From positions 1 to 32,492 of the forward strand of contig VBWE01000029.1 of NCBI GenBank assembly GCA_006218065.1: a DNA stretch of 32,492 nt, written 5' to 3'. This stretch comes from Bacteroidota bacterium (GTDB lineage Bacteria; Bacteroidota; Bacteroidia; Palsa-965). Under the pieces are notes generated by a model that was given only the letters and a program-made list of their open reading frames with translations, ran no database searches and had not been told where the DNA came from. Every line of letters starts with the position of its first letter. Within the stretch, counting starts at the first letter, position 1. The translations under genes were made by a program, and so were the position numbers. Of this stretch, positions 1 through 32,492 are shown one piece after another.

Positions 1-1
1 G

Positions 2-850
2 GTTGCGCCGGAAAGCAATACGAATCCCTGGGGTTATAAATTTTCCTGGAACCCGCGCAACGTGATCCTCGCCGGGCAGGGGGCGGCTGCGCAGTATATT
101 GAAAACGGGCGTTACAAATATTTGCCGTACAACCGGCTTTTCGCGGAAGCGCGCACGATCCACGTAAACGGCTGGGGCGATTTCGATGCGTATGCAAACC
201 GCGATTCGCTTTCGTACCGCGCCGTTTACGGTCTCGAAAAAATTCCGACCATGCTGCGCGGTACGCTGCGCATGCCCGGCTACTGTAAAGCCTGGAACGC
301 ACTGGTCCGGCTCGGCCTCACCGACGATACTTATAAAGTGAAAGATGCCGGCAGCATGACCTATGCGCAGTTCACGGAAGCATTTTTGCCGGAAGGAAAA
401 GGAAATCTTGCCGAACGTCTTGCCGTTTTTCTCGGCGAGCAAACGGATTCGGAAATCGTGGGAAAAGTAACATGGACCGGCCTGCTCAGCGACGAAAAAA
501 TTCCGTTTGCAGAAGCTTCTCCCGCGCAGATCCTGCAGGAATTGCTCGAGCGCAAATGGAAACTCGAAGCGCAGGACAAAGACATGATCGTGATGCAGCA
601 CCGTTTTGAATATACGCTCGGCGGAAAGTCGCATCACCTGCTCAGTTCACTCGTGGTAAAAGGTGAAGATCAAACGTACACGGCCATGGCCAAAACGGTA
701 GGACTTCCGGCAGCGATTGCAGTAAAGATGATTTTAGAAGATAAGATCAAGCTTCGCGGCGTGCAGGTGCCGGTGATGAAAGAAATTTACGAACCGGTGT
801 TGAAGGAACTGGAAGGGTTTGGGGTGAGGTTTGAGGAAAGGGAAGGGTAA
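2..850 (+). CDS. Saccharopine dehydrogenase (L-glutamate-forming type), 3' part
   Basis: This is the C-terminal part of a saccharopine reductase/dehydrogenase of the LYS9-like family. The enzyme interconverts saccharopine with glutamate and 2-aminoadipate semialdehyde in lysine metabolism, in the cytoplasm. The reading frame is open to the left edge, so the N-terminal Rossmann domain lies outside the window. The first visible residues, VAPESNTNPWGYKFSWNPRN, are followed by the LAGQG stretch; together they match the substrate-domain signature of this family. Later segments (LRGTLRMPGYCKAWNALVRLGL, the MVMQH-like strand near residue 195 and the GLPAAIAVKMIL helix) also fit. The closing strand FGVRFEE runs to a TAA stop. 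A GTG at position 62 could be misread as a start, but homology clearly continues upstream of it. The family assignment is firm; the exact cofactor and direction are inferred. Confidence 0.88.
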   Translation, partial: VAPESNTNPWGYKFSWNPRNVILAGQGAAAQYIENGRYKYLPYNRLFAEARTIHVNGWGDFDAYANRDSLSYRAVYGLEKIPTMLRGTLRMPGYCKAWNALVRLGLTDDTYKVKDAGSMTYAQFTEAFLPEGKGNLAERLAVFLGEQTDSEIVGKVTWTGLLSDEKIPFAEASPAQILQELLERKWKLEAQDKDMIVMQHRFEYTLGGKSHHLLSSLVVKGEDQTYTAMAKTVGLPAAIAVKMILEDKIKLRGVQVPVMKEIYEPVLKELEGFGVRFEEREG

Positions 851-856
851 GCTTAC

Positions 857-1102
857 TTATTTTTTCTTACGCAGATTGGCCTTTGCCCGTTTGATTGTAT
901 TTTTAAAAGGAATGCCTTTCACTTTGCCTGAAATCATTTCCTCTCTCCGGCGAAGCAGCATGGCTTGTTCAGATGATGTGAAATTGACGGGAGTGCTGCT
1001 GACCTGATGAGATAATAATAATTGATGTACAATCACTAAAAATTGTTCATCTGCCTGGTCAACCAAATCATGTGTTTGTTTTCTTAATGCCTTTGCAGTC
1101 AT
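857..1102 (-). CDS. Small antitoxin-like protein (addiction-module-component type)
   Basis: This 81-residue protein is predicted to be cytoplasmic. Its N-terminal half is helical (TAKALRKQTHDLVDQADEQFLVIVHQLL) and its basic C-terminus contains REEMISGKVKGIPF. The layout resembles short Bacteroidetes antitoxins, where a helix is followed by a 'RxEEMxSGKxKG' loop that precedes the toxin-binding tail. No RelE/ParE-like toxin ORF lies beside it: the flanks are the saccharopine dehydrogenase gene (convergent, 6 bp away) and a secreted-protein gene. It would therefore be an orphan antitoxin, or a regulator derived from one. The family call rests on recalled similarity rather than a defined motif, so confidence is moderate. 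The ORF has an ATG start. Confidence 0.6.
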   Translation of the reverse strand: MTAKALRKQTHDLVDQADEQFLVIVHQLLLSHQVSSTPVNFTSSEQAMLLRRREEMISGKVKGIPFKNTIKRAKANLRKKK

Positions 1103-1163
1103 TTCTATATGATTTTTCGAGTAATGAAATTAATCCTTTTTGCCGCAGAAATTAAGCACCACA

Positions 1164-1187
1164 TAAAAAAAGCCCGACTAATCGGGC
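1164..1187 (-). terminator. Intrinsic terminator overlapping a stop codon
   Basis: On the minus strand a perfect 6-bp stem GCCCGA/TCGGGC with a 4-nt loop is followed by a run of seven T. The TAG stop codon of the upstream secreted-protein gene lies in the loop and stem of this hairpin, so the last codons form part of the terminator. Confidence 0.8.
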
Positions 1188-1603
1188 TTCTTTATACTGT
1201 CATTTTTTGCCGGCTCCACTTTAGGTACCGTTTTCGTACTGTCGGCTGGTGGGGCGGGAGCGGGCGTTCCCGTGGTATTGCCCGGTTTCAGGCTGCTGTT
1301 TGTAGTGCCCGGTTCTGAAATACCGAAATTAGTTTTGCCGTCGCCTTTTTCGCTGATACCGAAATCGCTTTTGCCGTCGCCTTTTTCACTGATGCCGAAA
1401 TCGGCTGCGCCGCCGGAGCCGGTTGCAGCGCCCCTGGCTTTTTTCTTCACTTTATCTTTCGCCTTTTTCTTGGCTTTGTCTTTGGCCTTGTCACCGGCTT
1501 CCTTGCTTTTGTTCTTCAGCACATCGCCAACGGTCTGCGCCTGTGCAGGAGCATAAGCGAGGAGTAGGAAAAATGTGATCAGTACAGCGATAAAACGGGT
1601 CAT
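1178..1603 (-). CDS. Small secreted protein with Lys/Ala/Asp heptads and ISEKG repeats
   Basis: The protein has 141 residues from the chosen ATG at 1603. That start puts a classic signal peptide (MTRFIAVLITFFLLLAYAPAQAQ) at the N-terminus; an upstream ATG at 1642 would place 13 residues before it and run into the promoter. The mature part begins with a highly charged helix made of K-A-K-D type repeats (about residues 28-57). Next come about two and a half copies of a 12-residue repeat DFGISEKGDGKS, then a Pro/Thr-rich tail ending KKPD. I do not recognise a function. The neighbouring gene at 1695-2063 shares the ISEKG motif and the KKPD ending, so the two look like diverged paralogues. A perfect -7 box (1630-1637) precedes the gene and an intrinsic terminator ends it. 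The charged helix suggests binding to DNA, polyanions or another envelope component, but that is only inference. Confidence 0.72.
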   Translation of the reverse strand: MTRFIAVLITFFLLLAYAPAQAQTVGDVLKNKSKEAGDKAKDKAKKKAKDKVKKKARGAATGSGGAADFGISEKGDGKSDFGISEKGDGKTNFGISEPGTTNSSLKPGNTTGTPAPAPPADSTKTVPKVEPAKNDSIKKPD

Positions 1604-1625
1604 GGTTTTGTGTATTAAAAACGAA

Positions 1626-1658
1626 TGCTCAAAGATAGTCAAAAACCGTCTTTGAGCA
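1626..1658 (-). promoter_or_regulatory. -7 promoter box inside a palindrome
   Basis: The minus strand carries TATCTTTG (1630-1637), a perfect Bacteroidetes TAnnTTTG -7 box, 26 nt before the ATG at 1603. It sits in one arm of a 10-bp perfect inverted repeat, TGCTCAAAGA (1626-1635) and TCTTTGAGCA (1649-1658). The arrangement could be an operator that overlaps the promoter. It has no T tract, so a terminator is less likely. Confidence 0.5.
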
Positions 1659-1694
1659 TGTATTCACCGGCTTGTCCAACCGGCGAAGAGTCTT

Positions 1695-2063
1695 TTAATC
1701 GGGCTTTTTCTCGCCGCGTCTTTTCTTCTTTTTCTTGGGTTCTGCGGCAGGAGTATCGGTTGTGGTTTTCTCCTTTTCCGAAGGAAGACCTTTTTCACTG
1801 ATCGCCAGTCCGCCCGGACCGCCGTTATTGCCGCCCGGGGTAGTTACTGTTTTATCTTTTTCGGTCGGAAGACCTTTTTCGCTGATGCTGATCTCCGAAG
1901 GCTGCGTGGTGCTTCCGCCGCCGCCGATACCGGTTTTAACCTGTACGTCTCGCGATTCTGCCGTATCCGGTACAATAGGCTGGACAGGCGCCTGTGCCGA
2001 AGCATCGATACCCAGGAATAAAGTGAAGAAACCGGCGCTGACAATAGTAAGTATAGGTTTCAT
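1695..2063 (-). CDS. Small secreted protein with ISEKGLP(S/T)EK repeats
   Basis: The protein has 122 residues from the ATG at 2063. An in-frame ATG at 2081 would add six residues before the signal peptide (MKPILTIVSAGFFTLFLGIDASAQ) and is less likely. The mature protein is low in complexity. It contains two copies of ISEKGLP(T/S)EK(D/E)K joined by a Gly/Asn/Pro linker, then an acidic and Thr-rich stretch, and ends in a very basic tail (KKKKKRRGEKKPD). The ISEKG motif and the KKPD ending recur in the protein encoded just downstream at 1178-1603. Function is unknown; export to the periplasm or beyond is inferred from the signal peptide. A perfect -7 box TATCTTTG lies at 2101-2108 on this strand, 37 nt upstream of the start. 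Confidence 0.7.
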   Translation of the reverse strand: MKPILTIVSAGFFTLFLGIDASAQAPVQPIVPDTAESRDVQVKTGIGGGGSTTQPSEISISEKGLPTEKDKTVTTPGGNNGGPGGLAISEKGLPSEKEKTTTDTPAAEPKKKKKRRGEKKPD

Positions 2064-2100
2064 GATATGGTCTTTTAGCAATGTTTAACAGGTAAGTTCA

Positions 2101-2108
2101 CAAAGATA
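2101..2108 (-). promoter_or_regulatory. -7 promoter box TATCTTTG
   Basis: This is a perfect match to the Bacteroidetes TAnnTTTG -7 consensus on the minus strand, 37 nt upstream of the ATG at 2063. A T/G-rich stretch lies further upstream, but I do not see a clean TTTG -33 box at the usual spacing. Confidence 0.55.
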
Positions 2109-2229
2109 ATGCCATTTCACCCCAAAAACCTTCAAAAACCAAGTCCCGGCCCCCAAATGCGCCATGCTGCACACCCGGATTGTTAACAATTAACGGGCAT
2201 GAGTGAACAGTCTCTTGGAGCTTGAAAAT

Positions 2230-2290
2230 TGTTTTTTGTCCGATCCGAAGGATTCCTACGGAAAGGACTCCCCCGGAGGAATTTGTTTTT
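2230..2290. repeat. Nested inverted repeats downstream of the SPOR/barrel gene
   Basis: The interval between the genes at 1695-2063 and 2300-4549 holds a cluster of small palindromes (TCCGAAGGA, TCCTACGGA, CTCCCCCGGAG) flanked by direct copies of TTGTTTTTTG at about 2229 and 2284. It may act as an RNA processing or termination structure for the minus-strand gene ending at 2300. I see no gene in 2109-2299. Confidence 0.4.
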
Positions 2291-2299
2291 TGAAAGCTG

Positions 2300-4549
2300 T
2301 TATTTCAGCAGTTCCAGCGCTTCCTGGATCGTGATGGGCTCCCCTTTGAAGAACGCGATGACAAACGCATCCGGGAATCCTTTTTCGCGCATTTCACGCT
2401 TCATATTCGTGATCTGCTCGTAATTGTTGGTATTGCCTACCGTGTACCGGGTAAGTCCCGCCGTGGTGGTCGATTGTTCAATGCCGGATAATGCGTTCAG
2501 TTTGGCGGATACTTCGGGCGGAGGTGCGTCGCGGAATGCGCCGAGCTGGACCTTGAACGAAACAAGCGACTTGCTCACGGCATTCGAACTGGCGCTGTCG
2601 GGCGTTTCCGGCTCGCGTTTCATGATGATCGCACCGGCATCCGTCAGGGGAACACGTTTCCCGTTTTTATAAGCCACGATGAAGGCGCCTTTGTAACCTT
2701 TCACCAGCATGTTGATCTTGTGCCCGGCCGCGTCATCAAAAGTTTTCATCGAACCGGTCATGTACCGGTAAAGTCCGTCTTCCCCTTTCAGTTCGATCAG
2801 GTCGGGAACATCGGCGAATACACTTTTCGAAAGCCTCCGCTTGAAAGCTCCGAGCTGAACGCGGAATACCAGTTCGCCGTCTCCCGGCTGAACAACCGGG
2901 TCTTTCGGGTACTTCGGATCGTTGATCACCAGCGGGTCTTTGGGATCTTTCGGGTCCTTCGGATCATTAATGACCAGCGGGTCTTTGGGATCTTTCGGGT
3001 CTTTCGGATCTTTAATCACCAGCGGATCTTTGGGATCTTTCGGGTCCTTCGGATCAACGAGCGAAGGATCGGTAAATATGCCTTTTACTTCTTTGAATGA
3101 TCCGTCGGGATTCTCGTAAACGACCGTGGCCACCGTGATGCCTTGCTGTATCAAAGCCCGTCGCCGTTTTTCGGCAGCGCGCAGGTCGTCGTATTTTCCT
3201 GCGAGGTAAATGGTGGATGAATCGGGCAGGATGCTGTTGCGGATATCGCTGATGCTTAGAAATTTGGTCATCAGGTCGTTCGGAAGCCCGTTTTTGTAAG
3301 TCCCGAGCGAGATGGAATATTTTTTCGGATCGCTCGGCGTCGGACCGATATACGATTTTCCGGCAACCGGAAGAATCACGCGCTGTGCGAATTTCCCGGT
3401 CGAATCCATGTACATTTCATACGAGAGCAGGATCATCGAATCGGTAAGCGTAATGCCCTGTTCGTTCACCCAGGGGCCGACGGATTTGTCTTCTTTGTCG
3501 CGATAGTCGGGAACAAGATCCAGGTCGTCGTCAAGCGGGCAGCCACGTATATTCACACGTGCGCCGCGCGGAGTTTCACCGCAGGAATCTTTCAGGTCGG
3601 GCACGCCGTCCTGATCGTAGTCGTCGTTATCGAGCGCGTAAATATCCGGGTCTTCGTACACTTCGTTGCCTGCCGAATCGATCTTCGGTTTCGGCGCGGG
3701 GAAATTGTAACGCAGCGTAAACGAAGTGTACATGAAATTATCGTTCCGTGTATTTCCAACGCGCGAGCCGACGCTGTTTTCCGTTATGCCGTCCAGGTAA
3801 TCCGTCAGTCCGAAATGCATGGTGGCACCCACTTTCGCTTCCCACTGCGGGGTAAGTTTGAACAGCGCGCCGAATCCCACGGGTATCGAAAAGGAACGTT
3901 CCGGGTATTTCCCGAAACCGTCGATATTCTGTTCGCGCACGTCCGATTCGTATACGTAATCGCGTTTGAGCGGTGTAGCAAATGCGGCGTTCGGGTCGTT
4001 CTCGGCCATGTTCATGATCGAGCCGTCGGACCAGTAATGATAGCGGTTGAATGCCGCGTCGAAAAGATCGGTTTTCGTCAGGAATTCGAACGATTCGAAA
4101 CCGGCGGTGATCCAGGGAAGCACTTTCACCGAGTCCTTCAGCAGGTGCGAAAAATTGTATTCCAGGTGAACGCCCCCGGTCCGGATCTGCGATTCGAAAT
4201 TGAGATTCCGGTAAATCAGTCGCTCGTTCGCACCCAGTTTGCCGAACATGGTGTAAAAACCGAAACGGAGATAAGGCGTAAGTTCCTGGCTCAGGCTCAG
4301 CTCGTAACCGATACGGCTCACCTGCGGACTGATGAAATGTTTATCGTAAAGATCCCCGAAGTAAGAAAGCACGCCCACACCCAGTCCGACCGTTGGTTTG
4401 AAAATAAATGGCGGTGGGATTGGCCGGGAATTCTGTGCATCGGGGGTGGAAGAGGATGCGGAATCCGCAGAAGCCAGTGTATCCTGCGCAAATCCACTCG
4501 TCCATATCCCGACTGCCAGCAACAAACAAGGCAGCTTCTTAAACATCAT
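2300..4549 (-). CDS. Outer-membrane barrel protein with TSP3 repeats, PKD-type linker and three SPOR-like modules
   Basis: This 749-residue protein begins with a signal peptide ending near FAQD (residue 22). Residues of about 50-284 form alternating amphipathic strands typical of an outer-membrane beta-barrel (PTVGLGVGVLSYFGDLY to FTLRYNF). Residues 307-352 hold thrombospondin type-3 calcium repeats (DDYDQDGVPDLKDSC, DDDLDLVPDYRDKED). A first SPOR-like module follows at about 409-478, then a Pro-Lys-Asp linker at 499-553 with three 15-residue copies of DPKDPKDPKDPLVI(K/N). Two further SPOR-like modules lie at 561-632 (FRVQLGAFKRRL) and 663-737 (FKVQLGAFRDAP). SPOR domains bind denuded peptidoglycan glycan strands, so the protein probably ties the outer membrane to the wall. 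It lacks the OmpA domain that usually follows TSP3 repeats. The barrel and TSP3 parts are paralogous to 6149-7462 and the SPOR part to 4763-6136. Domain calls are by motif; the exact role is unknown. Confidence 0.82.
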   Translation of the reverse strand: MMFKKLPCLLLAVGIWTSGFAQDTLASADSASSSTPDAQNSRPIPPPFIFKPTVGLGVGVLSYFGDLYDKHFISPQVSRIGYELSLSQELTPYLRFGFYTMFGKLGANERLIYRNLNFESQIRTGGVHLEYNFSHLLKDSVKVLPWITAGFESFEFLTKTDLFDAAFNRYHYWSDGSIMNMAENDPNAAFATPLKRDYVYESDVREQNIDGFGKYPERSFSIPVGFGALFKLTPQWEAKVGATMHFGLTDYLDGITENSVGSRVGNTRNDNFMYTSFTLRYNFPAPKPKIDSAGNEVYEDPDIYALDNDDYDQDGVPDLKDSCGETPRGARVNIRGCPLDDDLDLVPDYRDKEDKSVGPWVNEQGITLTDSMILLSYEMYMDSTGKFAQRVILPVAGKSYIGPTPSDPKKYSISLGTYKNGLPNDLMTKFLSISDIRNSILPDSSTIYLAGKYDDLRAAEKRRRALIQQGITVATVVYENPDGSFKEVKGIFTDPSLVDPKDPKDPKDPLVIKDPKDPKDPKDPLVINDPKDPKDPKDPLVINDPKYPKDPVVQPGDGELVFRVQLGAFKRRLSKSVFADVPDLIELKGEDGLYRYMTGSMKTFDDAAGHKINMLVKGYKGAFIVAYKNGKRVPLTDAGAIIMKREPETPDSASSNAVSKSLVSFKVQLGAFRDAPPPEVSAKLNALSGIEQSTTTAGLTRYTVGNTNNYEQITNMKREMREKGFPDAFVIAFFKGEPITIQEALELLK
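2891..3055 (-). repeat. 45-bp tandem repeat encoding a Pro-Lys-Asp linker
   Basis: Three near-identical 45-bp units followed by a degenerate fourth encode DPKDPKDPKDPLVI(K/N). Each unit contains 9-bp sub-repeats of Asp-Pro-Lys codons. The repeat lies between the first and second SPOR-like modules of the 749-residue envelope protein and probably varies in copy number between strains. Confidence 0.85.
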
Positions 4550-4561
4550 AACGGGTACTTA

Positions 4562-4569
4562 CAAATATA
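4562..4569 (-). promoter_or_regulatory. -7 promoter box TATATTTG
   Basis: This is a perfect TAnnTTTG match on the minus strand, 12 nt upstream of the ATG pair at 4549. It suggests that the 749-residue envelope gene has its own promoter and a very short leader. Confidence 0.6.
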
Positions 4570-4618
4570 ACGAGAAAACCTGTTTTAGTTACGATTAAAC
4601 TGCAAAAGAATGAATCAA

Positions 4619-4693
4619 CGTCACACTGAGCGGAGACGAAGTGTGTGTAAATGAGATCACGGTACACACACTTCGTCTTCGCTCAGTGTGACG
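4619..4693. repeat. Dispersed hairpin repeat, family A, copy 1
   Basis: This is a near-perfect palindrome with arms of about 30 bp starting CGTCACACTGAGCGGAGACG. It lies in the 213-bp gap between the genes at 2300-4549 and 4763-6136. A second copy with perfect arms lies at 13741-13817. Both copies are followed by a T-rich tract containing TTTTGCCTTTTGCTTT. Confidence 0.9.
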
Positions 4694-4762
4694 TCTTGTT
4701 GTTTTTTGCCTTTTGCTTTCTGCCTTTTGAATTGCATTTCACTCCGCAGGAGTTTTATACAA

Positions 4763-6136
<1,374 letters not shown>

Positions 6137-6148
6137 ATCGTTTTTCGT

Positions 6149-7462
6149 TTATTGTTCGAAGAAGTAATCGATCAGCCGGTTAATTTTTTCAACGGTCCAG
6201 TCGCCTTCGCCGTTGAAGAAATCGTCGATGGCTTTGGTGATTTCCGCCGCTGCGATAAAACCGTTGTTGTCTTTATCTGCTGCGCGGATGTCTTCCGGAA
6301 TTTTGGATGTGGACGTGGAAGTTCCGCCGGTATTGCCCGCTCCGCCTGCCAGTTCTTTTTCAATCCGGTTGAGCGTAGCCGTCGATGGGTCGGCCTGGAA
6401 CAGCGAATCACGTACCTGTGCGATCGAGTCGCGCACGGCGTCTTCGGCGATCTTCTGGTAATCGAGCGCTACGCCGTTTTCATCCACAACGAATCCTTTT
6501 TTCGATTTCGGTTCTTTGTCGCGGTAGTCGGGCACGCCGTCGCGGTCCTCATCCAGCGGGCATCCGTTTTTATCCACCTGCACGCCTTTGGGTGTGCCCG
6601 GGCAGTCGTCTTTATTTTCAGGAACGCCGTCGCCGTCGTAATCTTCTTTTTCCAGCGCGGCGAAATTCACGTCGGCGTAATGCGCCTGCTGCGTGGTCGT
6701 GACTTTTCCGAATTTGTAAAACACCGAAGCGCCCAGTTGCAGGTAACTGTCGTTCCCGCTTTCTTTTACATTATCGACGTAATCCGTAAAGCAAAGATTG
6801 TACGTGCCGCCGAAGCTTCCGCCCAGGTTATGCCCGAAACTGAAACGCAGGCCGAGACCGATGGGAACGACCACGCTGTTCCGCGCATAATTTGAAGTCG
6901 AATCTTTCAGTTGTGTTTCGTATTCGTGATCACGCTGCAGGATAACCGCCGTGAGCTGGTTGGCGGGCAATTCGGGCTGGTTGCGGATACTGCCGTCGGA
7001 CCAGTAGAAATACGTATTCCCCGAAGCGTCTTTCAGGTCGCCGTAAGGATCGAAAAGCAGGTACCCGGCGCCGGCGGTGATGTAAGGTGCAAGCGGAACA
7101 CCGCGTTCCAGGATAGCGTTGTTGTCGAAATAAAAAATGCCGTGCAGTCCGAACTGCATCGCCGTCGATTCGAAATTCCGGTTGCTGGTAATGCTCCGTT
7201 CACTTTTGGCGAGCTTGCCGTACGAGGCGTCGAGACCCGCGCCGATGAAATTGCTGAACCGGTGCTCAACCGCGAATGTAAATGCCGGGCGGATGGAGGT
7301 CTGTATCCCGCTTTCCTTGCCGACATCGCCGTTGAAAATATTCATACCGATCCCGAGGTGAATGGAAGGCAGTTCTTTGGGAGGAGTCGCGGTGCTGTCC
7401 TGCTGCGCAAAGGCGGGCAAAGCCGCAGCAAAAAGTCCGCTTACCAAAACTGTTCGTGTCAT
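6149..7462 (-). CDS. Outer-membrane barrel protein with TSP3 repeats and a C-terminal EF-hand
   Basis: The protein has 437 residues with a signal peptide ending AFAQQ (about residue 20). Residues 31-252 look like an outer-membrane beta-barrel (IHLGIGMNIFNGDV to LGASVFYKFGK). TSP3 calcium repeats follow at 272-316 (EDYDGDGVPENKDDC, DEDRDGVPDYRDKEP). After a helical spacer, a single EF-hand loop DKDNNGFIAAAE spans residues 396-407; it is a dockerin-like calcium site, but the second half of a dockerin is absent. The barrel and TSP3 region is clearly paralogous to the first half of 2300-4549: both contain YWSDGSI, a PYGD/YFGD-like loop and DYRDKE. It is the first gene of a probable operon with 4763-6136. 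A -7 box TAGTTTTG lies at 7559-7566. The role is probably envelope structure with calcium-stabilised extracellular or periplasmic parts; this is inferred. Confidence 0.8.
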   Translation of the reverse strand: MTRTVLVSGLFAAALPAFAQQDSTATPPKELPSIHLGIGMNIFNGDVGKESGIQTSIRPAFTFAVEHRFSNFIGAGLDASYGKLAKSERSITSNRNFESTAMQFGLHGIFYFDNNAILERGVPLAPYITAGAGYLLFDPYGDLKDASGNTYFYWSDGSIRNQPELPANQLTAVILQRDHEYETQLKDSTSNYARNSVVVPIGLGLRFSFGHNLGGSFGGTYNLCFTDYVDNVKESGNDSYLQLGASVFYKFGKVTTTQQAHYADVNFAALEKEDYDGDGVPENKDDCPGTPKGVQVDKNGCPLDEDRDGVPDYRDKEPKSKKGFVVDENGVALDYQKIAEDAVRDSIAQVRDSLFQADPSTATLNRIEKELAGGAGNTGGTSTSTSKIPEDIRAADKDNNGFIAAAEITKAIDDFFNGEGDWTVEKINRLIDYFFEQ

Positions 7463-7875
7463 GCAACTGGTGCTTTACAGGTTTTCTCCACCTCCTGCAC
7501 GAGCAGCGCTCATGCACATTCACGCCGGCCGCGGAAAACTCCACGGCCTGATAGAAAACAAAACTATTCCAAGACCTGTCACCGTGCGGGTTCTGTGGTT
7601 TGCAATTACAAACAGCGATTTGTTAATAAGGAAGAGCGTTTAGGAAATTTCCTTGCCGTACGGGCATTTCGCCGCGAAAACCGCAGAAACGGCGGCGGGC
7701 ACAGGCAATCGCCAGATACTAACACCGGGTTGTTGAAAGTAAACGAACGAAATGCAAAAAGGGCCTCCTTTTTCAAGAAACCCTTTCAAAACAGTGTTCG
7801 GAATAACAAGAGGAAGCTTCTTAAAACTCAGCCGTTCGTCCAACGATGAAATTCGCAGTTTTTAGAAGTTTCCTT
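7463..7875. other. 412-bp intergenic region with promoter and small hairpins
   Basis: No convincing gene was found; a 67-codon minus-strand frame here lacks recognisable features. The region holds a -7 box for the downstream operon, an AAAAAGG/CCTTTTT hairpin at about 7758-7777 that could end transcripts of the LOG-family gene, a small CGCCG/CGGCG stem near 7671-7699, and a direct repeat of TTTTAGAAGTT at about 7859-7883 that reaches into the end of the LOG-family gene. Confidence 0.5.
7559..7566 (-). promoter_or_regulatory. -7 promoter box TAGTTTTG
   Basis: This is a perfect TAnnTTTG match on the minus strand, about 96 nt upstream of the ATG at 7462. It would drive the barrel/Ig-SPOR operon with an untranslated leader of roughly 90 nt. 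Confidence 0.5.
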
Positions 7876-8592
7876 TTAGAAGTTCGGTTTAAGCATATAG
7901 TGCGAGTAAAAATCATCGATGATCTTCACCGCTTCATCCGCCGTATCAACAAGTGAAAAAAGTTCGAGGTCGGCGGCGTTGATATTATGCTCTTTTTCCA
8001 GCATCGTATTCCTGATCCAGTCCATCAGGCCCGACCAGTAGGCGGTACCGACGAGTATGACCGGGAAATTGGCAATCTTGGAAGTCTGTACCAGCGTAAG
8101 CGCTTCGAAAAGTTCGTCGAGCGTTCCGAATCCTCCCGGCATGGCGATGAAACCCTGCGAGTATTTCAGGAAGATCGTTTTACGCACGAAGAAGTAATCG
8201 AAGTTGATACACTTGTCGGGATCGACATAAATATTGGCCGACTGCTCGAAGGGAAGACGGATATTCAGTCCCACCGATTTTCCGCCGCCGGCTTTCGCGC
8301 CTTTGTTCGCGGATTCCATGATGCCGGGACCTCCGCCGGTGATGATGCCGTATCCTTCGCGCGTCAGTTTTTCCGCGATCTCCTCGGCAAGCTCATAGTA
8401 TTTTGTCCCGGGCTTGGTCCGCGCCGATCCGAAAATGGATACGCAGGGACCGATCTTCGCCATCTTTTCGAAACCGTCCACAAACTCGGCCATGATTTTG
8501 AAAAGCTGCCACGAGTTTTCGGCTTTTATTTCATTCCAGTCCTTCTCCGCAAATGCGCGGCGGATCTTGGCTTCTTTTTCCTGGTTAGTCAT
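7876..8592 (-). CDS. LOG-family protein (TIGR00730-type nucleoside 5'-monophosphate phosphoribohydrolase)
   Basis: This 238-residue cytoplasmic enzyme has the Rossmann-like fold of the LOG/lysine-decarboxylase-like family. Members release free bases (for example cytokinins, or purine bases) from nucleoside 5'-monophosphates. The diagnostic PGGFGTLDE motif is at residues 152-160 and the conserved R-K pair at 137-138; GGGPGIMESANKGA (86-99) is the phosphate-binding loop. The ATG at 8592 was chosen because homology starts with MTNQEKEAKIRRAF. The frame stays open 95 codons further upstream, but that part is low in complexity and runs to the edge of the neighbouring palindromic repeat. The gene stands alone on its strand between two regulatory gaps. 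The family is certain; the true substrate is not known. Confidence 0.9.
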   Translation of the reverse strand: MTNQEKEAKIRRAFAEKDWNEIKAENSWQLFKIMAEFVDGFEKMAKIGPCVSIFGSARTKPGTKYYELAEEIAEKLTREGYGIITGGGPGIMESANKGAKAGGGKSVGLNIRLPFEQSANIYVDPDKCINFDYFFVRKTIFLKYSQGFIAMPGGFGTLDELFEALTLVQTSKIANFPVILVGTAYWSGLMDWIRNTMLEKEHNINAADLELFSLVDTADEAVKIIDDFYSHYMLKPNF

Positions 8593-8882
8593 AATGTTAT
8601 GAATTCTTAAAAAGCGAATTACGCTATATTTTTCAATACGGTTATGCAAGAACCGTGCAGAACAGTTCAGCGGGCAATAGTGATTCAGATGGGAGGAATC
8701 CAGGCGAAACAGGGAAGAGGACTGAAAAACTGAATAACGGGAGCCAGCGGGATCGGCGTAAAATTCACATGTCGGGTTTATAATATTGATTACGCTGTTA
8801 TAACGTTTTCGCGGGGAAAAGGTTTCAACTGCTCCCCGCATCCCAGGGCAATCTCTTTTGAAAAGGAGAAACTTCAAAATTC

Positions 8883-8955
8883 ACCACGGAGGCACGGAGA
8901 ACACAGAGGAACACGGAGTCTCTGTGGTTCTCTGTGAACTCCGTGCCTCTGTGGT
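8883..8955. repeat. Dispersed hairpin repeat, family B, copy 1
   Basis: This is a palindromic repeat with arms starting ACCACGGAGGCACGGAG and ending in the complement CTCCGTGCCTCTGTGGT. It lies between the LOG-family gene and the response-regulator gene. A shorter relative is at 24847-24910. I see nothing else in the 8593-9012 gap. Confidence 0.85.
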
Positions 8956-9012
8956 TGTTTGTTTTTACGAAGCCAGGTTAATAATAGGAAGCCGTTGCTT
9001 TGATTTGTTTCC

Positions 9013-9699
9013 TCACGGCAGCACAAACCGGTAACCCACGCCTTTTACGGTAATGATCTCGATCGAAGTATCCTGTTTCAGGTAATTGCGCAGGCGGGTA
9101 ATATATACGTCGAGGTTGCGGGAGTTGAAATAATTATCGTCGTTCCATATTTTTTTCAGGATCGCGCGGCGGTCGGCGATTTCGTTCGGCTGTTCGGCGA
9201 GCAGGCGGAGCAGTTCGCATTCGCGGAACGACAGTTTTTTTTCTTCGCCGCCGAAAACAAGCACCTGCCGGTTCAGGTGAAGCGTATACCGGCCGAGCTG
9301 CAGCGTATCCGTTTTACTTTTATTTTCTCCCGACGGCAGGCGAAGCACGTTCTGTATCCGCACGATCAGTTCTTCCATGCTGAACGGCTTGCGGATATAA
9401 TCGTTGCCGCCGAGCGAAAAACCTTCCACCACGTTTTCCGTTTGTGTTTTTGCCGTGAGGAAAATAATCGGCGTGGAAATTCCTTTTTCCCGCATCTCGC
9501 GCGCAAGCGTAAACCCGTCTTTGTTCGGAAGCATCACGTCCAGTATGCACACATCCGGCAGCACCCGGTCGAAAAGTTCATGCACGTTTGCGCCGTCGGT
9601 TTCCATGTACACTTCAAAGCCGCGGCTCTCGAGACTTTCCCGGACGATCTTCCCGAGAAAGGGTTCGTCTTCCACGTACAGTATTTTCAGTTCAGCCAT
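9013..9699 (-). CDS. OmpR/PhoB-family response regulator
   Basis: This 228-residue cytoplasmic regulator has a receiver domain at residues 1-118, with the acidic pocket E10/D11, phospho-acceptor D54 (CILDVMLPNKDG), T82 and K104 (YIRKP). A winged-helix DNA-binding domain follows at about 130-228 (LSFRECELLRLLAEQPNEI to ITVKGVGYRFVLP). The ATG at 9699 puts the receiver strand KILYVEDE at the N-terminus; an upstream extension of 32 codons is only the other frame of the kinase gene. The gene overlaps the 3' end of the histidine kinase gene by 8 nt, so the two are translationally coupled and almost certainly cognate. OmpR-type proteins bind direct repeats about 10 bp apart. Such a block (TTAACC repeated at 10 bp) lies upstream of the kinase and of the GLPGLI gene; the link is inferred. 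Confidence 0.93.
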   Translation of the reverse strand: MAELKILYVEDEPFLGKIVRESLESRGFEVYMETDGANVHELFDRVLPDVCILDVMLPNKDGFTLAREMREKGISTPIIFLTAKTQTENVVEGFSLGGNDYIRKPFSMEELIVRIQNVLRLPSGENKSKTDTLQLGRYTLHLNRQVLVFGGEEKKLSFRECELLRLLAEQPNEIADRRAILKKIWNDDNYFNSRNLDVYITRLRNYLKQDTSIEIITVKGVGYRFVLP

Positions 9700-11095
9700 G
9701 GTTTCTCGGTAAAGTGATGGTGAATGAACTGCCTTTGCCCGCGCTGCTGTCCACGCCGATCGTGCCACCGTGTTTCTGCACGATGCCGGCCACATAGCTC
9801 AGGCCGAGCCCGTATCCTTTTACGTTGTGCCGGTCGCCCTGCGGGACGCGGAAAAACTTTTCGAATATTTTTTTCGTGTATGCCGGCGGAATACCGATGC
9901 CGTTGTCGCGCACTTCGAGTTCGAGTTCTTTTCCTTTGTCGCGCAGCGTGATGCGGATCACCGGCCGGTCGCCGGAATATTTAAGCGCATTATCCAGCAG
10001 GTTGAATAAAACGCTGGCGATATGCAGCCGGTCGGCATCGAAACGGAAATCGTCTCCTTCGAAAACAAGGTCCACGTCCGCCTGGCATTTTTCAAACTGC
10101 AGCCGCATCGAACCGGTTACTTCCTGGGCCAGCGCATGCAGATCGACAGGCTCTTTGTTCAGCTCGAGTTTGTTGTTCTCGAACATGGAAAGTTTGAGCA
10201 CCTTGTCCACCAGGAGCGAAAGGCGCTGCAATTCTTTCTGTGAAATTTCGAGATACTCGCGCCGTTTTTCCGGGTTCTCGCCCGCGTTGAAATTCTGTAT
10301 CGCTTCGATGGCTACGCTCACGGTGGCGATCGGCGTTTTCAGCTCGTGCGTGATGTTGCTGATGAACTGGTTTTTCTGTTCGGTGAGCCGCTGCTGGTTG
10401 CGGAGATTCCGGTACAAAATCAGGAAAGAGAAAAACGTGATCAGCACAATAAAGGCCGAAACGGCGATCTGCGGCCAGAGCCGGCGCAGCAGCACGCCCG
10501 AATAATTCCCGATTGCCGCCCGGTAAGCCATCCGGTGATCGATACCGGCGGGAACAGGAGCAGTGGTGAGGAAACCGCCCGGTTTGTTCAGCGTATCGTC
10601 CCAGTTCACGCGGTAAAGAAGTACGGGCATCGTCAGGCCGGCGGAATTCAGTTTTTCACGGAACGTGGCCTTCATGTTTTTTTCAGAAACGGGCCGGAGA
10701 AAAATTTCTTTCCTGAAATGGAGCGAGTCGGATTTCCATTCCACGCGATGCTTCACCGACGGTTCGGCAGGAACCGGTGAAATGGAATCGGTGGTAATGC
10801 TGACGTACACCTGTGTCGCAGCGGGCGGACCATCGCCCGGGCCGGAGCGGCGGCGGCGGATCACGTCATCATCCTCGAAGATCATGACGTCGTTTCCGTC
10901 GCCCCTGCTTTTTTTCTCCAGCAAACTTCCGAACTGCAGTTCGAATGCCGTTTCGCGAAGCATCATGCTGGTTTCTTTTTTCAGCAGTTGCTTTTCATTA
11001 TCGTAGCTGCTCTTCAGCCACCACGATTGAAACGACACGATCACCAGCGTGGTAATCGCCATGGCGACGAACGAAATGCGGAAACGTGATTTCAC
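9692..11095 (-). CDS. Membrane sensor histidine kinase
   Basis: The 467-residue inner-membrane kinase has transmembrane helix 1 at about residues 8-28 and helix 2 at about 208-228, with a periplasmic sensor domain of about 180 residues between them that I do not recognise. The dimerisation domain carries phospho-accepting H250 in ISNITHELKTP. The ATPase domain has the N box NLLDNALKYSG (365-375), G1 DNGIGIP (397-403), F box FEKFF (411-415) and G2 GYGLGLS (427-433). It should phosphorylate the response regulator encoded immediately downstream (8-nt overlap). The start is a GTG at 11095. A perfect -7 box TATCTTTG ends only 4 nt before it, so the mRNA is probably leaderless or nearly so. An ATG at codon 12 is an alternative but would remove half of the first transmembrane helix. 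Confidence 0.92.
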   Translation of the reverse strand: MKSRFRISFVAMAITTLVIVSFQSWWLKSSYDNEKQLLKKETSMMLRETAFELQFGSLLEKKSRGDGNDVMIFEDDDVIRRRRSGPGDGPPAATQVYVSITTDSISPVPAEPSVKHRVEWKSDSLHFRKEIFLRPVSEKNMKATFREKLNSAGLTMPVLLYRVNWDDTLNKPGGFLTTAPVPAGIDHRMAYRAAIGNYSGVLLRRLWPQIAVSAFIVLITFFSFLILYRNLRNQQRLTEQKNQFISNITHELKTPIATVSVAIEAIQNFNAGENPEKRREYLEISQKELQRLSLLVDKVLKLSMFENNKLELNKEPVDLHALAQEVTGSMRLQFEKCQADVDLVFEGDDFRFDADRLHIASVLFNLLDNALKYSGDRPVIRITLRDKGKELELEVRDNGIGIPPAYTKKIFEKFFRVPQGDRHNVKGYGLGLSYVAGIVQKHGGTIGVDSSAGKGSSFTITLPRNHG

Positions 11096-11099
11096 GGAA

Positions 11100-11107
11100 C
11101 AAAGATA
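11100..11107 (-). promoter_or_regulatory. -7 box directly upstream of the kinase GTG
   Basis: The minus strand has TATCTTTG, a perfect TAnnTTTG box, 4 nt before the GTG start at 11095. Transcription would begin at or next to the start codon. Confidence 0.6.
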
Positions 11108-11135
11108 AACCAGCCGCGCGCACGGATTTGCCGTC

Positions 11136-11151
11136 TTAACCTTAATTAACC
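11136..11151. promoter_or_regulatory. Direct-repeat operator candidate TTAACCTTAATTAACC, site 1
   Basis: Two TTAACC hexamers are spaced exactly 10 bp apart, 28 bp upstream of the kinase -7 box. The identical 16-bp block recurs at 12828-12843 before the GLPGLI gene. The layout fits an OmpR/PhoB-type regulator site and suggests autoregulation of the kinase/regulator operon (inferred). Confidence 0.5.
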
Positions 11152-11193
11152 CAAATGGATTGGTTTAAACGGAAGCCGCTTTTACGATTTTCG

Positions 11194-11264
11194 ATTTTGG
11201 ATTGCCGATTTGCGATTGCTGATTTAAATCCCCAATCGGCAATCCCCAATCGGCAATCCAAAAT
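11194..11264. repeat. Intergenic palindrome, GATTGCCGATT family
   Basis: There are perfect 17-bp arms, ATTTTGGATTGCCGATT (11194-11210) and its complement (11248-11264). Inside them are short reiterated units of the type AATCGGCAATCCCC. The palindrome lies in the divergent gap between the kinase operon and the membrane-protein gene. Confidence 0.85.
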
Positions 11265-11270
11265 GGTTGC

Positions 11271-11278
11271 TACCTTTA
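11271..11278 (+). promoter_or_regulatory. -7-like box TACCTTTA 4 nt before the ATG
   Basis: The box matches TAnnTTTG at every position but the last and ends 4 nt before the ATG at 11283. It is one of four genes in the window with this short spacing, which suggests a leaderless message. Confidence 0.45.
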
Positions 11279-11282
11279 TCCC

Positions 11283-12590
11283 ATGCGCTTGCTGCACCGG
11301 CTGCTTATTCCGCTGATCTTCGTTTTGCTCACCTGGTATTGTTCGAATATCTACTGGAGCAGCGATAAGTGGAAAAATATTATCTACTCCGATGCCAAAG
11401 GCTATTATGCGTACCTGCCTTCCCTGTTTATTTATAACGACCTGAACCTCGCGTATTTCGATGCGATCGAGCAGAAATATTACAAGGATCATTCATCGGA
11501 TTTCCGGACGTACGTTCACGGCAGGGGACATATTTCCAAATACTGGTACGGGGTCGCCCTGCTCGAATCGCCGTTTTTCCTCGCGGCACACGGGTATGCG
11601 AAAATCAGCGGCGCGGATGCCGACGGGTATTCGAAACCTTACGCGATAGCGGTGAACCTGGCGGGTATCGCGTATCTCTGCCTCGGGCTGGTTTACCTGC
11701 GCAAACTGCTGCGTTCCTATAAAGCGTCCGACCTGCAGAATTCGTTCATCACGGTCTGCATTCTTTTCGGGACGAATCTTTTTTACTATTCCGCTGTCGA
11801 ACCGGGCATGTCGCACGTATATTCTTTCGCCGCGATCACCATGTTCATGTGGTATTCGCGTATGTACGCCACGGTCAATTCCCTGCGTTACCTGCTTTAC
11901 TGCGCGGGACTCCTCGGGCTGATCGTCGCCATCAGGCCGGTGAATGCGCTCGTGATCCTGTGGGTTCCCGCGGTATGCGGAGGGTATCGCGAATTTCTCG
12001 CCCTGCTGAAAAGCACCTTTTCCAGGATCCGTTTATTCCTTCCCGCGGCCGGCGTGTTTTTGATTCTCGCCTGTTTGCAATTCGTCATTTTTAAACTGGA
12101 AACGGGAAACTGGTTTTTCGATTCGTATCCCGGCGAAAATTTCGATTTCACCCGGCCGGAACTTTTGCCTTTCCTGTTCAGTTACAAAAAAGGCGTGTTC
12201 GTTTACCTGCCCATTTTGCTGCTTTGCCTGCCCGGTTTTTACGGCTGGTGGAAGTTCAGGAAATTTTCTGCCGTTGTCCTGCTTACGCTTTTCCTGCTCA
12301 TCATTTATGTTTCCGCATCGTGGTGGTGCTGGTATTACGGCGGAAGTTTCGGCATGCGCGTGATGGTTGACTGGATGGCGTTTTTTGCCATACTCATGCT
12401 CTTTACTTTCCGCCTTATTCCTGCGCGGTCCTGGCGTTTTGTTTACGGAGGCGCAGCCGCGCTGCTCATGCTCTTCTGCCAGTTCCAGACCTTGCAATAC
12501 CGGTATAACGTGATCCACTGGTCGGAAATGAACAAGCAGAAATACTGGGAAGTGTTTATGAATACAGATTTCCTCAAGAAGAAAAAATAG
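11283..12590 (+). CDS. Polytopic membrane protein, GT-C glycosyltransferase-like
   Basis: The 435-residue integral inner-membrane protein has about 9-10 predicted transmembrane helices: residues 5-20, then a large loop, then clusters at about 125-145, 150-170, 180-200, 205-230, 255-275, 295-320, 328-350, 360-380 and 390-405. The first periplasmic loop contains IYSDAKGYYAYLPS, an acidic residue shortly after TM1 followed by aromatic residues, as in GT-C enzymes that use polyprenyl-phosphate sugars. The charged C-terminus ends KKKK. There is no other catalytic signature, so it could be an orphan glycosyltransferase or a membrane protein of unknown role. It stands alone, divergent from the kinase operon. 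A -7-like box ends 4 nt before the ATG. Confidence 0.72.
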   Translation: MRLLHRLLIPLIFVLLTWYCSNIYWSSDKWKNIIYSDAKGYYAYLPSLFIYNDLNLAYFDAIEQKYYKDHSSDFRTYVHGRGHISKYWYGVALLESPFFLAAHGYAKISGADADGYSKPYAIAVNLAGIAYLCLGLVYLRKLLRSYKASDLQNSFITVCILFGTNLFYYSAVEPGMSHVYSFAAITMFMWYSRMYATVNSLRYLLYCAGLLGLIVAIRPVNALVILWVPAVCGGYREFLALLKSTFSRIRLFLPAAGVFLILACLQFVIFKLETGNWFFDSYPGENFDFTRPELLPFLFSYKKGVFVYLPILLLCLPGFYGWWKFRKFSAVVLLTLFLLIIYVSASWWCWYYGGSFGMRVMVDWMAFFAILMLFTFRLIPARSWRFVYGGAAALLMLFCQFQTLQYRYNVIHWSEMNKQKYWEVFMNTDFLKKKK

Positions 12591-12632
12591 TCTTTTTCCG
12601 GTAGAGTTTCCTTTTAAGTAGTCCGAAAAATT

Positions 12633-12740
12633 TACCGCAGGGGCGCGGAGAGCGCTGAGCCTACTGCACATACTCTGCCGCAGAGATTTTGAATGCTCTG
12701 CGAATACCCTGCGCCTCTTGCGTCTCTGCGGTGAAGAATT
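12633..12740. repeat. Degenerate palindromic repeat, family C
   Basis: The outer arms ACCGCAGGGGCGCGGAG and the complement-like CGTCTCTGCGGT enclose further CTCTGCG units. A related but more decayed stretch with CTCTGCGCCCCTGCAGTGAAG lies at about 25680-25826. Together with a fragment of the family D element (12780-12822) it fills most of the 323-bp gap between the genes at 11283-12590 and 12915-13718. Confidence 0.65.
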
Positions 12741-12779
12741 AAACGGAAGGATTGTTTAAACCCGGAGCAGGTAAATCCT

Positions 12780-12822
12780 GGCGACATTCCTGTAATACCA
12801 ATCCTGCCGACTGCCGCTTAAT
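12780..12822. repeat. Partial copy of the family D element
   Basis: The stretch beginning ACATTCCTGTAATACCAATC and ending CTGCCGACTGCCGCTT matches the right half of the core plus the right arm of the element at 20419-20696, with several substitutions. It looks like a decayed fragment. Confidence 0.55.
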
Positions 12823-12827
12823 TCCTG

Positions 12828-12864
12828 TTAACCTTAATTAACCTAACATCCATCCCGCTTAACC
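12828..12864. promoter_or_regulatory. Direct-repeat operator candidate, site 2 (three TTAACC boxes)
   Basis: TTAACC occurs at 12828, 12838 and 12859, with spacings of 10 and 21 bp, so all three lie on one face of the helix. The first 16 bp (TTAACCTTAATTAACC) are identical to the block before the kinase operon at 11136-11151. The last box is 21 bp upstream of the -7 box at 12886. Confidence 0.5.
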
Positions 12865-12885
12865 TGGAGGAAGGTTTGCCGCATC

Positions 12886-12893
12886 TACTTTTG
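12886..12893 (+). promoter_or_regulatory. -7 promoter box TACTTTTG
   Basis: This is a perfect TAnnTTTG match 21 nt upstream of the ATG at 12915, downstream of the triple TTAACC block. It is the likely promoter of the GLPGLI gene. Confidence 0.6.
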
Positions 12894-12914
12894 TAGCATA
12901 CAAAACCGAAAAAC

Positions 12915-13718
12915 ATGAAATCATTTTTTTTAAGCCTCTCAGGATTGCTGGCGATCACGGCAGCCACGGCGCAGATCACGGAAGGAACGATCGCGTACAC
13001 GAAAACGGTAAAAATCGAGATAGAACTTCCTCCCGAATTTGCGGCGCAGGCCAAAGACATGCCGAAAGAGCAGAAGTCGCAGTTCGAAATGATTTTCTCC
13101 GGCAGCAAATCGCTTTTCCGGCCCGTCAAAGCGCCAGAAAGCATGCGGATGGACGACGGCAACGGCGGCGTGAAGATCATGATGATCGGTCCCGGAGGAA
13201 ATGATAAAACATTCTGCGACGCCGATGCGAAAAAGAAAATTCAGCAGAAAGAGCTCGGCGCCAAACAATATCTCGTGGAAGACACGTTGCTGAAACTGAA
13301 CTGGAAACTGACTTCCGAAACCAAAAAAATCCTCGGCCACGATTGCAAAAAAGCGACCAGCACGCGCGAAGTGGAACGCGTGGAAATGAACGACGATGGC
13401 GGCGTGATGACGCGTAAAGTATTTAAAGACACGATGGATATCGCAGCCTGGTACGCTACCGATATGCCTTCGAGCCTGGGCCCGGATTATCCCAGCAACC
13501 TGCCCGGCGTGATCCTCGAGTTATCGACCGATAACGGGGAGATGACCTACGTAGCCACCGCCATCGACCCGAAATTCGACAAGAAAGCCCTGGCCGCACC
13601 GAAAGACGGGAAAAAAGTAACCTCCGAAGAATTCAAAAAAGAACAGGATGCGTTCTTCAAAAAGATGGAAGAAAATAACCGCGGCGGCGGAGCGCACTGG
13701 AAGTCGTCAGAGGATTGA
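12915..13718 (+). CDS. GLPGLI family secreted protein
   Basis: This 267-residue protein has a signal peptide (MKSFFLSLSGLLAITAATAQ). The family is named for a GLPGLI motif, seen here as NLPGVILEL at about residues 197-205 and preceded by the usual DY(P)S stretch. The segment ILGHDCKKATS (about 141-151), with the common 'G..C.KA' form, is also typical. These proteins belong to the Bacteroidetes envelope; their biochemical role is not established. The C-terminus is charged and ends in a Gly-rich tail. The gene stands alone, with a perfect -7 box 21 nt upstream and three phased TTAACC boxes before that. Two of the boxes copy the block upstream of the kinase/regulator operon, so this gene may be a target of that regulator (inferred). 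Confidence 0.88.
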   Translation: MKSFFLSLSGLLAITAATAQITEGTIAYTKTVKIEIELPPEFAAQAKDMPKEQKSQFEMIFSGSKSLFRPVKAPESMRMDDGNGGVKIMMIGPGGNDKTFCDADAKKKIQQKELGAKQYLVEDTLLKLNWKLTSETKKILGHDCKKATSTREVERVEMNDDGGVMTRKVFKDTMDIAAWYATDMPSSLGPDYPSNLPGVILELSTDNGEMTYVATAIDPKFDKKALAAPKDGKKVTSEEFKKEQDAFFKKMEENNRGGGAHWKSSED

Positions 13719-13740
13719 TTTAAAAACATCAAAAAGCATA

Positions 13741-13817
13741 ACGTCACACTGAGCGCAGACGAAGTGTGTGTAACGGGGTCTCTTTTACACACACTTCGTC
13801 TGCGCTCAGTGTGACGT
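13741..13817. repeat. Dispersed hairpin repeat, family A, copy 2
   Basis: This palindrome has perfect 33-bp arms (13741-13773 and 13785-13817) that begin ACGTCACACTGAGCGCAGAC, with an 11-nt loop. It follows the GLPGLI gene and leads into a T-rich stretch, and so could act as a terminator. Copy 1 is at 4619-4693. Confidence 0.92.
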
Positions 13818-13897
13818 CTTTTATTTTTTGCTTTTGTTAATTGTCTTTTTGCTTTTGCCTTTTGCTTTTTATTTTTTGTTCCCATTCTCCCTTCAGT

Positions 13898-13905
13898 TAC
13901 TTTTA
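13898..13905 (+). promoter_or_regulatory. -7-like box TACTTTTA 5 nt before an ATG
   Basis: The box matches TAnnTTTG at seven of eight positions and ends 5 nt before the ATG at 13911. It supports that start for the OmpA-family gene and suggests a very short leader. Confidence 0.4.
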
Positions 13906-13910
13906 CCTCC

Positions 13911-14939
13911 ATGCCCGATTATGGTATCAGCATTGCATGCGGTAACGATATGAACCAGGAACGCGTCTTTAAAGATAACGGCAGATCGGATTCATTTTCC
14001 CTTCGTGTTTCTTCGTGTCCTGGTGTCTTCGTGGCGAGAGCCATACGGACCACCACCTTTTTTATCTTACTCTGCCTTCCTATTTTCACATCCGCGCAAA
14101 GTTTAGCTAAAATTTATCCCGACGGTCACGGTGGCAGGGTAACTATTCCTCTCGGCGATATCGCTTTTGCGGATAAAATCGTCCGTTACTTTCCCGGCGA
14201 TCCCGCGCCTGTGGCTTCGGCCATGGATTCGTCGCTTTGCCGGGGTATCCCGGATTTTGATAACGGCGACGGCGGTTTCCTGACGCTCGGCTGCGGCGGT
14301 TCTGTTATTTTACAATTCACCAACAACGCGCTGGTAAACGGGCCCGGGAACGACCTCTTTGTTTTTGAGCTGGGCAAATACGTGGAAAAAACACGGCTGA
14401 GCATTTCGCGCGACGGGAAAAACTGGATCGACGTGGGTGATATCGAAGGCGGGAATACGGCCGTGGATATCAGCAAAGCGGCGAAGCCCGGCGAAGTATT
14501 CAATTACGTCCGCCTCACCGACCTGCGCAGCGACTGCAAAGGTTCCTGGCCCGGCGCGGATATCGATGCGGTGGCGGCCGTGGGTTCGGGGCGGCAGTAC
14601 ACGCTCAACACGGAAGTCCTTTTCGATCCCGACCAGGCCGTGATCAAATCCGCCGCGAAGCCCTCGCTCGATTCGCTCATCGCGTCCATCAACGCCATGC
14701 CGGTTTCGCAGGTGGTGATTTCCGGGCATACCGATAGCCTCGGCACCGATGCGCACAACAAAGATCTTTCGTCCCGTCGCGCGAAAGCGGTGAACGCCTA
14801 CATCAAAGCGAGAGTGACGGACAAAACCGTGACCTTTTACAATTTCGGTTACGGGGAAATGTACCCGGTTGCGCCGAATCTTACGGATGAAGGACGGAAG
14901 CGGAACAGGAGGGTGGAAGTGGTGGTGGTGCCGGGGTAG
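13911..14939 (+). CDS. OmpA-family peptidoglycan-binding protein with N-terminal beta domain
   Basis: The protein has 342 residues from the first ATG. A hydrophobic signal segment lies at residues 46-62 (TTTFFILLCLPIFTSAQS), so about 45 residues precede it. Part of that stretch (near 14001-14034) reads like an intergenic repeat of CTTCGTGT units, and a GTG at 14031 would give a normal signal peptide, so the true start is open. Residues of about 65-228 form a beta-rich surface-protein domain: FDNGDGGFLTLGCGGSVIL, then NDLFVFE, then LSISRDGKNWIDVG. Residues 235-340 are an OmpA-like domain with SGHTDSLGTDAHNKDLSSRRA (about 271-291), which carries the Asp and Arg that bind diaminopimelate of peptidoglycan. 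It probably anchors the surface domain to the cell wall. The gene follows a strong hairpin repeat and has its own -7-like box. Confidence 0.85.
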   Translation: MPDYGISIACGNDMNQERVFKDNGRSDSFSLRVSSCPGVFVARAIRTTTFFILLCLPIFTSAQSLAKIYPDGHGGRVTIPLGDIAFADKIVRYFPGDPAPVASAMDSSLCRGIPDFDNGDGGFLTLGCGGSVILQFTNNALVNGPGNDLFVFELGKYVEKTRLSISRDGKNWIDVGDIEGGNTAVDISKAAKPGEVFNYVRLTDLRSDCKGSWPGADIDAVAAVGSGRQYTLNTEVLFDPDQAVIKSAAKPSLDSLIASINAMPVSQVVISGHTDSLGTDAHNKDLSSRRAKAVNAYIKARVTDKTVTFYNFGYGEMYPVAPNLTDEGRKRNRRVEVVVVPG

Positions 14940-15047
14940 GGGATTTTTCAACTGTTTATTCGAAGAAAAAAGTTTTCAAAGAATCACGTCACTCAACGGA
15001 ATATAAACCCGTGTTAGTAGCTCTGGTGCGTATGCAGGGTTGCCCTG

Positions 15048-15794
15048 TTAAATGTTGTTGATTATTTCACTAATCACTCTAGGTTTCCAAACTCGCCCCA
15101 CTTCTGCATCATTGTCAATTCTACCTGCATATATTCCAAGAAATCTTGTATAAGTACCACCCTTCATATTCGCAGCTTCTCCGGGATTGGTCTCGAATTC
15201 ACATAATCCCGATTCTCTCAGGATTACTGGTGCCCCCGACATTCCTTTTCTTGTAGTAGCGTCAATTAAAAAAACGGGATTGCCATTATAATCAATAGAA
15301 TACTCACTAGCAATATGTCCCTTTTTCCATATCGGATATTTTCCTCCCGCTGCGAGTCCATTTGGAAAACCAATTATGCTTATTGCTTTAGAAGGGTAAA
15401 TCTTAAGAAGCGTATTTATTGAATCGAGATCTAAATTCATGAGTAGAACACCTGCCTCTAGTTCGTATGGAATCGCAACGACATCAATATTTCTTCCTGT
15501 CGGATGTTCTCTCCAAAGTATTTGTCCATCAGCATTTCGAATTCGAATTGTTTTTTGTATCCATCCGCCTCCCTCCGCGTGAAACCAGACCTTAATTGAG
15601 TCCGGGTCGTGGAAAACATTGAGAGGGGCATTAGTTTCAGCGTGTCTACCGGTCACATTGTGCCAATTAGTTATGAGATAGTTTTGCCCTGCCACCTGAA
15701 CGGAAAAAGCCGTTCCGTTAGCAACGGCCTGATTTCCGTTCTCAATAAACATTTCTATGTATAAGGAAACTTTTGAATAGTTGTCTATGGGCAT
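15048..15794 (-). CDS. Trypsin-like serine protease without a signal peptide
   Basis: This 248-residue protein has a chymotrypsin-like fold with a complete catalytic triad: H45 (LITNWHNVTG), D104 (NIDVVAIPY) and S186 (KGMSGAPV). The usual oxyanion-hole glycine precedes the serine. There is no signal peptide or membrane segment, so it should be cytoplasmic, unlike DegP-type envelope proteases, and there is no PDZ domain. The ATG at 15794 was chosen because MPIDNYSKVSLYIEMF opens the fold; 11 more codons upstream are possible. The gene is AT-richer than its flanks and lies in an accessory insert beside an attC-like palindrome. Stand-alone cytoplasmic trypsin-like proteins occur in defence and stress cassettes, but here the role is inferred. 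The substrate is unknown. Confidence 0.82.
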   Translation of the reverse strand: MPIDNYSKVSLYIEMFIENGNQAVANGTAFSVQVAGQNYLITNWHNVTGRHAETNAPLNVFHDPDSIKVWFHAEGGGWIQKTIRIRNADGQILWREHPTGRNIDVVAIPYELEAGVLLMNLDLDSINTLLKIYPSKAISIIGFPNGLAAGGKYPIWKKGHIASEYSIDYNGNPVFLIDATTRKGMSGAPVILRESGLCEFETNPGEAANMKGGTYTRFLGIYAGRIDNDAEVGRVWKPRVISEIINNI

Positions 15795-15834
15795 AATTCT
15801 TTGTCTAACGAAAATTTGTCTACTCAATTGTTAC

Positions 15835-15960
15835 TAACGTTTGGCAGATTTGCAATGGACTGGCTTTTTCAGTCCATTGTTTATTTGGAGGACTGCACTT
15901 CCATTAACCACAGAATTGTCTGCGAAGCGCGAAACCCCGCCTATTGCAAATATGCTGTTA
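15835..15960. repeat. attC-like composite palindrome between AT-rich genes
   Basis: The outer ends are TAAC and GTTA, and the next stems TTTGCAAT (15849-15856) and ATTGCAAA (15943-15950) pair within a longer imperfect arm. A separate perfect 10-bp hairpin, CAATGGACTG/CAGTCCATTG (15853-15862 and 15870-15879), lies inside. The total length of about 126 bp, the imperfect stems with unpaired bases and the position between two genes of the same orientation resemble an integron attC site. The ends do not match the classical core consensus exactly, so this is only a candidate. No integrase is in the window. Confidence 0.4.
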
Positions 15961-16025
15961 TGCGTTCGTGTTTTTCTGTTCATCAAGCTCTGTCTATCAG
16001 TATTTTCAAGCATTTTATTTAAAAT

Positions 16026-16850
16026 TTATGATTGAATTTTACCCCATTCTTCGTAAAGCAAATTTCTTGCGTTTTCAATAACCTCGCCTGTCTGTTTCAT
16101 AAACTTGCCATTGTCATAAGGAATAAAGCCAATACCTGAGTTAGGGTCATTATTTGAATTACTATTCAGTAAATGTCTGTCTAACGTTGTCATAAGGTCT
16201 CCCAATGAATCTAACAATAGTTTATGTTTTTCCTTTGCAGGTTTGAGAAGCAAAAAAAGTTTATTCTTGTTATATGTGAATTTTTCATGAATGATTTTTT
16301 TCTTTTCAAAATTTATCGTTTGCTCCTGAAACTCAATGTTGAGCAAATTAGCTTGGGTCATTAGTTCGGATACTGTATGTCTTGTCTCGTTTACCCAATC
16401 TTGCCGATTGTTTGAATTGATTTGTTTTAAAGTAATTTTGGATGTTTCTTGAATTTGTTCTCTTGCAACTTTTAGTTGTTCTTGTGATTGTGCTTCTTGA
16501 CTACGCAATTGTTCTTCGCCACTTTTTATTTGAATGGAAATTTGTTTTTTGCCAATATGTATTGCACCCCAAGTAGAAATTACAACAACAAGTAAAGCGA
16601 TAAGGGACGGGAGAATATCTTTCATTAAGCCATCATCTTTTTTAAGAAGTTTGGTTATTTCATCAAACTGCTGAATGGAAATCACAACTGAATCCTTCTC
16701 GCTTTTTGGATCGGACTGTATCACATCCTTTGATGTTTTTTTGATAGAAGAAGTGTCTAGTCCAATTTCTGTTTTATTTTTTTGAGTTTGTCCTAAAGCT
16801 ACAATAGAGTAGAAGAATGCCAGAATAATTACTGCTAGTTGTCTTTTCAT
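16026..16850 (-). CDS. Unknown membrane protein with coiled coil
   Basis: The protein has 274 residues. An N-terminal signal-like helix (MKRQLAVIILAFFYSIVALGQ) is followed by a polar stretch, a transmembrane helix at about residues 80-98 (ILPSLIALLVVVISTWGAIHIG), a coiled coil at about 100-145 rich in Gln and Glu, and then a soluble part that starts NNRQDWVNETRHTVSEL. I do not recognise the family; the 'NRQxWVNxxR' segment after a coiled coil is common in small membrane proteins of accessory regions. The start at 16850 was chosen because it gives an ATGA overlap with the stop codon of the upstream gene; an ATG two codons earlier is also possible. The gene is strongly AT-rich compared with the flanks, which suggests recent transfer together with the gene at 16847-17209. 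A role as a membrane effector is speculation. Confidence 0.72.
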   Translation of the reverse strand: MKRQLAVIILAFFYSIVALGQTQKNKTEIGLDTSSIKKTSKDVIQSDPKSEKDSVVISIQQFDEITKLLKKDDGLMKDILPSLIALLVVVISTWGAIHIGKKQISIQIKSGEEQLRSQEAQSQEQLKVAREQIQETSKITLKQINSNNRQDWVNETRHTVSELMTQANLLNIEFQEQTINFEKKKIIHEKFTYNKNKLFLLLKPAKEKHKLLLDSLGDLMTTLDRHLLNSNSNNDPNSGIGFIPYDNGKFMKQTGEVIENARNLLYEEWGKIQS

Positions 16851-17209
16851 TTGCACATTTTTTTTAGCGTTGAATCTACCTGAGTAATTCTCATAGTGTA
16901 TTTGTCAAACTGTTCCTTGTTATAAGAATCTGGGTCAGACCAATATTTACCCTTTTCCTCAATTGTTTCAACAAGTTGTTTTACAGTTGGATGCTTTACA
17001 CCTTTAATGTTCCTAGCAGTCCTTTGCCAAATGTTTGATAAAATTGTTGAGGATTTGTCAGTATCGTTTTTTCGAGTAGAACTTATGTGTGCTCTAGTTT
17101 GCTCCAAGGCAAAAGAAACCTGGTCAAAGATTAAATCTTTGTCCTTCGTGGACAATTTATTTGCCTCAAATGAAATCTTTTCTGCCAGCCCTAAAATGTA
17201 ATCAAGCAT
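16847..17209 (-). CDS. Unknown small cytoplasmic protein, coupled to the membrane protein
   Basis: This 120-residue soluble protein is predicted to be mainly helical, with segments MLDYILGLAEKISFEANKL, DLIFDQVSFALEQTRAHI and VKQLVETIEEKGKYWSD. There is no signal peptide and no recognised domain. Its stop codon overlaps the start of the downstream membrane-protein gene (ATGA), so the two are translationally coupled and probably work together. Like its partner it is AT-rich and part of the accessory insert at about 15.0-17.3 kb. No promoter box of the TAnnTTTG type was found upstream, in keeping with foreign origin. Function is unknown. Confidence 0.72.
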   Translation of the reverse strand: MLDYILGLAEKISFEANKLSTKDKDLIFDQVSFALEQTRAHISSTRKNDTDKSSTILSNIWQRTARNIKGVKHPTVKQLVETIEEKGKYWSDPDSYNKEQFDKYTMRITQVDSTLKKMCK

Positions 17210-17591
17210 GATGGTCTTTATTTTTCAAATGTTTGTTAAAAATTCGTCAGTCGTCAGTTTGAAGCTAGCGCTGTCGCCCAAGCATGTCGTATAACTCATT
17301 TATAATCGCACCTTCATCCCCTCAAAAATTTATCTATGCATTTACAATCAAGCACATATAATAATCTGTAAGTTCACTGTTTTTGGAATGAACAAAACGA
17401 ATATACTTCTTATAATAATTTCCCCACTAATTTATAATCCAACAAAAAAGCAACAACCAATCCTATTCCAACTCTCCCAAATCAAGTTCCTCAACCTATC
17501 TGCCCAGCCCACCCTCATCCCCCCAATTCCCCAGCTAGTCGAAGAAACCCTCATTTTTCCTACCTTCGCACCCTGAAAAAAAGCAATAACC
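17210..17591. other. Intergenic junction with a G-poor, C-rich tract
   Basis: No gene was found in this 381-bp gap. The left part (about 17240-17310) marks the end of the AT-rich insert and includes GCTGTCGCCCAAGCATGTCG and GTATAAC, which might be the remains of a recombination site. From 17401 to 17580 the plus strand has only about 10 G in 180 nt and is rich in C and A, as in Rho-utilisation sites. A -7-like box TACCTTCG lies at 17561-17568, 23 nt before the ATG at 17592. Confidence 0.45.
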
Positions 17592-19160
17592 ATGATCCGC
17601 TCAGCCGCCATTCTTTTTGTTTCCGCCTTGTTTCTCGTCCAGCCCGGTTTTGCCCAGGACGGTTCCGGTGATCCGAAATCCGCTGCCGATAAATTTGCCG
17701 CGGGCAATTACGATGAAGCGCTGGAAGAATATCTCGACCTGCTCGAGAAAGAACCGAAAAGCGAGAAATACAATTACCGGGTGGCCGTTTGCTACCTCAA
17801 TACCAATATCAACAAGGCCAAGGCCATTCCGTACCTCGAAATCGTTACGCGGCAAACCAAGTACGAACCGGATGCGCTTTACCTGCTCGGCCGGGCCTAC
17901 CATTTCGCCTACCGCTTAGACGATGCGCTCAAGGCATACAACAAGTTTAAAGAAGGCGCCAAAGGAACTCCCGAAAACCTGGCCGAAGTGGATCACGAAA
18001 TCCAGAACTGCTACAACGCGAAAGAACTGCTGAAATACCCGCTCAACGTAACCTTCGAAAACCTCGGTCCGAATGTGAATTCGTCGTACTCCGACTATTA
18101 TCCTTTCGTTCCGGCCGACGAATCGTCCATCACCTTCAGCACGCGCCGCCCCGAAGGAGGCAACCTGCGCAATGCCGACGGCAGTTATTATGCCGCGGTG
18201 TTTAACGCTACGGTAAAAGACGGCGCATTCACCCGCGCGAAAAACATCGGCGCGCCCATCAGCAACGATAAAGGTAACGTGGAAGTGATCGGGCTTTCGT
18301 CGGCCGGCGACCGCATACTGGTGTACTACGATAATATCGACGGCAGCGGCGATATCTACCTTTCCGAGATCGATAAAACGAAAGGTTATTTCAAAAAACC
18401 GGTGAAGCTGGACGACAACGTGAATTCCGCGAAAGGGTACGAGATCGCCGCATCCATTTCGTCGGACGGGAATACGATTTATTTCGCCAGCGACCGTGCG
18501 GGCGGGCAGGGGGGAACGGATATTTTCATGTCGAAGCGCCTGCCGACGGGGAAATGGGGACCGCCCGTGAACCTGGGGACGGAGATCAATACGAAGATGG
18601 ACGAGGATTTCCCGAGCCTTTCGCCGGACGGGAAAACGCTTTACTTCAGCTCGAAAGGGCATACGAGCATGGGCGGTTACGATATTTTCAAAGCGGAGCT
18701 GAACGAAGAGACCGGCAAATTCGGCTCGGTGAAAAACTTAGGTTACCCGATCAACACGCCCGAGGACAATAGCAATTTCTGCATCAGCGAGAACGGCCGT
18801 TACGGCTACATCGCCGCCATGCGCGAAGGCGGGCTGGGCGATTACGATATTTACCGCGTAACATTCAACGACGTGGAACCGCGTTATTCCGTGATCAGCG
18901 GAACGCTCAGCGCGGAAAACAAAACGCCGTTCAGCTACAGCGACGTGTTTATCACCGTTACCAATATGAAAAACGCGGAACTCGTGGGCAACTACGTCCC
19001 CAACGCGAACAGCGGACGTTACGTGATCATTCTTCCTCCCGGCGAATACAGCATGACGGTGGAAACGCCCGGTTTCAAAGAGATCACGGAAAAGCTGAGT
19101 ATCATGGATAAGTCTTCCTTCCGCACGGAGATTGATAAGAATATTGTACTGAAACAGTAA
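17592..19160 (+). CDS. TPR and PD40 beta-propeller envelope protein (PorE-like, no OmpA domain)
   Basis: This 522-residue protein has a signal peptide (MIRSAAILFVSALFLVQPGFAQD). Residues of about 28-145 hold TPR-like helices (DKFAAGNYDEALEEYLDLLEKEP; YLLGRAYHFAYRLDDALKAYNKF). Residues of about 155-425 contain WD40-like PD40 blades, visible as ISSDGNTIYFASDRAGGQGGTDIFMS and LSPDGKTLYFSSKGHTSMGGYDIF. Residues 430-520 form a small beta-sandwich like a carboxypeptidase regulatory domain. The order TPR, PD40, regulatory domain is that of PorE of the type IX secretion system and its relatives. The C-terminal OmpA peptidoglycan-binding domain of PorE is missing, so this is a relative rather than PorE itself. 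A periplasmic or outer-membrane location is expected. It stands alone between an accessory insert and a convergent operon. Confidence 0.85.
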   Translation: MIRSAAILFVSALFLVQPGFAQDGSGDPKSAADKFAAGNYDEALEEYLDLLEKEPKSEKYNYRVAVCYLNTNINKAKAIPYLEIVTRQTKYEPDALYLLGRAYHFAYRLDDALKAYNKFKEGAKGTPENLAEVDHEIQNCYNAKELLKYPLNVTFENLGPNVNSSYSDYYPFVPADESSITFSTRRPEGGNLRNADGSYYAAVFNATVKDGAFTRAKNIGAPISNDKGNVEVIGLSSAGDRILVYYDNIDGSGDIYLSEIDKTKGYFKKPVKLDDNVNSAKGYEIAASISSDGNTIYFASDRAGGQGGTDIFMSKRLPTGKWGPPVNLGTEINTKMDEDFPSLSPDGKTLYFSSKGHTSMGGYDIFKAELNEETGKFGSVKNLGYPINTPEDNSNFCISENGRYGYIAAMREGGLGDYDIYRVTFNDVEPRYSVISGTLSAENKTPFSYSDVFITVTNMKNAELVGNYVPNANSGRYVIILPPGEYSMTVETPGFKEITEKLSIMDKSSFRTEIDKNIVLKQ

Positions 19161-19240
19161 AATGCCGAATTGCGAATGCCGAATGCCGAATGAAATATTC
19201 GCAATTCAATTCGTCATTCGGCATTCGCCATTCGTAATTC
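19161..19240. repeat. Intergenic palindrome of reiterated AATGCCGAAT units
   Basis: The sequence TGCCGAATTGCGAATGCC on the left and its complement-like GGCATTCGCCATTCGTAATTC on the right fill the gap between two convergent genes exactly. It probably acts as a bidirectional terminator. It resembles the palindrome at 11194-11264 in style but not in sequence. Confidence 0.8.
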
Positions 19241-19673
19241 AAAACCGGTTTTTCTTCACTACAATAGCCGAGTTCCCGCTGAAGCGGAATTCCCATTCGC
19301 CGGTATCGAAAATTTTCGGGAGATAGCGTTTGTATAAATTGCTGCGTTTGCTGTCGCGTTCTTCGGATTCGCCTTCTTTGGGAATGCCGGTGAACTCGTA
19401 AGTCATGATTTTCGGGTGTTCTTTCATGAACATTTTTACGATGTCCACGATGGTATTCATCACGCGGTACACCTCGCCTTTATTGGTTACCACGTATTCC
19501 TCGCCTTCGAATTCCTCGTTGATCACCCCGAAAACGATGGTGGCGTGCAGAATATTATCCTGCCTGCGGCCGAAGCGGACTTCGTACTGCAGCCCGCTGT
19601 CCGTGGTAAAAAAATACACGCCCGCCGAACTGATGGCAGGGGGGATAATGGTGTATTTAATAAAATCGTTCAT
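19239..19673 (-). CDS. Conserved-looking protein of unknown function
   Basis: This 144-residue protein has no signal peptide and is predicted to be cytoplasmic. The start at 19673 was chosen because MNDFIKYTIIPPAISSAGVY opens a regular fold, whereas the longer frame overlaps the upstream lipoprotein gene. The sequence alternates beta-strands (GVYFFTTDSGLQYEVRFG, ATIVFGVINEEF, EEYVVTNKGEVYRVMNTI) with one long helix (IVDIVKMFMKEHP). It ends with a YEFTGIPKEGE segment followed by SKRSNLYKRYLPKIF and a closing strand ending VVKKNRF. I do not recognise the family with certainty. It lies 34 bp downstream of the lipoprotein gene on the same strand and may be co-transcribed. Confidence 0.75.
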   Translation of the reverse strand: MNDFIKYTIIPPAISSAGVYFFTTDSGLQYEVRFGRRQDNILHATIVFGVINEEFEGEEYVVTNKGEVYRVMNTIVDIVKMFMKEHPKIMTYEFTGIPKEGESEERDSKRSNLYKRYLPKIFDTGEWEFRFSGNSAIVVKKNRF

Positions 19674-19707
19674 CCGGACGTGGTTGGCGCTTGGTTCTGC
19701 AAGTTTA

Positions 19708-20394
19708 TCAGTTTTTTCCTCCCGTTGTTGCTTTCTTGTCCACGGGTTTCTGGTAAAACTCCACTTCACAGGGTACGGAAAGGAAATGATCTTCCACGAT
19801 AACATCGCAATCCGTGGTCTTCATATAGATCTTCCTGACGCTGTTGTCCGGCATGGTAAAGTCCATATCGGTTTCCATGGTAGCGGGCCCGTCGAATGAA
19901 AACGGGTCGGGGAAATGGCTGGCGAGATCGACTTCCGTAATGGAGACTTTCCTGCCCATGAAGTACGTGTAGATTTCGATCAGGGCCTTGGTGATTTTCA
20001 CGTTGATCTTGTTGTTCTTCCCGTCGTACCACACTTTGACATCCCCGGCGCATAAGGTGGAATATTCCAGGGAGCCGGCTCTTACGTTCACGTCGGTTAC
20101 AAAATCCGCTTTCCCCGGCTTGAGCCGGATGCGCGGGTTTTTCAGGGTCCAGGTGTACGTGCCTTTGATCAGCAGCAGTTTATAAGGTTCTGTTCCGCTG
20201 ATATCGCCCAGGGCCTTGAATACTTTGTTCAGCGATTCTTCATGGAGCGTCACTTTCATGTCGTTGCGCAGGCCGGGCTTGGGCGGCGCCTGGACAATGG
20301 TATCGGTTTTCGGCGGGGTGTAGGTGGATGATTTTTTTCCTTTACAGGCAAAGAGGACAAGCGGCAGGACTAATAAAAGGAAGCGGGTTTTCAT
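19708..20394 (-). CDS. Putative lipoprotein, unknown function
   Basis: The protein has 228 residues. The N-terminus MKTRFLLLVLPLVLFACKGKK has a lipobox (LFAC) with Cys17 as the lipidation site. The ATG at 20394 was chosen because it starts the signal peptide; an upstream frame of 29 codons is translated repeat DNA. The mature protein is beta-rich: PGLRNDMKVTLHEESLNKVF, LIKGTYTWTLKNPRIRLKPGKADFVTDV, KVWYDGKNNKINVKITKA, then strands repeated in DFTMPDNSVRKIYMK. Together these suggest an elongated lipid-binding or amphipathic beta structure such as those of BPI/TULIP-like proteins, but I see no diagnostic motif. It is probably anchored in the outer membrane facing the periplasm. The 19239-19673 gene follows in the same direction. 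Confidence 0.78.
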   Translation of the reverse strand: MKTRFLLLVLPLVLFACKGKKSSTYTPPKTDTIVQAPPKPGLRNDMKVTLHEESLNKVFKALGDISGTEPYKLLLIKGTYTWTLKNPRIRLKPGKADFVTDVNVRAGSLEYSTLCAGDVKVWYDGKNNKINVKITKALIEIYTYFMGRKVSITEVDLASHFPDPFSFDGPATMETDMDFTMPDNSVRKIYMKTTDCDVIVEDHFLSVPCEVEFYQKPVDKKATTGGKN

Positions 20395-20418
20395 GAAGGA
20401 CAAATATAATACTAAGAA

Positions 20419-20696
20419 CTGTTTAAAGTTCCCCTGCCTTCGCGTAGCTTCGGCGAAGCAAGGTCCGCGTACCTGGTACAAAATCAGGAACTACTTACGT
20501 CGCAACAGATCAAGCGGCAGGAGGCAGTCGGCAGGAGGCAGTCGATGTTGTGCGCTTCGCATGTTCCGTGGGTTTTCCGGGAACATTGCTGTAATACGGA
20601 TACTGCCGCTGCCGACTGCCTCCTGCCGCTTGAATAATCACTATTCCGAGGTACAAAAAGACTTTTAGGTAAAACAGTCTTCCGAGGAATTTTAAA
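20419..20696. repeat. Dispersed palindromic element, family D, copy 1
   Basis: This 278-bp element begins CTGTTTAAAGTTCC and ends GAATTTTAAA. It has an inner pair of inverted arms (20512-20544 and 20602-20632, with AAGCGGCAGGAGGCAGTCGG and its complement) around a core of about 55 bp. A copy in the opposite orientation lies at 29577-29818. Copy 1 carries an extra 32 bp (about 20432-20463, itself palindromic: CTTCGCGTAGCTTCGGCGAAG) that copy 2 lacks. The element fills most of the divergent gap 20395-20759. Confidence 0.88.
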
Positions 20697-20759
20697 CCGA
20701 CTCGTATGGAAATCGGCAATCCCCCGCATCCTTATCCTGTAAACGCTAAAAACAACGCT

Positions 20760-22733
20760 ATGATTCGTCGCCTTACGCTCATTCCGGCTACCCTGCTGGT
20801 ATTTATACTTATTGCTTTCATCGCTCCCGGAACGGGCAGTATCAAAGGCCGGGTTTCGGATAACGTACTCGGTACGCCGCTTTCTTTCGTCACGATCGCG
20901 ATCACGCAGAACGGTAAAGTCATAGCCGGCGCGAGCAGCGATGCGAACGGGTATTACACGATAAGCAGCCTGAATCCCGGTACTTACGATCTTAAAGCCA
21001 CGTACGTGGGCTATAAAACCGCAGAGATGAAAAGCATCGTGGTTGCGGACGGCCAGGCGCTCACGCTGAATCTTTCGATGGAAAATGCACCCGCGCCTTT
21101 GTCGTCGGTCGAGATAAAAAGTGAAAACCAAAAACTGCTCTTTACTTCCGAAAGGAAAAATGCGCCGGCGGTACAGGATCCCAATAATCCGGGCACATTT
21201 ATTAACGCAGGAAAATCCGGCTATCTCGGTTATGGATATTACAAAGCGCCTGCTGATCTCGATAGTTTCGATGACCCGGTGATGAACACTGAAGAATACG
21301 ACAAGATCAACGACAACGCTTATAAATTAGTGAACAACGATCCGCTTTCCACTTTTTCCGTGGATGTTGACCGCGCCTCGTACAGCAACATGCGCCGTTT
21401 CCTGAACCAGGGCAGCCTTCCGCCGAAAGACGCGGTGCGCATCGAAGAAATGATCAACTATTTCACATACAATTATCCCCAGCCCACCGGCGACGATCCT
21501 TTTTCCATCAACCTCGAAAGCGGCAATTGTCCCTGGAATCCGAAACACAAAATTGTACACGTGGGCCTGCAGGGCAAGCGCATCGAAACGGAAAATCTCC
21601 CCAACAATAACCTCGTATTCCTCATCGACGTTTCCGGATCGATGAGCAGTGCCGATAAGCTCCCGCTGGTAAAAGCCTCCCTCCGTTTACTGGTGAATGA
21701 GCTGCGCCCCAACGACCGTGTAGCGCTGGTAGTTTATGCCGGCGCTGCCGGACGGGTGCTTGAACCCACAGCCGGGAACGAGAAGACGAAAATTCTCGGA
21801 GCGATCGATAAACTCGAAGCCGGCGGTTCTACGGCAGGCGGAGCCGGTATTGAACTGGCTTACAAAACAGCCCGCGAACATTTCCTGCTCAACGGGAACA
21901 ACCGCGTGATCCTGTGCACCGATGGTGATTTCAACGTAGGCGTAAGCAGCGACGCCGAACTCGAACGGATGATCGAAGAACGCCGGAAAGACGGTGTGTT
22001 CCTCACCGTACTCGGTTACGGTATGGGCAATTACAAAGATTCGAAAATGGAAAAGCTCGCCGATAAAGGAAACGGCAACTACGCGTATATCGACAACCTG
22101 CAGGAAGCCAACAAAACCCTCGTTACCGAAATGGGCGGAACCCTGGTGACCATCGCCAAGGACGTGAAGATCCAGGTGGAGTTCAATCCTTCGCAGGTGA
22201 AAGCGTACCGGCTCATCGGTTACGAAAACCGCATCCTGAACAAAGAAGATTTCAACGACGATAAAAAAGACGCCGGCGAGATCGGTGCAGGGCATACGGT
22301 AACGGCGCTTTACGAAATCATTCCCGCGAGTTCGGACGAAGTGATTCCCGGTGTAGATCCTTTGAAATACCAGCAGCCGGTGAAACTGAGTCCCGCCGCA
22401 AATAACGGCGAAATGCTCACGATCAAATTCCGCTACAAAGCGCCGAAAGAAGACGTAAGCAAACTCCTGACACGCACATTGAACAATACAGCAGTAGCGC
22501 CGGTGACCAATTCGGAGAACTTCCTTTTTGCATCGGCAGTCGTGGAATTCGGCATGCTGCTCCGCGATTCGCAGTACAAAGGCGAATCGGACTGGAAAAA
22601 AATGATTGCCCGTGCGAAATCGGCCAAAGGCCTGGATGACGGCGGTTACCGTGCCGAGTTCATCCGCCTGGCGGAAACGGCGCACGGATTGAGTAAAGCA
22701 ACAGCAAGCAACGGCCGGGCGGGGACCGAGTAA
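20760..22733 (+). CDS. VWA/DUF3520 (YfbK-type) protein with CarboxypepD_reg-like domain
   Basis: The protein has 657 residues from the ATG at 20760. This start was preferred over 20706 because it gives an N-terminal hydrophobic helix (MIRRLTLIPATLLVFILIAF). Residues of about 27-108 are a carboxypeptidase-regulatory-like beta-sandwich (SIKGRVSDNVLGTPLSFVTI). A YfbK-type N-terminal domain covers about 176-280 (NNDPLSTFSVDVDRASYSNM). The VWA domain covers about 284-460, with MIDAS residues in DVSGSMSS (D290, S292, S294), a GGSTAGG threonine and TDGDFN. DUF3520 covers about 470-650. VWA domains bind metal-dependent protein ligands; the cellular role of the YfbK family is unknown. The paralogue downstream (23164-24816) shares everything except the N-terminal domain and is a lipoprotein, so the two probably arose by tandem duplication. 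Confidence 0.88.
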   Translation: MIRRLTLIPATLLVFILIAFIAPGTGSIKGRVSDNVLGTPLSFVTIAITQNGKVIAGASSDANGYYTISSLNPGTYDLKATYVGYKTAEMKSIVVADGQALTLNLSMENAPAPLSSVEIKSENQKLLFTSERKNAPAVQDPNNPGTFINAGKSGYLGYGYYKAPADLDSFDDPVMNTEEYDKINDNAYKLVNNDPLSTFSVDVDRASYSNMRRFLNQGSLPPKDAVRIEEMINYFTYNYPQPTGDDPFSINLESGNCPWNPKHKIVHVGLQGKRIETENLPNNNLVFLIDVSGSMSSADKLPLVKASLRLLVNELRPNDRVALVVYAGAAGRVLEPTAGNEKTKILGAIDKLEAGGSTAGGAGIELAYKTAREHFLLNGNNRVILCTDGDFNVGVSSDAELERMIEERRKDGVFLTVLGYGMGNYKDSKMEKLADKGNGNYAYIDNLQEANKTLVTEMGGTLVTIAKDVKIQVEFNPSQVKAYRLIGYENRILNKEDFNDDKKDAGEIGAGHTVTALYEIIPASSDEVIPGVDPLKYQQPVKLSPAANNGEMLTIKFRYKAPKEDVSKLLTRTLNNTAVAPVTNSENFLFASAVVEFGMLLRDSQYKGESDWKKMIARAKSAKGLDDGGYRAEFIRLAETAHGLSKATASNGRAGTE

Positions 22734-22739
22734 ACCCTT

Positions 22740-22895
22740 GCGTCCCGGACTTTTTCAATTGAGTCAATGAATCAATTTGAAAATTTGAAGATGCCCGCGC
22801 GATGAAATGTGCGCATTTTCTCTCCCGATAGCTATCGGGACAAATTGGCTCAATTGTCGAATTTTCAAATCGGCTCAATTGAAAGTCCGGGACGC
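22740..22895. repeat. Long palindrome between the VWA paralogues
   Basis: The outer arms GCGTCCCGGACTTT and AAAGTCCGGGACGC continue as imperfect CAATTGAG-containing arms of about 45 bp. At the centre lies a TCCCGATAGCTATCGGGA palindrome (22823-22840). The right arm is followed by a T tract, so it may terminate the upstream VWA gene. Confidence 0.85.
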
Positions 22896-22960
22896 TTTTT
22901 TACAAAATATGTTAACGGAATACTTTACCAGTACCACTTTCGTTTTTTCTCGTCAACCTA

Positions 22961-23147
22961 AGAGGCTGTTTGAATTTCGTTTTTCAGAATTGTTATAGTG
23001 AATTTTTGAGACAGACGAGGCACTTTTTGTTCCGAAGGAATCCCTTCGGGACAGGCCATAGCGGAGCTGCTACGGTCAAAAAAAGTAACGAAGTATGGCT
23101 CAAAAATGCACATAACAAAATGAAAGGATGAAGTTCAAACAGCCTCT
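22961..23147. repeat. Large imperfect inverted repeat with AGAGGCTGTTTGAA ends
   Basis: Perfect 14-bp ends, AGAGGCTGTTTGAA and its complement, bound arms of about 70 bp that still align (both contain TTGTTAT...G..ATTTTTGAG). Inside is a hairpin, CCGAAGGAATCCCTTCGG. The size, about 187 bp with terminal inverted repeats, suggests a MITE-like element. It ends 16 bp before the lipoprotein ATG. Confidence 0.75.
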
Positions 23148-23163
23148 CCAAAGCTACACTCCC

Positions 23164-24816
23164 ATGAAAAAGTATTTTTTCCTGCCGGTTGCTGCCGGCT
23201 TCTTCCTCGTTGCCTGCAGTGGCGACGGCGGAAAATCATCACGTTATGCTGATGCTAACGACAGGTCCCGGGATTATGAAAAAGTGCCTTACTCCGAACA
23301 GGAATCTTCGGGCAAGTACGATTTCAAACACGATCTGAATCCCGACTACCCGTTGCCGCCGCCTCCGCCGCCCGGAACGAATACCGAGGAATACGCCAAA
23401 CTAAAAGAGAACGAATACAAATCCGTGGCCAACGCGCCGCTGTCCACTTTTTCCATCGATGTGGACAAGGCATCGTACTCCAACGTGCGCCGTTTTATCA
23501 GCGAAGGCAGCCTTCCCCCGGCCGAAGCGGTGCGGGTAGAGGAGATGATCAATTATTTCAGTTATACGTACGCGCAGCCCGATGTGAAAAATCCGCACCC
23601 GTTTACCGTGAACATGGAAGTGGCCGACTGTCCCTGGAATCCGAAGCACAAACTCGTGCATGTGGGTTTGCAGGGCAAGCAAATAAAAGCGGATAAAATT
23701 CCGCCGCAGAACCTCGTTTTCCTGGTCGATGTGTCCGGCTCGATGGCTGCGGAGAATAAACTTCCGCTGGTGAAATCGGGATTAAAATTGCTGGTGGAAA
23801 ACCTGCGGGAAGAAGATAAAGTAGCTATCGTAACCTATGCCGGCGATGCAGGCCTGAAACTTCGCCCGACCAGCGGCGATGAAAAAGCAAAAATCACCGA
23901 AGCCATCGACGCATTGCAGTCCGGTGGCTCGACTGCCGGCGAAGCCGGTATCCGCGTGGCGTATGAAACCGCGCGCCGTTTCTATAAAAAGAACGGGAAC
24001 AACCGCGTGATCCTGTGCACCGACGGCGATTTCAACGTGGGCATCCAGAGTAACGATGAACTGGAAAAACTGATCGAAGCGAAAAGGAACGAAGGCGTGT
24101 TTTTGACCGTGCTCGGTTTCGGTATGGGCAATTACAAGGACGATAAGATGGAAATCCTCGCGGATAAAGGAAACGGCAACTACGCGTATATCGACGATAT
24201 CCTGGAAGCGAAAAAAGTACTCGTCAGCGAAATGAGCGGAACCTTGCTCACCATCGCGAAAGATGTGAAGATCCAGGTGGAGTTCAATCCCGCGCTGGTC
24301 AAAGGATACCGCTTAGTCGGTTACGAAAACAGGATGCTGAACGCCGAAGATTTCAACGACGATAAAAAAGACGCCGGTGAAATGGGTGCAGGACATTCCG
24401 TTACCGCTTTGTACGAGATTATTCCTGCCGGCTCCGATGAAAAAGTAACCGGTGCGGTCGACCCGCTGAAATACCAGCAGCTTTCGACCAAAGCCGAAGG
24501 ACAGGAACTGCTCACCGTAAAATGCCGGTACAAAATGCCCGCCGACACCGCGAGTAAAATGTTCGCGCAGCCCCTCAGCGACGGCAGCCGCACGTTCTTC
24601 ACCGCTTCTGAAAATTTCCGTTTCGCCGCTGCCGTCGCACAGTTCGGTATGCTGCTCCGCGATTCGGAACACAAAGGCACCGCCACGTTTGAAAACACGC
24701 TCGCCCTCGCCCGCAGCGCCAAAGGCCGCGACGACGAAGGTTACCGCTCCGAATTCATCCGGCTCGCCGAAAAAGCGGAACTGCTGAAAAAGGATGTTGT
24801 AAAAGAGAATATGTAA
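23164..24816 (+). CDS. VWA/DUF3520 (YfbK-type) lipoprotein
   Basis: The protein has 550 residues from the ATG at 23164. This start gives a lipoprotein signal MKKYFFLPVAAGFFLVAC with Cys18 as the lipidation site; 12 more codons upstream are repeat DNA. A proline-rich linker (PPPPPPG, about residue 65) precedes the YfbK-type N-terminal domain (SVANAPLSTFSIDVDKASYS). The VWA domain follows with DVSGSMAA, GGSTAGEAG and TDGDFN, and then the DUF3520 region (FNPALVKGYRLVGYENRMLN to EFIRLAEKAE). It is probably anchored in the outer membrane. It is the tandem paralogue of 20760-22733 and lacks that protein's regulatory-like beta domain. The two genes are separated by 430 bp that holds two large palindromic elements. 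Confidence 0.88.
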   Translation: MKKYFFLPVAAGFFLVACSGDGGKSSRYADANDRSRDYEKVPYSEQESSGKYDFKHDLNPDYPLPPPPPPGTNTEEYAKLKENEYKSVANAPLSTFSIDVDKASYSNVRRFISEGSLPPAEAVRVEEMINYFSYTYAQPDVKNPHPFTVNMEVADCPWNPKHKLVHVGLQGKQIKADKIPPQNLVFLVDVSGSMAAENKLPLVKSGLKLLVENLREEDKVAIVTYAGDAGLKLRPTSGDEKAKITEAIDALQSGGSTAGEAGIRVAYETARRFYKKNGNNRVILCTDGDFNVGIQSNDELEKLIEAKRNEGVFLTVLGFGMGNYKDDKMEILADKGNGNYAYIDDILEAKKVLVSEMSGTLLTIAKDVKIQVEFNPALVKGYRLVGYENRMLNAEDFNDDKKDAGEMGAGHSVTALYEIIPAGSDEKVTGAVDPLKYQQLSTKAEGQELLTVKCRYKMPADTASKMFAQPLSDGSRTFFTASENFRFAAAVAQFGMLLRDSEHKGTATFENTLALARSAKGRDDEGYRSEFIRLAEKAELLKKDVVKENM

Positions 24817-24846
24817 TTCTACCGGGAAATAACGCGCTTCAAAATA

Positions 24847-24910
24847 AACCACGGACACGGAGGAACACAGAGTCTCCGTGGTTCTCTGTGTTCTCCGTGC
24901 CTCCGTGGTT
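24847..24910. repeat. Dispersed hairpin repeat, family B, copy 2
   Basis: This shorter relative of 8883-8955 starts AACCACGGACACGGAGGAAC, with complementary right arm GTTCTCCGTGCCTCCGTGGTT. It lies downstream of the VWA lipoprotein gene. Confidence 0.85.
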
Positions 24911-24955
24911 GCTGTTCCCGGAGAGCCGCGGGAATTTGTATTCCCCGGAAAGTAA

Positions 24956-24963
24956 TACCTTTC
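24956..24963 (+). promoter_or_regulatory. -7-like box TACCTTTC 4 nt before an ATG
   Basis: The box matches TAnnTTTG except for the last base and ends 4 nt before the ATG at 24968, the same geometry as before the genes at 11095 and 11283. Confidence 0.4.
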
Positions 24964-24967
24964 CATC

Positions 24968-25315
24968 ATGGCTCAGGCTCCGGCGACTCCCTTTTTGTTC
25001 ACCCGTTTTTTCACGCGTTCCTGGATATGGAACATTTTATTCACGACCGTTTTCGCCGTCATCATGCTTTTGGGCTGGGCGAAAGTATCGTCGCTGGACG
25101 CTAACCGGACCTGGTTTTTCCTGGCTCTTGCTTCGTCAGTCGGAAGCGGCGTACATACGTTACTGCTGATCCTTTTCGCCATCCGCCGGGCAGGCCGCAA
25201 ACACTGGCTTGCAGCGGGATGTTTCACCATCCATCTCTTTGTTTCGGGAATTACCGCCTACTATTTATTCGCACTCTGGATCGTGACCATCGGCTTCGCC
25301 ACGATACGTAATTGA
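24968..25315 (+). CDS. Small three-helix membrane protein
   Basis: The protein has 115 residues with predicted transmembrane helices at about 20-40 (NILFTTVFAVIMLLGWA), 48-72 (WFFLALASSVGSGVHTLLLILFA) and 84-110 (AGCFTIHLFVSGITAYYLFALWIVTIGF). There is no signal peptide or recognised family. It lies 3 bp upstream of the MmcQ/YjbR gene, which makes an operon likely. It has a -7-like box 4 nt before the start. Function is unknown. Confidence 0.75.
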   Translation: MAQAPATPFLFTRFFTRSWIWNILFTTVFAVIMLLGWAKVSSLDANRTWFFLALASSVGSGVHTLLLILFAIRRAGRKHWLAAGCFTIHLFVSGITAYYLFALWIVTIGFATIRN

Positions 25316-25318
25316 GTC

Positions 25319-25669
25319 ATGGATATCGAGGAACTTCGCACGTTTTGCCTCGCTTTCCCGCATGCCACCGAAGACGTGAAATGGGGACACGATCTCTGTT
25401 TCTGCATCGCCGGGAAAATGTTTTGCGTTACCGGCCTGGATGCGCCCCACGGCGTTTCGTTCAAAGTAACCGCCGAAGAATTTGAAGAACTCTCCGTCCG
25501 TCCCGGCTGGATGCCTGCGCCGTACGTGGCCAGATACAAATGGGTGCTGGTGAAAGACCTCGCTTCGGAAAGTGACAAAACCCTGAAAAAGTATATCAAA
25601 CAATCTTACGAGTTGATCCTTGCCGGGCTTCCTGCGAAAGAGCGAAAGAAACTGGAGACGAAGAAATAA
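25319..25669 (+). CDS. MmcQ/YjbR (DUF419) family protein
   Basis: This 116-residue soluble protein has the double-wing fold of the MmcQ/YjbR family. Typical features are the N-terminal helix IEELRTFCLAFPHATEDVKWG, the strand pair LCFCIAGKMFCVTG, the VSFKV(T)AEEFEEL segment, the PGWMPAPYVARYKWVLV stretch and the closing helix KKYIKQSYELILAGL. Members are thought to bind nucleic acid or nucleotides, but their job is not settled. It is predicted to be in the cytoplasm. It directly follows the small membrane-protein gene with a 3-bp gap. Confidence 0.88.
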   Translation: MDIEELRTFCLAFPHATEDVKWGHDLCFCIAGKMFCVTGLDAPHGVSFKVTAEEFEELSVRPGWMPAPYVARYKWVLVKDLASESDKTLKKYIKQSYELILAGLPAKERKKLETKK

Positions 25670-25679
25670 CTTCGACCGT

Positions 25680-25826
25680 TTATGCAGACTAATCTGCGGT
25701 AATCAGCGTAATCTGCGGCAAAAATTTTGGAAACCCGGAGAATCGCCTGTCCTGCACGCAAGCCATGGCCGCTGAGCCTCTACCAGCGCTGCGACTACTC
25801 TGCGCCCCTGCAGTGAAGAATTCAAT
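25680..25826. repeat. Decayed repeat stretch related to family C
   Basis: Direct AATCTGCGG units near 25691 and 25712 are followed by CTCTGCGCCCCTGCAGTGAAG, which resembles the right arm of the repeat at 12633-12740. I see no gene in the 231-bp gap 25670-25900; its right end holds the rocD promoter box. Confidence 0.45.
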
Positions 25827-25873
25827 GCCACCGCCCGAAAACCCCGTTTTTCGCCCGTTTCAGCCGCTTTGAT

Positions 25874-25881
25874 TATCTTTG
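25874..25881 (+). promoter_or_regulatory. -7 promoter box TATCTTTG
   Basis: This is a perfect TAnnTTTG match 19 nt upstream of the ornithine aminotransferase ATG at 25901. A TTTTTCG stretch about 20 nt further upstream may serve as a weak -33 element. Confidence 0.6.
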
Positions 25882-25900
25882 TATTATAAAATTTCAAAGT

Positions 25901-27136
25901 ATGAGTATGGTTAAGGAGCAAATTTCCCGTTCGCAGCAGATGATGGGCTTGGAGGATAAGTACGGTGCGCACAACTATCACCCGATACCCGTGGTGATCG
26001 GGCGCGGCGAAGGCGTTTTCGTATGGGATGCGGAAGGAAAACGGTATTACGATTTTCTTTCGGCGTATTCTGCCGTTAACCAGGGACATTGTCACCCGAA
26101 AATCATTTCCGCACTGGTACAGCAGGCGCAGAAGATCACGCTTACGTCCCGCGCATTTTATAATACCGAGCTTGGCGAATACGAGAAATTCATCACCTCG
26201 TTTTTCGGATACGATAAAGTTTTGCCGATGAATACCGGCGTGGAAGCCGTAGAAACGGCCGTTAAACTTTCGCGGCGCTGGGGGTATTCCGTCAAAGGCA
26301 TTCCCGACGGGCAGGCGAAAATCGTTTGGGTGGAAAATAATTTTCACGGCAGAACGATCTCGTCCATTTCCGCTTCTACCGATCCGAGCAGCTACGGCGG
26401 CTTTGGCCCGCTGGTTCCCGGCTACGTTATAATTCCATTCAATGACCTTACCGCGCTTGAAAACGCGCTGAAAGATCCGCACGTGGCCGCCTTTATTTTT
26501 GAACCGGTACAGGGCGAAGCAGGCGTTATCGTTCCCGATACAGGTTACCTGGAAGGTGTCCGTGAAATGTGCAGCAAACATAACGTACTGATGGTTGCCG
26601 ACGAAGTGCAGAGCGGACTTTGCCGTACCGGCCGTATGCTCGCCTGCGATCACGAAAACGTTCGTCCCGATATTTTAGTCCTCGGCAAAGCGCTTTCAGG
26701 CGGCGTGCTCCCGGTTTCGGCCGTCCTTGCCGACGACGCGATCATGCTCACCATCAAACCCGGCGAACACGGTTCCACCTATGGCGGCAACCCGCTCGCC
26801 TGCCACGTGGCCATGGCTGCGCTCACCGTGCTGCAGGAAGAAAAAATGGCGGAAAATTCCGAAAGACTCGGGCAAATACTTCGCCGTGAACTGAACGCCA
26901 TTCCAAGCAAGCGCATTAAGCTTGTCCGCGGAAAAGGTTTGTTCAACGCCATCGTGATCGAACCGCAGAACGGGATTACGGCCTGGGAAGTCTGCCTGAA
27001 AATGGCGGAACTCGGCCTGCTCGCAAAACCCACGCACGGCGACATCATCCGTTTCGCGCCGCCGCTCTGCATCACCGAAGAACAGCTTTTCGAATGTATC
27101 GCCATCATCCGCGAAGCGCTGCTCAGTTTCGACTGA
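25901..27136 (+). CDS. rocD: Ornithine--oxo-acid transaminase (ornithine aminotransferase)
   Basis: This 411-residue class-III PLP-dependent aminotransferase converts ornithine and 2-oxoglutarate to glutamate-5-semialdehyde and glutamate, linking arginine and proline metabolism. It is cytoplasmic. The PLP-binding lysine is K263 in LGKALSGG, and the cofactor-contacting aspartate is D234 in [14 protein letters not shown]. The family pattern [20 protein letters not shown] (110-129), NNFHGRT (146-152) and [10 protein letters not shown] (291-300) is complete. The segment [13 protein letters not shown] near the N-terminus is typical of RocD rather than of acetylornithine aminotransferase. Its length matches the family. 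There is a perfect -7 box upstream. No arginase or other arginine-catabolic gene is adjacent. Confidence 0.95.
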
Positions 27137-27190
27137 TCACGAAATAAATTTCCGCAGCAGGATGCAGGCAGGATACGTAATATAAACGCG

Positions 27191-27296
27191 TCAGCCTTTT
27201 TGCAAAAACTTCGCCGTGTGCTCCTGTGGCCCGGTTTGCGGGTTTCCTGGTTCTCTGCGTTCAAATACCGGAACGGTTTTTGCAAAAAAAGGCTGA
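27191..27296 (+). repeat. Inverted repeat ending next to the start codon at 27298
   Basis: The arms TCAGCCTTTTTGCAAAAAC (27191-27209) and its complement with two extra A (27276-27296) enclose a CCGG-rich middle. The right arm ends 1 nt before the ATG, so in RNA it would form a long stem-loop that may mask initiation or mark a small insertion element. Confidence 0.7.
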
Positions 27297-27297
27297 C

Positions 27298-28434
27298 ATG
27301 AACAAAAACTACCTTGCTTCCGTATTCCTTTCCGTATTATTTTTCACAGTATCCGCACAGAAGCCTGAAACGCCACGCATATGTTCCAATACCCCGGAAA
27401 GTAATTTCGCCCAGCTTGCAACGCTGAAAGTAAAAAGTGAAACCGAATGGGAAATCGACAAGAGCAGCGGGGTAAAAACAAAAAACGCATACTGCGAATA
27501 CGAAAAGAACGGCTGCCTCACCAAAGCCTGGTATCCCTGCGGCGATAATCCCGCCGGCGGAAAATATGCGGCGAATAGCTGGACCTTCAATGCCAAAGGA
27601 TATAAAACAGGCTTCCGCCAGGTTTGGTACAATAAAGATTCTGCTGAAGTAATTTACCACGACGAAGTTCACCTGCTGGATAGCCTCGACCGGTATTATG
27701 AATCACATTTCATTTACAAGGATGTGCAAACCGGGCCGTCCGGACTTTTCGACCGCGAAGATTTGTATCACCGGTACGATATTGCCGGTTATACTGCAGT
27801 AACGAAACACTGCAAACTAAAAGGTACCGATTCCGTTTCCTGCGATACGTATTTTTTCAACGATGCCGTGCAGGCGGAAGCAGTCAGGACCACTTCGCTG
27901 TTTTACCCGGTCAAAGACAAACGCAGGTTCGTGGCGATGGATGAAAAAAGGCGCATGATTGAAATGATCACGTACAAAGATTCGAAGGGCAGGGAAGAAG
28001 AGACTCACAATTTCACTGAATACAACGATACCCGCCGCGGAGATACCAGTTCAACCATCCGGCTTTACCAATTGGTCAATGGTAAAAAAGAACTGGTGCA
28101 GGAAATCATTCATTATGGAAAAGAGTACGTGGTTACCAATCATTATAAAAACGGGGCGATGATTAATACACATACGGAATACCAGCCCCAGGCCGGCGGT
28201 GATCCCATTGTAACAGTTGACGAAACTCCAGTTGAACTTCCGTATAAAGAAAAAACATCGTCAACCGTTGACCGTAAAAAAATAAAAACCGTCACAACCT
28301 GGAGAGAATATCCCGGAAAGACGGAGCGGAAAGACGTATTTATTCAAAAATTTCTGCCGAACGGTTTGTTGTTTGAATCCGACTACGGATATTCGAAGAA
28401 GAAAATACAATACGAATACACGTACTTCCAATGA
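27298..28434 (+). CDS. Secreted protein of unknown function, paralogue 1
   Basis: This 378-residue protein has a signal peptide (MNKNYLASVFLSVLFFTVSAQ). The start at 27298 was chosen because it opens the signal; 24 upstream codons are repeat DNA. The mature sequence is made of beta-hairpin-like units that repeat a 'Y...G....Y' pattern (KNAYCEYEKNGCLTKAWYP, GKYAANSWTFNAKGYKTGFRQVWYNKDSAEVIYHDE, HYGKEYVVTNHYKNGAMI), similar to YD/MORN-like repeats. There are several cysteines. The segment GCL..AWYPCGDNPAGGKY to RQVWYNKDSAEVIYH recurs in the gene that follows, so the two are paralogues. The stop codon overlaps the next start (ATGA). Function is unknown; secretion to the periplasm or surface is inferred. 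Confidence 0.78.
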   Translation: MNKNYLASVFLSVLFFTVSAQKPETPRICSNTPESNFAQLATLKVKSETEWEIDKSSGVKTKNAYCEYEKNGCLTKAWYPCGDNPAGGKYAANSWTFNAKGYKTGFRQVWYNKDSAEVIYHDEVHLLDSLDRYYESHFIYKDVQTGPSGLFDREDLYHRYDIAGYTAVTKHCKLKGTDSVSCDTYFFNDAVQAEAVRTTSLFYPVKDKRRFVAMDEKRRMIEMITYKDSKGREEETHNFTEYNDTRRGDTSSTIRLYQLVNGKKELVQEIIHYGKEYVVTNHYKNGAMINTHTEYQPQAGGDPIVTVDETPVELPYKEKTSSTVDRKKIKTVTTWREYPGKTERKDVFIQKFLPNGLLFESDYGYSKKKIQYEYTYFQ

Positions 28435-29564
28435 AACAATACCTTTTCCTGTTTGCCGTCCTGCTTTCGGACGCCGTTTCCGCGCAACGGTTTTTGCCCG
28501 TCCAGACCTGCGTCAGCGTGCCCGGCGACTCGACGGAACTGCTGCTGAAGAATAAAGTACAGACCTGCACCGAAACGCAGGTGGACAAAAAAACAGGCAG
28601 GTTCATCAGCGTCGCCATCAAGTATTACAATGAAAAAGGCTGCCTGGTCCGCACGATATACAGCAACCCGGATAACCGCGCCGGCGGAAAATACGATTCG
28701 GAAACCTTTACCTACGGTGACCATGGAATTGTTATCCTGCACCAGCGCCTCTGGTACGATAAAGATTCGAACGAAGTGGTGTATCACAAAGAATCGTTTT
28801 CAACCGATAAAAAAGGACGATACACCGAGGCGCATTACAATTACAACAATAAAAGCCAGGTGAACCCCAACGCGCTTGTCGCCGAGGATTTTTATTACAG
28901 CTACGATCAACCGGGATATGGATTAATAGTAAAGCATTTCAAACGTTCAGAAAAAGACACGCTGAATGCCGATACCTATTATTATACTGATGTAAATTCC
29001 GTTAAAGCGGAAAAAGCGGTGATGAGACAATACCTTCCGAACGGCAAAATAAATGAGCGCGTGCAGAATGAAATGGGGCATACCGTGAGCAGTACGCTTT
29101 ACTCCGACAGGACCTGCAAGGCGAAAGACGTGCATTACCAGTATGTGTATGAGTACAAAAACCGGCTGATGGTTCACGAAAAATCATTGCGCGAAGTGAA
29201 CGGTAAAATGGAACTGGAACGCGAAACGTTCCGGAACGGGAATGAAATAACCTACGTCATTTACAAAAACGGCAAAGAAGCCAAACGCGAAACGGAGATT
29301 CTTCCCGTTGCGGACAAGGAAGAAAATCCCGATGACGGCGAAAACCCGCTTCCCGCGGGAGGATGCATAACCAGGAAACAGGAAAGCAAAGATGCTAAAG
29401 GAAATAAAATCATTACCGAATGGCAGGAATGCCCGGGATCAAGTACCCCAAGCGGCCTGTTCAAAACAAGCTACCAGAAGAACGGGCTCCCGGTTAAAAT
29501 AGAGTACGAAGGGGATTATCCCGATGTGATCATAACTTATACGTATCGCGCGGGGAAGAAGTAA
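28431..29564 (+). CDS. Secreted protein of unknown function, paralogue 2
   Basis: This 377-residue protein has a signal peptide (MKQYLFLFAVLLSDAVSAQ). It is coupled to the preceding gene by a 4-nt ATGA overlap. It shares with it the block NEKGCLVRTIYSNPDNRAGGKY, then HQRLWYDKDSNEVVYHKESF and later Tyr/Lys-rich hairpins (YEYKNRLMVHEKSL, NGNEITYVIYKNG). A second part near residue 300 has an acidic Pro/Glu linker (EENPDDGENPLPAGG), followed by KGNKIITEWQECPG, which parallels KIKTVTTWREYPG of paralogue 1. The two are probably secreted together and may interact or be a duplicated pair with divergent targets. I see no catalytic motif. A copy of the family D element follows the stop. Confidence 0.78.
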   Translation: MKQYLFLFAVLLSDAVSAQRFLPVQTCVSVPGDSTELLLKNKVQTCTETQVDKKTGRFISVAIKYYNEKGCLVRTIYSNPDNRAGGKYDSETFTYGDHGIVILHQRLWYDKDSNEVVYHKESFSTDKKGRYTEAHYNYNNKSQVNPNALVAEDFYYSYDQPGYGLIVKHFKRSEKDTLNADTYYYTDVNSVKAEKAVMRQYLPNGKINERVQNEMGHTVSSTLYSDRTCKAKDVHYQYVYEYKNRLMVHEKSLREVNGKMELERETFRNGNEITYVIYKNGKEAKRETEILPVADKEENPDDGENPLPAGGCITRKQESKDAKGNKIITEWQECPGSSTPSGLFKTSYQKNGLPVKIEYEGDYPDVIITYTYRAGKK

Positions 29565-29576
29565 TCAAAACATCGC

Positions 29577-29818
29577 TTTAAAATTCCTCCGGAGACTGTT
29601 TTACGGGAATGTCTTTCTATACGTCGGAATAGTGCTTATTCAAGCGGCAGTAGCAGTGGCAGCGGCAGTCGATGTTGTGCGCTTCGCATGTCTCCCGGTT
29701 TTTCCGGGAACATTGCTGTAATACGGATACTGCCACTGCCACTGCTCCTGCCGCTTGATCTGTTCCGGCGTAAGTAGTTCTTGATTTTGTAACGGGTACG
29801 CGGAGGAACTTTAAACAG
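29577..29818. repeat. Dispersed palindromic element, family D, copy 2
   Basis: This 242-bp element starts TTTAAAATTCC and ends GGAACTTTAAACAG. Its outer parts match the reverse complement of copy 1 (20419-20696), but the core (for example GATGTTGTGCGCTTCGCATG at 29671-29690) reads in the same direction as in copy 1. The inner arms differ in sequence from copy 1 yet stay self-complementary. The right end contains the stop codon of the oxidoreductase gene (29811-29813). Confidence 0.88.
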
Positions 29819-30944
29819 ATTTAATAACCATCTCCGCCGCATCTTCCCCCACCAGGCTCCCGATAGCCACGCCCATACCGCCCATGCGCACTGCGCAGAA
29901 CACGTTTTCCTGCACGGGCTGTACAATCGACGATTTACGGCTTCCCACGCCCATAATGCCGCTCCAGCGTTGTTCAATTTCGTAATTCACGCCGGGCAGG
30001 ATCATACCGGACAGTAAATGCTCGAGCCGGTCCTGGATAAGCGGGTTAAGGCTCATGTCCGTTGTTTTTTCGTTGGCGAAATCCATATTCCGGCCGCCTC
30101 CGAAAAGCAAACGTTCGCCCACGTTCCGGAAATAATAGTAGCCTTTCTGGTAGTGGAAAGTGCCCTGTACCCGCAGGCCGGGAATGGGTTTGGTGATCAG
30201 TACCTGCGCGCGGGCGGGTTCCACATCGTAATCGGGCAGGAGCTGCCGCGCAAAACCGTTGGTGCAGATGAGCAGCCTGCGGCAGGAAATCGAAAAATCC
30301 TGGTCGGTATGCACAACCACTTTCCCGGATTCCTGCGAAAAGGAATTTATCCCGAGCCCGTTGATGATCTTCACCCCGGAGCGGCTCACTTTTTCAATCA
30401 GCGCATCCATCATCCGCCCGGTATCGATCTGGCCTTCCGCCGTATTCAGGATCAAATGGTTCACTCCGGAAAAACCGAAGCGGCTGATATCCTCGTCGGC
30501 CCGGCGGTAGGTTTCCCCGGCCCCGGTAATGGCCTTCATGTGCCGGTTGAAATCTGCGATATGATCCAGGCATTCGGCGTAAGCGGGTTCCTCGTCAAAA
30601 ACTTCGTAGCCGCCGTTTCCTTCAAAGCGGATGGCCTCGTCTCCCAGGTTTTCGCGCAGCCGTTTAAGTCCCCGGTATCGCCTTTCCACCAGGGCAAAAA
30701 CATCATTTTCACTGTTGGTTTTCAGGTCGTCGATCAGCTCGGTGCAGCTTCCGAAACAGGCAAAACCGGCATTCCGGGTACTGGCCCCGCTGGGCAGGAT
30801 GCCCCGTTCAATGACCGCAACATGCAGCGAAGGAGCTTTTTTCTTCAGTCCCAGTGCGGCGTTCAGGCCAACAATACCGCTGCCGACGACCAAAACGTCG
30901 ATACCGGTAAAAAAACGGTCTTTTTCCCAAAAACTGAGCTGCAT
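29811..30944 (-). CDS. FAD-dependent oxidoreductase (DAO family)
   Basis: This 377-residue cytoplasmic flavoprotein belongs to the D-amino-acid oxidase/glycine oxidase-like family. The N-terminal dinucleotide-binding motif is GSGIVGLNAA (G21-x-G23-x-x-G26), followed by the ERG acidic end of the second strand. The segment SGASTRNAGFACFGS (about 54-68) is the flavin-contacting loop of this family. The C-terminal RWSGIMGVGSRKSSIV and VRMGGMGVAIGSLVGE stretches complete the FAD site. The start at 30944 was chosen because MQLSFWEKDRFFTGIDVLVV begins the fold. The substrate is unknown; amine or amino-acid oxidation is likely. The last codons lie inside the family D repeat. The gene is divergent from the TPR-repeat gene at 31078. 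Confidence 0.88.
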   Translation of the reverse strand: MQLSFWEKDRFFTGIDVLVVGSGIVGLNAALGLKKKAPSLHVAVIERGILPSGASTRNAGFACFGSCTELIDDLKTNSENDVFALVERRYRGLKRLRENLGDEAIRFEGNGGYEVFDEEPAYAECLDHIADFNRHMKAITGAGETYRRADEDISRFGFSGVNHLILNTAEGQIDTGRMMDALIEKVSRSGVKIINGLGINSFSQESGKVVVHTDQDFSISCRRLLICTNGFARQLLPDYDVEPARAQVLITKPIPGLRVQGTFHYQKGYYYFRNVGERLLFGGGRNMDFANEKTTDMSLNPLIQDRLEHLLSGMILPGVNYEIEQRWSGIMGVGSRKSSIVQPVQENVFCAVRMGGMGVAIGSLVGEDAAEMVIKSV

Positions 30945-31077
30945 CGGGCGCCTTGTGTAAAACTGGTATGCAAGTTGTTTCGTATACTTATAACCTGATC
31001 GGCTAAATCGCGTAAAAATAGGCACAGTTCACGATTTTGACCGATATTTGTCGGCTAAAATAGAAGGAATACGATTT

Positions 31078-32492
31078 ATGCAGGTTCCCTACCTGAAATC
31101 CATGCACACCAGGATCGCCTTTATCATCCTTTTCGGATGTATGGCCTTTTCTGCTCCTGCCCAAACCTGGCAACTGCCTTTCAGCGGTAAAATCGATGAA
31201 TTTGACGAGAAAAAGCAGAAAGATGTAGCCCTGGAAGGCGCTGTGATTACGCTTTACAAAGGCAGCAGCCTGCTCAACCAGATGATCACCCCGAGCAACG
31301 GCAAATTCAAATTTTCACTCGACGCGAATGCCGATTATACCGTAACAGTTACCAAAGCCGGTTATATCACCAAGAAATTCGCGATTAATACCGGTGGTGT
31401 TTCCGATGAGCGCGGGGGTTTCGGCTTCGGCGGATTTGATATCGGCGTGGGCCTGTTCCGGACCTATCCCGGCCTGGATTATTCCTGCCTCGGCAACCCG
31501 ATCGCGAAGATTTCCTACAACCCGGCAAAAGATGTCGAGGATTTCGATTACGACCGTGAATATACCGCGAAGATCCAGCAGTGTATCGAGCAACTGAAAG
31601 AACTCGAACGCCAGGCCCGGCTCAAAGAACGCCAGTACAACGAGGCCATGGATCGCGCAAATAAAGCCTTCGGCAATAAGCAATACGAGCCCGCCAAGGT
31701 AGCCTACCAGGAAGCGCTGAACATCAAGGCGAATGATCAGCCCGCCATGGACGGCATTAAAAAATGCGACGAAGCCATTGCCCTCCTCGGTAAAGCCTCT
31801 GCGCTCGAAAATGAATACAAAAACGCAATGGCGCGCGGCACAACCGCCATGGGCGGGAAGAATTACGATGATGCGATTACCGCGTTCAACGATGCGCTCC
31901 GCGTAAAAGCGAACGATCCCACGGCAGTAGCCAAACTCAAAGAAGCCACCGACGCTAAAAACGCCGCCGCCGTGAACGCCGCCAAAGAAGCATCCTACAA
32001 GGCCGCGATGGATAAAGCAAACGGGCTTTTCGGGCAGGCGAAATACGAAGACGCCAAATCAGCATACAAAGAAGCCCTGGGCCACAAGCCCGGCGACCAG
32101 CCCGCTACCGACGGTGTAAATAAATGTGACGCGGAACTGAAGAAAATCGCCGACAAGGATAAACTCGATGCGGATTACAAAGCAGCGATGGACAAGGCCA
32201 GCGGGCTTTTCGGTCAGCAGAAATTTGCGGAAGCGAAAACGGCGTACCAAACGGCGCTCGGCATCAAAACAGGCGATGCACCGGCTACGGAAGGCATCCG
32301 CAAATGCGATGAAGAACTGAGGAAAATCGCAGATAAAGACAAACTCGAAGCGGATTACAAAGCGGCGATGGACAAGGCCAGCGGGCTTTTCGGCCAGCAG
32401 AAATTTGCGGAAGCGAAAACATCCTACCAGGCTGCGCTCGGTTTTAAATCGGGCGATCAGCCGGCTACCGACGGCGTAAATAAATGCGACGC
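31078..32492 (+). CDS. Large secreted TPR-repeat protein, 5' part
   Basis: The frame is open to the window's right edge (at least 471 codons). A signal peptide lies at about residues 9-29 (MHTRIAFIILFGCMAFSAPAQ); the ATG at 31102 is therefore as likely a start as 31078. Residues of about 36-120 resemble a carboxypeptidase regulatory-like or peptidase-associated beta domain (VALEGAVITLYKGSSLLNQM; FKFSLDANADYTVTVTKAGY). A basic and Gln-rich coiled segment follows, and from about residue 187 comes a perfect 60-residue repeat with TPR-like helices (YKAAMDKASGLFGQQKFAEA, YQ.AL..K.GD.PA..G..KCD). The protein is probably periplasmic and part of an envelope or secretion scaffold. Its C-terminus is unseen, so an OmpA or other anchor may follow. 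Confidence 0.82.
   Translation, partial: MQVPYLKSMHTRIAFIILFGCMAFSAPAQTWQLPFSGKIDEFDEKKQKDVALEGAVITLYKGSSLLNQMITPSNGKFKFSLDANADYTVTVTKAGYITKKFAINTGGVSDERGGFGFGGFDIGVGLFRTYPGLDYSCLGNPIAKISYNPAKDVEDFDYDREYTAKIQQCIEQLKELERQARLKERQYNEAMDRANKAFGNKQYEPAKVAYQEALNIKANDQPAMDGIKKCDEAIALLGKASALENEYKNAMARGTTAMGGKNYDDAITAFNDALRVKANDPTAVAKLKEATDAKNAAAVNAAKEASYKAAMDKANGLFGQAKYEDAKSAYKEALGHKPGDQPATDGVNKCDAELKKIADKDKLDADYKAAMDKASGLFGQQKFAEAKTAYQTALGIKTGDAPATEGIRKCDEELRKIADKDKLEADYKAAMDKASGLFGQQKFAEAKTSYQAALGFKSGDQPATDGVNKCD
31636..32492 (+). repeat. 180-bp (60-residue) tandem repeat inside the TPR-repeat gene
   Basis: The anchor codons for YxxAM recur at 31636, 31816, 31996, 32176 and 32356, which is exactly 180 bp each time. 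The last two units are nearly identical at the DNA level, whereas the first ones have diverged, so the array is growing or homogenising from its 3' side. The array continues past the window. Confidence 0.92.

Follow-up and report, generated by a model that had tools for sequence, protein, structure and literature searches.

Two genes of the window analysed here (a 32,492-nucleotide stretch from a Bacteroidota bacterium), the head of a two-component operon and a gene for a GLPGLI family protein, are preceded by an identical TTAACC repeat block. Judged by its conservation, this block is a genuine and widely conserved DNA element of Bacteroidota. It very probably serves as the operator of the adjacent OmpR-type system. 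Through it the system would control its own expression as well as the GLPGLI gene and a single gene for an outer-membrane beta-barrel, in a regulon of one to few operators. Since the operator is conserved between the regulator and GLPGLI promoters and a further copy lies before a barrel gene, the regulator most likely controls itself and a few cell-surface genes.

The locus and its repeated block

Features of the locus are collected in Table 1. The kinase and regulator form one minus-strand operon (9013-11095) of OmpR/PhoB type: the regulator combines a receiver (Response_reg, 89.7 bits) with a winged-helix Trans_reg_C domain (70.1 bits), and the membrane kinase carries HisKA (56.8 bits) and HATPase_c (101.8 bits), all above gathering cut-offs. 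The regulator ORF as listed (9013-9795) is an over-extension. The periplasmic domain of the kinase was modelled with a mean pLDDT of 75.8, its middle part being poorly predicted. The GLPGLI product reaches 130.9 bits with TIGR01200 (curated cut-off 50) and also passes PF09697. The ORF at 11283-12590 was absent between kinase and GLPGLI genes in the relatives examined and is best regarded as lying outside the ancestral cassette.

Table 1. Coordinates of genes, operator copies and predicted promoter elements in the window
Feature	Position	Strand	Details
OmpR-type response regulator	9013..9699	-	Response_reg + Trans_reg_C; likely start MAELKILYVEDE, overlapping kinase end
Sensor histidine kinase, 467 aa	9692..11095	-	HisKA + HATPase_c, N-terminal membrane/periplasmic part
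Predicted -7 element TATCTTTG (TAnnTTTG), kinase/regulator operon	11100..11107	-	28 nt from box 1
Kinase-side operator copy (putative)	11136..11151	+	TTAACC 11136-11141, N4, TTAACC 11146-11151
Membrane protein ORF	11283..12590	+	Between both operator copies; weak LA_3751/LA_3752 putative glycosyltransferase family match, below cut-off
GLPGLI-side operator (putative)	12828..12864	+	TTAACC at 12828, 12838, 12859; offsets 0, 10, 31
Predicted -7 element TACTTTTG, GLPGLI promoter	12886..12893	+	22 nt past last TTAAC
GLPGLI family protein, 267 aa	12915..13718	+	TIGR01200; N-terminus signal-peptide-like

Two other repeats were observed. An imperfect palindrome (11184-11267; 31-nt arms, 90% complementary, with 14-nt direct repeats AATCCCCAATCGGC) lies between the kinase-side operator and the ORF starting at 11283, and a long inverted repeat (GTCACACTGAGCGCAGACGAAGTGTGTGT... 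and its complement, 13743-13818), terminator- or REP-like, directly follows the GLPGLI gene on its 3' side.

The first-pass annotation had described a 16-bp block before the kinase/regulator operon and the GLPGLI gene, followed on the GLPGLI side by a third TTAACC 21 bp further on. The coordinates confirm this: the 16-mer TTAACCTTAATTAACC occurs at 11136-11151 and again at 12828-12843, the third TTAACC occupies 12859-12864, and the box starts are 10 and 21 bp apart. The window contains two exact TTAACC-N4-TTAACC matches, compared to a mean of 0.01 in 100 dinucleotide shuffles, none of which contained two. Genome-wide scans were performed as pattern searches with mismatches allowed. The window's own genome (5.26 Mb) holds four exact matches, and its reversed control none; the motif is therefore not frequent at random genome positions, and such frequency is what the same annotation had named as fatal to its proposal. 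Taken together, genome count, reversed control and shuffles rule out a chance repeat as the origin of the block.

Three of the four genome matches are the identical 16-mer (11136, 12828 and C76:17101, the last on another contig), of which the first stands before the kinase/regulator operon, the second before the GLPGLI gene and the third before a gene for an outer-membrane beta-barrel. At the C76 site a TTAACC follows at the same distance downstream, then TACTTTTG, then the barrel gene, whose product matches PF14905 (110.2 bits) and CarboxypepD_reg (43.4 bits), both above cut-off. The fourth match, C60:85466 (TTAACCTGCGTTAACC), has a different spacer; it coincides in part with the 3' end of a coding frame, and chance probably explains it. 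When up to two mismatches were allowed, each of 10 genomes contained one to three operators, compared to a single reversed-control match in total. Among the extra operators checked, L283 lies beside a barrel gene, L292 by a gene whose secreted product weakly matches the GLPGLI profile and L293 by a gene for another secreted protein; L289 and L290 are background-like.

Conservation and promoter geometry in relatives

Conservation was approached from the protein and from the DNA. When 395 genomes of the class were searched with only the kinase (E<=1e-72), orthologues turned up in nine, the window genome included, and a TTAAC array is present in all nine. It lies before the kinase in eight; in the remaining genome, G247, a single operator is followed by one operon of barrel, GLPGLI, kinase and regulator genes, all in the same orientation (L071:3434-9864). 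Several of the nine carry a further operator copy before a barrel gene.

In the same 395 genomes, a loose 15-nt pattern (TTAAC-N5-TTAAC-N16-TTAAC) matched in 89. Because reversed controls also occurred in many genomes, these sites were judged by gene context and not by raw counts: among 62 sites examined (60 loci), 38 stand directly before a divergently oriented histidine kinase gene, another two precede a barrel or GLPGLI gene, and 22 have no cassette gene beside them. A strict 19-nt operator, TTAACnTTAATTAAC-N16-TTAAC, gave at least 117 matches in a public genome collection of 257 Gb, where about two are expected by chance (uniform-base arithmetic, not simulated). All 80 records examined out of these at least 117 come from Bacteroidota, and 78 directly adjoin kinase (68), GLPGLI (61) or barrel (6) genes. 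At L167 the kinase and GLPGLI genes are slightly farther away, and L182 is alone among the 80 in having none of the three genes in the stretch examined.

It had been proposed to scan this and related genomes for TTAACC-N4-TTAACC; the scan bore fruit in the window genome, where three of four matches precede cassette genes, and failed in the other genomes of the class, where most two-box matches are background-like and no commoner than reversed controls, so that this pattern was abandoned as a class-wide motif. The concern that the site might not be conserved upstream of orthologues is answered by the operator being kept before those of both genes across Bacteroidota.

In G006, a genome of the same family, a single operator is located between the divergent GLPGLI gene and kinase operon, with TTAACC reading towards GLPGLI. 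Each window copy is oriented to its own gene as in this shared operator of relatives. Since one operator there serves both divergent promoters, the opposite orientations of the two window sites, previously held to be a weak point, are no longer a problem: the layout is the usual divergent one, with a gene now between two operator copies. The kinase-side copy has two boxes only, the box expected at +31 (11167) being absent, and an outward -7 element at the conserved spacing is missing too. Both absences are what one would predict for a copy whose sole present task is the kinase operon.

The TAnnTTTG sequence is the Bacteroidota -7 element, a known promoter type. On the GLPGLI side, 54 of 78 loci have its start 22 nt past the last TTAAC, and six have it at 12 nt; on the kinase side, where it lies on the opposite strand, 57 of 80 have its start 28 or 29 nt away from box 1. 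Both window promoters match the conserved spacings exactly (22 nt and 28 nt, respectively). At L176, L181, L192, L205, L210, L212, L225, L227 and L244, several of them from Chitinophagaceae, the element lies 11-12 nt from the last TTAAC, about one helical turn closer. Promoter geometry played no part in choosing the loci, and we consider its fixity the strongest mechanistic evidence in the analysis. Tandem direct repeats with a period of about 10-11 bp at a promoter are typical of OmpR/PhoB-type sites, and the offsets of 0, 10 and 31 with a fixed -7 distance agree with the earlier suggestion of such spacing. In relatives, conservation at offsets 20-24 is weak, which suggests a degenerate further half-site.

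The regulator and its probable operator

The best NCBIfam match of the window regulator is RprY (NF051850), at 248 bits against a curated cut-off of 370. Scores of the RprY-clade regulators tested span 271-443, mostly 329-443, and some members fall slightly below the cut-off as well (329-354); GLPGLI-type regulators score 208-248. In the regulator tree, the RprY clade is separate from a group with 94/92 support that unites the GLPGLI-adjacent regulators and contains one further regulator not scored as such. By score and tree position, the window regulator is distinct from RprY: an OmpR-type regulator of a sister clade.

Related TTAAC arrays also occur at RprY-clade operons, where box spacing is the same and promoter geometry similar, and the recognition helices of the two groups are nearly identical (SRNLDVYITRLR in the window regulator, SRSMDVYIAKLR in RprY-type proteins), so an RprY paralogue could bind too. 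In the extreme case the genome's RprY orthologue (C9 locus) would be the main protein recognizing the operator, the adjacent regulator having another target and the cassette being a member of the RprY regulon. The published description of Riemerella anatipestifer PhoP agrees with this, in that TTTAACA motifs in front of GLPGLI genes are bound by that regulator (PMC9603813). We nevertheless find such an arrangement unlikely, since window-type operators (TTAACnTTAATTAAC-N16-TTAAC) follow the GLPGLI-type cassette, and since 10 family genomes have neither GLPGLI-type kinase nor operator, nine of these 10 having a related kinase that matches the conserved paralogue. In the set of 12 family genomes (five of them less than 90% complete), kinase orthologue, over-cut-off GLPGLI gene and operator occur together only in G000 and G006.

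Several features of RprY-clade operons were noted in passing. They often have four TTAAC boxes (several loci within L105-L159; offsets 0, 10, 20/21 and 31) and in many genomes adjoin an aldehyde-dehydrogenase-like gene of about 480 aa. In another genome of the class, a TTAAC array (L110:6061-6096) precedes two genes, the first for a DegQ/HtrA-like protease of 468 aa and the second a sigma-70 gene (287 aa), which suggests a related regulator with a role in envelope stress; L108 and L151 share this layout, judged by gene size only.

That some other TTAAC-reading factor binds, linked to the cassette by proximity only, is conceivable insofar as the contact between regulator and operator is itself deduced, and is very improbable given the third site: it lies on a separate contig, before a gene whose homologues sit within the cassette elsewhere, so proximity alone is no explanation. 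A mobile, structural or chance repeat, to which the flanking of an ORF missing here in relatives and the palindrome adjoining the first copy might point, can practically be dismissed, as only three 16-mers exist in 5.26 Mb, each at fixed spacing from a cassette-gene promoter, their likeness stops after about 19 bp, the site is kept across families without the intervening ORF, and copies in unrelated contexts with target-site features were not seen in the window's own genome.

We infer that the adjacent regulator, rather than the RprY paralogue, binds the operator; binding may activate transcription, and the signal could be a condition of the envelope or outer membrane. The phosphorylated regulator would bind tandem TTAAC half-sites one or two helical turns apart (0, 10, 31 and perhaps about 20) and act on -7 elements at a fixed distance on either side, about 28 nt for the kinase and 22 nt for GLPGLI. 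The regulator would autoregulate its operon and also control the GLPGLI gene and a single PF14905 outer-membrane beta-barrel gene. In most relatives one operator would serve the divergent kinase/GLPGLI pair, and in the window genome, with its intervening gene, each promoter would have its own copy. The best reading is thus an autoregulated envelope-sensing system with a putative regulon of one to three operators. Autoregulation with GLPGLI as a target had been predicted in the first-pass annotation, and operator placement, conservation and gene association argue for it; new relative to that reading are the third site, in front of the barrel gene, the constant distance of both -7 elements from the operator, and the RprY-family kinship.

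GLPGLI proteins and known systems

In the literature searched, largely outside subscription journals and with the GLPGLI name appearing in only three papers, we found neither an established function for GLPGLI proteins, which are named by a sequence motif, nor a divergent operator or cassette of this kind. A structure model of the window protein was built from 59 aligned relatives (mean pLDDT 88.9). The best structural match is the N-terminal domain of PNGF-II (Z 15-16), followed by MucB, LolA and RseB (Z about 8-10) among other half-barrel proteins; with LolB included, the range is about 6.6-10. A fold by itself shows no function. The fold is tentatively predicted to be LolA/RseB-like. RseB and MucB are envelope-stress regulators in other phyla, and the likeness suggests a possible feedback role for GLPGLI. 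Tentatively, and with more doubt than conviction, GLPGLI could be a periplasmic feedback co-sensor that has a lipid or lipoprotein as its ligand and tunes its kinase, in the manner of RseB or CpxP in Enterobacteria. If so, the result would be an envelope-sensing loop specific to Bacteroidota, with a divergent TTAAC operator in common and a link to a single outer-membrane barrel.

Across several Bacteroidota families, the operator ties GLPGLI proteins to one specific regulator and one outer-membrane barrel, and this link makes the role of GLPGLI directly testable. Half-site spacing and promoter distance could also be read as a grammar for this two-component family, allowing regulon prediction from sequence.

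Among known systems, CpxR recognizes a GTAAA-N5-GTAAA box, autoregulates and drives envelope genes; the 10-bp repeat of this box is that of GTTAA-N5-GTTAA here. The other resemblance is that of the predicted GLPGLI fold to RseB/MucB and LolA. In contrast to these likenesses, sequence kinship with CpxAR/RseB of Enterobacteria is shown only at the level of the OmpR family. RprXY of Bacteroides and Porphyromonas is alike in that RprY is the best-matching family of the window regulator and its clade carries related TTAAC arrays; it differs by the sub-threshold score (248 vs 370 bits) and by the separate clade that the window regulator shares with GLPGLI-adjacent regulators. Published work on RprY argues for repression (PMC3646045), and a binding motif, looked for in an RprY study, was not found.

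HaeSR of Porphyromonas gingivalis (PG0719-PG0720) is likewise a two-component system that binds its own promoter, and it controls TonB receptors (PMC3764172, PMC8757827); two GLPGLI genes, PG1492 and PG1908, are expressed lower in a PG0720 mutant (PMC8757827). In the accessible portions of these reports it differs from the window system in being concerned with hemin acquisition and capsule, and a TTAAC operator is not reported.

The nearest precedent, by analogy with its published description in the portion accessible, is PhoPR of R. anatipestifer (PMC9603813). There DAP-seq gave 583 peaks, in contrast to one to three operators per genome here; PhoP both activates and represses, its motif was compared with that of ArcA by the authors, and a fixed divergent operator common to GLPGLI is not described in that portion. 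The likenesses are a two-component system, a motif whose core is TTTAACA, and binding upstream of its own operon; direct targets comprise GLPGLI proteins, five in number, as well as one TonB-dependent receptor and one outer-membrane beta-barrel protein. As far as this description extends, motif, autoregulation and targets provide independent support for the binding proposed here.
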